From: Rudaea sp. 3F27F6
GTDB lineage: Bacteria; Pseudomonadota; Gammaproteobacteria; Xanthomonadales; Rhodanobacteraceae
DNA: 64,000 nt
NCBI RefSeq assembly: GCF_005503555.1
Contig: NZ_SCNG01000001.1
Coordinates: 1,798,001 to 1,862,000, forward strand
Direction of reading: 5' to 3'
Made by a program: the position numbers and the translations under genes. Below are positions 1-64,000 of this stretch, one piece after another. The stretch's first letter is position 1, and every line of letters begins with the position of its first letter. Under the pieces are notes generated by a model that was not told the DNA's origin, searched no databases, and worked only from the letters and a program-made list of their open reading frames with translations.

Positions 1-238
1 TCACCGGCGTGGTCAGCGCGCCCGCACCGGCCCATTCGCGCAGCAGACTGATGCCGTCGGTCTCGGGCATCCAGATATCGAGCAGGATCACGTCGGGCCG
101 GCTCTGCGTGCGCACCTCGCGCGCGGCCGCCGCGCTCGCCGCGAGCGCGACCTGGTAGCCCTCGTCTTCGAGGATCTCCTTGACCGTGGTGCGGATATCG
201 GGCTCGTCGTCGACGACCAGGATGCGACCGGAAGCCAT
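1..238 (-). CDS. ntrX: NtrX response regulator, N-terminal part (runs off the window)
   Basis: The first 79 residues of a response regulator are visible. The CheY-like receiver has the acidic pair in ILVVDDEPDIR and the phospho-acceptor Asp in VILLDIWMPETDG. The sequence closely resembles the receiver of NtrX, the sigma-54 activator partner of NtrY. The AAA+ and DNA-binding domains would lie outside the window. In related genomes ntrX follows ntrY directly. Here the two are separated by about 5.4 kb of glycosyltransferase genes, one of them on the opposite strand, so ntrX probably needs its own promoter. The family call rests on the receiver and on ntrY lying in the same region. Confidence 0.8.
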   Translation of the reverse strand, partial: MASGRILVVDDEPDIRTTVKEILEDEGYQVALAASAAAAREVRTQSRPDVILLDIWMPETDGISLLREWAGAGALTTPV

Positions 239-364
239 GCGGAATGCCTGTTGCGAAAATGCGACGGCTAGGATAGCGCAATCGCCTTGCAGACATGCGC
301 ATGGCAAGAAGCGTTTGCGCCGCCTTCCCGCGCGGCCTTCAAGCATTGCTTAACCGCTGCTGCC

Positions 365-370
365 TATAAT
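365..370 (+). promoter_or_regulatory. Candidate -10 box (TATAAT)
   Basis: A perfect TATAAT hexamer lies about 48 bases before the preferred start of the glycosyltransferase gene at 418. No good -35 box sits at 16-18 bases, so this is a weak promoter prediction. It would start a transcript near 377. Confidence 0.4.
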
Positions 371-417
371 CGCGCCGCAAGTCGGCCGCCTTGAGCCGAT
401 CTCGGGCCATCCTCCAC

Positions 418-1482
418 ATGCCATCGCAAAACGGGCCGGCGCGCCCCCTGGTTCCGCTGGTCATCCGTTTCGGCCGTCTCGGCGACATGGTTCTGCAGGA
501 ACCGATGCTGCATTTGCTGCACCGGCGCTACGGGCTTCCTTGCCGCGTGCTGAGCCGCGGCACCTGGTCAGGCCAGTTGTACCGCGACCATCCCGACGTC
601 GGCGAAGTCTGGCAGTTGATGAAGCGCAACCGTCGGCTGGTTTTCAGCCCGGAACGCTGGCGCATGATCGCGAAGATCCGCGCCCACGACGGCCCGATCT
701 ATATCAGCGAAGACACACGCGGCTCGCTCAAGCGCATCCGCTGGATGTTGCGTTTCGCCGGGGTTCCGCGCGAACGCTGCGTGTTCATCCGTGACATGGA
801 CCTGCGCGGCGACGAGCACTGGGTCGACCAGGCGCTCGCGTTCGGCTGCGTGACTCCGCCCGCGTACCGCGAGGCCGACTATCCGTGGCAGGACGCCGAC
901 CTGCGCACCGCGCCGCGCCTTTACCTGGGCGCCGACGATCGCGCCGACGCCGATGCGTGGCTGCGCCAGCGCGGCCTCGCCGACGCACCTCTCGTCTTGC
1001 TGCAGCCCGGCAACTGGCACGTGCACCGCTGGTGGGAGCGGCGCGGCAGGGATCCGAAATTCTGGCCGGTGGAAAACTGGGCGACATTGCTGCGTGCGAT
1101 GCACGAAACGCTGCCGACGGCGAACCTGCTGCTCTGCGGCGCGCCGGTCGAGACGGCCGTATGCACGGCGATCGCGCGCGCGGCAAATCTCGAACAAGTA
1201 CAGACGGCGACGACCGATCTGCCCGTGCGGCGTCTGCTCGCCGTGCTCGAACGCGCACACAGCATGGTCTCGGTCGATACCGGCCCGGCGCATCTCGCCG
1301 CGGCGATGGGCTGCCCGCTCGTCGTGCTCTACGGCGGCAAGTACGGCCCCGACAAGTGGGACCGGCGCAGCGCAGTCGGCAAACCGGTAATCAACGTCGG
1401 CGTCGCACCGCAGGTGCCGTCGGTTTCTGAAATCGCGCCTGAGCAGGTGTTTGCGGCGTGGCAGCCGCTCGCGCGCGGTTGA
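418..1482 (+). CDS. Glycosyltransferase family 9 (heptosyltransferase-like)
   Basis: A 354-residue cytoplasmic enzyme of the ADP-heptose:LPS heptosyltransferase family. The N-terminal Rossmann fold has VIRFGRLGDMVLQEPML. The C-terminal nucleotide-sugar site has SVDTGPAHLAAAMGCPLVVL, the GT9 signature. It probably adds a sugar to lipopolysaccharide core or a similar glycan; donor and acceptor cannot be told from sequence. The ATG at 418 is preferred over the TTG at 391 because the family motif begins about 24 residues after it. The gene is convergent with the block of three glycosyltransferases at 1627-5483 and separated from it by a long palindrome. Confidence 0.85.
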   Translation: MPSQNGPARPLVPLVIRFGRLGDMVLQEPMLHLLHRRYGLPCRVLSRGTWSGQLYRDHPDVGEVWQLMKRNRRLVFSPERWRMIAKIRAHDGPIYISEDTRGSLKRIRWMLRFAGVPRERCVFIRDMDLRGDEHWVDQALAFGCVTPPAYREADYPWQDADLRTAPRLYLGADDRADADAWLRQRGLADAPLVLLQPGNWHVHRWWERRGRDPKFWPVENWATLLRAMHETLPTANLLLCGAPVETAVCTAIARAANLEQVQTATTDLPVRRLLAVLERAHSMVSVDTGPAHLAAAMGCPLVVLYGGKYGPDKWDRRSAVGKPVINVGVAPQVPSVSEIAPEQVFAAWQPLARG

Positions 1483-1499
1483 GGGGCAAGAGCTTTTTT

Positions 1500-1585
1500 G
1501 CCACGGATTACGCGGATAACACGGATAGAGCAAAACGAAAATTTATTGGCTCTGCTTTATCCGTGTTATCCGCGTAATCCGTGGC
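1500..1585. repeat. Inverted repeat copy A (CCACGGAT family)
   Basis: Two perfect 27-base arms at 1500-1526 and 1559-1585 are exact reverse complements (GCCACGGATTACGCGGATAA at the left end). Six more pairs, one of them G-T, extend the stem inward around an AT-rich loop of about 20 bases. It lies between two convergent genes, with a T-run just outside the left arm, and could act as a two-way terminator. Related copies are at 5517, 44422, 59367 and 60452. Confidence 0.9.
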
Positions 1586-1626
1586 CAAATCTCTTTGGCT
1601 TTTGCAACAGCACCAGTCCCAGCGTC

Positions 1627-2622
1627 CTAGGCCGTCATCGCCGCAGCGAGACCCGCGCGCAAGCGCTCGCCGAAGCCGCGGTCGTTGTCTTCGTACCACG
1701 TGCGTGCGGCGGCGCCGAGACGGTCCAGTTCGGCTTCGTCGGCGGCGATCAGACCCTCGACGGCGGCAGTCATCGCCGCTTCGTCGAATTCGTAGATCGT
1801 GGCGAGATTCTTTTTCCCCGCGACGCGGCAGGCGACGAGCACGCCGCGCTCGCGCGTGACGAGTTCGTTCATCGGCTCGGCATCGTTGCTGACGACGATC
1901 GCGCCGACGCTGAGCGCCTCGACAAGATAGTGGCCGTAGCCCTCGGTTTCCGACGGGCACAGATGAAAGCGCAGTTCGTTCTGCAGGCGCTTGAGTTCGG
2001 CGTCGTCGACATAGCCGATGCGATGGTCGATGTTCGCCGCGGGCGCACCCGGTTTCGCCGTGATCGCATGCTGTACGCAGGTCAGCTTCGGCCACTCGGG
2101 ATGCCGGCGCCATAGCGCGAGCAGGCGCTCGGTGCCCTTGAGTTCGCTGCGTCCGGCGAGATGAAAGAACTCGCGCCGGCGCGGCACCAAGCGGTCGAGA
2201 CGGTCGGGACTGGTGAAGCCGATGTAAGTCGTTGCGCAGCCGTGCGCGCGGAAGATTGGCTCGGCGTGACGGGTCTTGACCAGGACATGATCGAGCGTGC
2301 CGAAGCGCGCGACTTCATCAGGCCACTGCCACTCGGGGTTCGGCAACATCACGTTGCGCTGCGCGAGCGCGGCGTATTCGTCGCGGATGTGCTCGAGCAT
2401 CAGATTCACGTCGTAGCGCGGCGCGCGCACGAGACCGCGCAGCGCATTCTTGGCGCGCATCAGGGCGGGCACGACGTACTTGTGCAGCTTGCCGCCGCGG
2501 ATGTTGGTGTAGTCGACCGTATGACCCTGCGCACGCAGCGCGTCGGTCAGCAGACGCAGATCGGTCGACAGGCCGACACCGTTGTTGCGCGCGATCAGAT
2601 TGATGCGCAGGCCCGCACTCAT
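1627..2622 (-). CDS. Glycosyltransferase family 4 (GT-B)
   Basis: A 331-residue predicted cytoplasmic glycosyltransferase. The N-terminus, MSAGLRINLIARNNGVGLST, is typical of GT4 enzymes. The C-terminal donor-binding region has LCPSETEGYGHYLVEALS, which carries the E-x7-E pattern. The start is the ATG at 2622, which overlaps the stop codon of the next gene upstream (ATGA), indicating translational coupling in a three-gene operon with the GT9 and GT39 genes. A longer open frame upstream of this ATG is only the shadow of the GT9 gene. The role is probably surface polysaccharide or LPS assembly; the sugar is unknown. Confidence 0.82.
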   Translation of the reverse strand: MSAGLRINLIARNNGVGLSTDLRLLTDALRAQGHTVDYTNIRGGKLHKYVVPALMRAKNALRGLVRAPRYDVNLMLEHIRDEYAALAQRNVMLPNPEWQWPDEVARFGTLDHVLVKTRHAEPIFRAHGCATTYIGFTSPDRLDRLVPRRREFFHLAGRSELKGTERLLALWRRHPEWPKLTCVQHAITAKPGAPAANIDHRIGYVDDAELKRLQNELRFHLCPSETEGYGHYLVEALSVGAIVVSNDAEPMNELVTRERGVLVACRVAGKKNLATIYEFDEAAMTAAVEGLIAADEAELDRLGAAARTWYEDNDRGFGERLRAGLAAAMTA

Positions 2623-3740
2623 GCGCCGCCCAGCCCGAGTTCGCCGCAGGCGGCGACCGTCGCCGCGGCAACCTCTGCGGCGTCGAGCCCGCGCGCGTCG
2701 ATCGTATGGTTGTGCGCGCCGTACACACTCCAGCCCGGAATGTCGGTGACGGCGAAGATGCCGACAGTCGGCGCGCCGCTCGCCGCGGCGAGATGCATGA
2801 TGCCGCAGTCGGCGCTGACATAGAGCGAGAGATTCGCGAGCACGCCGCCGAGTTTGCGGATGTCGCTGGCGAAGTAAGTCGGATAGCGATCGCCGAGCAG
2901 GGAACGGCCGAAGCCCGGCACGATCTCGACGATCGCATAGTCCGGGTAGCGCGCGGCGAGCGCGGCGAGGAATTGATCCCACCATTCGCGCGGATAATTC
3001 TTCACGCCGGTGGCGAAGGCGTAGACGCCGATCGTGCCGCGCGGCTGCGCGAGTGCGCCGGTCGCGGCGACGGCACGCAGACTGGCGCGGCCCTGTTCGC
3101 GCTCGGCCGCGCTCAGGTGCAGATCGAGTTCCGGGTAGGTCCATGCCGTCGGATCGCCGGCGACGCCCATGGTCTTGCGCAGCAGATAGATAGGCAGCTT
3201 CGCCGCGTGCTCCTCGTCATTCGGCTCGCCGATCGCGTGGGTCAGATGGCCGCTCTTCTTCGCTCCGTCGAAGCCGATGCGGAAACGCGCCTGCGAACTG
3301 CGCACGAGCAGACGATCCGAGTGCGAGAGCAGGTACGGATCGATGGCGAGATCGTAGCCCGTCTCGCGCAATTGCTTGAGCACGCGCCGGTAACGCAGCG
3401 GCGCCTTGGCGAGGCTCTTCGGCAGCACGGTCACGCGCCGCACCTGGGCATAAAGCGAGAACAGCGCCGGTGCCGCGCCACAGCCGCTGACTATATCGAC
3501 CTCGGCGCCGGGATAGCGCGCTTCGAGTTCCTGCAGCAGCGGTGACAGGAGCAGGGTTTCGCCGAGCGTCTTGGTCGCACGGCAGACAAGGATGCGATGG
3601 ATACCTCGCGTGGGAATATGCGTCGGCAGATCGGCCGCAGGCGCCGCCTCGGGCGCGAGGCGCTGCGAGAACCAGCGCGCCACGCGGCGGCGCAGGCTCT
3701 TCGTCGGCGAATCGTTGCTGTGTCGGATTTCTTGCGTCAT
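2619..3740 (-). CDS. Glycosyltransferase family 9 (heptosyltransferase-like)
   Basis: A 373-residue paralogue of the GT9 protein at 418. It has about 45 basic and Pro-rich residues before the fold begins at HRILVCRATKTLGETLLL. The GT9 signature is SADCGIMHLAAASGAPTVGI. It probably transfers a heptose or hexose to LPS core. It overlaps the following GT4 gene by four bases and lies 21 bases after the end of the GT39 gene, so the three are likely one transcript. The variant Asp-Cys-Gly, where Asp-Thr/Ser-Gly is usual, is seen in other members and is not a sign of inactivity. Confidence 0.83.
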   Translation of the reverse strand: MTQEIRHSNDSPTKSLRRRVARWFSQRLAPEAAPAADLPTHIPTRGIHRILVCRATKTLGETLLLSPLLQELEARYPGAEVDIVSGCGAAPALFSLYAQVRRVTVLPKSLAKAPLRYRRVLKQLRETGYDLAIDPYLLSHSDRLLVRSSQARFRIGFDGAKKSGHLTHAIGEPNDEEHAAKLPIYLLRKTMGVAGDPTAWTYPELDLHLSAAEREQGRASLRAVAATGALAQPRGTIGVYAFATGVKNYPREWWDQFLAALAARYPDYAIVEIVPGFGRSLLGDRYPTYFASDIRKLGGVLANLSLYVSADCGIMHLAAASGAPTVGIFAVTDIPGWSVYGAHNHTIDARGLDAAEVAAATVAACGELGLGGA

Positions 3741-3761
3741 GGCCGCGCAGTCTAGCCGGCT

Positions 3762-5483
3762 TTACTCCGCCTCGGCGTCGACTTCCTTGCGCGGCGCGGG
3801 CACGTTGCCGCCGCGGCAGGCGTCCGCCACGGCATCGCTGCGGAACAGCCACCATTCGCGCCGGTTCGCATGGCCGACGTAGCGCGCCTTGACTTGGTCG
3901 ATGCACGGCGCCATCGCGTCGGCGAGAACGAAGACCCAGCGCGAGTCGGGCTTCGCCTCCTGCCAGCGGATCGCCTCGCCAAGCTGTAGATGCGCCGGTT
4001 TGACGAAACCGAATTCGGCGGCCTTGCGGTCGGCGAACAGCAGGTTCTGTTCTTTCCACGCGACCAGGCCCAGCTCGGCATCCGGGCCGATGATCCCGCC
4101 GGCATCGTGCATAAGGCCGCGAGCGGAACTCGAATCGTTGAGCAGCGGACTCGCCCACACGCCCCAGAGCAGCCACAGGCCGGCGAGCCCGGCAACGAGG
4201 CCGCGCGAGGCGCGCGCGAAGCGGAACCAGGCGGCGCAGAGCAGGAGCCACGCACCGAGCGCGATCAGCAGTCCCCACAACGCCGCGCCGCCGCCGAAGC
4301 CGCGCTGTTCGGCGAGGTCGTTGGCGAATTTCCAATGCCCCGACCAGGCATGCAGCCCGGCGCCGGCGAGCACGGCGCCGAGGGCGACGAGCACGAGCAG
4401 GGCGAGCGCGCGGAACCAGCGCGTTTCGACGATCGCGGGCAGGAACGGCGCGCAGGCGAGGGCGACCATCGGCAGCGCCGGCATGATGTACATGTCGCGC
4501 TTGCCCGCCGGAATGCTGAAGAACGCGATCACGAGCACGGCCCAGGCTAGCGGCAGGAGTACGCGCGCGTCGCGCGCCTTGAGCGCCCGTGCCCAGGCCG
4601 GCACCGTGCCGAACCAGGTCAGCCACAGCGGCAGCCAGCCGCTCGCGATCACGCCGATGAAGTACCACGGCGGCTGCTGATGGTCCCAAGAATCGGTGTA
4701 GCGTGCGGCGGTCTGCTTGAACAGAATGTCGTTGAGATAGGCCTGGTAGTCCGGCGACGGATCGAGCCAGACGGCGAGGCCGAGCGGCACGAGCCAGAGT
4801 CCGATCGCGGCGAGAAAAGCGGCGAAGCCGCCTGCCCAGCGCCAGGCGGAATTCTGCGTCGAGGCGACGCCGTTCCAATGCAGGCATCGGGCAAAAATGT
4901 ACGGTACGAACATCAGCAGGGCGAGCACGCCGACGCCCTTGGTGATCACGCCGAGCCCGGCGGCGAAGCAGCCAAGCCAGTACATGCGCCAATTGGGGCC
5001 AACTATGAAATGCCGCAGCAATCCGTAATTCGCCAAAGTGATAAAGAACGTCACCGTCGGATCGATCTGCGCGCGCTTGGCCTGGTAGACGAACTGGAAT
5101 ACGCAGAGCAGGGCGACGCCGGCGTACAGCCCGGCGCGGCGATCCCACAAGCGCCGCGCCAAGTCGTAGACCAACAACAGCGTGCCGAGCGCGGCGAGCA
5201 GCGACGGCAGCAGAAAAGCGATGCGCCAGCTGCGCGTCAGCTCGAACGCGACGGCCTGCATCGCCATGAATGCGGGCGGTTTATCGGCGTAGATTTCGTG
5301 ACCACGATGCGGCACCAGCCAGTTGCCGCTCTCGACCATCTGCTTGGCCGACAGGGCGAAGCGCGGCTCGTCCGCCGGCCACGGATCGCGCAGGCCGATG
5401 CCGGCGCCGATCACGACGAGGGCGAACAGCAGAAACAGCCACAGCTCGCGGCGGGATTGAGAGGGGTGAACTGCAGTGTTCAT
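3762..5483 (-). CDS. Membrane glycosyltransferase, GT39/ArnT-like
   Basis: A 573-residue polytopic inner-membrane protein of the PMT/ArnT superfamily (GT-C fold). It opens with a transmembrane segment (ELWLFLLFALVVIGAGIGL), then the first periplasmic loop RDPWPADEPRFALSAKQMV with the conserved acidic Asp-Glu of these enzymes. Many hydrophobic helices follow, then a soluble C-terminal domain of about 130 residues. Such enzymes use polyprenyl-phosphate sugars to glycosylate lipid A or other envelope acceptors. The start is the ATG at 5483; the upstream extension would run into a repeat. It is first in the operon with the GT9 and GT4 genes. The substrate is unknown. Confidence 0.82.
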   Translation of the reverse strand: MNTAVHPSQSRRELWLFLLFALVVIGAGIGLRDPWPADEPRFALSAKQMVESGNWLVPHRGHEIYADKPPAFMAMQAVAFELTRSWRIAFLLPSLLAALGTLLLVYDLARRLWDRRAGLYAGVALLCVFQFVYQAKRAQIDPTVTFFITLANYGLLRHFIVGPNWRMYWLGCFAAGLGVITKGVGVLALLMFVPYIFARCLHWNGVASTQNSAWRWAGGFAAFLAAIGLWLVPLGLAVWLDPSPDYQAYLNDILFKQTAARYTDSWDHQQPPWYFIGVIASGWLPLWLTWFGTVPAWARALKARDARVLLPLAWAVLVIAFFSIPAGKRDMYIMPALPMVALACAPFLPAIVETRWFRALALLVLVALGAVLAGAGLHAWSGHWKFANDLAEQRGFGGGAALWGLLIALGAWLLLCAAWFRFARASRGLVAGLAGLWLLWGVWASPLLNDSSSARGLMHDAGGIIGPDAELGLVAWKEQNLLFADRKAAEFGFVKPAHLQLGEAIRWQEAKPDSRWVFVLADAMAPCIDQVKARYVGHANRREWWLFRSDAVADACRGGNVPAPRKEVDAEAE

Positions 5484-5516
5484 CGGATCGCTTCGAGCAG
5501 AGCAAAAGAAATCTTC

Positions 5517-5610
5517 GCCACGGATTGCGTGGGTCGGCACGGATAGAGCAAGAACAGGGATAGATTAAGTTTCTTTTGCCTCATCCGTGTTCATCCGTGC
5601 AATCCGTGGC
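5517..5610. repeat. Inverted repeat copy B (CCACGGAT family)
   Basis: The left arm (5517-5544) and right arm (5583-5610) both end in GCCACGGATTGC on their outer sides and CACGGAT on their inner sides. The middle of the stem is mismatched. The element sits 18 bases past the stop of ntrY and 33 bases before the GT39 start. With copy A it exactly brackets the three-gene glycosyltransferase block. Confidence 0.85.
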
Positions 5611-5628
5611 AAAAAAGCCATGCGGTTC

Positions 5629-7812
5629 TCATGCGACGCCGTCGCGCGGCAGGCGCAAAGTGAATATGGCGCCGCCTTCGGCACGGTTCTCGGCGCGGAT
5701 CGTGCCGCCGTGTTCCTCGACGATCTTCTTCGCCACGGCGAGGCCCAGGCCGGTGCCTTTGACCTTGCTCGTTGTGTACGGCTCGAACCAACGCGCGTCG
5801 AAGCCCTCGGGCAGGCCCGGGCCGTTGTCGGCCACGGCCAGCTCGATCCAGTTGCGGTCGGCGTCGCGCACTTCGCGCGTGATCACCTCGATGTGCGGCT
5901 TGTGCTCGCCGGTCACCGCTTCGAGCGAGTTCTTGATCAGGTTGTGCAGGAGCTGGCGCAGGCGTACTGCGTCGGCGCGCAGATTCGGATCGCCCGGCGC
6001 GAACTGGCGCGTGAGCTGAATGCGCTGGTCGTTCTCATAGAGATCGACGACCTCGCCCGCTAACGCATTGATCGACAGCGGCCGCGCATCGATCTGCGGC
6101 GGCCGCGCGTAGTCGCCGAACGCATTGACCATCGCCTTGAGCGCTTCGACCTGGTTGACGATGGTCAGCGTGGCGCGGTCGAGCACTTCGGTCTCGTCGG
6201 GCGGCAGGCGGCCGATGAAACGCCGGCGCAGGCGCTCCGCGGCGAGCTGAATCGGGGTCAGCGGGTTCTTCACTTCGTGGGCGAGGCGGCGTGCCACTTC
6301 GGCCCAGGCCGCGTCGCGCTGGGCGCGGTTGAGCAGGGTCAAGTCGTCGAACACGGCGACGGTGCCGGCGTCTTCGCCAAGCGTCGGCGCGAGTTCGGCG
6401 CCGCGCAGCATGAGCACGCGGCGCTCGCCGCCGTCTTCGAGCACGACTTCCTCGCGCCATTCACGCGCCGCTTCGCGCATGTGCTTGAGGATCGGATCGA
6501 TCAGCGGCGCCAGCGCCGGCCGTTCGCGCCGCACCGCGCCGAGATGTTGGCCGATATAGCGCGACAGGGGCAGGTCGAGGATCGACTCGGCGGCGTGATT
6601 GGCTGTGCGCAGCACGCCTTCGCGGTCGAGGCCGAGAACGCCCGCGGACAGGCGTTCGAGCACGGCCTTGAGATAGGTGCGCTGGCTGTCGGTCTCCTGT
6701 GCGCTGCGCACGAGGCGCGAACTCGCGCGTTCGAGTTCGCCCTGCATCTGGTTGAACGAATGCGTGAGGAAGCCGAGTTCGTCGTCGCTCGCAACCGGCA
6801 GCGGCGTGTCGTAGCGGCCGGCGCCGACCGCGCGCGTGGCCGCGGCGAGACGGCCGATCGGCGAGGTCAGGCGGCGCGCGAGGCCGAACGCGGTGAGCAC
6901 CGCGAACAGCGCCGACAGAAGCAGCACGAAGGTCAGCACGAAGGTCAGGGTCAGCTTCAGCGAATCGCGCAGGAACTTCAGGCGCTGGAAGTCATAGCCG
7001 GCCTGCTCGACCGTTGCCATGAGCGGCTGCACTTGCGCGGGCACCGGATACAGCGCCTGGAGCAATCGATTGGCGCCGGGCGTGGTATCGGGCAGCGGCA
7101 GGATCACGCGTAGCTTGAGTGCGCCCGGCTCGCCGACCGGTTCGGCGACCGCGTAGCGGCCGGCCGTCTTCAACTGGATCAGCGCATTCGCATCCGGATA
7201 GACCGCGTCGAGAAAACGCGGATCGGAACCCGCGTTGGCGAGCACGCGGCGGTCATCGCCGAAGACCACGAGCTGGGTGATCGGCTGGGCGTCGAGCGCG
7301 GTGTTGAGGCGCGTCTGCAGATCGGCGTCGGGCGCATCGGCGAGTTCGCGCGCGATCTTCGTCGCGCTCGCGTCGGCCGCACGCAGACGTTCGTCGAGGT
7401 AGGCCTTGCCGACGCCGAGCGCGGCGGACAATCCCTGCTCGATGCGCGCGTTGAACCAGGTGTCGACTGTCGCATTGAGAAAATACAGCGAGAAGCCGTA
7501 GACCACGAGCACCGGCGGCACGGCGAGCGAGATCAGCATGAGCAGCATGCGCCGGGTCAGGCGCGCGCCGGGCAGGGCACGCGCGAGTTCGCGCGAAAGG
7601 CGCACGAGACGCTGGACGATGATCGCGATAAGCACGATCAGCGCAAACGCCGAGGCACCGAGAATCCACGGATAGAAGCGACTGAGCCGGTTGTTGTCGC
7701 TCGCCGCGTCGCGCGCGAGCAGCAGCGCCGCCGCGAGCAGGGCGGCGATCGCCAGCGCCGGCAGCACGCGCCGGGCGAAGAAGTTCAGCCCGTACCGGAC
7801 TTGGGCTGCCAT
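5629..7812 (-). CDS. ntrY: NtrY sensor histidine kinase
   Basis: A 727-residue membrane sensor kinase. The N-terminal third has four hydrophobic segments flanking a periplasmic region. A HAMP-type linker ([20 protein letters not shown]), a PAS-like region, and HisKA with [19 protein letters not shown] (phospho-acceptor near His512) follow. The HATPase domain has [15 protein letters not shown] and [19 protein letters not shown]. It is the partner of NtrX in nitrogen or redox-linked signalling with sigma-54. The start at 7812 overlaps the end of the DUF4390 gene by 28 bases, so they are coupled. The usual downstream neighbour ntrX is displaced to the left edge of the window. Confidence 0.92.
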
Positions 7813-8360
7813 GCGTAGTTTCCGGTGGAAAGGCGCCAGTCTGCGTCGATCATGGCGGGCAGGCGCAGTGCGCCGGGCAGGGCGTCGCGTTCGAGATCGA
7901 TGCGCAGCACGTAGCACTGCGCGGCTGCGGCGCTCATCGTCGGATCGAGCGGCAGGCGCAGGTCGGCGATCGCGGCGATGACGAGCTGGCGCACGCTGTA
8001 GCTGCGCGTCTGCACGTTGTCCTGGGCGAGGTCCGGATCGCGCAGCTGGTATTGCCGGGTCAGTGGAAAATAGCGCAGCTCGCGGCGCCAGCGCTGTTCG
8101 GCGATATTCGTCTTCCAGCCGAGCGGGCCGGCCGCCTGCGCCGACAGGGTGATCTCGAACACCAGCGGGATGCCATGGTCGAGGCCGTCAAGCAGGGTCT
8201 CGTTGGGCTGCCAGTCGAGCTGCGCGGTCAACGCGCCGCCGCCGACCGCGGCTTCGCGCACCGCGAAACGTGCGCCGTCGCCCGTGCGCGCACAGGCGCC
8301 CGCCATCGCCGCAAGGGCGATCGGAAAAAGTGTACTAATGAACTTTTTCCAATACCGCAT
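7785..8360 (-). CDS. DUF4390 domain protein, exported
   Basis: A 191-residue protein with a signal sequence ([19 protein letters not shown]). The cleavage region ends in a Cys, but the lipobox is not canonical, so lipid attachment is uncertain. The mature part is the beta-rich DUF4390 domain, routinely found between rsmB and ntrY in Xanthomonadales and other gammaproteobacteria. It may act as a periplasmic partner of the NtrY sensor; this is inference from the conserved position. It overlaps both neighbours (rsmB upstream and ntrY downstream), so the three are probably cotranslated. Confidence 0.85.
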
Positions 8361-9654
8361 AGTAGAACCCGTCCATGCCGCGCTCCCCCGGCAAGTTCTG
8401 CGCGCCACCCTGTTCTGGACGATGCCAGCCGTCCGGCGCGGCGGCGGCGATCCGCGCGTCGCCGTGCCGGGCGAGGGCGCGCGCGATCTGCCGCGCGTTC
8501 TCTTCGGCGAGCACGGAACACGTCGCATAGACTAAGCGTCCGCCCTTGCCAAGCAAAGGCCACAGCGCATCGAGGATGCGCGCCTGCTCGGCGACGAGGC
8601 GCGGAATGTCGTCCGCGCGACGGTGCAGCTTGATGTCAGGCTGGCGGCGCACGATGCCGCTCGCCGAGCACGGCGCATCGATCAGAATGCGGTCGAACGG
8701 GCGCCCGTCCCACCAGGCGGCGGGCTCGGCAGCGTTGCCCGCGCGCACGTCGGAAGCGACGCCGAGACGCGAAAAGTTTTCGGCGACGCGCGGCAGGCGC
8801 CGCGCATCGGCATCGAGCGCGACGAGTTTCACCTGCGCGCTTTCGAGGATATGCGCCGACTTGCCGCCGGGCGCCGCGCAGGCGTCGAGCACGCGCTGGC
8901 CGTCGGCGAGGTCGAGCAGCCCGGCGGCGAACTGGGCCGCGCCGTCCTGCACCGAGAACTCGCCCTCGGCATAGCCGGGCAGACGCGTCACGTCGGCACT
9001 CTGTGCGAGCACGATGGCGTGCTCGAGCCGCGTGTCCGCCTGAGCTTCCACGCCGGCTGCGGTGAGCCGCGCGAGCAGATCATCACGGCGCACGCGGCGC
9101 CGGTTGACGCGCAGCCAGAGCGGCGCCTGGGCGTTGTTCGCTGCGACGATCGCGTCGGCCTGTTCCGGCCAATCGGCGCGCAGCGCTTCGAGCAGCCAGG
9201 CCGGATGTGCGCTGCGCGTCAGCGGATCGGCGTCGAGCTGTGCAATCAGACTGTCGCGCTCGCGCAGCCAGCGCCGCAGCAGGGCGTTGACGAGGCCGGC
9301 GAACTTCGGCTTGCGCAAGGCACGCGCGGCCTCGACCGTCGCCGCCACCGCGGCGTATTCCGGCAGGCGCAGGACGTCGAGCTGGACGAGGCCGAGTACG
9401 GCGAGGGCGTGCACCTGCGCCTCGCGCTCGCGCAACGGGCGTTCGAGCAGGCGGTCGAGCGCCGCGTCGTAGCGCAGCCACCAGCGCGCGCCTTCGTGCA
9501 GCAGGCTCGACAGCAGGGCGCGGTCGCGTGCATCGGCGAGCTTTCCCGACGACGCGGCGAACGCGGTGCGCAACGATTCCCCGTGGACGATCCGCGCGAG
9601 CGCCTGCGCGGCGATCGCGCGTACGTCGGCCGCTTGCGGCGGACGCGCGTTCAT
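8335..9654 (-). CDS. rsmB: 16S rRNA m5C967 methyltransferase RsmB (Sun)
   Basis: A 439-residue enzyme that methylates C967 of 16S rRNA. The N-terminal NusB-like RNA-binding domain (to about residue 140) is followed by the SAM-binding methyltransferase domain with [17 protein letters not shown]. The two family cysteines lie in [16 protein letters not shown] and [12 protein letters not shown]. Its ATG overlaps the fmt stop codon (ATGA), the usual fmt-rsmB coupling. Length and order are normal for the family. Confidence 0.95.
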
Positions 9655-10610
9655 TGCGCGGGTTTCGGTGCCGGCCGCTTCAATTCCGGCCGCGCGTTGA
9701 GATAGTCGGCGGCGGCGATGCACCGCCCGCCCGCGCGCTGCACGTCGAGCAGGCGCAGCACGCCATCGGCGCAGGCGATGTCTATGCCGTCGCGCGACGC
9801 GGCTACAACGGAACCGGGAGCGGCGAGCGCTGAGCGGTGAGCGGAAAGAGCCGCCGCGTTCCACAGACGCAGCGTTTCGCCTTCGACGATCGCTTCGGCC
9901 ACCGGCCACGGATCGAACGCGCGCACTTTGCGTTCGAGCGCCACGGCGGATTCATTCCAGTCGAGCCGCGCCTCAGCCTTGTCTAGCTTGTGCGCGTAGG
10001 TCACGCCGGCTTCGGGCTGCGGCGTCGCCGCGAGTAACTCGTCGCGCACGACGCGATCGAGTCCGTCGCCAAGCAGTTCGGCGCCGAGCGCGGCGAGTTT
10101 GTCGTGCAGGCTGCCGCCGGTATCGTCGCATGCGATCGGAACCGCGCGGCGCAGCAGCACGGGGCCGGTGTCGAGACCGGCCTCCATGCGCATCAGGCAG
10201 ACGCCGCTTTCAGCGTCGCCGGCGAGCACCGCGCGCTGGATCGGTGCCGCGCCGCGCCAGCGCGGCAGCAGCGAGGCATGCACGTTCCAGCAGCCGAGCG
10301 CCGGAATCGCGAGCACCTTGCGCGAAAGGATCAGGCCGTAGGCGACCACGACCATAAGATCCGGCGCATACGCGGCGAGGCGTTCGCGCGCGGCGGCGTC
10401 CTTCAAGTTCTCCGGCTGCTCGACCGGCAGGCCGGCTTCGAGCGCGGCCGCTTTGACCGGGCTCGCGGCGAGTTTGCGCCCGCGGCCCGACGGTCGGTCG
10501 GGTTGGGTATAGACGGCAACGACGTCGACGCCTTCGCGGCGGCACGCGGCCAAGTGCGGCACGGCGAAATCCGGCGTTCCGGCGAACACCACGCGCAGGG
10601 GACGGTTCAT
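9651..10610 (-). CDS. fmt: Methionyl-tRNA formyltransferase
   Basis: A 319-residue enzyme that formylates initiator Met-tRNA using 10-formyl-tetrahydrofolate. The N-terminal catalytic domain begins [16 protein letters not shown] and carries the active-site motif [19 protein letters not shown]. The linker motif [16 protein letters not shown] and the C-terminal OB-like tRNA-binding domain follow. The ATG at 10610 lies 11 bases after the def stop. It forms the def-fmt-rsmB operon found across bacteria. Confidence 0.96.
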
Positions 10611-10621
10611 CGCGGGAGTTT

Positions 10622-11128
10622 TCAGCTCGCCGCGGCGCGGCGCTGTTTTTCCAGCTTCTTGCGCACCAGCTCGCGCTTGAGCGGGGACAGATAATCGACG
10701 AAGAGCTTGCCGATCAGATGGTCCATCTCGTGCTGGATGCAGATCGCGAGCAGGCCGTCGGCCTGGAAGTTCTGCGGCTTGCCGTGGCGGTCGAGCGATT
10801 CGACCGTGATCGTGTCGGCGCGGTCGACGTCGGCGAAGATGCCGGGCACCGATAGGCAGCCTTCCTGATAGGTCTGGCTGCCGACGCTGGCGACGATCGC
10901 CGGATTGATCAGCACCATCGGCTCGTTTTTCTCTTCCGACACGTCGAGCACGAGCAGTTGCTTGTGCACGTTGACCTGGCTCGCGGCCAGGCCGATGCCA
11001 GGCGCGTCGTACATCGTCGCGAACATATCGTCGATCAAGGTCTGCAGCGCGTCGTCGAACACGGTCACGGGCTGCGCCTTGGTGCGCAGGCGCGGATCGG
11101 GATATTCGAGGATGGGCAGCAGACTCAT
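10622..11128 (-). CDS. def: Peptide deformylase
   Basis: A 168-residue metalloenzyme that removes the N-formyl group from new proteins. All three motifs are present: [17 protein letters not shown] (metal-binding Cys) and [13 protein letters not shown] (HExxH). It is the first gene of the leftward operon def-fmt-rsmB-DUF4390-ntrY and divergent from the LysM gene, with 168 bases between the two starts that must hold both promoters. Confidence 0.97.
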
Positions 11129-11296
11129 GACACGAAACCGGAAAGTTTGGAAGGAAAGTATACGCCAACGCGCCCCGGGCGACGAACCTGCGCGCCGCGT
11201 CGCGTTTCAGGAAGAGGATTTTCCTCTACACTTCGCGCACTTGCCCGCGATGCATGGAGGCGGGTTCTTGGGCCTTGGGGAACATCGGGACTCACT

Positions 11297-12481
11297 ATGC
11301 TGAAGAAGTTGCCTGCGATTTTCGCCGGACTCGCGTTGACGCTCGTCGCTTACGCCGCCACGGTCGAGCTCAAGCCCGGCCACCCGGACACCTATGTCGT
11401 GCGCCGCGGCGACACGCTCTGGAGCATCTCCAACAAGTTCCTCAAGAAGCCCTGGCAATGGCCTGAGATATGGCAGGCCAACGGTCAGATCAAGAACCCG
11501 CACCTGATTTTCCCGGGCGACGTGATCAATCTCGCCTATCTCGACGGCGGCCCGCGCCTGAGCAATTCCGGCGGCCCGCACGCGCGCGTCGAGCAGCTCG
11601 AGGACGCGGTGAAACCGATTGCGCTCGAACGCATCGACAAGTTCCTCAAGCGCACGCGCGTCATCGACATCGACCAGTTCAAGAACGCGCCGCACGTGGT
11701 CGGCGCCGAAGAAGCGCATCTGCGCGCGACGCCGGGCCAGCTCGTCTACGTGCGCGGACTCGACGCCGCGCCGGGCCAGCAGCTCGCGATCGTGCGCGTG
11801 CTCGGCCGCTACTACGAGATCGTGCCGCGCAACGGCGAGCCGCAGCGCTTCTACCGCGACTCGACGGACGAGCCGAGCCGCGACCACGAGATCCGCGGCG
11901 ACCTGATGTGGCGTCACGGCCCGCAGGAATCGAGCCTTGCCGGCAAGGTCAATTTCATCGGCTACGAAGGCTTGCAGATCGGCACGGTACGCGTGACCAA
12001 GGCGGCCAATCCTTCCTCGGCCCTGCTGCTCGCCTCGGACATCGAAGTGCGTCCGGGCGATCTCGTCCTGCCGCTCGACGACAAGCCCTACGACGCCCAA
12101 TACGTGCCGCATCCGCCGAAGCAGGTGCCGGCCGGCATGCGCGTGGTCGCGTTCACCGACACGATCGACCCGTCGGGCTGGATGGTCGCCGGACGCGACC
12201 AGGTGCTCGCTCTTTCGCACGGCGCCGCCGACGGCGTGGAGAACGGCCAGGTTTATTCGATTTTCCACCCGGGCGAGCAGGTCAACGACAATTTCGACTA
12301 TTCGCCTGAAAGCGGGAAGAAATTCTTCCATCCGAAGGACGCCAAGGTGCAGCTGCCCGAGGAATACATCGGCCATGTGATGATCTTCCGCACCTTCGAC
12401 CACGTCAGCTACGGCCTTGTCGTCGACGGGGTGAAGCCGGTGCACCTGCTCGATCCGCTCTACGAGCCCGATCACCTCTGA
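11297..12481 (+). CDS. LysM peptidoglycan-binding protein, exported
   Basis: A 394-residue exported protein. A signal peptide (MLKKLPAIFAGLALTLVAYA) is followed by one LysM domain at about residues 30-80 (YVVRRGDTLWSISNKFL, then HLIFPGDVINL). The remaining 300 residues have no catalytic motif that I recognise; they look like the conserved extension of LysM proteins coded next to dprA in Xanthomonadales and Pseudomonas. It probably binds murein in the periplasm. It lies 25 bases ahead of dprA and is likely cotranscribed with it. A longer open frame reaching back to 10958 overlaps def and is not used. Confidence 0.87.
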   Translation: MLKKLPAIFAGLALTLVAYAATVELKPGHPDTYVVRRGDTLWSISNKFLKKPWQWPEIWQANGQIKNPHLIFPGDVINLAYLDGGPRLSNSGGPHARVEQLEDAVKPIALERIDKFLKRTRVIDIDQFKNAPHVVGAEEAHLRATPGQLVYVRGLDAAPGQQLAIVRVLGRYYEIVPRNGEPQRFYRDSTDEPSRDHEIRGDLMWRHGPQESSLAGKVNFIGYEGLQIGTVRVTKAANPSSALLLASDIEVRPGDLVLPLDDKPYDAQYVPHPPKQVPAGMRVVAFTDTIDPSGWMVAGRDQVLALSHGAADGVENGQVYSIFHPGEQVNDNFDYSPESGKKFFHPKDAKVQLPEEYIGHVMIFRTFDHVSYGLVVDGVKPVHLLDPLYEPDHL

Positions 12482-12506
12482 ACGCACGCAAGCCAGGGAG
12501 ATGGCG

Positions 12507-13655
12507 ATGTCGGATGCACTGGAAACCCGCCGCACGCGCGCCTGGTTGACCCTGCTGCGCGCGCCCGGACTCGGCGCCGCAGCGATCCGCGACCTGCTCG
12601 CCCGGCATGGCGACGCCAGCACCGCGCTGGAGCGTGCGCGGCGTGAAGCACCCGAAGAAGCGCGCAGCTGGCTCGCCGCACCCGACTCGGTGCGGCTGGC
12701 CGAAGACGAAGCCTGGCTTGCCGAGCCCCACCATCACCTGCTCGTCTGCGACAGCGAAGACTTCCCCGTCCTGCTGCGCGAGATCGGCAGCGCTCCGGCT
12801 GCGCTGTTCGTGATCGGCGACCCGGCCTTATTGTGGACCGCGCAGATCGCCGTCGTCGGCGCGCGCAGCGCGAGCGCCGCAGGTGTGGCCAATGCGCGTG
12901 CATTCGCGCGGGCGTTTGCGCTCGCCGGCAACACGGTCACGAGCGGACTCGCCGAAGGCATCGACGGCGCCGCGCACGCGGCCGCGCTCGACGCCGGCGG
13001 CAAGACCGTCGCCGTGCTCGGCACCGGCATCGATCTGGTCTATCCGCTCCAGCATGCGGAACTCGCCGCGCGCATCGCCGCGAGCGGCGCCCTGGTCAGC
13101 GAGTATCCGCCGGGCGTGCCCGGACATCCCAAGCATTTTCCGCGGCGCAACCGCATTATTTCCGGGCTGAGCCTCGGCACCCTCGTGGTCGAGGCGAGCC
13201 TGAAATCCGGGTCGCTGACCACCGCGCGCTATGCCGCCGAACAGGGCCGCGAAGTCTTCGCCCTGCCCGGCTCGATTCACAGCCCGCTCGCACGCGGCTG
13301 CCACAAGCTGATCCGCGAGGGCGCGAAACTCGTCGAGACCGCGGGCGAGGTGCTCGAAGAGCTGCACGGCGTCGGCGCATTACTTGCCGACGGCCTGCGC
13401 GAGCGCTTGGCGACGACCGCTGACGGCCAAGACGCAGCGGCCGCGCGTTTCGCCGGCGATCCGCGCGCTCGCGATCCCGACTATGCCGCACTGACGAAAG
13501 CGCTGGGGCCGGAACCCGTGGCGCTCGATGAGCTGGCCTTGCGCACCGGCCTGGCCGCCGCCTCGCTTTCTTCGATGCTGCTGATGCTCGAACTCGACGG
13601 CCTCGTCGTTGCCGAGAATGGGCGTTACGCGCGCAAGACGCCCACGCCGGGTTGA
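12507..13655 (+). CDS. dprA: DNA processing protein DprA
   Basis: A 382-residue protein that loads RecA on incoming single-stranded DNA during natural transformation. An N-terminal helical domain precedes the Rossmann fold with VVGARSASAAGVANARAF, TSGLAEGIDGAAHAAAL and PRRNRIISGLSLGTLVVEA. A C-terminal winged-helix DML1-like domain ends the protein. The ATG at 12507 is chosen over that at 12501 because GGGAG ends at 12500, which suits the later start. The gene downstream is convergent and 14 bases away; the smg gene often found here is absent. Confidence 0.94.
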   Translation: MSDALETRRTRAWLTLLRAPGLGAAAIRDLLARHGDASTALERARREAPEEARSWLAAPDSVRLAEDEAWLAEPHHHLLVCDSEDFPVLLREIGSAPAALFVIGDPALLWTAQIAVVGARSASAAGVANARAFARAFALAGNTVTSGLAEGIDGAAHAAALDAGGKTVAVLGTGIDLVYPLQHAELAARIAASGALVSEYPPGVPGHPKHFPRRNRIISGLSLGTLVVEASLKSGSLTTARYAAEQGREVFALPGSIHSPLARGCHKLIREGAKLVETAGEVLEELHGVGALLADGLRERLATTADGQDAAAARFAGDPRARDPDYAALTKALGPEPVALDELALRTGLAAASLSSMLLMLELDGLVVAENGRYARKTPTPG

Positions 13656-13669
13656 CCCAGAGTCCAAAC

Positions 13670-14008
13670 TCAGGCTTGACGATTGTTCGGAACGGGTGCC
13701 AACAATCCCGCCAAGGCGCCGAGCGCAGTCGAACCCAGCGCGATCAAATAGTCGGAGGGTTTGGCGACGAAAACATTCGCAAACGACAAGGTTTCCACCC
13801 CCGCCACTAGAAACACGAGGAGCGCCAGAGTGATCACCACGGTGCGGTAGATGAATCTGTCGTTGTGAGCCAGCTCCAGGCGTCGCTCCTGAGCCGCGAG
13901 CGTGGCGAGTATCGGCAGCGGCGCGGCCAGAAAATCTTTCATCCCCTGTTCGTTCGCGAGGTGTGCAAGCAGCTCGGTCGCGGACTTCGGGATTTCTGCA
14001 CTGTTCAT
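13670..14008 (-). CDS. Small predicted inner-membrane protein
   Basis: A 112-residue protein of no family that I recognise. Residues 1-45 are soluble and include ELLAHLANEQGMKDFLAAPL. Two hydrophobic segments follow (VVITLALLVFLVAGVETLSF and DYLIALGSTALGALAGLLAP). The ATG at 14008 is preferred over one further upstream; a GGAG lies about 10 bases before it. It is on the opposite strand to dprA and topA and takes the position where smg usually sits in related genomes. Confidence 0.6.
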   Translation of the reverse strand: MNSAEIPKSATELLAHLANEQGMKDFLAAPLPILATLAAQERRLELAHNDRFIYRTVVITLALLVFLVAGVETLSFANVFVAKPSDYLIALGSTALGALAGLLAPVPNNRQA

Positions 14009-14156
14009 CCTGTTTTCTCCGGTAATTGAACGAGGGATGGGCATTGACCGGGACGCATCTCGGCGTCACCTCACAGGCATAGGAATCAGCATGAAGAAAG
14101 TTGTCTCAGCTTTTGTTTCCGTCATTTAGTACTTGACAGCGCGCCCGCTGTCGGGG

Positions 14157-14184
14157 TTGACTGAAAAAAAGGGCGCCCTAGACT
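14157..14184 (+). promoter_or_regulatory. Candidate sigma-70 promoter for topA
   Basis: TTGACT (14157-14162) and TAGACT (14179-14184) are 16 bases apart, about 87 bases ahead of the topA start. The intervening A-run and GC-rich stretch carry nothing else that I recognise. Prediction from sequence only. Confidence 0.4.
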
Positions 14185-14270
14185 CCTGCGCCGCAATTCC
14201 TTGAATTTCCTTCACTCCCATCCATTTATCCGCATCGAAGCGGATGTGGTTGCGCCCGCAAAGTAATGCC

Positions 14271-16718
14271 ATGGCAAAAAATCTCCTCATCGTCGAATCG
14301 CCCGCCAAGGCGAAGACGATCAACAAATATCTCGGCAAGGACTTTCAGGTCCTGGCGTCCTACGGTCACGTGCGCGACCTCAAGCCGAAAGAAGGCGCGG
14401 TCGATCCCGACCACGACTTCGCGATGGCCTACGAGCTGATCGACAAGAACGAGAAACACGTCGACGCGATCGCCAAGGCGGCGAAGGCGGCCGATTCCAT
14501 CTATCTCGCGACCGACTTGGATCGCGAAGGCGAAGCCATTTCCTGGCACATCTCGGAAATCCTCAAACAGAAGAAACTGCTCGACGGCAAGGAAGTGCAC
14601 CGCGTGGTGTTCTCCGAAATCACGCCGCGCGCGATCCAGGAGGCCGTGGCGAATCCGCGCCGGCTCTCGCACGACCTGATCAACGCACAGCAGGCGCGCC
14701 GCGCGCTCGACTACCTGGTCGGCTTCAATCTCTCGCCGGTGCTCTGGCGCAAGGTGCAGCGCGGCCTGTCCGCGGGCCGCGTACAGTCGCCGGCGCTGCG
14801 CATGATCGTCGAACGCGAGGAAGAGATCGAAGCGTTCAAGGCGCAGGAATACTGGACGATCGAAGCCGATTGCGCGCATCCGGACCAGCGCTTCGCTGCG
14901 CGCCTGATCAAGCTGCGCGGCAAGAAATTCGAGCAGTTCGACCTGACCAACGAGGCCGACGCGCATGCCGCGCGCGACGCGTTGATCAAGTCCGCGCAGG
15001 GCCGCCTCGTCGTCGCCGAAGTGCAGTCGAAGGAACGCAAGCGCCGTCCCGCGCCGCCGTTCACGACTTCGACCTTGCAGCAGGAAGCCGCGCGCAAACT
15101 CGGCTTCTCGACCACGCGCACGATGCGCATTGCCCAGGGCCTTTACGAGGGCGTTGCGATCGGTGGCGAAGGCACGGTCGGCCTGATCACTTATATGCGT
15201 ACCGACTCGGTCAGCCTCGCGGCCGATGCGATCACCGAAATCCGCAAGGTCATCGCGCGCGACTACGGCGCTAAAGGCCTGCCCGAAACGCCGAACTTTT
15301 ACCGCAGCAAGCAGAAGAACGCGCAGGAAGCCCACGAAGCGATCCGCCCGACTTCGGCGCTGCATACGCCGCGCGAGATGGCCCAGTACCTCAGCGACGA
15401 CCAGCGCAAACTCTACGAGCTGATCTGGAAGCGCGCAGTCGCAAGCCAGATGCAGTACGCGACGCTCAACACCGTGTCGGTCGATCTCGATCCGGGCAAC
15501 GACTCGATGTTCCGCGCAAGCGGCACGACTGTGGTCGATCCGGGCTTTCTCGCCGTCTACGAGGAAGGCCGCGACGCCAAGAACGCCGAGGACGACGACG
15601 AGAACCGCAAGCTGCCGGCGATGCAGATTGGCGAAGCGGTGCCGGTTGCCGGCATCGCCGCCGACCAGCATTTCACCGAGCCGCCGCCGCGCTATTCGGA
15701 AGCCTCGCTGGTCAAGACGCTCGAGGAGTACGGCATCGGCCGGCCGTCGACCTACGCCAGCATCATCCAGGTGCTGCTCAACCGCGAATACGTCACTCTC
15801 GACAGCCGCCGTTTCCGCCCGACCGACGTCGGCCGCGCCGTGGCGAAATTCCTCTCGGGCCATTTCACCCAGTACGTCGACTACGATTTCACCGCGAAGC
15901 TCGAAGACGAGCTCGACGCGGTCAGCCGCGGCGAAGAAGAGTGGGTGCCGCTGCTGAAGAAATTCTGGACGCCGTTCAAGGCGCTGGTCGAGGACAAGAC
16001 CGAGACCGTCGATCGCAGCGAAGCCGGCGGCGAGCGCGTGCTTGGCGACGACCCGGTTTCCGGCAAGCCGGTTTCGGTGCGCCTCGGCCGCTACGGGCCG
16101 ATGGCCCAGCTCGGCGGCCGCGACGACGAAGAGAAGCGCTTCGCCTCGCTGCGTCCGGGCCAGAGCATCCACACGATCACGCTCGATGACGCGCTGCATC
16201 TGTTCAAGCTGCCGCGCGAACTCGGCCTCGCCGACGACGGCGACAAGATCAGCGTCGGTGTCGGCCGCTTCGGCCCGTTCGTCAAGCACGGCAAGACCTA
16301 CGCCTCGATCAAGGCGCCCGACGATCCGTACACGATCGAGCTGGCGCGCGCGAAAGAACTGCTGCACGAAAAGGCAGAAGCGATCCGTAACCGCGTCATC
16401 GCGAGCTTCCAGGACGGCGCGATCCAGATCCTGCGCGGCCAGTACGGTCCGTACATCACCGACGGCAAGAAGAACGCAAAGATTCCGAAGGACCGCGAAC
16501 CGGCGAGCCTGACCGAAGCCGAATGCGCCGAGCTGCTCGCCGCCGCGCCCGAGAAGCGTGGCCGCTTCGGCCGGGCCGCCAAGGGTGCGCCAGCGAAGAA
16601 GGCGGAAGCCGCACCGGCCAAGAAGGCCGCGAAGAAGGCGCCCGCAAAGAAGGCCGCGGCGAAAAAGACCGCAACGAAAAAGGCCGCCGCCAAGAAAACG
16701 GCCGCCAAGGCCGAGTGA
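14271..16718 (+). CDS. topA: DNA topoisomerase I
   Basis: An 815-residue type IA topoisomerase that relaxes negative supercoils. The Toprim domain has LLIVESPAKAKTINKYL and ATDLDREGEAISWHI. The active-site Tyr is in GLITYMRTDSVSL. The zinc-finger C-terminus of E. coli TopA is not present: there is no Cys cluster. Instead there are three Toprim_Crpt-type repeats (LGRYGPMAQLGG, VGRFGPFVKHGK, RGQYGPYITDGK), then a tail of about 40 residues made almost only of Lys and Ala (16590-16715). Such a tail resembles histone-like C-termini and probably binds DNA. The start is the ATG at 14271, right before the conserved N-terminus. Confidence 0.96.
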   Translation: MAKNLLIVESPAKAKTINKYLGKDFQVLASYGHVRDLKPKEGAVDPDHDFAMAYELIDKNEKHVDAIAKAAKAADSIYLATDLDREGEAISWHISEILKQKKLLDGKEVHRVVFSEITPRAIQEAVANPRRLSHDLINAQQARRALDYLVGFNLSPVLWRKVQRGLSAGRVQSPALRMIVEREEEIEAFKAQEYWTIEADCAHPDQRFAARLIKLRGKKFEQFDLTNEADAHAARDALIKSAQGRLVVAEVQSKERKRRPAPPFTTSTLQQEAARKLGFSTTRTMRIAQGLYEGVAIGGEGTVGLITYMRTDSVSLAADAITEIRKVIARDYGAKGLPETPNFYRSKQKNAQEAHEAIRPTSALHTPREMAQYLSDDQRKLYELIWKRAVASQMQYATLNTVSVDLDPGNDSMFRASGTTVVDPGFLAVYEEGRDAKNAEDDDENRKLPAMQIGEAVPVAGIAADQHFTEPPPRYSEASLVKTLEEYGIGRPSTYASIIQVLLNREYVTLDSRRFRPTDVGRAVAKFLSGHFTQYVDYDFTAKLEDELDAVSRGEEEWVPLLKKFWTPFKALVEDKTETVDRSEAGGERVLGDDPVSGKPVSVRLGRYGPMAQLGGRDDEEKRFASLRPGQSIHTITLDDALHLFKLPRELGLADDGDKISVGVGRFGPFVKHGKTYASIKAPDDPYTIELARAKELLHEKAEAIRNRVIASFQDGAIQILRGQYGPYITDGKKNAKIPKDREPASLTEAECAELLAAAPEKRGRFGRAAKGAPAKKAEAAPAKKAAKKAPAKKAAAKKTATKKAAAKKTAAKAE

Positions 16719-16728
16719 CGGCAGCGGA

Positions 16729-17286
16729 ATGCAGCCCGCTCTCGATTCGGCCGTTGCCGCACTGCGCGCAGGCGGCGTGATCGCTTATCCGACCGAGGCC
16801 GTATTCGGCCTCGGCTGCGATCCGTGGAACGAAGCCGCGGTCACGCGCCTGTTTGCGCTCAAACGCCGCCCGCCGACTCAGGGCGTGCTGCTGATCGCGG
16901 CCGACGTCGCCCAAGTGGAAGAATTCATCGATCCGGCAGCCGTGCCGGACGAGGCGTTCGCGCGCGCGCGCGCGACCTGGCCCGGACCGCATACCTGGGT
17001 GTTTCCGCGCGCCGCGGCGACGCCCGGCTGGCTCAGCGGCGGGCATGCCGGCATCGCCCTGCGCGTGACTGCGCATCCGCTCGCCGCCGCGCTGTGCCGG
17101 GCCTACGGCGGCGCGCTCGTTTCCACCAGCGCCAACCGCCACGGCGAGCCGCCGGCGCGCAGCGCCGAGGCCGCCCATGCTGCGTTCGGCGGCGAGGTAG
17201 CCTATATTCTGGCTGGCGAGACCGGCGGACTGGACCGTCCGACGCCGATTCGTGACGTCATCACCGGTGCAGAATTTCGAGTTTAG
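16729..17286 (+). CDS. tsaC: Threonylcarbamoyl-AMP synthase (TsaC/Sua5/YrdC)
   Basis: A 185-residue enzyme that makes threonylcarbamoyl-adenylate for the t6A37 modification of ANN-decoding tRNAs. YrdC features are GGVIAYPTEAVFGLGCDPWN, LKRRPPTQGVLLIA, WPGPHTWVFP and SANRHGEPPARS. It has the short TsaC form, without the Sua5 C-terminal domain. The ATG at 16729 lies 10 bases past the topA stop, so it is probably cotranscribed with topA, as in other Xanthomonadales. Confidence 0.93.
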   Translation: MQPALDSAVAALRAGGVIAYPTEAVFGLGCDPWNEAAVTRLFALKRRPPTQGVLLIAADVAQVEEFIDPAAVPDEAFARARATWPGPHTWVFPRAAATPGWLSGGHAGIALRVTAHPLAAALCRAYGGALVSTSANRHGEPPARSAEAAHAAFGGEVAYILAGETGGLDRPTPIRDVITGAEFRV

Positions 17287-17468
17287 CGACACGTTTGAAG
17301 GCGGTTTGAGGGGCAATCGCGGCGCACGGGGAGCGCCGGCATAAACGGCACTTCCTGCTGTTTGTAGCAAACGTGGCACGGCCATGCCGCCAAAGTTGGT
17401 TTGCCCGATCCAACACGGTGCCGGACGCCACTGTCCGGCGTCGTGAACTATTGATAAAAGGGAGCCGC

Positions 17469-18839
17469 ATGTCGGCCGTATTCGAGAACGCCCTTTCCGG
17501 CAACGCGCGAGCGAACATTCCGCTGCTCGCCGATGAGGACTTCGCCCGCGTCTTCGCGCGCGACGGCGAGCGCCAGATCAGCGCGGCGGAATTTCTCGCC
17601 GACATACTCGCCCTTGCCGAGCGGCTGCCCAAGGCCCGCTATGCGCTCAACCTGTGCACGCAGCGTTACCGGTTTCTCGTCGCGTTCTGCGCGGCCGCCG
17701 TCGCCGGGCAGACCAATCTTCTGCCCGCATCGCGCGCGCCGCAGGCGCTTGCCGAAATTCTGCGCGCCTACCCGCATCACTACGCGCTCGCCGACGAGGA
17801 CGGCGAACTCGCCGACACGTACACGATCGACGTCCGCGAAGTATTGTCGGCCACGCCGGCCGGCATTCATTTCGTCAATGTGTCGATACCGGCGAAGCAA
17901 CTGGTCGCGATCGGCTTCACCTCGGGCTCGACCGGCGCACCAAAGGCGAACCGCAAGACCTGGGGCGGATTTTGCGCGAGCAGCGCGCTCAATCTCGCTG
18001 CGCTCGAGTCCATCAGCGAGGCGTTCAACGTACTCGCCACCGTGCCGCCGCAACATATGTTCGGCATGGAACTGTCGGTGCTGCTGCCGCTGCGCTCGCG
18101 TGCGGCGATCCATATCGCGCAACCGCTGCTGCCGGCCGATATCGCCACGGCGCTCGAGGAAAGTCCGGAGCCGCGCATCCTCGTGACCACGCCGTTTCAC
18201 CTGCGCGCACTGCAGGAATCGGGCGTGACCTTGCCGCCGCTGGCCGCCGTCGTCACCGCGACGGCACCACTGTCGGCCGAACTGGCCGCGCGCGTCGAGG
18301 CGCAGTTTTCCACGCGCGTGATCGAACTGTTCGGCTCGACCGAGACCTGCGTGATCGCTCGGCGCCGCACCGCGATCGCCGCGGCCTGGTCGCTCTACGA
18401 CGGCGTGGAGCTGCACCCGCAGCCCGACGGCACTCTCGTCAACGCACCGCATTTCCTTGAGCCGACTTTGCTGCAGGACATCGTCGAACTGCTGCCCGAA
18501 CGGCACTTCAAATTGCGCGGGCGCAACGGCGACCTGCTCGAAATCGCCGGCAAACGCGCCTCGCTCACCGACCTGACGCGACGCCTGCTCGCGATCGACG
18601 GCGTCGAGGACGGCGTGATATTCCAACTCGACACGGAAGCCGATTCGTCGACCGAACGCGGCGTGCGCCGGCTCGCCGCCCTCGTCGTCGCGCCGTCACT
18701 TAGCGAGACACAGATCCTCGATGCGCTGCGTGCGTCGATCGATCCGGCCTTTCTGCCGCGGCCGCTGCGTTTGGTCGCTGCGCTGCCGCGCAATGCCACG
18801 GGGAAGTTGCCGAGGGATGCCTTATTGGCGGCGTTGTAG
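17469..18839 (+). CDS. AMP-dependent acyl/aryl ligase, aryl-polyene (ApeH/xanthomonadin) type
   Basis: A 456-residue member of the ANL superfamily. The adenylation P-loop is IGFTSGSTGAPKANRKTWGG. The ATP/aryl site has ELFGSTET. A reduced C-terminal domain ends with the catalytic Lys in NATGKLPRDALL. The short length and divergent sequence match AMP-ligases of aryl polyene and xanthomonadin clusters, which activate an aryl acid and load it on an acyl carrier protein. In known clusters this gene is next to the carrier-protein and dehydratase genes. Here it stands alone, about 25 kb from them, between tsaC and a repeat complex. Function is inferred from family plus the APE genes in the same window. 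Confidence 0.72.
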   Translation: MSAVFENALSGNARANIPLLADEDFARVFARDGERQISAAEFLADILALAERLPKARYALNLCTQRYRFLVAFCAAAVAGQTNLLPASRAPQALAEILRAYPHHYALADEDGELADTYTIDVREVLSATPAGIHFVNVSIPAKQLVAIGFTSGSTGAPKANRKTWGGFCASSALNLAALESISEAFNVLATVPPQHMFGMELSVLLPLRSRAAIHIAQPLLPADIATALEESPEPRILVTTPFHLRALQESGVTLPPLAAVVTATAPLSAELAARVEAQFSTRVIELFGSTETCVIARRRTAIAAAWSLYDGVELHPQPDGTLVNAPHFLEPTLLQDIVELLPERHFKLRGRNGDLLEIAGKRASLTDLTRRLLAIDGVEDGVIFQLDTEADSSTERGVRRLAALVVAPSLSETQILDALRASIDPAFLPRPLRLVAALPRNATGKLPRDALLAAL

Positions 18840-18879
18840 TTGCGCGATTCATCGCGCCCCGGGGATTTTTTGCTTCTTC

Positions 18880-19006
18880 GCTCATCATTCCTGCGGCTCT
18901 CAACAGCCGAAGGGCTGGTCAAGCAGGAATCTAGCTCTTGCTTATGCTCGTCATTCCCGCGTGCTTCTTGCGGGGCTCTTAACAGCCGCAGGGCTGGTCA
19001 TCCAGT
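18880..19006. repeat. Outer repeat units, left side of the hairpin-array element
   Basis: Two tandem-like units each contain a CATTCC(T/C)G(C/..) start, then CAACAGCCG or TAACAGCCG, then AGGGCTGGTC (18901-18920 and 18981-19000). An inverted version (GACCAGCCCTGC) lies at 19719-19731. The GTCATTCCCGC..GGAATGAC motif is that of the common REP-like intergenic repeats of this group. No gene is visible. Confidence 0.6.
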
Positions 19007-19040
19007 GACGTTGCTTTTGTTCTTTTGTGTTTTAGAAGCA

Positions 19041-19573
19041 AGAGCTTCCACTCGCCCTACGGGCGAGCGGGTTACTTTCTTGTCTACAGCGACAAGAAAG
19101 TAACCAAAGAAACGCCGCCCCGGGAGCCGCGCCGCCTACGGCGGTTCGCGAGGTCATGCCGGGGTTCGCTCGATGGACATCCGTGTCCATTCGCGAACTC
19201 GCGCGCATCCTGCGCGCGACCCTACGGGCGATTCCGTCATGCCCTCGCCGCGGCTGACGGGGACCCGAGATCAAAAGCCGCAGCCTACGAAGGTGGCCGT
19301 TGCTTTGGCGCGCACGATGCGCGCTGCCTTGCTTCTCCGGGTCCCCATTACATTGCGGCGGCAGCGGTCGATCAGGCCCGCAGGGGGCGCGCGAGGATCG
19401 CGCGCATTCCGCTATTGCACACGGATGTGCAATTAGCGGAACCCGACCGCTGACGCGGACCCTATGGGCAGGATGCCCATAGGGCGCAATGTTCTGGGGC
19501 GGCGTCTTTTGGTTACTTTTCTTCGCTGCTGAAGAAAAGTAACCCGCTCGTCCGTAGGACGAGTGGAAGCTCT
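19041..19573. repeat. 533-bp inverted-repeat element made of hairpins
   Basis: The terminal arms 19041-19118 and 19496-19573 are imperfect inverted copies of about 78 bases. Each contains two nested hairpins, ACTCGCCCTACGGGCGAG and the GGTTACTTTCTTG../..CAAGAAAGTAACC stem. The interior holds five further hairpins of different stem sequence but near-identical loops: 19173-19190 (loop TCCG), 19201-19217 (TCC), 19387-19405 (GGA), 19414-19433 (CGGA) and 19461-19483 (GGA). There is no transposase or convincing coding sequence. Open frames across it resemble the spurious peptides often annotated in such Xanthomonadaceae repeats. Confidence 0.8.
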
Positions 19574-19614
19574 GCTCTTAAACAAACCAAAACAGAGCAG
19601 AGCTAGAGGAGAGC

Positions 19615-19775
19615 AAGAGCTGGATTCTGGCTTCCGCCGGAATGACAATGCGGAAGAAGCAAAGTCGCTGGATTCCCGCCAAGAGCACGCGGGAATGACG
19701 AGCAAAGGCGAGAGCTGGATGACCAGCCCTGCAACTGTTGAAAGCCCCACTTCCGCGAGAATGACGAGCAGAACA
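19615..19775. repeat. Outer repeat units, right side of the hairpin-array element
   Basis: Three REP-like units with the pattern CTGGATTC..GGAATGAC (19619-19645, 19667-19699) and CTTCCGCGAGAATGACGAG (19750-19768). Their complements are the units on the left side, so the whole 0.9-kb complex is a nested inverted repeat. No gene is visible between 18840 and 19789. Confidence 0.6.
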
Positions 19776-19789
19776 ACCGCCCGCAGGTT

Positions 19790-20335
19790 TTACCAGCCGA
19801 AGACCTTGTACTGCACCGCCCCCGGCTTGCCATGCATACCGGCATTCAGATCCGGCGGCATCGGCCCCTGATATGCAGGATCGACGTACCACTTCTCCGA
19901 TCCGCCATCCTTCGACTTGATGTACTGGGCGAAGATCTTGCCGCGCTTGCGGTATTCGGTGATCGTCTCGTTGCCTTCCTGGCGCACGGTCACGACAGGC
20001 AACTCGGTCGCCTCGGCGGCCTTCTGTACTTCAGGCGGCAGGCCGGGGCTGTCGAACTTCTTTTCCGGTTCGGGCGGTACGGTATTCAGCGGCTGCGCAG
20101 CGCGGCGACGCGCGGCGTCTGCGTCAGCCTTCGCGTCGGCATCGGAGTTCGCGATCGGAACGGTTTTGGCACTGCTCGCCGCAGGCTTCGCCGACGTGGC
20201 AGGAGCGGCGGGTTCGTCCATCGGCGGCGGCGGCTGCACGGGCGGCAGACCGTCGTCGGTTTTCTTCTGACCTTGAGCGTGGACCTGCGCTGCGACCAGT
20301 CCGCAGACGAGCATGACAGAAGCGATCTTGCGCAT
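19790..20335 (-). CDS. DUF2782 protein, exported
   Basis: A 181-residue protein with a signal peptide (MRKIASVMLVCGLVAAQVHA) and a Pro/Ala-rich low-complexity region to about residue 95. The conserved C-terminal DUF2782 domain has VVTVRQEGNETITEYRKRGK and KWYVDPAYQGP. The family is regularly found next to polA in gammaproteobacteria; its function is unknown. It is divergent from polA, with 146 bases between the two start codons. Confidence 0.88.
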   Translation of the reverse strand: MRKIASVMLVCGLVAAQVHAQGQKKTDDGLPPVQPPPPMDEPAAPATSAKPAASSAKTVPIANSDADAKADADAARRRAAQPLNTVPPEPEKKFDSPGLPPEVQKAAEATELPVVTVRQEGNETITEYRKRGKIFAQYIKSKDGGSEKWYVDPAYQGPMPPDLNAGMHGKPGAVQYKVFGW

Positions 20336-20481
20336 GACTCTTCTCCGTCAGTAGTTCATAGCGAGCATAGCAAAGCGCGAGTGAAAACGGCATGAAGCGA
20401 CGCGTGTTCACACAGGCTTCGCGATTGCAAATCCAGGGCGTCTGGCCCAAGCTCTTCGCCCCAAGGAATTTCGTGCCGCGC

Positions 20482-23271
20482 ATGTCAGCCAAGACTTTCA
20501 CCCTGATCGACGGCTCCGGCTATCTGTTCCGTGCCTTTCACGCGTTACCACCGCTGGCGAACCGCAAGGGCGAACCAACCGGCGCGCTGTTCGGCGTGTT
20601 CAATATGCTGCGTACGACGCTCAAAGCCAAGCCCGACTATCTCGCTTTCGTCGTCGACGCGCCGGGACCGACGTTCCGCGACGAACTCTATGCCGACTAC
20701 AAGGCCCAGCGTCCGCCGATGCCGGAAGATCTGGCCGCGCAGATCGAGCCGATGATGAATCTCGTCGCCGCGATCGGTATTCCGATCCTGCGCGTCGATG
20801 GCGTCGAGGCCGACGACGTGATCGGTACGCTCGCGAAGCAAGCCGCCGCGGAAGGCATCGACGTCACCGTCTCGACCGGCGACAAGGACATGGCTCAGCT
20901 CGTCGACGCGCACATCAAGCTCGTCAACACGATGACCAACACGACGCTCGACGAGAAGGGCGTTTTCGACAAGTTCGGCGTGCGGCCCGACCAGATCGCG
21001 GACTATCTCGCACTGATGGGCGACACGGTCGACAACGTACCCGGCGTGGAGAAATGCGGGCCGAAGACAGCGGCCAAGTGGCTGGCCGAGTACCATACGC
21101 TCGATGGCGTAGTGGCCAACGCCGACAAAGTCGGCGGCAAGATCGGCGAGAACCTGCGCCGCGCGCTGCCGCAGCTGCCGCTGTCGCAGAGCCTGACGAT
21201 CATCAAAACCGACGTAGCGCTCGATCAGAAGCCGGCCGATCTCGTGCTGCGCGATGCCGATACCGACAAGCTGCTTGAGTTGTATGCGCGCTACGAGTTC
21301 AACGCTGCGCTGAAGGAACTGGATGCGTCGCAGCCGTCGGCTCAGGCGAGTGCGCCGAGTCAAAATGCCGCAAACGGTAAAAGCACGGCGAAAGAGGAAG
21401 CGGATACCGGCCTTGGCGGCGATGGCCAGCAAGGTACAAGCAGCCCTCAACCGTCGCCCAACCCGAGCGTCTACGATCTCGTCCTCACTCAGGCCGACTT
21501 CGACACTTGGTTGAGGAAGCTCGAAGCCGCCGACCTGATCTGCATCGATACCGAAACCACCGGTCTCGATCCGATGCGCGCGGAAATCGTCGGCGTGTCG
21601 TTCTCGGTCGAGCCGGGCCATGCCGCCTATGTGCCGCTGACCCACGATTATGCGGGCGCACCCGCGCAGCTCGACCGCAGTGCCGTGCTAGAAGCGCTGC
21701 GGCCGCTGCTGGAGAACGCCGACAAGTACAAGCTCGGCCAGCACTTGAAGTACGACATGAACGTGCTGTCGAACTACGGCATTGCGGTGCGCGGCGTGCG
21801 CTACGACTCGATGCTCGAATCCTACGTGTGGAACTCGTCGGGCAGCCGTCACGACATGGACACCCTGGCGAAGAAGTATCTCGATGTCGACACGATCCAT
21901 TACGAGGACGTAACCGGCAAAGGTGCCAAGCAGATTGCGTTTTCGCAGGTCGACGTGCGCCGCGCCGCCGACTACGCTGCCGAGGACGCCGACATCACGC
22001 TGCGCCTGCACGAGACGCTCTGGGCCAAGCTCGAAACCGAGCCGAAGCTGCAGAAGGTATTCGACGAGATCGAGATGCCGCTCGTGCCCGTGCTCGCGCG
22101 CATGGAGCAGACCGGCGTGCTGATCGACACGGGCAAGCTGAAGAAGCAGAGCAACGAACTCGGCAAACGCCTTCTCGAGCTCCAGCAGCGCGCGTACGAA
22201 GTCGCCGGCCGCCATTTCAGCCTCGACTCGCCCAAGCAATTGCAGGCGCTGCTCTACGACGAACTGAAACTGCCGGTGTCGATCAAGACGCCGACCGGCC
22301 AGCCGTCGACGAACGAGGAGGCGCTCGAAGCGTTGGCGAACCAGCACGAGCTGCCGCGCTTGATCCTCGACTACCGCACCTTGGCCAAGCTGCGTTCGAC
22401 CTACACCGAAAAACTCGCCGAGCACGTCAATCCGCGCACCGGACGCGTGCACACGAGCTATCACCAAGCGGTCGCGGCTACGGGCAGGTTGTCGTCGAAC
22501 GATCCGAACCTGCAGAACATTCCGATCCGCACCGAAGAAGGCCGGCGTATCCGCCAGGCGTTCGTCGCGCCGGCCGGTTTCAAGATTCTCGCGGCCGACT
22601 ACTCGCAGATTGAACTGCGCATCATGGCGCACCTGTCAGGCGACGCCGGTCTGCTTGCCGCGTTCCACGGCAACCAGGACGTGCACCGCGCGACCGCCGC
22701 CGAAGTGTTCGGCGTGCCGCCCGAACAGGTCGACGCAAACCAGCGTCGTGCGGCGAAGGCGATCAACTTCGGTCTCATGTACGGCATGAGTCCTTGGGGG
22801 CTTGCGCGTCAGCTCGGCATTGAACGCGGCGAGGCGAACGAATACGTGAAGCGCTATTTCGAGCGCTATCCCGGCGTGCAGGCATTTATGACCGCAACGC
22901 GCGAGCAGGCGCATCGCGACGGTTACGTCGAAACGCTGTTCGGCCGCCGCTTGTACTTGATCGAAATTCATTCGCGCAACCAGGGCCTGCGCGCAGGCGC
23001 CGAGCGCGCGGCGATCAACGCGCCGATGCAGGGCACCGCCGCCGACATCATCAAGCGCGCGATGATCTCGGTCGATACATGGCTGCAATCGCTCAAGAGC
23101 GAAGCGCGCATGATCATGCAGGTGCACGACGAACTGGTATTCGAGGTGCGCGAGGATGCGACGAAACGAATTTCAGAAGGCGTACGCGAACGCATGATGC
23201 ACGCGGCGGAACTCTCGGTGCCGCTCATCGTCGATATCGGCATCGGCGACAACTGGGACGAAGCGCACTGA
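20482..23271 (+). CDS. polA: DNA polymerase I
   Basis: A 929-residue replication and repair polymerase. It has a 5'-3' exonuclease domain (residues 1-290, start KTFTLIDGSGYLFRAFHA), and an intact 3'-5' proofreading domain with CIDTETTGLDPM, LGQHLKYDMNVLSN and YAAEDADITLRLH. The polymerase domain has motif A (DYSQIELRIMAHLSGD), motif B (RRAAKAINFGLMYGMS) and motif C (MQVHDELVFEV). The ATG at 20482 begins the conserved N-terminus. A GTG at 20473 with AAGGAA a few bases ahead is an equally possible start adding three residues. Confidence 0.97.
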   Translation: MSAKTFTLIDGSGYLFRAFHALPPLANRKGEPTGALFGVFNMLRTTLKAKPDYLAFVVDAPGPTFRDELYADYKAQRPPMPEDLAAQIEPMMNLVAAIGIPILRVDGVEADDVIGTLAKQAAAEGIDVTVSTGDKDMAQLVDAHIKLVNTMTNTTLDEKGVFDKFGVRPDQIADYLALMGDTVDNVPGVEKCGPKTAAKWLAEYHTLDGVVANADKVGGKIGENLRRALPQLPLSQSLTIIKTDVALDQKPADLVLRDADTDKLLELYARYEFNAALKELDASQPSAQASAPSQNAANGKSTAKEEADTGLGGDGQQGTSSPQPSPNPSVYDLVLTQADFDTWLRKLEAADLICIDTETTGLDPMRAEIVGVSFSVEPGHAAYVPLTHDYAGAPAQLDRSAVLEALRPLLENADKYKLGQHLKYDMNVLSNYGIAVRGVRYDSMLESYVWNSSGSRHDMDTLAKKYLDVDTIHYEDVTGKGAKQIAFSQVDVRRAADYAAEDADITLRLHETLWAKLETEPKLQKVFDEIEMPLVPVLARMEQTGVLIDTGKLKKQSNELGKRLLELQQRAYEVAGRHFSLDSPKQLQALLYDELKLPVSIKTPTGQPSTNEEALEALANQHELPRLILDYRTLAKLRSTYTEKLAEHVNPRTGRVHTSYHQAVAATGRLSSNDPNLQNIPIRTEEGRRIRQAFVAPAGFKILAADYSQIELRIMAHLSGDAGLLAAFHGNQDVHRATAAEVFGVPPEQVDANQRRAAKAINFGLMYGMSPWGLARQLGIERGEANEYVKRYFERYPGVQAFMTATREQAHRDGYVETLFGRRLYLIEIHSRNQGLRAGAERAAINAPMQGTAADIIKRAMISVDTWLQSLKSEARMIMQVHDELVFEVREDATKRISEGVRERMMHAAELSVPLIVDIGIGDNWDEAH

Positions 23272-23474
23272 CTCGCGCCGAGGAATTCGGGCGCGAAATC
23301 GCAATCTCGGCGGATGAAAGCGCCGCTTTTCCAGACGCTTAACGGAATCTTTTCGAGCGCGAAGATGAAGTTTCTTTCACCTTGCTGGATACCTGCTCGC
23401 GCGTATACGTAAGTATCTGATTTTTCAGCTAATGAATGAAAACTAAACCGAACCGTGCAATTTTTCGGCTCGCC

Positions 23475-23504
23475 TTGAACTAACTCCCCCCAACCGCATC
23501 TAAT
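23475..23504 (+). promoter_or_regulatory. Candidate promoter of the sX13-like sRNA
   Basis: TTGAAC (23475-23480) and TCTAAT (23499-23504) are 18 bases apart, close to sigma-70 consensus. They would start transcription near 23511, giving an RNA of about 124 bases up to the terminator at 23634. Confidence 0.5.
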
Positions 23505-23510
23505 TTCACG

Positions 23511-23634
23511 GTGCACGCAACGGCACCTCGGCTGGTCCACCTCCCTGGACCTAGCCCACGAAGGCCGATCCCTCCCCAGATCCGCCTTCGGACCCGGCCC
23601 CGGAAGCTCCCCCCTAAGCTTCCGGGGCTTTTTT
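23511..23634 (+). ncRNA. Small RNA with three C-rich-loop hairpins, sX13-like
   Basis: Downstream of polA, three stem-loops follow one another. One is GCTGGTCCA/TGGACCTAGC with loop CCTCCC (23531-23555). The next is CGAAGGCCGAT/ATCCGCCTTCG, with one mismatch, around CCCTCCCCAG (23559-23590). The last is a 12-base-pair stem around CCCCCCTA followed by six T (23597-23634), a rho-independent terminator. Every loop is a C-run, the hallmark of sX13 of Xanthomonas, which pairs with G-rich mRNA leaders; my recollection is that sX13 also lies near polA. The 5' end is inferred from the promoter; the 3' end is firm. Confidence 0.72.
23597..23634 (+). terminator. Rho-independent terminator of the sRNA
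   Basis: A 12-bp perfect stem, GCCCCGGAAGCT (23597-23608) with AGCTTCCGGGGC (23617-23628), followed by TTTTTT. It is also the third hairpin of the sRNA, and its loop is C-rich. Confidence 0.9.
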
Positions 23635-23716
23635 ATGCGCGTACGCGTGCGATCGTCTTCGATAACGAAAATCAAAAGGCGTCCGTTCTAGGCCTAAGCT
23701 GTCGAAAACAACCTCG

Positions 23717-24616
23717 TTACTTTGCAATCTTGTTCGACGGCGCGCGCGCGATTTCGCCGTGCAGCCATTCGCGAAACGCGACCAAGGGCGGATGTCGGGA
23801 CGAGCGCGACGGATAGACGAGATGGTGGCCGTACTTCGCCGCCATACGCGCACGCGTCAGCATCACCAGACCGCCATTGTCGATCAGCGGCTTCGCGAGC
23901 AGCAGGCGTCCCATCGCCACACCGAGCCCTTGTGCCGCTGCTCTGTGCAACAGTTCCACGTCGGTGAAGCTCGCCGCGTAGCGCTTCGGCAGCGTGCCGC
24001 CGAATTCGGCGAACCAACGCCGCCAATGCGCATTGCCGTCGTCGTACTCGCCGAGCAGCGGCCAGCTTTCGAGATCGGCCGGTTTCGGCTTGCCGAACCG
24101 CTTCACGAGCTCGGGGCTCGCCACGGGGACAAGCTGCTCGTCGAGCAGATGCTCGGAGGTCAAGCCGGGCCAGACGCCAGCGCCGTAGCGCAGCGCGACA
24201 TCGACCGGTTCGCGATCGAAATCGACGACGTTCGCCGTCGTCTGCAAATTGAATTCGAGGCCGGGATGCTTCGCCATGAAAGCCGGCAGGCGCGGCAGCA
24301 ACCAGCTCGACGAGAAAGAGGGCAGCGCGCTGATCGTCAGCGTGTCCCCGGCTTGAGCACGGCCGCGCACGAAGACGCGCTCGATGCCGTCGATATGCGC
24401 GGCAATCTGGTCGAACAGGCGCTCGCCGTGCGGAGTCAGGCCGACACCGCGCGGGCCGCGCGTAAGCAGCGTCTGTCCGAGGCGCTGTTCGAGCGCACGC
24501 ATCTGATGACTCAGCGCGCTGACCGTGAGGCTCATCTGCGCGGCCGCGCGCGTCAGATTCTTCTCGCGCGCGACGGTGACGAAGGCTTGCAGGGTGTGCA
24601 GCGGCGGCTTGCTCAT
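23717..24616 (-). CDS. LysR-family transcriptional regulator
   Basis: A 299-residue regulator. The N-terminal winged helix begins HTLQAFVTVAREKNLTRAAAQM and continues to LLTRGPRGVGLTPHG. The periplasmic-binding-like co-inducer domain ends in YPSRSSRHPPLVAFREWL, the pattern of the GcvA/AmpR-like subgroup. It is divergent from a 65-residue small-protein gene across 144 bases, which it may control along with its own gene. The effector is unknown. The ATG at 24616 is preferred to one 11 codons upstream. Confidence 0.87.
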   Translation of the reverse strand: MSKPPLHTLQAFVTVAREKNLTRAAAQMSLTVSALSHQMRALEQRLGQTLLTRGPRGVGLTPHGERLFDQIAAHIDGIERVFVRGRAQAGDTLTISALPSFSSSWLLPRLPAFMAKHPGLEFNLQTTANVVDFDREPVDVALRYGAGVWPGLTSEHLLDEQLVPVASPELVKRFGKPKPADLESWPLLGEYDDGNAHWRRWFAEFGGTLPKRYAASFTDVELLHRAAAQGLGVAMGRLLLAKPLIDNGGLVMLTRARMAAKYGHHLVYPSRSSRHPPLVAFREWLHGEIARAPSNKIAK

Positions 24617-24760
24617 GGTCTGGCATCGCTTCCCCATCCCATGCGGCAAGGAGAAGAGAGCTTTGAATCCCGTTCAACTCTGACTTGCAAAAGTATCGCT
24701 TTTCCGCGACTTGGAGCAAGCGTAGCTTGTGTCCCCGTCAAGACTCATCGGGAGCACGTC

Positions 24761-24958
24761 ATGTTGAACTGGCTCAAAAAATTCGAGGAGACATCGCTTG
24801 GAATGCTGTTTACCGACCAGCACCTGTCGCCCACCGAAATCATCCGCATCGCCAAGGAAGCACGTACCGCGCAGTCCGAGCAGTACCGAAGCGAATCGCG
24901 GGGCATCGGCCGGAGGGAACCCCGTACCGACGCACGGTGCAGCAGCATCCAAGCCTGA
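24761..24958 (+). CDS. Small protein of unknown function (65 residues)
   Basis: The ORF has a good GGGAG six bases before its ATG and its own strong terminator about 60 bases downstream, which supports a real single-gene transcript. The N-terminus, MLNWLKKFEETSLGMLF, is amphipathic. The rest is charged and hydrophilic (PTEIIRIAKEARTAQSEQYR). No family is recognised. It is divergent from the LysR gene. Confidence 0.5.
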   Translation: MLNWLKKFEETSLGMLFTDQHLSPTEIIRIAKEARTAQSEQYRSESRGIGRREPRTDARCSSIQA

Positions 24959-25015
24959 TTTCGCCTATCGGCGTTGGTGGATTTATCTTCGTTGAATTCT
25001 GCTTGGAATCGTCAA

Positions 25016-25045
25016 AGCCGCTCGGCTCAACCCGAGCGGCTTTTT
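25016..25045 (+). terminator. Rho-independent terminator
   Basis: The perfect 10-bp stem AGCCGCTCGG/CCGAGCGGCT (25016-25025, 25032-25041) has a six-base loop and a T-run to 25045. It ends the transcript of the small-protein gene at 24761. Confidence 0.9.
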
Positions 25046-25118
25046 CGTAATTCGCAATCAATCACCGATGCTTTGCGCATCGAGTTGCGTGAGAACGCCA
25101 CTTCTCCGGCCTATGCAC

Positions 25119-25475
25119 TCAGTCAGCAATACTGATGTGCTGAATTAAGCAGTATCCATTTGAGATTTTATACGTGTCGTCTACGCTGACTGTCACTGCG
25201 ATATTCGCAATGCGCGCGGACTGTGCCAACTGAAGCATTTGCTGTCCCCTTACATCGTCCTTCATCATGAGAGGGAGTCGACCACCTACGGTCGCGCAGC
25301 TTCCTGCGGATGTGAAACCCGACACGGCTATCCAGTTGACGACGTTGTACCCGTAGCTGGCATCGAAGATTCGCAGGAAGCTTACTGTTCCCGTCGCCAA
25401 AAACTGTGTCGCCCAAGTGGACGGCGCCACAAGGATTGCCGCGATAAATACGAGACCTTTCAACTTCGATTTCAT
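25119..25475 (-). CDS. Hypothetical exported protein
   Basis: A 118-residue protein with a clear signal peptide (MKSKLKGLVFIAAILVAPSTWA) and no recognised domain. Two Cys in the mature part (SAGSCATVGG and SNGYCLIQHI) could form a disulfide. It is lower in GC than its neighbours and uses AT-rich codons, which suggests recent transfer. The start is the ATG at 25475; an in-frame GTG lies two codons upstream. It lies 53 bases past the icd stop on the same strand. Confidence 0.55.
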   Translation of the reverse strand: MKSKLKGLVFIAAILVAPSTWATQFLATGTVSFLRIFDASYGYNVVNWIAVSGFTSAGSCATVGGRLPLMMKDDVRGQQMLQLAQSARIANIAVTVSVDDTYKISNGYCLIQHISIAD

Positions 25476-25528
25476 AACCACCCCCTTCTAGGATTTAAGG
25501 TTCTGCCACAAATGGCTAAGACATACAC

Positions 25529-26896
<1,368 letters not shown>

Positions 26897-27013
26897 GGGC
26901 TGCTCGCTTATTCGGGAGTACGAGAGGGGCGTGCAAGCGTATCAGGAACGCACGTAAATCCGCTGCGCTCCTATTGCTGGACCTTACCTCCGAATGTCAG
27001 CCGGGACACGCTT

Positions 27014-27051
27014 CAGCTGGTCATTCCCGCGAAAGCGGGAATGACCAGCTG
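27014..27051. repeat. Perfect palindrome with GAAA loop (REP-like)
   Basis: A 17-bp perfect stem, CAGCTGGTCATTCCCGC / GCGGGAATGACCAGCTG, with the tetraloop GAAA, sits between the two isocitrate dehydrogenase genes. It shares TCATTCCCGC..GCGGGAATGA with the units around 18950 and 19680. There is no T-run. Confidence 0.85.
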
Positions 27052-27141
27052 AGAATCAGGGCCGATCGGGATGTTCGAAGCGCAGGAGCAAATCGATGCG
27101 TCTCGCGCGGGCGGCAGCCGGCCTCCGCCGCGCTTGCCCCT

Positions 27142-29379
27142 TCAGCTCGCGAACGCTGCCAGTGCCGCGTTCAACGTCGCGCTGGGCCGCATCGCTGCGT
27201 CGGTCTTGCCCACGTCGGGCAGGTAATAGCCGCCGATGTCGACCGGTTTGCCTTGTACGACCGCGAGTTCGTCCACGATCTTCGTTTCACCGGCAGCGAG
27301 GGCATCGGCCAGCGGCTTGAAGCGGGCGGCGAGTTCACCGTCCTCGGTCTGCGCAGCCAGCGCCTGGGCCCAGTACAGCGCCAAGTAGAAATGACTGCCG
27401 CGATTGTCGAGCTGGCCGGCCTTGGGGCTCGGGCCCTTGTTATTATCGAGCAACTTGCCGGTGGCGGCGTCGAGCGCCCGGGCCAGCACCTTGGCCTTGG
27501 CGTTGTTGTTCTTGATGCCCAGGTCTTCGAAGCTCACGGCCAGGGCCAGAAATTCGCCGAGAGAGTCCCAGCGCAGGTGGTTCTCCTCGACCAGCTGCTG
27601 CACGTGCTTGGGTGCCGAACCGCCGGCACCGGTTTCGTACATGCCGCCGCCGGCCATGAGCGGCACGATCGACAGCATCTTGGCCGAGGTGCCCAGTTCC
27701 ATGATCGGGAACAGGTCGGTCAGGTAATCGCGCAGGATGTTGCCGGTCGCGCTGATCGTGTCCAGTCCGCGGATCACGCGCTCGAGCGTGTAACGCATCG
27801 CACGCACCTGGCTCATGATCTGGATGTCGAGCCCGGCGGTGTTGTGCTCGTGCAGGTACATCTTGACCTTGGTGATCAGCTGGGCCTCGTGCGGACGGTA
27901 AGCATCCAGCCAGAACACCACCGGCATGCCTGAGTTGCGCGCGCGCGTGACGGCAAGCTTGACCCAGTCGCGGATCGCCGCGTCCTTGACCTGACACATG
28001 CGCCAGATGTCGCCTTGCTCGACGTTCTGGCTCATCAGCACCTCGCCCGTGGCCAGGTCGGTGATGTTGGCGACGCCGTCCTCGGGGATCTCGAAGGTCT
28101 TGTCGTGCGAGCCGTATTCCTCGGCCTGCTGCGCCATCAGGCCGACGTTCGGCACCGTGCCCATCGTGCGCGGATCGAAGGCGCCGTGCCATTTGCAGAA
28201 ATTGATCATCTCCTGGTAGATGCGCGCGAAGGTCGATTCGGGCATCACCGCCTTCACGTCCTTCAGGCGGCCGTCGGCGCCGTACATCTTGCCGCCGCTG
28301 CGGATCATCGCGGGCATCGAGGCGTCGACGATGACGTCGTTGGGCGAGTGGAAATTGGTGATGCCCTTGGCCGAGTCCACCATCGCCAGTTCAGGACGGT
28401 GCTCATGGCAAGCGTGCAGATCGCGTTTGATCTCGTCCTGCGTACTCTGCGGCAGGGTGGCGATCTTGTTGTACAGATCGATCATGCCGTTATTGACGTT
28501 GATGCCGAGCTCGTCGAACAGCTTGCCGTGCTTCTCGAAAGCCTCGCGGTAGAAGATGCGCACGCAGTGGCCGAATACGATCGGATGGGACACCTTCATC
28601 ATCGTCGCTTTGACGTGCAGCGAAAACATCACGCCGGTTTTGCGCGCGTCCTCAATCTCTCTTTCGTAGAAGTCCAGCAGCGCTTTCTTGCTCATGAACA
28701 TGGAGTCGATCACCTCGCGGTCCAACAGCGAGACCTTGGGCTTGAGCACGATGGTCTTGCCGCTCTGGGTGATCAGTTCCATTTTCACGTCGCGCGCGCG
28801 GTCCAGCGTCATCGACTTCTCGCCGTGGTAGAAGTCGCCGCCGTGCATATGCGACACGTGCGAGCGCGAAGCCTGGCTCCACTCGTCCATGCGATGCGGA
28901 TTCTTGCGTGCGTATTCCTTGACCGCCTTCGGTGCGCGGCGGTCCGAGTTGCCCTCGCGCAGCACCGGGTTCACCGCGCTGCCGATGCACTTGTTGTAGC
29001 GCGCGCGGATGTCCTTCTCCTCGTCGCTTTTCGGACTTTCGGGGAAGTCGGGAATCTTGTAGCCCTTGTCCTGCAGTTCCTTGATCGCCGCCTTGAGCTG
29101 CGCCACCGAGGCGCTGATGTTGGGCAGCTTGATGATATTGGCCTCGGGCTTGAGCGTGAGCTTGCCCAGTTCGGCCAGATTGTCGGGAACGCGCTGCGCC
29201 TCGCTCAACGCCTCAGGAAACTGACCGAGGATGCGGCTGGCCACCGAAATGTCGCTGGTCGCCACCTCGATGCCCGCCGGCTTCGCGAAGGCCTGGACGA
29301 TCGGCAACAGCGAGGCCGTGGCCAGACGCGGCGCTTCGTCAGTGAGGGTGTAGATGATCTTGGGGTCTGCGGCGGTCAT
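27142..29379 (-). CDS. NADP-dependent isocitrate dehydrogenase, monomeric type
   Basis: A 745-residue enzyme of the monomeric IDH family (IDH-II), unrelated in sequence to the dimeric enzyme at 25529. Family stretches include [70 protein letters not shown] and [16 protein letters not shown]. It makes 2-oxoglutarate and NADPH in the cytoplasm. In bacteria with both forms the two are often differently regulated. The ATG at 29379 gives the normal length, and GGAGA lies just before... the coding start on the minus strand. Confidence 0.95.
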
Positions 29380-29516
29380 GGAGATTCTCTTGCGGGCGGT
29401 TTCGGGTGACTGGACCGACGCACGCAAGGACCTTGCCCACTAGACGTGCCCCGGCGCCAGCGGCCGGACGCCAGTGTATCAAGTTGCTGCCGGTCTGCGG
29501 CACGGCCACGCCGGCA

Positions 29517-30908
29517 TCATTGCACCGGAGCGGCGCCGAACCAGTGGTTGGATGCAGCCAGTGCGGCCACATCGCCGACGATGAGCAGCGCCGGCGCGTG
29601 CACATCGAATGCGCGCGCGCACTCGACCAATTCGGCGAGCAGGCCGACGAGCACGCGTTGCTGCGGCCGCGTGCCGTTCTCGACGATCGCGAACGGCGTC
29701 GCCGGCGACCAGCCGTCGGCGTAGAGGCTGTCGCGCAGCGTCGCCGCTTCGGCCACGCCCATGTAGATCGCGAGCGTCTCGCCGGCGGCGGTGAGTTCGC
29801 CGGCCTCGCTGTCGCTGCGCCGGCGATGCGCGGTGGCGAAGCGCACGCTCTGCGCGTGATCGCGATGGGTCAGCGGAATGCCGGCATAGGCAGCGCAGGC
29901 GATCGCCGCGGTGATGCCCGGAACGATGGAATACTCAATGCCGTGCGCGCGCAGGTACTCGATCTCTTCGCCGCCGCGACCGAAGATGAAAGGATCGCCG
30001 CCCTTGATGCGCACGACATGCCTGCCCATGCGCGCATGCTCGACGAGCAGAGCATTGATCGCCGCCTGCGGCGTGTGATGCTTGCCGACGATCTTGCCGA
30101 CGTCGATGCGCTCGGCGTCGCGGCGTGCCAGATCGAGGATTTCGGCGCTGACGAGGCGATCGTAGAGGATCACGTCAGCTTCGTTGAGCGCGCGCAGAGC
30201 ATGCAAGGTCAGCAGGCCCGGATCGCCGGGACCGGCGCCGACGAGCGCCACCGAGCCTGGTGCTCCGTCGGGCACTTCGGCGCGTTCCAGCTCCGCGTCG
30301 AGCGCCACGCGGGCCTCATCAACGCGGCGCGCGCGCACGAGTTGCGCGATCGGGCCGCGCAGCACGGTCTCGTAGAAACGCCGGCGTGGTTCAACGCGCG
30401 CGTAGCGTACACGAATACGCTCGCGCGCCTGCGCGAGCAGGGCGGCCAGCGCGCCCCAGCTTTGATCGAACAGGGTTTCGATGCGTTCGCGCGCCAGCCG
30501 CGCAAGCATCGGCGCGACGCCGCCCGAGGAAATCGCGATCGTCAGCGGTGCACGGTCGACGATCGCCGGCACGTGGAAACTCGACAGCTGTGCATCGTCG
30601 ACGACATTGACGAACAGGCGCCGTGCCGTGGCCGCTGCAGCCACGGCCGTATTGACCGCCGCGTCGTCGGTCGCAGCGATCACGAGCCAGGCGCCGTCGA
30701 GGCAGGTTTCATCGAACGCCTGCGCTCGATGCGCCAGCCGGCCTTCGCTAGCTGACTGCGTGAGATTCTCGCTCAGTGCGGGCGCGACGATTTCGACCTG
30801 CGCGCCCGCGGCCAGAAGCAGCGCCGCCTTGCGTTCGGCCACGGCGCCGCCGCCGACGATCCGTACGCGGCGGCCGGCGAGATCGGCAAAAATCGGAAAC
30901 AGATTCAT
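29517..30908 (-). CDS. cysG: Siroheme synthase CysG (trifunctional)
   Basis: A 463-residue fusion. The N-terminal part (about 1-210) is the precorrin-2 dehydrogenase/sirohydrochlorin ferrochelatase with [19 protein letters not shown]. The C-terminal part (about 215-455) is uroporphyrinogen-III methyltransferase with [37 protein letters not shown] and [20 protein letters not shown]. It makes siroheme for sulfite and nitrite reductases. It is a single gene here, with no cys genes beside it. Confidence 0.95.
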
Positions 30909-30965
30909 CGGCGTTCGAAGCGTTATTCGAACGCCGATTTTGACATGGACCGCGTACGCTAGAAG

Positions 30966-31715
30966 TCAGCGCGTGCCGCCCGAGGCGATCAGCTTCTCGC
31001 CGGTCAGCCACGCCGAATCATTGGAAGCGAGGAAAACCGCGATCGAGGCGATGTCTTCCGGCTGGCCGAGGCGGCCGAGCGGGGTCTGCGCGATCATCTG
31101 CTTTTCGAAATCGCTGCCGATGATGCCGGCCGCATGGGTGCCTTCGGTTTCCACGCCGCCCGGGTTGATCGAATTGACCCGGATCTTCTTCGGCGCCAGT
31201 TCCTTCGACAGCACGTGGGTGATCGTGTCGACCGCGCCTTTCGTCGCCGCGTAGATCGACGAGCCCGGCAGGCCGAGCTGGCTGGCGACCGAACTGATGT
31301 TGACGACGTTACCGCCTTCCGCGCCGAAGTGCTTCACCGCTTCGCGCGTGGCCTGCAGCAGACCGAGCACATTGATGTTGAACTGGCGGTGGAATAGTTC
31401 CTCGGTCACTTCCTCGAGCGGCACGAACTGATAAACGCCCGCGTTGTTGACGAGTATGTCGAGACGGCCGTAGGTCTTCTTCGTCTCCGCGAACAGACGC
31501 TCGACATCCGCGGACTTGGCCACGTCGCCCTGCACGGCGATAGCCTTGCCGCCGGCCGCGGTGATCTCCGCGACGACGCGATCGGCGCCTTCGCGGCTCG
31601 CCGCGTAATTGACCACGACCGCCGCGCCGGCCGCGGCCAGCGCCTTCGCGATGCCCGCACCGATGCCTTTCGAAGCGCCTGTCACCACCGCCACTTTGCT
31701 CTGTAACTTGCTCAT
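30966..31715 (-). CDS. Short-chain dehydrogenase/reductase
   Basis: A 249-residue classical SDR. The cofactor site is VVTGASKGIGAGIAKAL. The structural motif is NNAG, and the catalytic Tyr/Lys are in SIYAATKGAVDTI. Basic residues after the second strand suggest NADPH use. The substrate is unknown; similar proteins are called glucose 1-dehydrogenase or FabG-like. A 16-bp palindrome 28 bases ahead of the start, and the ArsR regulator gene just upstream on the same strand, suggest that it is repressed by that regulator. Confidence 0.85.
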   Translation of the reverse strand: MSKLQSKVAVVTGASKGIGAGIAKALAAAGAAVVVNYAASREGADRVVAEITAAGGKAIAVQGDVAKSADVERLFAETKKTYGRLDILVNNAGVYQFVPLEEVTEELFHRQFNINVLGLLQATREAVKHFGAEGGNVVNISSVASQLGLPGSSIYAATKGAVDTITHVLSKELAPKKIRVNSINPGGVETEGTHAAGIIGSDFEKQMIAQTPLGRLGQPEDIASIAVFLASNDSAWLTGEKLIASGGTR

Positions 31716-31742
31716 ATGCTTATCCCGTTGGAAGAATGTCAA

Positions 31743-31758
31743 TTAGATGATTATCTAA
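31743..31758. promoter_or_regulatory. Palindromic operator TTAGATGATTATCTAA
   Basis: Perfect 6-4-6 palindrome (TTAGAT-GATT-ATCTAA) in an AT-rich island between the ArsR gene and the SDR gene, 28 bases ahead of the SDR start. Further TAAC/TCTAAC half-sites follow at 31757-31767. It is the expected size and place for an ArsR-family operator. Confidence 0.6.
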
Positions 31759-31841
31759 CTGTCTAACTCATAAGGGGTGCAGGACGAGCCCTTTCAAGGC
31801 CGGCAACGAAGAAAATTCAAAGTGCGCCGCAGAGCGGCGAA

Positions 31842-32132
31842 TCAGATCGCCGCGAGCCGGGCCAGGTAGGCGGCGAGCACGTCGCGGCGCAGGACCAGAT
31901 GCACGAACTTGCCTTCGCGCACGAGATCGATCAGGCCGGCGGTTTCCAGTTCCTTGAGGTGATGCGAGATCGTCGCCGCACTGACTTTGTGCGCGCCCTG
32001 CAAGGCGCTGCACGGCGTCGCCTGATCGCAATTGCCGATCTGCTGCAGTATCTCGACGCGTCGCGGTTCGGCCAGCGCGCGCGCGATGCGGGCGAACTGG
32101 CGATCGTCGAGTGCGGTCTTGGCCTGGGGCAT
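31842..32132 (-). CDS. ArsR-family winged-helix repressor
   Basis: A 96-residue regulator. The wHTH is [18 protein letters not shown], then [19 protein letters not shown] and the wing [12 protein letters not shown]. The paired Cys of metal-sensing ArsR proteins are not in the usual helix: the two Cys (NCDQATPC) lie earlier, so metal sensing is not clear. It lies 126 bases upstream of the SDR gene on the same strand with a palindromic operator between, suggesting a regulator-target pair. The ATG at 32132 fits the family length. Confidence 0.85.
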
Positions 32133-32205
32133 GTGCTCAAGAATGGGTGCACATTGGCATCGATGCAAGCCATCCCGTGCGAACGGACTTTCCACTTGCC
32201 GAAAC

Positions 32206-32233
32206 GCAACGGCCCGGAAACCCGGGCCGTTGC
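32206..32233 (-). terminator. Strong hairpin behind the RND efflux operon
   Basis: The perfect 12-bp stem GCAACGGCCCGG/CCGGGCCGTTGC, with a four-base loop, lies 22 bases past the stop of the efflux permease. On the minus strand it is followed by GTTT, so the T-run is short; a terminator is likely but not certain. Confidence 0.6.
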
Positions 32234-32255
32234 ATCGACATCAACGCGTATCGAC

Positions 32256-35200
32256 TCAATGCGCGCCGTGCTGCTCCGCCTCCGCGAGCGCCGCCTGGGT
32301 TTCCTCATTCGATTCGAGCTTGTCGCCGAGCAGGCGGCGCACGAACACGTAGAAGACCGGGATGAACAGCAGGCCGAGGAAGGTCGCGAACAACATGCCG
32401 CCGATGACGCCCGTACCGATCGCATGACGCGAATTGGCGCCGGCGCCGGTCGAAATCGCGAGCGGGAACACGCCGAGGATGAACGCGAACGAGGTCATCA
32501 GGATCGGGCGCAGACGCAAACGGGCCGCATCGATCACGGCCGCGCCGAGTGGACGCCCGCGACGCTGTTCGTCGACGCAGAATTCGACGATCAGGATCGC
32601 GTTCTTCGCCGCCAGACCGATGATGGTCAAGATTCCGATCTTGAAGTAGACGTCGTTGGTCAGACCGCGTCCCCAGGTTGCGAGAAGGGCGCCGGTGATG
32701 CCGAGCGGAACGACCAACAGCACGGCGAACGGAATCGACCAGCTCTCGTACAGCGCGGCGAGGCAGAGGAACACGACCAGGATCGACAGCGCATACAACA
32801 TCGGCGCCTGATTGCCCGAGATGATTTCCTGCAGCGACTGGCCGGTCCAGTCGAAGCCAAAACCGGCCGGCAATTCCTTGTTGATGATGTTGGTTATCGC
32901 GTCCATCGCCGCACCCGAACTGCTGCCGGGCGCTTCGGCACCGACGATTTCGATCGCTTCGAAGCCGTTGTAGCGGGTCAGCGCGGGCGGTCCGAAGCTC
33001 CACTTCGTCTGCACCACGTTCGACAGCGGAATCATCGCCGGCACCTTGGCCGTGCCGCCGCCGCTGGTCGGCACGGTCGAGCTTTGCGTCGCGCTCGGCA
33101 GATAGAAACGCGTCAGGCCCTCGGTCGAGGCGCGATACTGCGCATCGGCCTGCATGTTGACGCGCAGCACGCGGCCGCCGTAGAAAAAGTCGTTGGCGTA
33201 AACCGGAGCGAGCATCAGCTGGATGGCCGTATAGACATCCGACAGCGACACCCCCATCGACTGCGCCTGCACGCGGTCGACCGTCATCAGCAGCTGCGGC
33301 GCGTTCGGCAGCACGTTCGGACGTACGTTGGCGAGCAGATCCTTCTTCTCTGCGGCTTTGCCGAGCAAAGTATTTTGCGCGGCGATCAGCGCGTCGTGAC
33401 CCTGGCCTGAGCGGTCCTGCAGATAGAGATCGAAGCCGCCGAACTGAGACAGGCCGCGGATCGTCGGCAGGTTGACGACGAACACCATGGCGTCCTTGAC
33501 GCCGCCGAACAGCTGGCCCTGGAATTTTCGGATCAGTTCCATCGCCGTGTGCTGACGGCTGTCCCAGTCCTTGAGCTTGACGAAGGCCATGCCGACGTTT
33601 TCGCCGTTGCCGACGAAGCTGAAGCCGCTGATCGCGAAGACGTGGTCGACTTCCGGGTCCTTGCGCAGCATGTCCGAAACCTGATCCATGACCGTATTGG
33701 TGCGCTGGATGCCGGTGCCCGACGGCAGCGTCGCGATGACCAGCGCATAGCCCTGGTCTTCGTCGGGCACGAAGCTTGTCGGCAGGACTTTGAACAGCCA
33801 GCCGCAGATCAGCGCGACGACGAGGAACACCGCCATCCACGACGGCATGTGGCGGATCGCGCCGGTGATGTGGCCGACATAAGTGTGGCGCACCCACTCG
33901 AACACGCGGTCGAAGGCGCGGAACGCGATGTTCTTCTTGCCGTGTTCGTGCACGGGTTTGATGATCGTCGCGCACAGCGCGGGCGTGAACGCGAGCGCGA
34001 GGAAGGCCGAGAACGCCGTCGACAGCGCGATGGTCAGAGCGAACTGCTTGTAGATCACGCCGACCGAACCCGACTGTAGCGCACTCGGAATGAACACCGC
34101 CATCAGCACCAGGGCGATCGCGACGACCGCGCCGGAAATCTGGTCCATCGCCTTGCGCGTGGCTTCCTTCGGCGACAGGCCTTCCTCGGTCATGATGCGT
34201 TCGACGTTCTCGATCACGACGATGGCGTCGTCGACGACGATACCGATCGCGAGCACCATGCCGAACAAAGTGAGCTGGTTGATCGAAAAGCCGACCGCCC
34301 ACATCGACAGGAAGCCGCCCATCAGCGCGACCGGAATAACCAGGGTGGCGATGATCGTCGCGCGGAAGTTCTGCAGGAACATCAGCATGACGATGAAGAC
34401 GAGGACGATCGCCTCGAACAGGGTCTGCACGACTTCCTTGATCGAGATCTTGATGAAGTCCGTGGTGTCGTAAGGCAGCACGTAGACGACGCCCGGCGGG
34501 AAGGTCGGCTTGAGCTGTTCGAGCTTGGCGATCACCTCGTCGCGCACGGTCAGCGCGTTCGCGTCGCCCGACAACTGCACGCCGAGGCCGGCCACGCCCT
34601 TGCCGTCGAAGGTCGAACGCAGGCCGTAGCTGAACGGGCCGAGTTCGACGCGGGCGACGTCGCGCAGGCGCACCGAGGTGCCGTCGTTGTTGGTACGCAG
34701 AATGATGTTGCGGAATTCGTCAGGGCTGGTGAAGCGGCCTTCGGCGATGACCGGCGCGGTGAACGCGTCGCCGGCCGGCGCCGGTTCCGAACCGATCGAA
34801 CCCGCCGCGATCTGCACGTTCTGCGCGCGCACCGCGTTGAGCGCGTCGACCGGCGACATGCTGTAGCCGTGCAGCTTGTCGGCGTCGAGCCAGATGCGCA
34901 TCGCGTATTCGGAACCGATCTGGCGCGTGCTGCCGACGCCCGGAATACGCGCGATCTGGTCGGCGACGCTCTGCGACATGAAGTTGTTCAGCGCGGCCGA
35001 GTCGTAGCGCCCGTCTTCCGAGACGAGCGAGAAGAACATCAAGAAGTCGGGGTTGGTCTTCAACACCGTGATGCCCTGCGCGGTCACTTCGGACGGCAGG
35101 CGCGGCGTCGCCAGCGAGACGCGGTTCTGCGTCTGCACCTGGGCGATGTCGGGATCGGTGCCGGGCTGGAAGGTCAGCGTGATCGTCGCGTTGCCGTTCG

Positions 35201-35450
35201 CGCTCGAGGTCGAGCTGAAGTACATCAGATTGTCGATGCTGGTCAGCTGCTGCTCGATGACCTGGGTGACGGTCTTCTGCACCGTGTCGGCATCTGCGCC
35301 CTGATACGTTGCGCTGACCGCGACCTGGGTCGGCGCGATTGCCGGGTAGGACGCGATGCTCAGATTGAGGATGGCGATCACGCCGCCCATCGTGATCAGG
35401 ATCGCGATCACCCAGGCGAAGATGGGGCGGTCGATAAAAAATCTAGGCAT
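32256..35450 (-). CDS. RND multidrug efflux permease (HAE1, AcrB/MexB-like)
   Basis: A 1064-residue inner-membrane proton-driven pump. It starts MPRFFIDRPIFAWVIAILIT, the standard HAE1 N-terminus. TM4 carries the proton-relay Asp pair in IGIVVDDAIVVIENVERI. The twelve-helix layout has two large periplasmic loops, and the C-terminal half has IGLAAKNAILIVEF. It should export hydrophobic toxic compounds with the membrane-fusion protein coded 116 bases upstream. No outer-membrane channel gene is adjacent, so a TolC/OprM from elsewhere must be shared. Confidence 0.94.
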   Translation of the reverse strand: MPRFFIDRPIFAWVIAILITMGGVIAILNLSIASYPAIAPTQVAVSATYQGADADTVQKTVTQVIEQQLTSIDNLMYFSSTSSANGNATITLTFQPGTDPDIAQVQTQNRVSLATPRLPSEVTAQGITVLKTNPDFLMFFSLVSEDGRYDSAALNNFMSQSVADQIARIPGVGSTRQIGSEYAMRIWLDADKLHGYSMSPVDALNAVRAQNVQIAAGSIGSEPAPAGDAFTAPVIAEGRFTSPDEFRNIILRTNNDGTSVRLRDVARVELGPFSYGLRSTFDGKGVAGLGVQLSGDANALTVRDEVIAKLEQLKPTFPPGVVYVLPYDTTDFIKISIKEVVQTLFEAIVLVFIVMLMFLQNFRATIIATLVIPVALMGGFLSMWAVGFSINQLTLFGMVLAIGIVVDDAIVVIENVERIMTEEGLSPKEATRKAMDQISGAVVAIALVLMAVFIPSALQSGSVGVIYKQFALTIALSTAFSAFLALAFTPALCATIIKPVHEHGKKNIAFRAFDRVFEWVRHTYVGHITGAIRHMPSWMAVFLVVALICGWLFKVLPTSFVPDEDQGYALVIATLPSGTGIQRTNTVMDQVSDMLRKDPEVDHVFAISGFSFVGNGENVGMAFVKLKDWDSRQHTAMELIRKFQGQLFGGVKDAMVFVVNLPTIRGLSQFGGFDLYLQDRSGQGHDALIAAQNTLLGKAAEKKDLLANVRPNVLPNAPQLLMTVDRVQAQSMGVSLSDVYTAIQLMLAPVYANDFFYGGRVLRVNMQADAQYRASTEGLTRFYLPSATQSSTVPTSGGGTAKVPAMIPLSNVVQTKWSFGPPALTRYNGFEAIEIVGAEAPGSSSGAAMDAITNIINKELPAGFGFDWTGQSLQEIISGNQAPMLYALSILVVFLCLAALYESWSIPFAVLLVVPLGITGALLATWGRGLTNDVYFKIGILTIIGLAAKNAILIVEFCVDEQRRGRPLGAAVIDAARLRLRPILMTSFAFILGVFPLAISTGAGANSRHAIGTGVIGGMLFATFLGLLFIPVFYVFVRRLLGDKLESNEETQAALAEAEQHGAH

Positions 35451-35566
35451 GGGAAATTCCTACGAGCCTCAGGCTGTGCTTGTCGTTCCGGCACGCGCCG
35501 GAGTCGGTCCGCTTTTCGTGCTTCAAGATCACGCTGTTCGATCCGTCACGACGAGCAGCGCTTGGG

Positions 35567-36754
35567 TCAGTGCTTGTCCGCCGGTGCAGCGGCCGCGGCC
35601 TGCGCGGGTGCGCCCGCTGCCGCCGGCGGCTGGAACGGAACCGCCTTCGCCGGCGCGCCGGGCTTCACCTTCATCACGCCGGAGACCACGATCTGGTCGC
35701 CGTCGGCGAGGCCGTCGGTAACGATCCACTCCCCGCTCTTGAGCGTGTCGGTGGAAACGCGCTTCTGCACGACCTTGCCGTCGCCGCCGACCACGAACAC
35801 GAACGGACCCTGCGCGTCGCGCTGCACCGCTGCCTGCGAAACGCGCCAGGCATGCGCGAGATCGCCGAGGGTCAGGCGCACGTTGACGTACTGGCCCGGC
35901 AGCAGCCGGTGTTCGGCGTTCGCCACCGAAGCGCGCAAGGTCACCGCGCCGGTCGACGGATCGACGGCGGTGTCGGAAAAATCGAGAACGCCGGCGACGC
36001 CATTCGGATTGCCGCCCTGATCAAGCAGCTCGACCTTGGCTTTGCCCTGATCGGCGAGGGTGACGCTGCCTTTGGCCGCGGCCTGGCGCAGCGTGTCGAT
36101 CTGGCCGACCGCCTGGCTGAAATTGACGTAGATCGGATCGACCTGTTCGACCGTGGTCAGCAGCGTGGCATCGCCTTGACCCACCAGAGCGCCTTCGGTC
36201 ACCTGTTGCTGGCCGGAGCGGCCCGAAATCGGCGCCACCACGTCGGTGTAGCCGAGATTGATCTTCGCCGTGTCGAGGCTGGCCTTGGCCTGCTGCACCG
36301 CCGCGGCGGACGTACGCTCGGCGGCGACCGCGTTGTCGACGTCGCTCTTCGACAACAGACCTTTGGCGCCGACGGAGCGCGCACGGTCTGCGGCGACGCG
36401 ATTGTTTTCGTAGGTCGCATTAGCCGAGGCGAGGTTGGCGATCTGCACGTTCAACGCGGCGCGGTAGGGCGCCGGGTCGATCTGGAACAGCGTTTGACCT
36501 TCCTTTACATCGCTGCCTTCGGTGTAGACGCGCTTAAGCAGCACGCCGGCGACGCGTGCGCGCACATCCGCGCTGCGCGTAGCGGACAGGCGCCCGACCA
36601 AGTCCTGGGTCAGCGGCACGCTTTCCGATTTGGCTTGGACCACGCCGACTTCGGGCGGCGGCGGGGTCTGCTGTTGCTGCTGGGATTTGGCGCAGCCGGC
36701 GGCGAGTGCGATGACTGCCGCGAGAAGTACGGGACGCACGGAGATCAGGGGCAT
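35567..36754 (-). CDS. RND efflux membrane-fusion protein (AcrA/MexA-like)
   Basis: A 395-residue periplasmic adaptor. The signal region LAAVIALAAGC ends in a Cys followed by a Gln run, so it is probably a lipoprotein. The barrel-sandwich hybrid (VRARVAGVLLKRVYTEGSDV), an alpha-hairpin, the second lipoyl half (INLGYTDVVAPISGRSGQQQ) and the beta-barrel domains are in order. It joins the permease at 32256 to an outer-membrane channel. The tail is Ala/Pro-rich. The ATG at 36754 is used; the longer frame reaches back into the operator region. Confidence 0.92.
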   Translation of the reverse strand: MPLISVRPVLLAAVIALAAGCAKSQQQQQTPPPPEVGVVQAKSESVPLTQDLVGRLSATRSADVRARVAGVLLKRVYTEGSDVKEGQTLFQIDPAPYRAALNVQIANLASANATYENNRVAADRARSVGAKGLLSKSDVDNAVAAERTSAAAVQQAKASLDTAKINLGYTDVVAPISGRSGQQQVTEGALVGQGDATLLTTVEQVDPIYVNFSQAVGQIDTLRQAAAKGSVTLADQGKAKVELLDQGGNPNGVAGVLDFSDTAVDPSTGAVTLRASVANAEHRLLPGQYVNVRLTLGDLAHAWRVSQAAVQRDAQGPFVFVVGGDGKVVQKRVSTDTLKSGEWIVTDGLADGDQIVVSGVMKVKPGAPAKAVPFQPPAAAGAPAQAAAAAPADKH

Positions 36755-36845
36755 GGGAGCCTCATAGCGGGTGGAACAGCAAAGGGCCGGCCAAGAAGCT
36801 CGCGCAAATTCGGCGCAAAGGCAAGTCCGGCCAGGTGGATTATTG

Positions 36846-36857
36846 TACTGATCAGTA
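36846..36857. promoter_or_regulatory. Palindrome TACTGATCAGTA upstream of the efflux operon
   Basis: Perfect 12-base palindrome, extended by TG/TG and AT-rich flanks, about 90 bases ahead of the membrane-fusion start. On the minus strand it begins right after TTTACA, a possible -35 box. Size and place fit a TetR-family operator of an RND pump, but no regulator gene is next to it. Confidence 0.5.
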
Positions 36858-36924
36858 TGTAAAGAAATGTTGCGGCGCGACATTCTGCGCCAGCTGCCAC
36901 ACGATCAGCCGCCCTCCGCGGGCG

Positions 36925-38040
36925 TCAGTGACGGTGTCCGCCGGCGAGATATTCGCGGCTCTGCATCTCGATCAGGCGGCTTTCGGTACGCGCAAATTCG
37001 AACTTGAGGCGCTTGCCGCGGTACAGCTCGGGGATCGGCACGGCCGCGGACAGCACGAGATTGACGCCGCGGTCGTAGAACTCGTCGACGAGGTTGACGA
37101 AGCGTCGCGCCGCGTCTTCGCTCGCGGAAAAATCGACGAACTGCGGCACCCCGGACACGAGTACGGTGTGGAAGCTCTTGCCGATCTCGATGTAGTCGGC
37201 GACCGCGCGCGGACCTTCACACAGCGCGGCGAACTCGAACCAGATCGCGCCGTCGCTCTGGCGCACGATCGGGATTTCGCGGCCGTTGATCTCGATCGAT
37301 GCCGGGATTCGGGATTCGGGATTGGCGATTCGGGAAACGTCTGCGAATACGGCGGACAGGCGCTTTTCCGCAGCCTCGCCGAGCGGGGTGAAGTAGACGC
37401 CGGCCTGGGCGAGCGTGCGCAGGCGATAGTCCTGCACGGCGTCGAGGCTGACGATTTCGCAATTGTTTTCGAGCAGCTCGATCGCAGGCAGGAAGCGCTC
37501 GCGCTGCAGTCCGTCCTTGTACAGGTCCTTCGGCACGATGTTCGAGGTCGTGACCAGGGTGACGCCGCGGGCGAACAGATGCTTGAGCAGGCCGCCGAGG
37601 ATCATCGCGTCGCCGATATCGGTGACGAAGAACTCGTCGAGGCAGAACACGCGCGCTTCGGCGGCGAAATGCGCGGCGACGGCGACGAGCGGGTCTTCGT
37701 GTCCCTTGAGCCGGTTCAATTCCGCGTGCACTTCCTGCATGAAGCGGTGGAAATGCCGGCGCAGCTTGGCTTCGATCGGCAGCGACTCGAAGAACAGATC
37801 GACGAGGAAGGTCTTGCCGCGTCCGACCGAGCCGTACAGATACAGTCCGCGTACCGGCGGCGTGGTGCGCAGACGCTGCCACCACTTGGTCTTTTCCGCG
37901 GCGAGCAGGTCGGCCTGGATGCGGTCGAGATGGGCGAGCACGGCGCGCTGCGCCGGATCGTCCTCCCAGCGCTTGTCGGCGACGCCCTGCGCGTAGAGCG
38001 CGCTCGGCGTGCCGGCTTCGACGGCGACGAGCCGGTTCAT
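36925..38040 (-). CDS. zapE: Cell division protein ZapE (AFG1-like ATPase)
   Basis: A 371-residue AAA ATPase of the AFG1/ZapE family, a Z-ring-associated protein. Walker A is YGSVGRGKTFLVDLFF and Walker B is ARVFCLDEFFVTDIGDAMIL. Residues 236-246 (SRIANPESRIP) are coded by a GGGATTCG-type short repeat and look like an in-frame insertion between two conserved blocks. The start ATG overlaps the stop of the hydrolase gene upstream (ATGA), so the two are translationally coupled. Confidence 0.92.
   Translation of the reverse strand: MNRLVAVEAGTPSALYAQGVADKRWEDDPAQRAVLAHLDRIQADLLAAEKTKWWQRLRTTPPVRGLYLYGSVGRGKTFLVDLFFESLPIEAKLRRHFHRFMQEVHAELNRLKGHEDPLVAVAAHFAAEARVFCLDEFFVTDIGDAMILGGLLKHLFARGVTLVTTSNIVPKDLYKDGLQRERFLPAIELLENNCEIVSLDAVQDYRLRTLAQAGVYFTPLGEAAEKRLSAVFADVSRIANPESRIPASIEINGREIPIVRQSDGAIWFEFAALCEGPRAVADYIEIGKSFHTVLVSGVPQFVDFSASEDAARRFVNLVDEFYDRGVNLVLSAAVPIPELYRGKRLKFEFARTESRLIEMQSREYLAGGHRH
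37303..37335. repeat. GGGATTCG tandem repeat inside zapE
   Basis: About three and a half imperfect copies of a seven-base unit (GGGATTC) in a row. The same repeat type is common between genes in Xanthomonadaceae; here it is inside a reading frame and keeps it open. Confidence 0.75.
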
Positions 38041-38729
38041 GCGCTGCTGTCCGCGAGCGGCGGCAGATTGGCGCGCACCCGGTCCTGCACGATGCTGCGC
38101 AGTTCGATCAGCTTGCCGTGGAAGAAGTGTCCGGTGTCGGGCAGGCGCACCAGGGTCGGTGCGGGCCGGGTCGCGGCGACGAAATTGTAGACCGCGTGCG
38201 GATCGACCACTTCGTCGGCTTCGCCCTGGATCACCAGCCACGGGCAGGTCGGCACGGGCACTACGCTGAAATCGAGCCGCGTGACCGCGGGCGCGACGGT
38301 GATCAGCTGGCGCACCGGCATCAGGCCGGCGACGCGCGTCGCGACGTAGCTGCCGAACGAGAAACCAGCCATCCAGAGTTGATCCCGAGGCCGCACTGCC
38401 TGCACCCAGCGCGCGACCGCAAGCGCGTCCTCGGTTTCACCGGCGCCATTGTCGAAGGTGCCTTCCGATGCGCCGACGCCGCGGAAATTGAAGCGCACGG
38501 TCGCCAGGCCGAGTTCGCGCAGGGCGCGTTCCAGCATGGTCACGACCTTGTTCGTCATCGTGCCGCCCTGCAGCGGGTGCGGATGGCAGATGACAGCAAT
38601 CGCCGCGCGCGCGATATCGGCCTGCGCCACGTCGGTCGCAACTTCGAGCATGCCGGCGGGGCCGGGCAGGGCGAACTTGGCGGCGGCTTCGGGGAACCGG
38701 CCCGGAGCCGGGGTCTGAACGGTATTCAT
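38037..38729 (-). CDS. Alpha/beta hydrolase (COG2945 type)
   Basis: A 230-residue cytoplasmic hydrolase. The oxyanion region is ICHPHPLQGGTMTNKVV. The nucleophile elbow is MAGFSFGSYVA (Ser in GFSFG). The acid is near GEADEVVDP and the His is in LPDTGHFFHG. The natural substrate of this family is not known. It is coupled by a four-base overlap to zapE. Confidence 0.87.
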   Translation of the reverse strand: MNTVQTPAPGRFPEAAAKFALPGPAGMLEVATDVAQADIARAAIAVICHPHPLQGGTMTNKVVTMLERALRELGLATVRFNFRGVGASEGTFDNGAGETEDALAVARWVQAVRPRDQLWMAGFSFGSYVATRVAGLMPVRQLITVAPAVTRLDFSVVPVPTCPWLVIQGEADEVVDPHAVYNFVAATRPAPTLVRLPDTGHFFHGKLIELRSIVQDRVRANLPPLADSSA

Positions 38730-38768
38730 GGGGTTGCGAATGATACTCGAAGCCTACATGGTCTCCGC

Positions 38769-39353
38769 ATGAACCACCTCGCCCACGTTTTTCTCGCCGG
38801 CCCCGACCCCGACCTGCAACTCGGCGGCCTGCTCGCGGATTTCTGGCGCGGCGCGCCCGATCCCGGATGGCGCGAGGGCGTGCGCAAAGGTGTCGCACTG
38901 CATCGGAAAATAGACGTCTATACGGATAGCCATCCGATCGTCGCCGGAATGCGCGAGCGCTTTGAACCGCCGTTCCGCCGCTACGCGGGCATTCTGCTCG
39001 ACATTTATTTCGATCATGCACTCGCGCGCCGCTGGTCCGATTACGCGGGCGAGGAGGTCGACGCCGTGTCCGCGCGCGCGCTGCGGTTGGTCGAAGAAAA
39101 CCGCGACTGGCTGCCTGCGGACCTGCTGCGCTTCGCCGCCTATATGCACGCCAACGGCCTGTTCGGCGCCTACGCGCGACGCGACATGATCGAGCATGTG
39201 CTGGCCGGAATGAGCCGGCGGCTGAGCCGCGCCAATCCGCTCGCCGAGGGCGGCGCGGTGCTTTGGCAAAACGCCGAGGCGCTCGACCTCGGTTTCGCGG
39301 AATTCTTCCCCGATCTGATCCGCTACGCGCAGGAACAAAGAAGCGACGCCTGA
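38769..39353 (+). CDS. acpH: Acyl carrier protein phosphodiesterase (AcpH)
   Basis: A 194-residue protein that begins MNHLAHVFLAGPDPDLQLGG and has GVALHRKIDVYTDSHPIV, both typical of AcpH. It removes the 4'-phosphopantetheine arm of holo-ACP. The fold is HD-like; the Asp/His residues in HRKIDVYTD bind the metal. It is divergent from the hydrolase gene. An ACP gene of the polyene cluster lies about 10 kb away, but any link is not shown by sequence. Confidence 0.88.
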   Translation: MNHLAHVFLAGPDPDLQLGGLLADFWRGAPDPGWREGVRKGVALHRKIDVYTDSHPIVAGMRERFEPPFRRYAGILLDIYFDHALARRWSDYAGEEVDAVSARALRLVEENRDWLPADLLRFAAYMHANGLFGAYARRDMIEHVLAGMSRRLSRANPLAEGGAVLWQNAEALDLGFAEFFPDLIRYAQEQRSDA

Positions 39354-39384
39354 TTCAAGGCCGGCCATCCGCGCCGGATCGAGG

Positions 39385-40056
39385 CTATCCGTCGATCGTG
39401 TCGTAGAGGCAGTTCTGCTCTTCCTGCCGCTGCACGGTCTTGACGTGGAGCAGGCAGTAGCTGAAATCGCGCCACGGCAGTTTTTTCCGCGCGCGGTAGC
39501 CGGTGAATTTCTCATGCACCTTGTTCTGCCAGCGGATGCGCCCGTTGTTGCGCGCGATGCGCGGCTGATGATCCGGATAGTTCACATAGCCGTTGGCGTC
39601 GATCGTCCAACCCCATTGCGCAATCTGCTCCGGCGTCGCGCCGCGCACGACGTTGATGCGCGGCACGCGCAGGCAGTCCACAAAGAAACTGCGACGCAGG
39701 GCCGGCTTGAGCTTGGCGAGCAGCGACGGCGTCGGTACCTCGTCGGCGTCGATCTGGAACAGCCAGTCGCCTTTCGCCGCGGCGAACAATCGATTCTTGA
39801 ACGTGGCGAAGTCGCCGTCGAGCCGCGCTTCGACGACGCGCACGCGATCGGCACGGTCGGCCAGAACCCGGCTGACCGCTTCGGCCGGGCGGGTGACGTC
39901 GCGCAGGACGACGACTTCGTCCTCGGCGTCGATCGCGGGCAGCAGCGCATCGAGCAGGGCGGTCAGCTCCTGCGCTTCGGTGCAGACGGTGATGCCGTAG
40001 GTGATCGACAGCGGGCGGGCGCCGCGCCGAGCGAAGAGTCGGGAGAGAAAGCTCAT
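39385..40056 (-). CDS. Glycosyltransferase family 2
   Basis: A 223-residue GT-A enzyme. The nucleotide-binding Asp motif is WLFQIDADEVPTPSLLAKL, and the acceptor region includes NGRIRWQNKVHEKFTGY. It is probably cytoplasmic, and may act in LPS core or polyene glycosylation; known APE clusters include a GT2, but this sequence does not decide it. The ATG at 40056 is preferred to the longer frame because the fold starts just after it (ITYGITVCTEAQEL). Confidence 0.78.
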   Translation of the reverse strand: MSFLSRLFARRGARPLSITYGITVCTEAQELTALLDALLPAIDAEDEVVVLRDVTRPAEAVSRVLADRADRVRVVEARLDGDFATFKNRLFAAAKGDWLFQIDADEVPTPSLLAKLKPALRRSFFVDCLRVPRINVVRGATPEQIAQWGWTIDANGYVNYPDHQPRIARNNGRIRWQNKVHEKFTGYRARKKLPWRDFSYCLLHVKTVQRQEEQNCLYDTIDG

Positions 40057-40241
40057 CGCCGCAAGACCTCGGCGCCGATGTCGCGCCTGGAGTCTTGCGC
40101 GGCAACCGTCGCCGCGGCGGCAACGGTGGGCAATGGGAGAGTGACTAATCGAGCTTCGTTGCCGAAGCATCCGCCGCCCGGCATCGTTGCGCGACCGGCG
40201 GTTCGCGCGCGATGCGCTTCAACGCATCGCGCAAACACGGG

Positions 40242-40772
40242 TCACTTGACCTGGGTCAGCATCCACTCGACGGTGGCCTTGACCTGCGCGTCGTTCAGCG
40301 ACGGATTGCCGCCGCGCGCGGGCATCACACCCTTCTTGCCGGTGAAGCCCTCGATCGCATGCTTGACCAGCACCTCTTCGCCTTCGGCGACGCGGTCTTT
40401 CCAGGCGGCCTTGTCGGTCAGCACGGGCGCGCCGGTCGCGGCGTTTTCATGGCAGGTGTGGCAGAGGTTGCCGAAAATCGTCTTGCCGTCAGTCGTGCCG
40501 CCGTAGGCAACCTGCGCAGCCGCGGCCTTGGCCGCCGCTTCCTGCGCCGCCGCGAGTGCGGCCTTGCCGGTGTCGCCCGCATAGACACCGCCGACGGGCG
40601 CGATGCGCTGCTGCACTTCTTCGGTGTGCGCCGGGTTGGTCGGCGGCGGATTCTTCGAATACAGGTACATCGCCAGGATGATCAGGGCGAACATGACCAG
40701 CACGAGAAAGCCGATCACCATCGAGAAATGCTTGAGGAAGGTCCGGTCGGCGTCGGTTACGGGATTGGTCAC
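40242..40772 (-). CDS. Membrane-anchored cytochrome c5 family protein
   Basis: A 176-residue protein with an N-terminal transmembrane anchor (MVIGFLVLVMFALIILAMYL) and an Ala-rich linker. One class I heme site follows: LCHTCHENAATGAP gives the CxxCH motif and KKGVMPARGGNP supplies the Met ligand. It is probably an electron carrier to an oxidase in the periplasm. The start is a GTG at 40772. It lies about 150 bases past the ketoreductase gene. Confidence 0.88.
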   Translation of the reverse strand: MTNPVTDADRTFLKHFSMVIGFLVLVMFALIILAMYLYSKNPPPTNPAHTEEVQQRIAPVGGVYAGDTGKAALAAAQEAAAKAAAAQVAYGGTTDGKTIFGNLCHTCHENAATGAPVLTDKAAWKDRVAEGEEVLVKHAIEGFTGKKGVMPARGGNPSLNDAQVKATVEWMLTQVK

Positions 40773-40924
40773 GGGTCAGCACCTGTAAAAACCGGCCGCC
40801 ACGGGCCGGAGGGATCGATTTGCGTGGCGCGGGCCACGCGCAAGGCCGCAAAGTATAACGGCGAGTCCCGGCGCGCGGAAGGCGTCGCCCGCGAGCGCAG
40901 GCTGCCTACATGGGACAACAGGCC

Positions 40925-41656
40925 CTAGGCCATCGCGCCGTTGACGCCGATCACCTGCCCGTTGACGTAGCCGGCCGCATCGGAGCACAGGAAGGCGATC
41001 AGTGCGGCGACTTCCTCGGGCCTACCCGCGCGCGCGGCCGGCACGAGCTGCTTGATCTGCTCCTCGCCGAACGTCGCCTCGGCCATGCGCCCCGCGATCA
41101 CGCCGGGCGCGACCACGTTGACCGCGACGCCGCGCGAGGCCATTTCGCGAGCGAGCGACTTGGCCGCGCCGTGCAGCGCCGATTTCGCCGCCGCGTAATT
41201 GGCTTGGCCGCGATTGCCGAGCTGCGCGGCGACCGACGACACCGCGACGATGCGGCCGAAGCGCGCACGCGCCATCGGCAACAGTAACGGTTGTGTCACA
41301 TGAAAGAAGCCGTGCAGCGACACGTCGATCACGCGATGCCACTGCGCGTCGCTCATGCCGGCCAGCGGCGCGTCGTCATGGATGCCGGCATTGTGCACGA
41401 GGATGCCGATCGATCCCGCCGCGAGCAGGCCATCGATCGCGGCGCGCGCCGCGGCCGCGTCGGTGACGTCGAACACGACGACTTCGCCTGCGCCGCCGTT
41501 CGCTCGGATCGCATCGACCGTGGCCTGCGCGCGCGCCGGGTTGGCGTGCGCCTGGGCATAGACGAAGCAACCCGCGTCGGCCAGAGCCGCGCAGATCGCC
41601 GCACCGATATCGCCGCTCGCGCCGGTGACGAGCGCGCGGCGTGTCGTAGTCGTCAT
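40925..41656 (-). CDS. 3-ketoacyl-ACP reductase, aryl-polyene (ApeQ) type
   Basis: A 243-residue SDR. The cofactor site is ALVTGASGDIGAAICAALAD. Catalytic Ser and Tyr/Lys are in VSSVAAQLGNRGQANYAAAK. The NAGIHDDAPLAGM stretch is typical of ketoreductases in APE clusters (FabG subgroup ApeQ). It would reduce each 3-ketoacyl-ACP in polyene extension. It lies on the same strand as the dehydratase-exporter block at 43959-49696 but is cut off from it by four rightward genes. Confidence 0.82.
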   Translation of the reverse strand: MTTTTRRALVTGASGDIGAAICAALADAGCFVYAQAHANPARAQATVDAIRANGGAGEVVVFDVTDAAAARAAIDGLLAAGSIGILVHNAGIHDDAPLAGMSDAQWHRVIDVSLHGFFHVTQPLLLPMARARFGRIVAVSSVAAQLGNRGQANYAAAKSALHGAAKSLAREMASRGVAVNVVAPGVIAGRMAEATFGEEQIKQLVPAARAGRPEEVAALIAFLCSDAAGYVNGQVIGVNGAMA

Positions 41657-41767
41657 GAAGGGCTCTGTGACTGAGATACGCGGCTATTGTGGCGCAAAAT
41701 GAAAAAATCGCGCGGTCGCGTGTACCTGGGTTCGAAGCAACCTGCTCTCCGCCACAAAGGACCACCC

Positions 41768-42577
41768 ATGAAACGACTGATCTTCGCCATCGCTTTGAGC
41801 TCAGCCCTGCTCGCCGGCTGCAGCGGCGACAAGCCCGGCACCGCCGATGGCAGCATTCGCCTTGAAATGCGCGTCTATCAAGTGCCGCCGGAAGACACCG
41901 ACGCCATCGTCAAAACCCTGTTCAACGTACTCGGCACCGGCGACAAGGGCACGGGCCGCGCGAGCAGCCCTGCGCCGGGCCAGATCGTGGTACTCGCGCC
42001 GGCCAACCTGCAGGACAGCATTGCGCAGACCTTGAAGTCGATCAAACCGGCGGCGAAAACCAAAGCGGAAGTCGCACCGGCGCAGCAGATGCGGCTCGAC
42101 TACTGGAGCGTGGATGCCCTGGCCGGCGCCGGCCAGGACGATCCTTCGCTGAAAGAGCTCACGCCCGCCTTCGCCGAATTACGCAAACAGCTCGGCGACG
42201 TGCACTTCGTTGCGGTCAATCATATCAATGGGGTATCGAGCCTTGGAGAGAAAGTCGAACGCAGTTACCCGTCCAACCTCGGCGTAAGTGGCAATCCGAC
42301 CCTCAGCCAGCTCAACTACGAACTCAACAATAGACCGGAGGGGTTGATGCTGAGGATTACTTCCGGCGAACAGATTCCGTACTACACGAGTTCCGGCGGG
42401 GCGGGCGCAACACAGTATGTCAATATCGGTGGAACGACGACGACGTTAGTTCGCCTCGGGCAGATTCTCGTTCTGGCCCAGAACTTCGTACCAGTCAACG
42501 TGGCGAATCCTTCAGCGGGATCGCGCGCCATACACCTGTCCTTAATCCGCGTGGACGCAATAAACCCGACGCCTTGA
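41768..42577 (+). CDS. Hypothetical lipoprotein
   Basis: A 269-residue protein with a perfect lipobox (IFAIALSSALLAGCSGDKPG). No domain is recognised. A segment near residue 205-240 (RITSGEQIPYYTSSGGAGAT..VNIGGTTTTLVRLGQILVLA) is beta-rich and a little like secretin-family short repeats; this is a weak resemblance. It sits 13 bases ahead of an ECF sigma factor gene and is probably cotranscribed. The second half is lower in GC than the neighbours. Confidence 0.72.
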   Translation: MKRLIFAIALSSALLAGCSGDKPGTADGSIRLEMRVYQVPPEDTDAIVKTLFNVLGTGDKGTGRASSPAPGQIVVLAPANLQDSIAQTLKSIKPAAKTKAEVAPAQQMRLDYWSVDALAGAGQDDPSLKELTPAFAELRKQLGDVHFVAVNHINGVSSLGEKVERSYPSNLGVSGNPTLSQLNYELNNRPEGLMLRITSGEQIPYYTSSGGAGATQYVNIGGTTTTLVRLGQILVLAQNFVPVNVANPSAGSRAIHLSLIRVDAINPTP

Positions 42578-42590
42578 TTCGAGAGCATTC

Positions 42591-43091
42591 ATGGCGCTCA
42601 GCGAGGATGCGCTTTACGCCTGCTACCGGCGTATGGAAAAGCCGCTCTACAACGTGCTCTACCGCTGGCTCTGGCAACCGCAGGAATGCCAGGACACTAT
42701 CCACGATGCGTTTATGCGCGTCTGGGAAAAGCGCGCCCGCGTCGATGCAACGCGGCTGGACAAGCTCGTCTGGACGACCGCGCTCAACCTCGCGCGCAAT
42801 CGGCTGCGCTGGCGCGGCCTGTGGCGTTTCGCCGAGCCTGACGAGGGCGCGACCGCCGCGGATGACGGTCCCCTCGAAACCACCGAGCGGTGGCAGAGCG
42901 ACCAGCGCCTGCGCGCGGCGCTGGCGACCCTGCCGCGCGCGATGCGCCAGGTGTTACTGCTGTCCGAATTCGGCGGCCTCGGCGTCGCCGAGATCGCCGA
43001 AGTGCTCGGCATCCCCACAGGCACGGTCGGCTCGCGCAAACATCAGGCGCTCGCGCGGCTGCGCGCGCAACTGAACGAGGAAACACGATGA
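42591..43091 (+). CDS. ECF-type RNA polymerase sigma factor
   Basis: A 166-residue sigma factor with region 2 (CQDTIHDAFMRVWEKRARV) and region 4 (LPRAMRQVLLLSEFGGLGVA, then GIPTGTVGSRKHQALARL). It overlaps by four bases the gene of a single-span membrane protein that is probably its anti-sigma factor. The target genes cannot be read from sequence; candidates are the operon itself and the divergent polyene ketoreductase gene. Confidence 0.88.
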   Translation: MALSEDALYACYRRMEKPLYNVLYRWLWQPQECQDTIHDAFMRVWEKRARVDATRLDKLVWTTALNLARNRLRWRGLWRFAEPDEGATAADDGPLETTERWQSDQRLRAALATLPRAMRQVLLLSEFGGLGVAEIAEVLGIPTGTVGSRKHQALARLRAQLNEETR

Positions 43092-43459
43092 ACGACATCC
43101 GCGCAGACGACTGGCGCGAAACGCTCGACCCGCCCGCGGGCGGACTGACACGGCTGGTCGATGCGATCGAATCCTCGCGCGCACGTTCGCTGCGCCTGCA
43201 GCCGCGCTTCGCCCTGATCGGCGTTGGCGCGATGGCCGCGGTGGTCGCTGTCTTCGGCCTTGCGCTGCAGATACAGCGCAATTCTCCGCAACATCGTCTG
43301 CGCAGCGCGCTCGAAGCCGCGCTCAGCCCCGCCGCCGAGGACGCAGGCATCCGCGTCGACAACGGCGCTGCCGTGGAAATTCCGAGCGCCAATCCGAACG
43401 TGCGCATGTACTGGGTAGCACAGTTGCCGCCGGCCGCGGCGGAACCGGCCCGGCCCTAG
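43088..43459 (+). CDS. Probable anti-sigma factor (single-pass membrane protein)
   Basis: A 123-residue protein. A cytoplasmic N-terminus of about 40 residues has GLTRLVDAIESSRARSL. One transmembrane helix is FALIGVGAMAAVVAVFGLAL. A small periplasmic domain ends in NPNVRMYWVAQLPPAAAEPA. The ATGA overlap with the sigma factor gene and this topology suggest an anti-sigma factor, but no zinc-binding ASD motif (HxxxCxxC) is present. The function is inferred from position only. Confidence 0.65.
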   Translation: MNDIRADDWRETLDPPAGGLTRLVDAIESSRARSLRLQPRFALIGVGAMAAVVAVFGLALQIQRNSPQHRLRSALEAALSPAAEDAGIRVDNGAAVEIPSANPNVRMYWVAQLPPAAAEPARP

Positions 43460-43527
43460 TCGGCGCACTCCGCGCGGGCATTAGGGCATCATGCGCGCTC
43501 GCCCGCGTGCCACCGCCCAGGATGCCC

Positions 43528-43926
43528 ATGTCCACACCGATGTATTCCGTCCCCCTTGCGCATCGCCGCACCGAAAATCTGCACATCGTGTTCTGGCTGA
43601 TCAAGGACATCAGTTGGTGCCTGATGTGGCGCACGCTCGGCATGATCATGATCGTGCCGACGCTCGGCGCGGCGATCTTCATTACCTGGCGTGCGCGGCA
43701 CATCAAGGAAGATCTCGCGCACAATCTCGCCGTCGTGTTCTGGATCAGCGCGAACGCCTGGTGGATGGCCGCCGAGTTCTATGAATTCGACGAAACCGTG
43801 GTCTGGCACGGCATCACGGGACGACAGCTTGCGCTGATTCCGTTCTGCATCGGCGCGGCGATCCTGTTGCGCCACTATCTCGGCCGGCTTGCAGCCGCGC
43901 GCATGGGTCGCCTCGACCGCGCCTGA
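43528..43926 (+). CDS. Conserved membrane protein of unknown function
   Basis: A 132-residue protein with three hydrophobic segments (MIMIVPTLGAAIFITW, LAVVFWISANAWWMAAEFY and LALIPFCIGAAILLRHYL). Start motif HRRTENLHIVFWLIKDISWC. Similar small proteins occur in distant bacteria, but no role is known to me. The ATG at 43528 has AGGA five bases before it; one at 43522 is possible. It is last of the four rightward genes inside the polyene gene set. Confidence 0.68.
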   Translation: MSTPMYSVPLAHRRTENLHIVFWLIKDISWCLMWRTLGMIMIVPTLGAAIFITWRARHIKEDLAHNLAVVFWISANAWWMAAEFYEFDETVVWHGITGRQLALIPFCIGAAILLRHYLGRLAAARMGRLDRA

Positions 43927-43958
43927 TACACCGCGCCTCGAAGGCAGATCGTGGCGCC

Positions 43959-44390
43959 CTACGACGACGACGCCATCACCGCTGCGCGGCCTTCAGCCAG
44001 CAAGCGGCCTTGGTGTTCGACGCGGAATTCGTACTGCCAGCTTGCGCCGCTTTCGAGCAGCTTGAGTGCACGCACGTCGAGGGCTCCGGGCAGATCGTCG
44101 ATGCGCGCGGCATGCAGGCGAACGGCGCGCAGGGCGACGAGGAAACCGGGCGCCGCGATGCGACCTTCGCGCTGTGCGACCAAACCGCCGTGCACGGCCA
44201 TCGCCTGCGCGCCGTACTCGCACAGATGCACGGCGCGCAACATGCCGCCGCTGCGCAGCGGGTTGTCGGCCAGCGCATGCGAGACCGCGGACATATGAAT
44301 GCGGTCTTCGTCCCAGGCCAGCACCGCGTCGAGCAGGCTCATCGCACCGCGATGCGGGATCAGGTTTTCCCATTGAGCTTTTGTCAGCAT
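43959..44390 (-). CDS. 3-hydroxyacyl-ACP dehydratase, ApeP type (hotdog fold)
   Basis: A 143-residue hotdog protein with the signature LIPHRGAMSLLDAVLAWDED near the N-terminus and SGGMLRAVHLCEYGAQAMAVHGG. This is the ApeP-type dehydratase of aryl polyene and xanthomonadin clusters, which works with ApeI to make each double bond. The ATG at 44390 is chosen; a GTG at 44426 lies inside repeat copy C. It is last in the leftward operon that starts with the ACP gene. Confidence 0.82.
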   Translation of the reverse strand: MLTKAQWENLIPHRGAMSLLDAVLAWDEDRIHMSAVSHALADNPLRSGGMLRAVHLCEYGAQAMAVHGGLVAQREGRIAAPGFLVALRAVRLHAARIDDLPGALDVRALKLLESGASWQYEFRVEHQGRLLAEGRAAVMASSS

Positions 44391-44421
44391 CGCGAATCGA
44401 GGCAATTGAAAGAACTGTTTT

Positions 44422-44514
44422 GACACGGATGAACAGGGATCGACACGGATAAAGCAAATAAATTTCGGCTTTCACCTTGGCTCTTATCCGTGTTCATCCG
44501 CGTTTCTGCGTGTC
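44422..44514. repeat. Inverted repeat copy C (CCACGGAT family)
   Basis: The left arm GACACGGATGAACAGGGAT.. (44422-44456) and right arm ..ATCCGTGTTCATCCGCG.. (44486-44514) form an imperfect stem. It lies between the dehydratase and the MMPL exporter. The last codons and the stop codon of the exporter gene (44494-44514) lie inside its right arm. Confidence 0.85.
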
Positions 44515-46854
44515 CAACGAACACCCCTGCGAATTTCTCGCCATGATCGTCGACAGGCAAAAGTGGAACGCAACGCCGAGCGCGACGGTCAGGCCGATCG
44601 CGCGCAGCACCGGCACCTGCGACGTGGCGAGCAGGCCGAACACGAGCACTGCCGAGATCACGCAGATCAAGGTCGCGTGCAGGGTGCGGCGCGCTTCCGC
44701 CGCATCGTCGACGCGGCGCTCGAAGAACAACGCATAGTGCAAGCCGAGTCCTGCCGCGAGCGTCAGCGCGACGAGATGGAACAGCGACAGCGATACGCCT
44801 CCGGCGCGCAGTACGGCGAGCACGAGCAGGGTCGCGAGCGACATCGGCGCGATCACATGCCAGGCACGGACGAGATCGCGGAACGCGACGGCGACCGTGA
44901 CCGCAAGCAGCACGAGGGCGACGAGCAAGGCGATACCGATGCGCGCCCGATAGTCGGCGACAAGCGATTCGGATGCGGCTTTCAGGTCGATCAGACGCAC
45001 GCCGTTTCCGAGCTGCGCGACCGCATCGGCCAGGGCGACCGGATCGTGCACACCGCTCAGCGTGCCGAGGCCAAGCGCACGGCCGCCGCGCGCGGCGAGC
45101 ATCGCGTCGAGCCGAGCGCCGAGCGGCGTCGCGGCGAACGCTTTCGGCGTCAGCGGCGGCAAGCCGCGTGCTTTCTCAACGTCGTCGACGAACGGCGCGA
45201 ATAGCTCGGCCTGGAACTCGGTATCGGCCGCGGCGGCATCGAGCGTGGCCTGCAGGGTTGCACGGTCGGGCAACTCGGCTTGGCGCGCCGCTTGCGTCGC
45301 CACGCTCGGCAGGTAGCGGCTCGGCAGTTCGACGTCGTCGACGAGTTTGCCCGCAATCCATTTTTCCACTTGCGGAGAAATTCGCTCCGACAGAGCGAGC
45401 ACGCCGTCCGCGTCGTTCGCTTCGAGCACGAGCAGATAGCGCACGTCGGGCGCGCCGAGCGCCGAGCGCAGCTCGCCTTCGCGCTGCAACAGCTTGGCCG
45501 GCACCGGCGTCAGCGCGGCGAGATCGTTCTGCCAGAACGGCTTCGGCGCAAGGACAAGAGCGACGCAAGCGAGTGCGAGCAAGGCCCACGGTAAAGCCCC
45601 TGAAGAAACGAGGCGCAGACGCGGCACGGCATCGAGACGGACGCGCAGCCGCTCCAGCCACGGCGACTCGGCGACATCGCGGAAACGCACAGGCAGCACC
45701 GCGGGCAGTAGGCTGCGCGTGGCGAAGCCGGCAACGATCAAACCCGCGATCGTGAACATGGCAAGCTGCTGCAGTCCGCTGACGCCCGAGGCGAAGAAGG
45801 CGAGATAGGCGATGCAGGCCGAAGCGATCGCCAGGCGCAACAGTGGCCAGACGCCGAGCAGGCTTTCGCGCGCACCGACGCCCGCGCGACGATGGCTCAG
45901 CAGACGCAGCGGATACTCCTGGGCCACGCCGAGCAGGGTGAAACCGAACGCAAGAGTGATGCCGTGGACCGGCCCGAACACCCAGGTCGTTGCAGCGATG
46001 CCGGCGAGCGCGCCGCTCGCGATCGGCAGCGCGGCGCTGAGCAGCGCGCCCGGGTGGCGATAGGCGACGAGCAGCAGCAGGGCGAACGCGGCCGTGCCGA
46101 TACCGCTGAGCCATTCGGCTTCGCGGCGCGTGTTCGCGTTGACGAGCACGCTGAAGTAGCCGGGACCGCTGATCTCCAGGTTCGCGTTTTCGCTGCCCGG
46201 CAGCGCGCGGAACTTGGCGCGTAGCGTTTCGACGACTTCACCCTGTGCGGCGGGATCGAAAGCCGGCGCGGCGGTTTCAACGAGCAGCAGGGCGCCGCCG
46301 TCGGGCGCCGCCCAGACGCCGTCGCGCAAGACCGGCGCCTTCGCCGGCGTCCAGCGCTGTGCGAGCTTGAGTGTTTCCAAAGTCGGATCGCGCGCGAGCC
46401 ACGGCTTGAGCATGCCGGCCGCGGGTGAAGCGAGGTCTTCGATGCGCTGCTGCAGTTCGTCGCGCAGGAAATCTGCATCGAAGCGATGCGTATCGAGTGT
46501 CGGCGAGAGCAGATATCGATACGGCAGCAACGCGGGATCGAGTTCGGCTAGATTGCCCTCGCCGTTCATGACGCGGGTGAAATGCGCATCGCCGTGCAGC
46601 GCCTGGACGAGACCGCGGCTCAGCTCGGCGGTCTGCTCGAAAGTGGCCTGCTCCGGTGCGACTTCGAGCAGCAGCAGTCGCGACGCGGGCCCCTCGCCGA
46701 TCTGTTCGAGCAGCAGTTTCTGGTCGGCGTTGCGCGGCGGCGGCATAAAGGCGCGCAGGTCGCTCGTGACGACTAGATTGCGTGCGAGTACAAACGCCAA
46801 CAACGCAAGGCCAACCAGCCATCCTGTGACAAGAAAAATACGCCGCAACCACAT
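44494..46854 (-). CDS. MMPL/RND-family exporter of the polyene cluster
   Basis: A 786-residue inner-membrane protein with the MMPL layout: one N-terminal helix, a periplasmic domain of about 200 residues, five helices (from GIGTAAFALLLLVAYRH), a second periplasmic domain and a final five-helix set. HGITLAFGFTLLGVAQEYPLR resembles the SSD-like core of APE-cluster exporters. It should move the aryl polyene lipid outwards with the LolA-like carrier coded 10 bases upstream. The last four residues (QKRG) and the stop codon come from repeat copy C, so the native C-terminus may have been altered. Confidence 0.85.
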   Translation of the reverse strand: MWLRRIFLVTGWLVGLALLAFVLARNLVVTSDLRAFMPPPRNADQKLLLEQIGEGPASRLLLLEVAPEQATFEQTAELSRGLVQALHGDAHFTRVMNGEGNLAELDPALLPYRYLLSPTLDTHRFDADFLRDELQQRIEDLASPAAGMLKPWLARDPTLETLKLAQRWTPAKAPVLRDGVWAAPDGGALLLVETAAPAFDPAAQGEVVETLRAKFRALPGSENANLEISGPGYFSVLVNANTRREAEWLSGIGTAAFALLLLVAYRHPGALLSAALPIASGALAGIAATTWVFGPVHGITLAFGFTLLGVAQEYPLRLLSHRRAGVGARESLLGVWPLLRLAIASACIAYLAFFASGVSGLQQLAMFTIAGLIVAGFATRSLLPAVLPVRFRDVAESPWLERLRVRLDAVPRLRLVSSGALPWALLALACVALVLAPKPFWQNDLAALTPVPAKLLQREGELRSALGAPDVRYLLVLEANDADGVLALSERISPQVEKWIAGKLVDDVELPSRYLPSVATQAARQAELPDRATLQATLDAAAADTEFQAELFAPFVDDVEKARGLPPLTPKAFAATPLGARLDAMLAARGGRALGLGTLSGVHDPVALADAVAQLGNGVRLIDLKAASESLVADYRARIGIALLVALVLLAVTVAVAFRDLVRAWHVIAPMSLATLLVLAVLRAGGVSLSLFHLVALTLAAGLGLHYALFFERRVDDAAEARRTLHATLICVISAVLVFGLLATSQVPVLRAIGLTVALGVAFHFCLSTIMARNSQGCSLDTQKRG

Positions 46855-46864
46855 TGGAAAGGTA

Positions 46865-47527
46865 TCAATACAAAGGCAGAGACGGCTGGCAAAGTTTCTC
46901 GAGCTCTTTTGCCGGGGCGGTGCTAGGAATCTGAAAATTGGCGAAAGCACCTAATCGCATCACGCTCGAATCGCCGTCGGCTTCGCGCATCGTGATGCAA
47001 TGAATTCCGGCATTTCCTCCGTCCACTATCAGATCTTCCAATTGCTTAGCCAGTTGAGGTGAGCGTGGTCGCAGTATCAATCGCCACGAAGCCGTGCCCC
47101 CTGACTTCACAATAGCGAAGTGTCGATAAAGCTCCGTTGCGTCTCCACCCAGAATCCCGGAAATGCCAACTATCAGCGCACTGAGTTCAGGCGATCGGCT
47201 TAGCGAAAATTGTTGAGGACTACGACCTTCGCGCTTTACCTCAACTGTTCCGTTCGCGATGGTGGTAATTTCCTGATACGGGGCTTCAACACGTTTCCCG
47301 AGCGTGCCGAATCCTTCGTAGCGCAACTCTCCTCGCAGCTGCATCGGCTTTTTCAGCATTTTCGAGAAGCGCGCTTCTACATAAGGCGTCGCCGAAGGTA
47401 CCGGTACCTTCAAGCTAGCGACCAACTCTGTTATCTCCGATGAAGGACCCGCCTCAAGGGACGCCTCCGAAGGAGACGGCTGCATTGCGAGTGCGCTGCT
47501 CATCAACAGAACGATCCCAGAAATCAT
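46865..47527 (-). CDS. LolA-like periplasmic carrier of the polyene cluster
   Basis: A 220-residue protein with a signal peptide (MISGIVLLMSSALA). The beta-rich LolA-type fold is suggested by YVEARFSKMLKKPMQLRGEL and FSLSRSPELSALIVGISGIL. APE clusters carry such a gene (ApeN-like), thought to shuttle the lipid to the outer membrane. Its start overlaps the acyltransferase gene by 74 bases, an unusually long overlap. Its GC content is clearly below that of both neighbours. Confidence 0.75.
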   Translation of the reverse strand: MISGIVLLMSSALAMQPSPSEASLEAGPSSEITELVASLKVPVPSATPYVEARFSKMLKKPMQLRGELRYEGFGTLGKRVEAPYQEITTIANGTVEVKREGRSPQQFSLSRSPELSALIVGISGILGGDATELYRHFAIVKSGGTASWRLILRPRSPQLAKQLEDLIVDGGNAGIHCITMREADGDSSVMRLGAFANFQIPSTAPAKELEKLCQPSLPLY

Positions 47528-48407
47528 AGAAATTGCACCAGTTGTAAGGGTATTGCCGCACGTAGTGTTCGAGCCGCGCAGCGAAACATTGCGCCCACGC
47601 CTGCAGAGCGGCGGCACGGCCCTGGCGCGGAATGCGGATTTCCTGCGCGAAGGTTTCGAAATGCAGGTCGTAGCGGTTGCCGCCGCGATAGACGCCGAAG
47701 GCGAGCACGATCGGCAGTTCGAGCATCGAGGCGATCTGGTACGCCGCGGTCGGAAACTGCGCGGCGCGACCGAAAAACTCGGCCGCTGCTGTCGCTTCAT
47801 GCGCGCGCGAACGGTCGGCAAGCAGGCCGATCAACGCGCCCTGGCGCGCGGCCTCGTGCAGCGACAAGGCGAGCGCGCCCGGATCGACGCCGGCGTCGAT
47901 CACGTTCGCCGCGATCGCCGGATTGAGCGCATGCAGCAGTTCGTTGAGCGCACGCGTCTGCTTCAGGTCCATGATCACGCGCAGTTGCAGGTCGGGCCGG
48001 CGCGCGGTCAGCGTGCGCAAGACCTCGAAGCTGCCGAAGTGCGCGCCGAGCAGCAGCACGCCGCGGCCGGGCGCTATCTCGGCTTCGAGCCGGTCGAGGC
48101 CGTGGATGCGCACGTCGAAGCGGTCGAGGCTGGCGTCGTTGAGCAGGAAGGCGCGGTCGAGAATCGTCGCCGCATAGCAGTGGATGTGTTTGAGTACGTC
48201 CAGTGCACGCGCGGGCCGGTCGAGCGCCAGGCTCAGGAATGCGCGCGAGTCGCGGCGTTCGTGCGTACGACGGAAGTAGAAGTACAGGGTGATCGGATAG
48301 AGCCAGACGCGCGCGAAAGCGCGGCCGCCGAAAAGACCAGCGGCGCGGATCAGCCAGATCGCAACGCGGCCGCCGGCCTCGCGGCGCTCGCGCCACTGCG
48401 CGCTCAC
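47454..48407 (-). CDS. LpxL/HtrB-like acyltransferase of the polyene cluster
   Basis: A 317-residue lysophospholipid-acyltransferase-like protein. A hydrophobic N-terminus is followed by GRGVLLLGAHFGSFEVLRTL, which holds the HxxxxE/D-type catalytic His. It would attach the polyene acyl chain to its lipid or sugar carrier. The start is a GTG at 48407 overlapping the ApeI stop (GTGA); the longer upstream frame is a shadow of ApeI. In known APE clusters this gene also follows the ApeI-type dehydratase. Confidence 0.82.
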   Translation of the reverse strand: MSAQWRERREAGGRVAIWLIRAAGLFGGRAFARVWLYPITLYFYFRRTHERRDSRAFLSLALDRPARALDVLKHIHCYAATILDRAFLLNDASLDRFDVRIHGLDRLEAEIAPGRGVLLLGAHFGSFEVLRTLTARRPDLQLRVIMDLKQTRALNELLHALNPAIAANVIDAGVDPGALALSLHEAARQGALIGLLADRSRAHEATAAAEFFGRAAQFPTAAYQIASMLELPIVLAFGVYRGGNRYDLHFETFAQEIRIPRQGRAAALQAWAQCFAARLEHYVRQYPYNWCNFYDFWDRSVDEQRTRNAAVSFGGVP

Positions 48408-48700
48408 GCGCCGGCCTCGGTGAGTTCGGCCACGCCGCTCGCCACGGGTGCCGCGCCGCAAGAAATGTGGAAATGTATCTTTTTGTCTTTTTCTTCGAGC
48501 CGCAGTTCTGCCTCTTGGCCCGGCAACAGCGGCGCGAGGAATTTCACCTGCGGCAACGCCGAGATGCGCGCGCCGAATTGCGTTTCGATCGCGGCGGCGA
48601 CGCGGTCGAGCAGGACCACGCCCGGCACCACGGGCCGCCCCGGAAAATGGCCGGGCAGCGCGGGATGGTCGGCGTCGATCTGGAAGCGCATCGGATTCAT
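48404..48700 (-). CDS. 3-hydroxyacyl-ACP dehydratase, ApeI type (hotdog fold)
   Basis: A 98-residue FabZ-like dehydratase with HPALPGHFPGRPVVPGVVLL, the catalytic His region. Short and single-domain, as in APE clusters, where ApeI and ApeP act together. The ATG at 48700 is used. Between it and the membrane protein gene at 48804 there are 103 bases; in E. coli-type clusters the AMP-ligase gene occupies this place. Confidence 0.85.
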   Translation of the reverse strand: MNPMRFQIDADHPALPGHFPGRPVVPGVVLLDRVAAAIETQFGARISALPQVKFLAPLLPGQEAELRLEEKDKKIHFHISCGAAPVASGVAELTEAGA

Positions 48701-48803
48701 GCGCCGATAATACCCGCAATGCCGCGACACGCCGGCGACGCGAACGCGGCACATCTCCCATGTCGCTTCGCCGCGCAAACGAAGGTCATGCCGGAAAGGC
48801 GGG

Positions 48804-49430
48804 TCAATTTTCGATCAGGTCGGACCAGACACGAGCCAGCGCGGCGAGGAAAGCCGGCAGCGTGTGCCGCGGCGCCTGCGGCAGCAGGCGCGAACGCAGG
48901 AAGAATTCGCCGAAGAACAGGGCGGCGACCGCGAGCGGCAGGACGGTCATCCCGAAGGTGCGTGCTGACGGCAAGACGAACCATGAAGGCCCCCAAGTCT
49001 CGGCCGCGACGCAAAGCAGGCACAGCGCAGCGAGGGCGAACTGGAGCCAGACCCAGAGCCGCGTCAGGCGTTCGGCGTAACGCACGACTGCGGGATCGCG
49101 CAAATGCGCCGGGCCATCGATCGCCGCGATCGCGCGCGCTATCAGCGGCGTGCGCGGCGGCACGAGGCTGCGCGCGAACAGCCAGCCGACGAAGGCGGCG
49201 ATCGCTGCCGGCAGGATATCGATCATCAAGCCGATGCCGCCGAACAACCATGCTATGGCTTCGGCGGCAGCGATCGCGGCGATCGCCCCGCGCAGGGCGC
49301 GCGGCGACATGAAGACGAGGAAAAGCAGCGCGACCGGCACGATCGCCGCGGTGATCGCATCGCTGTGCTCCCAGCGTCCGAGCAGCGCCAGCGCAAGGAT
49401 GGCGAGCCAGACCAGGATGCGCACGTTCAA
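48804..49430 (-). CDS. COG4648 membrane protein of the polyene cluster (ApeG-like)
   Basis: A 208-residue inner-membrane protein with about six hydrophobic helices (ILVWLAILALALLGRW, IVPVALLFLVFMSP and others) and the charged central segment GPAHLRDPAVVRYAERLTRL. The COG4648 family is a constant partner of APE clusters; its function is unknown. It starts with TTG overlapping the ACP stop codon (TTGA), so it is coupled to the ACP gene. Confidence 0.82.
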   Translation of the reverse strand: MNVRILVWLAILALALLGRWEHSDAITAAIVPVALLFLVFMSPRALRGAIAAIAAAEAIAWLFGGIGLMIDILPAAIAAFVGWLFARSLVPPRTPLIARAIAAIDGPAHLRDPAVVRYAERLTRLWVWLQFALAALCLLCVAAETWGPSWFVLPSARTFGMTVLPLAVAALFFGEFFLRSRLLPQAPRHTLPAFLAALARVWSDLIEN

Positions 49431-49696
49431 CTCACTTTGTGGGTTTCAATGTGCTGCGACAGCGCGCGCAGGCTGGAGAAGATGCGCTTGTTGTCTGCAT
49501 TGTCCGAACGCAGTTGGAAACCGTAGCGCTTGGACACGGCGAGCGCGAGCTCGAGCGCATCGATCGAATCAAGACCGGTCTCGGCGCCGAACAGCGGCGC
49601 GTCGGGCACGAAATCGTCGGCCTTGATGTGTTCGAGGTTGAGGCTCGAAACGATCAGGCTGGCGAGTTCGTGTTCGGCGGGAGTTTGCTGGTGCAT
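49427..49696 (-). CDS. Acyl carrier protein of the polyene cluster
   Basis: An 89-residue ACP with the phosphopantetheine Ser44 in ETGLDSIDALELALAV. It carries the growing aryl polyene chain. It is first gene of the leftward operon ACP-COG4648-ApeI-acyltransferase-LolA-MMPL-ApeP. Most gammaproteobacterial APE clusters have two ACP genes; only one is seen here. The promoter lies in the 211 bases shared with the divergent chorismatase gene. Confidence 0.9.
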   Translation of the reverse strand: MHQQTPAEHELASLIVSSLNLEHIKADDFVPDAPLFGAETGLDSIDALELALAVSKRYGFQLRSDNADNKRIFSSLRALSQHIETHKVS

Positions 49697-49907
49697 AAGG
49701 GCTTTGGCTCAGAACCTGTTCAAAACTTATTGCGCCCGCTCCGCTCGCGCCCCCTGAATCGGGCGCACCCGCGGCGCACGAAATGCCTTGGTTCGTTACG
49801 GATTTTTCGACGCCCCCGGCCTCGCCGAGAGCGCACGGCGGCGAAGGCGGCGCAGTGTATCATTGCGCGATCTCAAACCTGATGCCGCCGCAGCGGCGCC
49901 GATTTCC

Positions 49908-50933
49908 TTGTCCATCGCAACGCCTCATATCCCCGCCGCCACGCCGCATGCGCACGCCGCCGAGCTGCCGCCGCTGCGCGTCGCCTACGAATCCACGCCA
50001 CTCGACGCGATCCTGGCCGGCGCCGACGTGCTCGCCGTGTTCGGCTTCGGCACGCACGCACCGGCCGCGCATGCCGATCCACGCTATCTGCGCGTGAACC
50101 TCGAACCCGCGGACGGCGAAGCGCCGTTCGAAGTCTGGCGCGTGCGCGGTCCGGTGCGCGCGGAACGCCGCGACGGCATCGCCTGGGCCGAGGGCGACGA
50201 CTATGCCTACGGCGCGATCGAAGTCGACGAGTCCGCGCACGGCGACGTCGAAGGCGCGGCCGAGTTCGCCTATCGCTGCCTGGTCGATGCGATCGCGGCG
50301 AGCGCCAAGCCGCATACCTTGCGCATCTGGAATTATCTCGACGCGATCAATCTCGGTGCGGGCGATGCGGAACGCTATCGGCGTTTCTGCGTCGGCCGTG
50401 CCGCGGGATTGGCCGCGCAGGGTTTCGCCGACGACTATCCCGCGGCGACCGGCATCGGCGTGCGCGACGGCCGCCGCGTGCTGCAGATCTACTGGCTCGC
50501 CGCACGAACGCCCGGCACGGCGTTCGAGAACCCGCGCCAGGTCAGCGCTTGGCGCTACCCACGCCAGTACGGCATCAAGGCGCCGACGTTCGCCCGTGCG
50601 ATGCGCGCACCGACGCAGCAAGTGCAGGTCTACATTTCCGGCACCGCCGCGATCGTCGGCCACGTTTCGCACCATCACGACGATTTCGCCAAGCAGCTCG
50701 ACGAGACGCTCGCCAACATCGACAGCGTACTCGCCGCGGCGCAGGTCGCCGCGGCCGCGCGTCTCGATGCCGGCGCTGCGCTCAAGGCCTATGTGCGCCG
50801 TGCCGAAGACCTCGATGCGGCACGCCGTCTGCTCGGCGAAAAACTGCCCGCGCAAACACCGACCTTGTTCCTGCTGGGCGATATCTGCCGCAGTGAACTG
50901 CTCGTCGAGATCGACGGCATTCAAGGCGCCTGA
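49908..50933 (+). CDS. xanB2: XanB2-type chorismatase (3-/4-hydroxybenzoate synthase)
   Basis: A protein of about 341 residues in the FkbO/Hyg5/XanB2 chorismatase family. Typical stretches are LPPLRVAYESTPLDAILAGA, LRIWNYLDAINLGAGDAERY, CVGRAAGLAAQGFADDYPAA and VQVYISGTAAIVGHVSHHHD. XanB2 of Xanthomonas splits chorismate to 3-hydroxybenzoate (for xanthomonadin) and 4-hydroxybenzoate (for ubiquinone). The start is uncertain: no ATG or GTG is suitable in frame. TTG at 49908 gives a usual length; TTG at 49863 or 49788 would lengthen it. It is divergent from the ACP gene. Confidence 0.88.
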   Translation: MSIATPHIPAATPHAHAAELPPLRVAYESTPLDAILAGADVLAVFGFGTHAPAAHADPRYLRVNLEPADGEAPFEVWRVRGPVRAERRDGIAWAEGDDYAYGAIEVDESAHGDVEGAAEFAYRCLVDAIAASAKPHTLRIWNYLDAINLGAGDAERYRRFCVGRAAGLAAQGFADDYPAATGIGVRDGRRVLQIYWLAARTPGTAFENPRQVSAWRYPRQYGIKAPTFARAMRAPTQQVQVYISGTAAIVGHVSHHHDDFAKQLDETLANIDSVLAAAQVAAAARLDAGAALKAYVRRAEDLDAARRLLGEKLPAQTPTLFLLGDICRSELLVEIDGIQGA

Positions 50934-50963
50934 GCGTGCGCCGGCGCACGCGCTTCGGCTGGC

Positions 50964-51440
50964 ATGGACTCTAATTTGCACGTCCGCGCCTATCGCGCCG
51001 ACGACTGGTCGGCGCTGTGCCGGATACACGATGCGGCGCGCAAGCATGAACTCGATGCGGCCGGGCTCGGCGCGGCGTATCTGACTCTGGAGCAGACTTC
51101 CGCAAACGAGGGCCTGTTCGATTACACGGTGCTCGTTGCCGAGGATGAAGACGGAGTCCAAGGCTTCGTCGCCTACAACGACGACGAACTCGCGTGGTTG
51201 TACGTTCGCCCCGATCGTTACCGGCGCGGTATCGGCCGGCGACTGGCACAAGAAGTCATGTACCGGTCGCGCGGCGCGATGGCGGTCGAAGTACTTGTCG
51301 GCAACGAGGCCGCTCTCGGCCTGTATCTCAACTTGGGCTTCAAGATCGTGGAGCGCGTCGAAGGCCGGCTGCCCGGCAACGAAGCGTTCAAAGCCTCGGT
51401 GTTCGTACTCGAATGGAAACGCGGCGACCGCGTTTCCTGA
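50964..51440 (+). CDS. GNAT-family N-acetyltransferase
   Basis: A 158-residue acetyltransferase. The acetyl-CoA site is LYVRPDRYRRGIGRRLAQE (motif A, R/QxxGxG/A), followed by VLVGNEAALGLYLNLGFKIV (motif B). The substrate is unknown. It lies 30 bases behind the chorismatase gene on the same strand and may be cotranscribed. Its stop codon directly abuts the stop codon of the convergent membrane-protein gene. Confidence 0.85.
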   Translation: MDSNLHVRAYRADDWSALCRIHDAARKHELDAAGLGAAYLTLEQTSANEGLFDYTVLVAEDEDGVQGFVAYNDDELAWLYVRPDRYRRGIGRRLAQEVMYRSRGAMAVEVLVGNEAALGLYLNLGFKIVERVEGRLPGNEAFKASVFVLEWKRGDRVS

Positions 51441-52934
51441 CTACGCCGCCGCCCGTGCGCGCCGGCGCGTGCGCGGAAACAGCATGCGCGTGGCGGTGAC
51501 GAGTGCGCTGATCCACCAGACCAGGGCCGCGTTGTAGACCAAATGGCCCTGCTTGGGCACGTCGGCGAGGCCGTCGCCGAGCACGGTCACGGTCAACGTG
51601 CCGAGCGTCACCACGATGGTCAGCACGGTGACCGTCAGCAGGCGCGGCCACGCGCGCCACCGCTGGCGCCAAAGCAGCACGACGAGCGCCGCGAACGGCG
51701 CGCCGAACAACAGCACGCGCAAGGCGGCCTGCTCGGCGAACACGTCGCTCAAGGAGAAGAACGAGTCGGGCAGTGGAGCGAAGTGGCCGCCCTCGACGAC
51801 GCCGAGCCCCGGCGCCACCCACGGATGCAGAGCGGTGAAACCGGCGACGCCGACACGCAGCGCCATGTCGGGCTCGCGCACCAGGGCCATCAGCTCGCGT
51901 CCGCGCGATACCTTGGTCAGCTCGGGGCAGAGATCGGCCGGGAAACCGGGCATCTGCCAGGCGCGCAGGCCCTTGTACTGCAGGCATTGCGGCGACAGCC
52001 CGAGAAACTCCGCGGTCGCTGCCGGATCGCGCGAGTTCGGCAGCAGCGCGGTGAAGACCACGTCAGCCTGGTTGAACACATTGATCGCGCGGATCGCATC
52101 GCTGTCGCGCTGCAACTGCACGACCTGGACGACGAGCCCGGCGAGTGCGCCGATCAGCAGCGCCTTGCCTTTCCACAGCCAGACGCGGTCGCGCCAGCGC
52201 CCGATCGCGAGCATCGCCACGGCGATGCCGAGCGGCAGCACGATGTGCTGGATCTTGCTGACCGCGAGCGCAGAGGCGGCGAGCACGAGCAGGCCGAAAG
52301 CATGACCGCGAGCGGGCTTGCCCTCGTGGATCAGGATCAGCCCGGCGACGGCATACAGCGCGAGCAGGGCGGTCCACTCGGCATAGAAGGTGTTGAGATA
52401 AATCGTATTCGCCGGATCGGTGAACAGAAACGGCAGCAGCAGACCGTTGCTCAGCGCCGACCACGGCTCGCCGCGGCGGATCCAGGCCCAGTTGAAGCCG
52501 GCCCACAGCACGAGCAGGGCACCGATCTTGAACGCGCCGACCCAGCGCACCGGGAACGCCTGCGCGCCCGTGGCCGCAGCGTCGATGCGGTAGACCGCGG
52601 CAGCCGCACCCTGGAACAGCAGTTCGGTCGACCAGTAGCAGATCGGATTCGCGGCGGCGACGAACTTGTAGCGCGAGTACGGCGCTTCAGGGCTGTTCTG
52701 CGCGGGCTGGATCGATTCGCGCCGGTCAGGGTAGAGATCGAAGCAGGCGCTGTAGCGCACTTCGTCGTAACTGTTGGCGAGTGCGATCAGCGGCTCGTGC
52801 AGATAAAGCGCGCCGATACGCCAGACTCCGACGAGAAAACAGAAAGCAAGCGCGACCCATAGCCAGCGTGGTGTCGGGCCCCGCGGTTTGGCGGCGGGTG
52901 CGGAGGCGGAGTCGAACGGATCGGCAGGGCGCAT
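51441..52934 (-). CDS. Polytopic membrane protein, glycan/GT-C-like
   Basis: A 497-residue inner-membrane protein with about ten hydrophobic helices and a first periplasmic loop of about 80 residues starting ANSYDEVRYSACFDLYPDRR. The layout, with acidic residues in the first loop and the segment ANTIYLNTFYAEWTALLALY, resembles WsfD-like or other GT-C proteins of glycan assembly. This family call is tentative. It sits alone, convergent with the GNAT gene and divergent from the kinase gene. Confidence 0.6.
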   Translation of the reverse strand: MRPADPFDSASAPAAKPRGPTPRWLWVALAFCFLVGVWRIGALYLHEPLIALANSYDEVRYSACFDLYPDRRESIQPAQNSPEAPYSRYKFVAAANPICYWSTELLFQGAAAAVYRIDAAATGAQAFPVRWVGAFKIGALLVLWAGFNWAWIRRGEPWSALSNGLLLPFLFTDPANTIYLNTFYAEWTALLALYAVAGLILIHEGKPARGHAFGLLVLAASALAVSKIQHIVLPLGIAVAMLAIGRWRDRVWLWKGKALLIGALAGLVVQVVQLQRDSDAIRAINVFNQADVVFTALLPNSRDPAATAEFLGLSPQCLQYKGLRAWQMPGFPADLCPELTKVSRGRELMALVREPDMALRVGVAGFTALHPWVAPGLGVVEGGHFAPLPDSFFSLSDVFAEQAALRVLLFGAPFAALVVLLWRQRWRAWPRLLTVTVLTIVVTLGTLTVTVLGDGLADVPKQGHLVYNAALVWWISALVTATRMLFPRTRRRARAAA

Positions 52935-53126
52935 AGGGGCCGGAAGTCTAGGGTCGCATTGTGACGCCGACAATCGTTGCACGCGGTGGCAAGAAATGTG
53001 AGGCGTTTCGCAGATGCGGCGTCGATTCTGCACGGTTGTTCCCGCCAATCGCAACGCGGACTGGCCGAATGTGCGGTGCTAGACTTTTTCCCGTTCAGAC
53101 AGGCGCCGTGCGCCGTGGAGAGCGTC

Positions 53127-55310
53127 ATGAAGCAGCAACTGGGGCATTACGATCTCGTCGCCGAACTCGGCCGTGGCGGCATGGGCGTGGTCTACAAGGG
53201 CTACGAATCGCAACTCCACCGCTACGTCGCGATCAAGGTGCTGGCCGATTCGCTTGCCCACGATCCGGCGATCAAGGAGCGTTTCCTGCGCGAAGCGCGC
53301 AGCATGGCCGCGCTCAACGATCCGCACATCATCCAGATTTATTTCATCGGCGAAGACGAAGGCCAGACCTACTTCGTCATGGAATTCGTCGACGGCGAAT
53401 CGCTCAGTTCGGTGCTCAAGCGCGAGACGCGGCTGAAGCCCGAGCAGGCGGCGAAGATCGTCTACCAGACCGCGCTCGGCCTCGCCACTGCGCACGACCG
53501 CGGCGTGATCCACCGCGACATCAAGCCCGGCAACATCATGATCGACAGCCGCGGCAACGTGAAGATCGCCGACTTCGGCATCGCCCTGTCGAGCGCGGAC
53601 CTGTCGAAGAAACTGACCTCGACCGGCGAGTTCGTCGGCACGCCGGGCTATCTCTCGCCCGAAGTCTGCCTCGGCAAACTGGTCGATCAGCGCTCGGACA
53701 TTTTCTCGCTCGGCATCGTGCTGTTCGAGATGCTCGCCGGACGCATGCCGTTCACCGACGAGTCGCCGCTCGGCCTCATGCTCGAAGTGGTCAAGGCCGA
53801 GATTCCGGACGTGTGTTCGCTCAATGCCGACGTCGATGCGGAGCTCGCGCGCATCCTCTCGCGCATGATCGCCAAGGAACCGGCCGACCGCTATCAGAGC
53901 TGCCAGGATCTCGCCGCCGACCTCGCCCGCCATCCGCTGCTCGCCAACGGCGCAACCCTGCAGTTGCGCACCGAACCCTCGCCCGCCGCGGCAACCGTGA
54001 TCGGCATGAAGACGCCGATTTCCGGCCAGAACGCGTTGCCGAACACGACGCCGACGCCGCGGCCCCTGCCGCGCAGCACGCCGGCGCCGGCAAGCACGAT
54101 CACGCCGCCGCGCCCGCAGAGCACGCTGCCGACGATCGTCGCCGCGACGGCGGCGGCCAACGGCGCGCATCAGTCCCTGCTCGAACGCCAGGCCGCGGCG
54201 TCGAAGAAATCGACCTCGCCGATGGTGCCGCTTGCGATCGCGGCCGTGCTGTTGCTCGGCCTGGCCGGCGGCGCGTTCGCCTATCGCGACCAACTCGGCT
54301 TCATGAAGCAATGGCTGCCGGCGAACCTACTCGGCTCGGTCTCGGCAAGTGCGCCGACGCAGACCGCGGCGACGACGACCACGTCCGCAACGACCACTTC
54401 GGCCTCGACCTCGGCCACCGCGGCATCGGCCCCAGCGGCGGCGGCCAGCGTCGCGACCTCGAATCCGCCGCCCGCCGCAGCCTCATCGCCGCCGCCTGCG
54501 GACACTACGGCTGCGACAGCCGCGGCGCCTTCCACGTCGAGTGCCGCCACGGCGACAGCGCCGGCCGGAACAGCGACGGCCACGGCCGACCCTGCCACCG
54601 GCGCCGCGGTCGCTTCCAGCGCCGCTGCAAGCGCATCGACCGGCGGCGCGACCGTTGCCGAATTGACGGCGACCGGCCCCACCGGCTCCAGCGCCACGGC
54701 TACGGTCGGCAGCACCGCAGCCGCCCAGCCCGAAACGGCCGCGCCATCTCCGCCGCCAGTACCCGTCCCCGCCGTGCCGACGCCGCCTACCGCGCAGATC
54801 GCCAAGGCCGTACCACCGCCTGCGCCGGTCGCGCCGCCGAAGCCGCACGTGCCGACGGTCGCCGTGCTTTCGGGCGGCGATATCGCGGTCTCCGAGCCCG
54901 CCGGCCGCGCGATCGAACAGGTGCTCGCGCGCCGCGGCTACCGCCTGGCCGATGCGGACATGATGCCCGGCGCCGGCCGCTATCTGTCCGGGCAGCGCGT
55001 GGACGTGCTCGCGTTGCTCGACTTCCTCGCACGCAACGGCCGCATTGATGCCGTGGTCATCGTCCACGCCCGCCCGACCGGTGCGCAGAACCTGCCGGCC
55101 TACGGCATGAACGTGGACGCGACGACCGCACAACTCAATGTGACGACCTACGCCGTGCAGGGCCGGCACAAACTCGGTGCGGGCTGGACGCAGAACGTGA
55201 TCTACACGGGCCTGTCGGCCAAGCAACAGGGTGAGGAGGCGGTCGAGGAGATCGCACCGCAGGTCGAAAGCACTCTGGTCGAATACCGCGCCGGCCGCGG
55301 CCGCGGCTGA
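53127..55310 (+). CDS. Transmembrane Ser/Thr protein kinase
   Basis: A 727-residue Hanks-type kinase. The kinase domain (about 8-265) has all key residues: glycine loop ELGRGGMGVVYKG, Lys37, HRDIKPGN (Asp131) and DFG (Asp149). A Pro-rich juxtamembrane region, one helix near residues 366-386 (VPLAIAAVLLLGLAGGAFAY), a Thr/Ala/Ser/Pro-rich stalk of about 160 residues and a C-terminal domain of about 150 residues (from VPTVAVLSGGDIAVSEPAGR) follow. There are no PASTA repeats. The C-terminal domain, probably periplasmic, has no family that I recognise and may be the sensor. The ATG at 53127 is used. Confidence 0.88.
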   Translation: MKQQLGHYDLVAELGRGGMGVVYKGYESQLHRYVAIKVLADSLAHDPAIKERFLREARSMAALNDPHIIQIYFIGEDEGQTYFVMEFVDGESLSSVLKRETRLKPEQAAKIVYQTALGLATAHDRGVIHRDIKPGNIMIDSRGNVKIADFGIALSSADLSKKLTSTGEFVGTPGYLSPEVCLGKLVDQRSDIFSLGIVLFEMLAGRMPFTDESPLGLMLEVVKAEIPDVCSLNADVDAELARILSRMIAKEPADRYQSCQDLAADLARHPLLANGATLQLRTEPSPAAATVIGMKTPISGQNALPNTTPTPRPLPRSTPAPASTITPPRPQSTLPTIVAATAAANGAHQSLLERQAAASKKSTSPMVPLAIAAVLLLGLAGGAFAYRDQLGFMKQWLPANLLGSVSASAPTQTAATTTTSATTTSASTSATAASAPAAAASVATSNPPPAAASSPPPADTTAATAAAPSTSSAATATAPAGTATATADPATGAAVASSAAASASTGGATVAELTATGPTGSSATATVGSTAAAQPETAAPSPPPVPVPAVPTPPTAQIAKAVPPPAPVAPPKPHVPTVAVLSGGDIAVSEPAGRAIEQVLARRGYRLADADMMPGAGRYLSGQRVDVLALLDFLARNGRIDAVVIVHARPTGAQNLPAYGMNVDATTAQLNVTTYAVQGRHKLGAGWTQNVIYTGLSAKQQGEEAVEEIAPQVESTLVEYRAGRGRG

Positions 55311-55326
55311 CGCACACAGAACAGTT

Positions 55327-57099
55327 TCAAGGCAGGCCGCGCGGCTTGGCGCCGCGCCCGAGCACCTCGCGCGCATAGCGGTAGCCGGCGGCAATCGCCT
55401 GTTCGTATTTGTGCCAATCGAGCAGGCCGACGTTCTGCACCGGCGGCGCCAGTAGAAGACTGGTTTCGGCGCGGCGCGCCGTGCTCGCCGCTTCTGAATT
55501 GACCATGCCCGCGCGCAGCAGGATGTTGACGATGCCGGGCCGCAGCCGGCGTCCGCGCAGGCGCTGCAAGGCGAGGCGAAACGCCGACGGCAGGGCGAAT
55601 TCCTCGACCTGCGCGCGCAGCACGTCGTCGGCGCCGATATCGATGCCGATGACGTCGCCGATGCCGTGCTCGCGCATCGGATCGACCGGCAGATTGTTGA
55701 TCACCGCGCCGTCGACGAAAACTTCACCGCGATGGAACACCGGTGGCAGCACGCCCGGGATCGCACTCGCCGCGCGCAGCCAGAGCCAGAGCGGGCCGGC
55801 ACGATGAATCTGCGCGGCGCCCACGGTCAGGTTCGCGGTGACTGCGTAGAACGGCAGGACCAGATCGCTCAAGTCACGCTCGCCGAACGCCTCGCGCAGC
55901 AGACGCGCGACGCGACGGCCGCGGGTCAGCGACACGAACGGGAATGTGTAGTCGCGCAGCGGCCGGCCGTCGACGAAGGCGCGGCGGTAGTTGTAGAACA
56001 TTTCCTCGCCGCTCCAGTCGGCGGCGACGCCGGCGCCGATGATCGCGCCGATCGAAGTGCCCCCGACGTAGTCGATCTGCTGACCGGACTCGCGCAGTGC
56101 ATGCACGACGCCGATCTGGGCGAAGCCGCGCGCGCCGCCGCCCGAGAGCACGAGGCCCATGCTGCGCCCGATAAGGAGGCGCGCGATGCGTTCGATGTCG
56201 GCCGCGGCTCGGTCGCCGCGCACGTGGTGATGGCGCGCGCCGCGCACCTGCGCGAGCCAGGCCGCCGCGCGGCCGAGGCCGACGTCGCCCTGGTGCAGCA
56301 GAACCAGATGACGCGTGCGCAGGGCGCTGCGCTCGGCATTGATGTAGGCGACTTCAGGCCAAGCGCTCGCCTCGTCCGCCGCGTTGACCGGCAGCAGGAA
56401 CGCATCGGCCTGGCGCGCACAGCGTTCACGCCAACCGGCGTCGTTGGCGTCGCCGAGCAGCAACACATAACGATGCGCGAGTTCGACCGAGTGCAGCCAC
56501 GCCGCATCGCGCCCCTGCGCCGTCGCGGCGTCGATCAGCGCGCAGGAGCCGTAGCTCGACAGTACGGTGGCGAGGCTGCGCACGAAGCCCTGCGCGTCAA
56601 CGCCGGCGTCATGCGGCAGGATCGCGAAGGTGCGCGGCGGCGAGTAGCGCGCGTTGCCGGGGCGGTCGAGCAGATGCCGCGCGGTCACGCCGACCGTGTG
56701 CAGCATCGCCTGCGGGTATTTCGCGACAAGGCGGTGGAACGCCTCCGCCGACAGGCGCAGCACGACGCTGTCACGCAACGCGCGCAGCAGCGAGCGGCGC
56801 GGTATCTGCGCGATCAGGCTGATTTCGCCGGCGACTTCGCCGACGCCGACCATGCCGAGCAGGAGCAGGCTTGCGCCCGATTCGCGCCGGTACGCGGCGA
56901 GGCCACCCGTGCGCACGACGTACAGCGCGTCGGCCGGATCGCCTTCGTCGAACAGCACCGCACCGCCCGGAAGCGCGCGCGGTTCTAGTTCGGCGGCAAG
57001 TTCGTCGATCCCGGCCGCGTCGAGTGGGGCGAACAGATCGATGCCGCGCAGGAACGCGCGCAGGTCGGCGATGGGCGTTGCGGGGTCGGAAGCGTTCAT
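55327..57099 (-). CDS. Patatin-like phospholipase with cyclic-nucleotide-binding domain
   Basis: A 590-residue protein of the NTE/RssA type. Residues about 15-130 are a cNMP-binding-like domain (GGAVLFDEGDPADALYVVRT). A middle region follows, then the patatin domain at about 310-510. There the oxyanion loop is LVLSGGGARGFAQIGVV, the nucleophile Ser is in GGTSIGAIIGAG, and the catalytic Asp is in VFVDGAVINNLP. It is predicted to hydrolyse lysophospholipids, perhaps under control of a nucleotide, although the phosphate-binding Arg of true cNMP sites is not obvious. It is convergent with the kinase gene, 16 bases apart. Confidence 0.9.
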   Translation of the reverse strand: MNASDPATPIADLRAFLRGIDLFAPLDAAGIDELAAELEPRALPGGAVLFDEGDPADALYVVRTGGLAAYRRESGASLLLLGMVGVGEVAGEISLIAQIPRRSLLRALRDSVVLRLSAEAFHRLVAKYPQAMLHTVGVTARHLLDRPGNARYSPPRTFAILPHDAGVDAQGFVRSLATVLSSYGSCALIDAATAQGRDAAWLHSVELAHRYVLLLGDANDAGWRERCARQADAFLLPVNAADEASAWPEVAYINAERSALRTRHLVLLHQGDVGLGRAAAWLAQVRGARHHHVRGDRAAADIERIARLLIGRSMGLVLSGGGARGFAQIGVVHALRESGQQIDYVGGTSIGAIIGAGVAADWSGEEMFYNYRRAFVDGRPLRDYTFPFVSLTRGRRVARLLREAFGERDLSDLVLPFYAVTANLTVGAAQIHRAGPLWLWLRAASAIPGVLPPVFHRGEVFVDGAVINNLPVDPMREHGIGDVIGIDIGADDVLRAQVEEFALPSAFRLALQRLRGRRLRPGIVNILLRAGMVNSEAASTARRAETSLLLAPPVQNVGLLDWHKYEQAIAAGYRYAREVLGRGAKPRGLP

Positions 57100-57170
57100 A
57101 TGTTCATGCTAGCGCTGCGACCGCTTGATTTTCCTGCGGCGACGCATCAAGTTGAGTATTCGCATAGCCC

Positions 57171-57268
57171 CTCGTTCCGGCGAACGCCGGAATCCAGCTT
57201 CCTCTCCGAGAAGCACTGGATTTCCGCTCGACCCGCCCGCGGCCGTCGAGAGCCGCAGGAATGAGACC
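57171..57268. repeat. REP-like repeats between two divergent genes
   Basis: TTCCGGCGAACGCCGGAA (57175-57192) is a short hairpin in the TTCCGGCGA..GGAATCCAG pattern. The second unit, CTGGATTTCCGCTCG..GCCGCAGGAATGAG (57217-57265), is the related form. It lies between the patatin gene and prlC. Confidence 0.6.
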
Positions 57269-57309
57269 GGCAACAACATTCCGCCTTTCTGTTTCCCGAT
57301 TTCGTAGCC

Positions 57310-59352
57310 ATGACCCAAACCAATCCCCTGCTCGCCGACACCGCACTGCCCGCATTCGCCGCGATCAAACCCGAACACGTCGGACCCGCGGTCGACGCCG
57401 TGCTCGCCGACTACCAGAAGCAGATCGATGCGCTGACCGCCGAATCGGCGTCGCGCACCTTCGCCAACACGATGCTGCCGCAGGAGGCGCTCGAAGTGCG
57501 CCTGGAACGCGCTTGGTCGCCGGTGTCGCACCTGCACGCCGTTGCCGACTCGCCGGCGCTGCGCGAAGCCTATTCGGCCGCGCTCGAAAAGATCACCGAT
57601 TTCGCCAGCGAACTCGGCCAGAACCGCGAACTCTACGCCGCAGTGAAGGTGGTCGCCGAGCGCGCTGATTTCGCCGAACTGCCGCGTCCCGCACGCACCC
57701 TTGTCGAACATGCGCTGCGCGACTTCCGCATGTCCGGCGTCGCGCTCGAAGAACCCGCGCGCTCACGCTTCAAGGAAATCGCGAACCAGCTGTCGAAGCT
57801 GTCGAACGAGTTCGAGAACGCCGTGCTCGACGCGACCGAAGCATGGTCGGAGAAAATCGGCGAGGCGCAATTGGCCGGCCTGCCCGAAGCCGAGCGCGCG
57901 CTGCTCAAGCAGTATGCCGAAGAGGCCGAGCAGGACGGCTGGCTCGTGACGCTCAAACAACCGAGCGTCACCGCCGTGCTGACCTACGCGGACGATCGCG
58001 GCCTACGCGAACGCACTTACGCGGCTTACCAGACGCGCGCGTCCGACGAGGGCCCGGCCGCGGGCAAGTTCGATAACTCGCGGCGCATCGAAGAAATCAT
58101 GGCCCTGCGTCACGAAGGTGCGCAGTTGATCGGATTCAAGAACGCCGCCGAGGATTCGCTCGCGACCAAAATGGCCGGCACGCCCGAGCGCGTGCTCGCC
58201 TTCCTGCGCGATCTCGCCTCCCGCGCCAAGCCGGTCGCGCAGCGCGAACTCGCCGAGCTGCGCGACTTCGCGCGCGACGAACTCGGCATCGCCGATCTGC
58301 AACCGTGGGACGTCGCCTACGCGGCGGAAAAGCTGCGCGTTAAAAAGTACGCGCTGAGCGAAGAAGAATTGAAGCCTTATTTCCCGGCAGCAGCGGCGAT
58401 CGACGGCCTGTTCGCGATCGTCGAGCGCGTGTTCGGTGTGCGCTTCGCCGCGCGCGACGGTGTCGAGGTCTGGCACCCCGATGTGCGCTACTACGATGTG
58501 CTCGATGCGAACGGCAAAGTCATCGCCGGAGCCTACTTCGATCTCTATGCGCGCTCGGGCAAGCGCGGCGGCGCCTGGATGGACACCTGTCGCTCGCGCT
58601 ACAAGGACGGCAGCGAAACGCATCCGCCGATCGCGTACCTGACCTGCAACTTCGCCCCGCCGACCAAGGACACGCCGTCGCTGCTGACCCACGACGACGT
58701 GGTCACGCTGTTCCACGAAACCGGGCACGGCCTGCATCACATGCTGACCGAAGTCGATCTGCCGAGCGTCGCCGGCATCGACGGCGTCGAATGGGACGCG
58801 GTCGAGCTGCCGAGCCAGTTCATGGAGAATTTCGCCTGGCAGCGCGAAGCGCTCGCGTTGTTCGCGCGCCATTGGAAGACCGGCGAGGCGCTGCCCGAGG
58901 CACTGTTCCAGCGCATGCTCGCTGCGCGCCACTATCACGCAGGCTTGTTCCTCGTGCGTCAGCTCGAATTCGGCTTGTTCGATTTCCGCCTGCATCTCGA
59001 ATTCGATCCCACGCGTGGCGCGCGTGTGATGGAACTGCTGCGCGAAGTGCGCGAGGAAGTCGCCGTCATCCTGCCGCCCGCGTGGCAACGCATGCCGCAT
59101 GCGTTCGGTCACATCTTCGCCGGCGGCTATGCGGCGGGTTACTACAGTTATCTCTGGGCCGAGCTGCTTTCCGCCGACGCGTTCTCGCGCTTCGAGGAAG
59201 CCGGCTTGTTCGACCGCGCCGCGGGCGATGCCTTTCGCCGCAGCGTGTTCGCGGTCGGCGGCTCGCGGCCGGCGCTGGAATCGTTCGTCGAGTTCCGTGG
59301 GCGCGAGCCGGAACCCGATGCCTTGCTGCGCAGCTACGGTTTGGCGGCTTGA
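57310..59352 (+). CDS. prlC: Oligopeptidase A (M3 metallopeptidase)
   Basis: A 680-residue cytoplasmic zinc peptidase that degrades cleaved signal peptides and other short peptides. The zinc site is FHETGHGLHHML (His469, Glu470, His473), with the third ligand Glu499 in DAVELPSQFMENF. Length and N-terminus (NPLLADTALPAFAAIKPEHV) match OpdA/PrlC. It is monocistronic by position. Confidence 0.95.
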   Translation: MTQTNPLLADTALPAFAAIKPEHVGPAVDAVLADYQKQIDALTAESASRTFANTMLPQEALEVRLERAWSPVSHLHAVADSPALREAYSAALEKITDFASELGQNRELYAAVKVVAERADFAELPRPARTLVEHALRDFRMSGVALEEPARSRFKEIANQLSKLSNEFENAVLDATEAWSEKIGEAQLAGLPEAERALLKQYAEEAEQDGWLVTLKQPSVTAVLTYADDRGLRERTYAAYQTRASDEGPAAGKFDNSRRIEEIMALRHEGAQLIGFKNAAEDSLATKMAGTPERVLAFLRDLASRAKPVAQRELAELRDFARDELGIADLQPWDVAYAAEKLRVKKYALSEEELKPYFPAAAAIDGLFAIVERVFGVRFAARDGVEVWHPDVRYYDVLDANGKVIAGAYFDLYARSGKRGGAWMDTCRSRYKDGSETHPPIAYLTCNFAPPTKDTPSLLTHDDVVTLFHETGHGLHHMLTEVDLPSVAGIDGVEWDAVELPSQFMENFAWQREALALFARHWKTGEALPEALFQRMLAARHYHAGLFLVRQLEFGLFDFRLHLEFDPTRGARVMELLREVREEVAVILPPAWQRMPHAFGHIFAGGYAAGYYSYLWAELLSADAFSRFEEAGLFDRAAGDAFRRSVFAVGGSRPALESFVEFRGREPEPDALLRSYGLAA

Positions 59353-59366
59353 AGAAGAGCTTTTTT

Positions 59367-59436
59367 AGCCACCGATTACACGGATAAAGATAAAAAGGGT
59401 TTTGATCTATCCATATTCGTCCGTGTAATCGGTGCT
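59367..59436. repeat. Inverted repeat copy D (CCACGGAT family)
   Basis: The 14-base arms CACCGATTACACGG (59370-59383) and CCGTGTAATCGGTG (59421-59434) are exact complements, with a weaker continuation inward (GGATAAAGAT / ATCTATCC). It lies 14 bases past the prlC stop, with a T-run before it, and 15 bases ahead of the GT2 start. Confidence 0.85.
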
Positions 59437-59450
59437 GAAATTCTTTGCTT

Positions 59451-60374
59451 ATGCTCTCGATCGTCGTTAACTTCTACAACAATCGCCGTGAGGCGATGAA
59501 TACCTTGCATTCGATGACGCGCGGCTATCAGCGCAGCGCGCAAGATATCGAATTCGAAGTGATCGCGATCGATCACGGTTCGAGCCTGCCGCTCGACGAA
59601 GCCGACGTGCGCGCGTTCGGGCCTGAATTTCGCTATCGCTACGTCGAAACGAAGTCGGTGTCGCCGGCCGCCGCGATCAACGCGGCCTGCCGCGAGGCGC
59701 GCGGCGAGCATCTGCTCGTCGTCATCGACGGCGCACATATCCTCTCACCCGGGATTTACACACGCGCTAGCCGCGTCTTCGAGCAATTCGAGTCACCGTT
59801 CGTCGCCGGCGTCTCATTTCACCTCGGGCCGAAGCAACAGAACGAGTCAGTGAAGGAAGGCTACAACCAGCAAGTGGAGGATCGTTTGCTTACACGTTGC
59901 GGTTGGCGCGAGAACGGCTATCGCTTGTACACGATCGCTGGCTCGTTCGCCGATCCGGGCATGGGTTGGTTCGGTTGTGCGTTCGAATCCGGTTGCTTCG
60001 CGATCGGCAAGCAGAACTACCTTGCCCTCGGCGGCTTCGATGAACGCTTCGTCGCGCGCGGCGGCGGCCTCGTCGCACTCGATTTTTTCCAGCGCGCCGT
60101 TTCGCGCGAAAAGGGCGATTACGTGATGCTGCTCGGCGAAGGCAGCTTTCATCAGTTCCACGGCGGCGTCGCGAGCAACGCAACCAAGGCTGCGCATCCG
60201 TGGAAGGAATTCCACGAAGAGTATCAGCGCATCCGCGGCAAGTCCTTCGCACGCGTGCCGCGGCGGCCGTTCTATTTCGGCACGCTGCCGAACGAGGCGC
60301 TTCTCGCCGCGCGCATTTCCGCCGAACACGGCCTGGCCCAGTGGGAAAAGGCGGTCGCCGCGGGCGAGGCTTGA
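59451..60374 (+). CDS. Glycosyltransferase family 2
   Basis: A 307-residue GT-A enzyme that begins MLSIVVNFYNNRREAMNTL. FEVIAIDHGSS is the nucleotide-sugar strand, and HLLVVIDGAHILSPGIYTRA is the metal-binding-like region, with DGA in place of the usual DxD. FESGCFAIGKQNYLALGGFD is typical of the acceptor side. The donor is unknown; a surface glycan role is likely. Repeats of the same family lie directly before and after the gene, suggesting that it arrived or is kept as a unit. Confidence 0.78.
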   Translation: MLSIVVNFYNNRREAMNTLHSMTRGYQRSAQDIEFEVIAIDHGSSLPLDEADVRAFGPEFRYRYVETKSVSPAAAINAACREARGEHLLVVIDGAHILSPGIYTRASRVFEQFESPFVAGVSFHLGPKQQNESVKEGYNQQVEDRLLTRCGWRENGYRLYTIAGSFADPGMGWFGCAFESGCFAIGKQNYLALGGFDERFVARGGGLVALDFFQRAVSREKGDYVMLLGEGSFHQFHGGVASNATKAAHPWKEFHEEYQRIRGKSFARVPRRPFYFGTLPNEALLAARISAEHGLAQWEKAVAAGEA

Positions 60375-60451
60375 TCGCAATCTGAATTTTGCGGTGAGGG
60401 CCTGATCGGACAAAAGCCGCCGGGCGCAACATGGTTGTCGCGTTTCCGCCT

Positions 60452-60484
60452 TGTCCGTGTTCATCCGCGCCGATCCGTGGCAAA
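60452..60484. repeat. Half copy E (right arm only) of the CCACGGAT repeat
   Basis: TGTCCGTGTTCATCCGCG followed by CCGATCCGTGGC matches the right arm of copies A-C. No matching left arm is found between 60375 and 60451. It lies between the GT2 gene and the exonuclease gene. Confidence 0.75.
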
Positions 60485-60516
60485 GTTGCTCCCTCTTCGT
60501 CCGACGAAAGCGACCC

Positions 60517-61284
60517 ATGAAAATCGCGAGCTGGAACGTCAATTCGCTCAACGTGCGCATGCCGCATCTGACGACGTGGCTCAACGAAGCGCAGCCCGAC
60601 ATCGTCGCGCTGCAGGAAACGAAGACGGAAGATTCCAAGTTTCCGCGCGAGGCGATCGACGCGCTCGGCTACCGCGTCGCATTCTCGGGGCAGAAGACCT
60701 ACAACGGCGTCGCCATCCTCGCGCGCGAGGAACCGCGCGACGTGATCACCGACATCCCGGGGCTCGACGATCCGCAGCGGCGCATTCTGATCGCGACAGT
60801 CGGCGAGCTACGCATCGCCGATCTCTACGTTGTCAACGGCCAGGATGTCGGCACGGAAAAGTACGCCTACAAGCTCGACTGGCTCGCCAAGGTGCACGCG
60901 TTTCTCGCCGAGGAGATCAAGCGCTATCCGAACCTCGTCGTGCTCGGCGATTTCAACATCACCCCGGACGACCGCGACATCTACGATCCGGTTGCGTGGA
61001 AGGAGCAGATTCTGTGCTCGACGCCCGAGCGCGATGCGCTCAAGGCGATCGTCGACCTCGGTTTGCACGACACGTTCCGCCTGTTCAACGACGAGGCCGG
61101 GCACTACTCGTGGTGGGACTACCGCCAGGCCGGCTTCCGCCGCAATCTCGGCATGCGCATCGATCTGGTTCTCGCGAGCGAGGCACTGCGTGCACGCTGC
61201 CGCACGGCCAGCATCGACCGCGTGCCGCGCACCTGGGAACGGCCCTCCGATCACACACCGGTGCTGCTCGAACTGGAGAGCTGA
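60517..61284 (+). CDS. xthA: Exodeoxyribonuclease III
   Basis: A 255-residue AP endonuclease/3'-exonuclease of base-excision repair. Motifs are KIASWNVNSLNVRMPHL, DIVALQETKTEDSKFP (metal-binding Glu), VLGDFNITPDDRDIYDP, WWDYRQAGFRRNLGMRIDLV and the catalytic His in RPSDHTPVLLELE. The ATG at 60517 begins the conserved N-terminus; the upstream extension would be coded by repeat E. Confidence 0.95.
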   Translation: MKIASWNVNSLNVRMPHLTTWLNEAQPDIVALQETKTEDSKFPREAIDALGYRVAFSGQKTYNGVAILAREEPRDVITDIPGLDDPQRRILIATVGELRIADLYVVNGQDVGTEKYAYKLDWLAKVHAFLAEEIKRYPNLVVLGDFNITPDDRDIYDPVAWKEQILCSTPERDALKAIVDLGLHDTFRLFNDEAGHYSWWDYRQAGFRRNLGMRIDLVLASEALRARCRTASIDRVPRTWERPSDHTPVLLELES

Positions 61285-61332
61285 CCGGCGCCGCTTCGGC
61301 GACGCGCGGACGGTCGTATGCACCCGAGGTGC

Positions 61333-61338
61333 TAAAAT
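61333..61338 (+). promoter_or_regulatory. -10 box (TAAAAT) directly before the UPF0149 gene
   Basis: TAAAAT lies six bases ahead of the ATG at 61345. If used, transcription would begin at or beside the start codon, giving a leaderless mRNA. No ribosome-binding site is visible and the -35 region is poor. Confidence 0.4.
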
Positions 61339-61344
61339 CCGCCT

Positions 61345-62022
61345 ATGACAGATTCCTTGCATCAAGCCGATTGGCCCGCCGAGCTCGACGATCAGGAACT
61401 CGAGGAACTCGATCAATACCTGCGCGCGCACGCCGGCGAGGACCACCTTCTGCTCGATGGCGTACACGGTTTGTTGACCGCGATCGGCATCGGCCCCGAA
61501 AAGGTCGCGCCGGACGAATGGCTGCCGGAAGTGCTGCACGAGCCGTTCGCCGACGAAGAAGAGGGCAAGCGCGTACTCGAACTGCTCGCGCGCCTGTCCG
61601 AGAGCGTCGAGCTCGAAGTCGAAGCCGACAACTACGAACCGATCCTCGGCGAGATCGAACTCGACGACGGCGACTCCGCCTTGTCGGCGCTCGGCTGGTG
61701 CGAGGGGTTCTCGCGCGGCGTCGATCTGCGCGCGCGGCTGTGGGAATCGCGCCTCGGCGCCGACTCGCATCTGACCGAACTGCTCGGGCCGATCATGGCG
61801 CTTGCGGTCGAGGAAGGCGTGTTCGCCACCGATGCCGATTTCGCGCCACTGTCCGAACAGGAATACGACGACTGTCTTGCGCAATTGCCAGGCGCAGTCA
61901 ACGCGGTCGCGCACTATTGGGTCGACGCGCCGCTGACGCCCGAAGAACTCGCCGGCTCGCCGCACCGCACCTCGTCCGACAACGAACCGAGACGCAAGCG
62001 CGGCGGGCGCTGGCTGCACTGA
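61345..62022 (+). CDS. UPF0149 (YecA/YgfB-like) family protein
   Basis: A 225-residue acidic protein. Conserved stretches are HLLLDGVHGLLTAIGIGPEK, ADEEEGKRVLELLARLSESV and SALGWCEGFSRGVDLRARLW. The C-terminal zinc-binding SEC-C motif of YecA is absent; the protein ends in a basic tail (EPRRKRGGRWLH). The function is unknown. Confidence 0.87.
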   Translation: MTDSLHQADWPAELDDQELEELDQYLRAHAGEDHLLLDGVHGLLTAIGIGPEKVAPDEWLPEVLHEPFADEEEGKRVLELLARLSESVELEVEADNYEPILGEIELDDGDSALSALGWCEGFSRGVDLRARLWESRLGADSHLTELLGPIMALAVEEGVFATDADFAPLSEQEYDDCLAQLPGAVNAVAHYWVDAPLTPEELAGSPHRTSSDNEPRRKRGGRWLH

Positions 62023-62041
62023 ATCGATGACCGCGTGCGGC

Positions 62042-62070
62042 TCGTGCCGAGCGAATCACGCTCGGCACGA
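62042..62070. terminator. Hairpin between convergent genes
   Basis: The perfect 12-bp stem TCGTGCCGAGCG/CGCTCGGCACGA has a five-base loop. It lies 20 bases past the UPF0149 stop and 28 bases past the DUF885 stop on the other strand. There is no T-run, so it may be a two-way roadblock rather than a classical terminator. Confidence 0.5.
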
Positions 62071-62097
62071 ACGTAGCGGTATCGTCGAGACCGCGCC

Positions 62098-63921
62098 TTA
62101 CTTCGCCTTGCGCTGCGCCGGAATAAATTGCTCGCGCACCGCCTTCGCAAGCTGGTCGGGCGGAAGCAGACCCTGGTCGAGCAGGAAGTTGTTATAAGCG
62201 CGGCGGTCGAACTGTTTGCCGAGCGCGAGTTCGGTTTCCATGCGCAGTTCCATGATCCGGCTGTAGCCGTAGAAGTAGCTGCCTGCCTGGCCGGGCATGT
62301 TGAACGTGTAGCGATCGAGTTCCTGGCGTGCCATCGGCTCGGACAGTACGACGTCGTCGGTCAGCACCTGGCCCGCGCGTTCACGGTCGATCTGGCCGAG
62401 GTTGAGCATCGGGTCGAGCATCGCGCGCGCCGCGCGCAACAGACGCAGCTGCAGCGCGATGAGCTGACCGTCGAGCGGCTCGTACGGCACCATCTCGGCC
62501 TCGGCGTAGAGCGCCCAGCCTTCGACGTTGACGCTGTTGAACGCGAACAGCGTGCGCGCGAGCGAGATGCCGCGCTCGACCATCGCGGTGAACTGCAGCT
62601 CGTGGCCAGGGCGGCCTTCGTGTGCGGCGAGAGTCCAGCCGCCGGCTTCGTAGGTGAAGTCGTCGTAGGCGGCGCCCTTGCCGTCCTTGCCGCTCGACGC
62701 CGGATTGCCGAGCGGCAGTACGAACTGGCCCTGCTGGCCGGTATTGCCGATCAGCGGCGCCGGCAGGAAGTGCGGCGCCGGCTGCGCGGCGGATTCGGCG
62801 TCGGAAGCGAGGCGCATGACCATCGGCCGCTGCGGCAGATCGACGACTTTGTTCGCGGCGATCTGCTTCTCGAGTTCCGGCATGACCGTGTTGCGGTAAT
62901 AGCCTTCGATCGAATCCTTGCCGAGCTGCTTCTTCTTCAGCTCGTGGATCACCGCGCGATAGTCGGTCGCCTGAATGCCTTTTGCCTTGGCAACGAGCGG
63001 CGCGATCTGCTGCATCGCATTGCGCGTTTCCATGAATTCCAGGCGCGCGCGCTGGATCAGCAGTTCGGGGGCGATGTCGATGCCGACCTGCTTGAGCTTG
63101 AACGCATACAGCTCGGGCGGCAGGCGTGTGTCGGCGCGCGCGACCGGCAGCACGTCCTTGCGCATCCAGTCGGCGTAGTCGCGAAACTGCTGGTCCATCG
63201 CCGCGAGCGCGGCGTCGCCTCCGTCGATCTTGTACTTGTCGAACAGTTTGCGAATGCCGGCCGCATAGGTGTCGGCATTGCGCAGCGCCTGCTCGACTTC
63301 GAGCTTGGTCGGTTTCAGCAGGGCGGGGTTCTTGAGTTTTTCCTCGTAGCGCTGGCGCGCGAGCGTGGCGATCGCCGTACTGCCAGGCGTCAAGCCGACA
63401 TAGCGCTGCAGGCGATCGAGTGCCTTGGTGCGGCGCGCCGGATCGGTCTGGTCCTGCAGCAGCGCCTGCTCGCCCTGGAAGACGAGCTGGCCCACGTCGG
63501 TGAACGGCAGCAGCAAACGTTCGTTGAGTTCGCTGCCTTCGATCTGCCGGTCGGCGGCGACGAGCATGATGTCGATGTCCTGGCGGACGTTCGCGTTCTC
63601 TTCGGTCTTCAGATCCTTCTGCAGCGCGTCCTTCGCACCGCGCAGCGCTGCGCGCTGGCGCGCTTCGGTGTCGGGGCCGAGATCGGCGACGCGGTCGTCA
63701 TAGCCGGGCAGGCCGAAGAACGAGGCGAATTCCGGCGCGAAATCAGCCTGCGCCTTCAACAAGGGCTGGGCCAGCTCGTTGCTGCGCTTGACCCACTCCG
63801 GTGCCGGCCGCACGGCCGTGGCAGCGGCGGGCTTCGCCGCTGGCGCGGGGTCTTTCGCGGAAACGGCAGCCACCGAAACGCAGGCGAGCGCGATGGCGCT
63901 GGTCAACAACAGGCGACGCAT
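62098..63921 (-). CDS. DUF885 family exported metallopeptidase-like protein
   Basis: A 607-residue exported protein with a signal peptide (MRRLLLTSAIALACVSVAAVSA). The DUF885 zinc motif LAAHEGRPGHELQF lies at about residues 432-445, and VNVEGWALYAEAEMVPYE supplies the downstream Glu. Related proteins are putative carboxypeptidases of the periplasm. The full length is inside the window. Confidence 0.88.
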   Translation of the reverse strand: MRRLLLTSAIALACVSVAAVSAKDPAPAAKPAAATAVRPAPEWVKRSNELAQPLLKAQADFAPEFASFFGLPGYDDRVADLGPDTEARQRAALRGAKDALQKDLKTEENANVRQDIDIMLVAADRQIEGSELNERLLLPFTDVGQLVFQGEQALLQDQTDPARRTKALDRLQRYVGLTPGSTAIATLARQRYEEKLKNPALLKPTKLEVEQALRNADTYAAGIRKLFDKYKIDGGDAALAAMDQQFRDYADWMRKDVLPVARADTRLPPELYAFKLKQVGIDIAPELLIQRARLEFMETRNAMQQIAPLVAKAKGIQATDYRAVIHELKKKQLGKDSIEGYYRNTVMPELEKQIAANKVVDLPQRPMVMRLASDAESAAQPAPHFLPAPLIGNTGQQGQFVLPLGNPASSGKDGKGAAYDDFTYEAGGWTLAAHEGRPGHELQFTAMVERGISLARTLFAFNSVNVEGWALYAEAEMVPYEPLDGQLIALQLRLLRAARAMLDPMLNLGQIDRERAGQVLTDDVVLSEPMARQELDRYTFNMPGQAGSYFYGYSRIMELRMETELALGKQFDRRAYNNFLLDQGLLPPDQLAKAVREQFIPAQRKAK

Positions 63922-63967
63922 GGAATTCTCCTCAGGTCAGATTGGGGCACGCGATGTCGTGTTTCTA

Positions 63968-63992
63968 GGCTTCGCAGCAGGCGAAGCCTTTT
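63968..63992 (+). terminator. Terminator-like hairpin at the right edge
   Basis: The 8-bp stem GGCTTCGC/GCGAAGCC has a five-base loop and is followed by TTTT. It is oriented rightwards, but no rightward gene ends before it in the window, so its role is unclear. Confidence 0.4.
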
Positions 63993-64000
63993 GCTTAAAT

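Follow-up and report, generated by a model that had tools for sequence, protein, structure and literature searches.

A dispersed inverted hairpin repeat of Xanthomonadales and other Gammaproteobacteria with putative CsrA/RsmA sites in its conserved loops

What could keep the loops of a hairpin array constant whilst the stems beneath them change? The question is raised by a 533-bp palindromic element at positions 19041-19573 of the stretch of Rudaea sp. 3F27F6 DNA analyzed here (64,000 nucleotides, hereafter the window), where an earlier note described five interior hairpins with unrelated stems and with loops TCC(G) in the left half and (C)GGA in the right half, always closed by an A-T pair, and inferred selection on structure, be it that of an RNA or that of cruciform sites for a protein. 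The answer we favor, and consider probable though by no means settled, is that the element is one of many dispersed RNA hairpin arrays that bind CsrA/RsmA, often at the 3′ ends of mRNAs; transcription, binding of CsrA and any effect on its regulon are inferred, there being no transcript or binding data.

The five interior hairpins can be read directly from the sequence, with apical stems at 19174-19189 (loop TCCG) and 19200-19218 (loop TCC) in the left half, and at 19387-19405 (GGA), 19415-19432 (CGGA) and 19460-19484 (GGA) in the right half. The inverted ends said to enclose them, with two hairpins each, are present as well and measure 38 nt (19041-19078 and 19536-19573, 95% complementary). 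Two extra interior hairpins, absent from the earlier note, lie at 19308-19324 (loop CGA) and 19132-19144 (loop TAC). The whole consists of two related units of about 240 bp, A and B, inverted with respect to each other, with the following parts:

19042..19275, - strand: half-unit of type A, from the centre outwards (GGA strand); 37 copies in its own genome
19051..19067, - strand: outer terminal hairpin T2 of unit A; belongs to model R1 (see below)
19070..19105, - strand: long terminal hairpin T1 of unit A, GGTTACTTTC type
19132..19144, - strand: hairpin H3 of unit A; several stem versions among copies, without a GGA loop here
19164..19198, - strand: hairpin H2 of unit A; positions 19177-19186 (- strand) are its loop block, ACACGGATGT, which fits the CsrA consensus
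19200..19218, - strand: hairpin H1 of unit A; its loop, GGA when read on this strand, is CGA in many relatives
19276..19330, no strand: variable centre between units A and B, containing the CGA-loop hairpin 19308-19324
19331..19572, + strand: half-unit of type B, from the centre outwards (GGA strand); 34 copies in its own genome
19387..19405, + strand: hairpin H1 of unit B; loop GGA
19407..19441, + strand: hairpin H2 of unit B; positions 19419-19428 are its loop block, ACACGGATGT, which fits the CsrA consensus
19460..19484, + strand: hairpin H3 of unit B; its CAGGATG loop is the repeat described for CsrB
19511..19544, + strand: long terminal hairpin T1 of unit B
19547..19563, + strand: outer terminal hairpin T2 of unit B

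The folding energy of the element lies far under that of its shuffles, both as DNA (z -21.6) and as RNA (z -17.4 and -16.9), with no shuffle out of 100 reaching as low an energy in any of the folding tests. An open frame running across it (19025-19453, KKVTKE...) looks like a spurious protein from the repeat. By eye, the flanks 18940-19010 and 19660-19770 contain more inverted hairpins, of the type CGTCATTCCCGC...GCGGGAAT, resembling CGTC-tagged REPs, and similar ones lie beside many other copies. Elsewhere in the window, 23519-23634 matches the Xanthomonadaceae sRNA sX13 of Rfam, just 3′ of a 959-codon ORF that is polA-like by eye.

The palindrome recurs in its own genome, which has about 40 copies of the repeat; BLAST with the element returns 28 near full-length copies and further halves there. 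The 71 units found there (37 A and 34 B) form 31 pairs, each of one A and one B, and nine singles (six A and three B). Among relatives, 30 of the 60 sampled match at E≤0.001, some over the terminal part only, and genome G013 has B-B pairs. BLAST with the element gives one partial plasmid match and no phage matches, and BLAST with a unit of a relative gives partial matches in eight plasmid records. At one locus (L037:2908-4040) the A and B units flank a 236-codon ORF, Coq7-like by eye (without a family search), whose listed start falls inside unit A, so that the real start may be later; at another (L144, genome G049) the centre, at about 2280-2380, holds a (CAAAGC)n tandem run between the inverted pair.

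High copy number, inverted pairs and the exchange of whole hairpins among copies are what a non-autonomous mobile DNA repeat of the REP/BIME or MITE kind would display. On that account hairpins in single-stranded DNA, with their GGA loops, would be recognized by a transposase acting in trans, and any placement at gene ends would merely reflect tolerated insertions; terminal inverted ends are a MITE-like trait, and the REP-like hairpins adjoining in the flanks (by eye) speak for the same account. Several sites are, however, common to two to five species, so those copies must be old, and the only Y1 transposase match in the own genome has no A or B unit within its 1.5-kb flanks. Moreover, genome G013 (78% complete) has 12 B units and no Y1 match, Y1 being the only family searched. 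A RAYT-driven REP was rejected as the main reading because of that lone Y1 gene without units beside it and of the lack of Y1 in G013, and mobility in general, to which the positions of the units and the composition of their loops are also relevant, remains in our opinion unlikely as the explanation.

Changes in the stems proved to be compensated. The H1-H2 region was aligned in 62 A-type and 55 B-type distinct stretches (alignments A2 and A3), these being all that differed in that region among 85 A and 75 B units spanning at least 195 profile positions. Standard pairs occupy 91.6% of cells in A and 94.9% in B, changes on both sides occur at 16 of the 22 pairs in each alignment, and the cells changed on both sides (109 in A2 and 126 in A3) were never as many in 500 shuffles. 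The signal is lost or far lower when the structure is slid by one to three columns, as a control; still, the aligned sequences are related, so shuffles alone overstate its significance. Whole hairpins are exchanged as modules among copies, with several different complementary stems at one place. Many aligned orthologues keep the GGA loop on altered stems; against our reading, some orthologous copies are without H2 (L107) or are truncated after it (L081).

In principle, complementary stems need no selection, since template switching between hairpin arms (quasi-palindrome correction), together with conversion among copies, could produce them, and the presence of whole hairpin versions common to copies at one place agrees with this. 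Such a process predicts neither loops more conserved than stems nor a strand bias, though, and both are seen, the bias only weakly, which leaves it very improbable.

The loop block of H2, the middle hairpin, is ACANGGANGU, with both N variable. Column by column, the share of the commonest base in A and B is A.93/.98, C 1.0/.98, A.98/.95, N.59/.50, G 1.0/.98, G.97/.98, A 1.0/1.0, N.50/.53, G 1.0/1.0 and T.92/1.0; that is, 0.50-0.59 in the two N columns and 0.92-1.00 in the other eight. The expectation that loops would outlast stems is thus borne out for this block, which is more conserved than most of the H2 stem, but not for H1 of type A, whose loop begins with G in 29 of 62 sequences and with C in the remaining 33, giving a CGA loop that is expected not to bind CsrA and is a counterpoint to our interpretation. 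The loops of H0 and T1 vary in columns where the GGA of H2 stays constant. Across 160 units GGA is the commonest loop triplet (377), followed by GCA (169). Closure by A-T, true of all five interior loops in the window copy, does not extend to the family: in the 117 distinct aligned units the A before the first N of H2 is kept in 113 and its partner T in 60 (AT in 31 units of type A, AT in 27 and GT in 2 of type B), so what is conserved is the ANGGAN loop and not the closing pair. Taken together, covariation and conservation of the H2 loop support the selection on structure inferred in the earlier note. Of its two options we favor RNA over cruciform DNA because of the match of the loop to the CsrA/RsmA site, the excess of G-U over A-C on the GGA strand and a distant copy that matches a known RNA family, all detailed below.

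In the accessible part of the source, the site selected by CsrA in SELEX is RUACARGGAUGU, with ACA and GGA fully conserved, GU present in all ligands except one, and, in most ligands, AC paired with GU to close a loop of six bases; the RsmE loop is given there as ANGGAN, with variable N, and the CsrB repeats as CAGGA(U/A/C)G (PMC7652899). Position by position, the H2 loop block is this published CsrA/RsmA site, a match of letters for which no binding data exist, and, to the extent that the source is available, both H2 and the H3 hairpin of unit B conform to the SELEX consensus, the RsmE loop and the CsrB repeat. Against our reading, unit stems are long and near perfect; most SELEX ligands, in the same portion of that paper, have at most four contiguous pairs (PMC7652899). 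In the own genome, 58 of the 99 SACANGGANGTS sites fall within units, which make up 0.3% of the genome, and these 58 belong to 58 different units and are all on the unit strand, whilst the 41 outside units are about as many as a reversed-pattern control yields (44). The 71 units hold about 174 GGA loops, at least two of them in 67 units, and from one GGA loop to the next the distance is mostly 28 or 48 nt. We consider this evidence for a CsrA site, drawn as it is from sequence, strong. It also weighs against mobility, as the loop consensus is that of a known RNA-protein site. CsrA/RsmA is a global regulator, and the genome has one csrA gene; the standard sponge models find nothing over cut-off in it, CsrB giving no match at E≤1 and RsmZ only 17 bits (cut-off 44), these two being the only sponge models tried genome-wide.

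How far the arrangement extends was followed with a model (R1) of the terminal double hairpin alone, built from 30 copies with the interior hairpins H1-H3 excluded. In this training set the T2 loop has GGA in 8 of 30, but T2 is part of the model match and stays out of the interior test; at the loci of four of the 30 copies (L150, L053, L055 and L052) no GGA interior is seen by eye. At E≤0.001 R1 matches 54 of the 151 genomes in the order, and at E≤1e-6 70 of the 274 in the class. The sites of the interior test are those of the best-scoring genomes and loci among the matches listed, and not a random draw: for the order, 64 matches of at least 40 bits, with opposite-strand echoes excluded, minus two duplicates and three short flanks, gave 59 sites in 27 genomes; for the class, two matches under 31 bits and opposite-strand echoes were left out, and 48 matches entered, 46 of them remaining after removal of short or duplicate flanks.

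On the inner side of the order sites, at least one GGA apical loop is found within 190 nt in 51 of 59 and at least two in 44 of 59; as controls, 3 of 59 have TCC loops there and 5 of 55 outer flanks have GGA loops. The proportion is 45 of 49 in the 23 genomes not inspected before and 6 of 10 in four inspected earlier (G019, G020, G026 and G027). Class sites have at least one interior GGA loop in 24 of 46 (22 of 42 without four records from the plasmid search) and at least two in 19 of 46, with controls of 1 of 46 (TCC loops) and 3 of 45 (outer-flank GGA loops). These interior loops are nearly all A-N-GGA-N or A-GGA, are carried by many different stems and sit on the same strand as the terminal double hairpin.

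Against our reading, the terminal chassis can also exist without a GGA interior, as judged from 22 of the 46 class sites, including Burkholderia and Comamonas copies, from two genomes of the order (G020, none of three sites; G033, none of two) and, by eye, from loci of the G003 type. Eight loci (L152, L054, L053, L050, L052, L055, L150 and L151) have, by eye, the same terminal double hairpins around interiors without GGA hairpins, and at several of these non-GGA loci the terminal hairpins form inverted pairs. A Burkholderia copy of the terminal hairpin (L215:1533-1644) overlaps Bp1_684, a Burkholderia sRNA family of Rfam.

Positions were judged against genes predicted by a home-made gene caller, from which all neighbors are taken. 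Pairs of the own genome lie between convergent genes in 17 of 31 cases and between tandem genes in 14, and never between divergent ones, compared to 7 convergent, 35 tandem and 8 divergent among 50 neighboring predicted gene pairs in the window (Fisher p 0.0001 for the preference for convergent and 0.02 for the avoidance of divergent neighbors); over every genome fetched, convergent neighbors flank 34 of 64 pairs and divergent ones two. Single units have their inner end facing a stop codon in 29 of 37, which makes the GGA strand sense for that gene, and 21 of those 29 are within 64 bp of the stop. This tally leaves out as paired, by a fuzzy partner rule, L031, L036, L108, L135, L143 and L147, and excludes also five contig-edge loci, L149-L153, and L102, L114 and L115, where a strand has two or more units. 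Of the singles between tandem genes, 16 have the GGA strand as sense and 7 as antisense (p=0.09), a result weak alone and from loci that are not independent. Neighbors of singles include a ribosome recycling factor, an AhpC/TSA protein and a MatE transporter.

Empty divergent intergenic regions would also follow from insertion where it is tolerated. The preference for convergent genes and the short distances to stop codons, together with the strong terminal double hairpin and the chassis without GGA interior in some genomes, could also mean a bidirectional 3′-end element, a terminator or exonuclease barrier in which the fold alone matters, with GGA loops that are a mere by-product or that some other RNA-binding protein uses. 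That account, which we take to be quite unlikely, does not explain why the conserved loop block varies at just those two positions at which the CsrA site does, and terminator-like sites are about as frequent in the element as in shuffles (2 versus a mean of 1.2). A point against our preferred reading is that no sigma-70-like promoter was found by consensus in 18840-19790.

A further indication comes from the mismatches. Where a pair is predicted on both strands, the GGA strand has more G-U than A-C, by 113 to 76 pair-by-genome events (p=0.009), a bias that favors RNA and again counts against a mobile DNA repeat. The excess is found in type A alone (p=0.014), is not significant in type B alone (43 to 33, p=0.30) and is reversed in genome G049 (9 to 35 cells). 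A transcription-linked mutation bias could yield the same sign, yet it too requires transcription of that strand.

CsrA/RsmA binding by gene-end RNA, the reading we prefer, could then operate as follows. A half-unit would be an RNA module of the gene end, usually with two or three GGA-loop hairpins followed 3′ by a strong double hairpin, and its GGA strand would become RNA by read-through from the upstream gene or by transcription of the module itself. The GGA loops would bind the CsrA/RsmA dimer, two loops at the usual spacing of 28 or 48 nt acting as a dual site. Loops that keep the sequence preferred by CsrA whilst their stems change suggest that the repeats may make RNA decoys or tags for it: the many loops of a genome could form a spread-out CsrA sponge, the units could mark the 3′ ends of certain mRNAs so that their stability or processing depends on CsrA, or both. 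From an inverted A-B pair between convergent genes, either mRNA would gain one GGA half. More tentatively, and with considerable doubt, one may imagine that a repeat family across Gammaproteobacteria (in the GTDB sense) puts CsrA sites at dozens of gene ends per genome, so that CsrA is buffered by a distributed, mRNA-linked sponge and not by one CsrB-type gene, and that the repeats may persist because CsrA binds them. If they are CsrA sponges, a common class of extragenic palindromes, in Xanthomonadales and beyond, gains a testable function.

The known sponges CsrB/CsrC and RsmX/Y/Z are the products of one or a few dedicated genes. Like them, as far as the available parts of the sources go, the units have several GGA hairpin loops with ACANGGANGU and CAGGAUG sites; unlike them, the repeat consists of 71 short units, which often follow other genes and form inverted pairs. 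A search of the literature, mostly judged from listings, found no description of a dispersed repeat of CsrA sites.

RsmU of Xanthomonas campestris comes closer in origin, being an RNA derived from an mRNA 3′-UTR that has three to four GGA motifs and binds RsmA, but the portion of the source at hand reports it at one locus and in Xanthomonas only (PMC7694677). According to that same portion RsmA still bound RsmU after all four GGA were changed (PMC7694677), so the analogy is partial, and GGA loops alone do not settle binding. REPs and BIMEs of the GTAG and CGTC families are likewise dispersed extragenic palindromes, often in inverted dimers; their units, in the part of the paper available, are of 20-40 bp, against units of 234 and 242 bp as cut, with several hairpins, here (PMC3733652). 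By eye only, no GTAG or CGTC tag was noticed at the unit ends.

Among Rfam families, TwoAYGGAY (RF01731), which shares clan CL00106 with RsmY, is the one met in distant copies: a Pseudoalteromonas copy reaches 51.3 bits (cut-off 43) right before its terminal double hairpin, and an Aeromonas copy 41.5 bits (same cut-off). The window element gives no match to RF01731 at E≤5, short of the 43 bits required, and only one weak match in the clan, to RsmY (13.4 bits, cut-off 57, E=1, not significant). At the gathering level Rfam finds no family in the element or in 20 relatives, and at E≤0.01 none in 20 further loci of order and class, the latter a point against our reading. TwoAYGGAY RNAs and these units are alike in having two or more hairpins with ANGGAN-type loops; H2 satisfies ANGGAN, whereas the first Y of AYGGAY is often not kept, the first N of the loop being G in 34 of 58 A-type units. 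The source, in its available part, proposes that TwoAYGGAY binds CsrA, without validation there, and makes no mention of dispersed inverted pairs or a terminal double hairpin, which are features of our repeat (PMC4333381). The loops are thus like those of TwoAYGGAY and RsmY RNAs, but without a match in the window the element is not filed as a member of RF01731. If our interpretation is correct, TwoAYGGAY, whose role is unproven, would be linked both with the 3′ ends of mRNAs and with a repeat that is dispersed.
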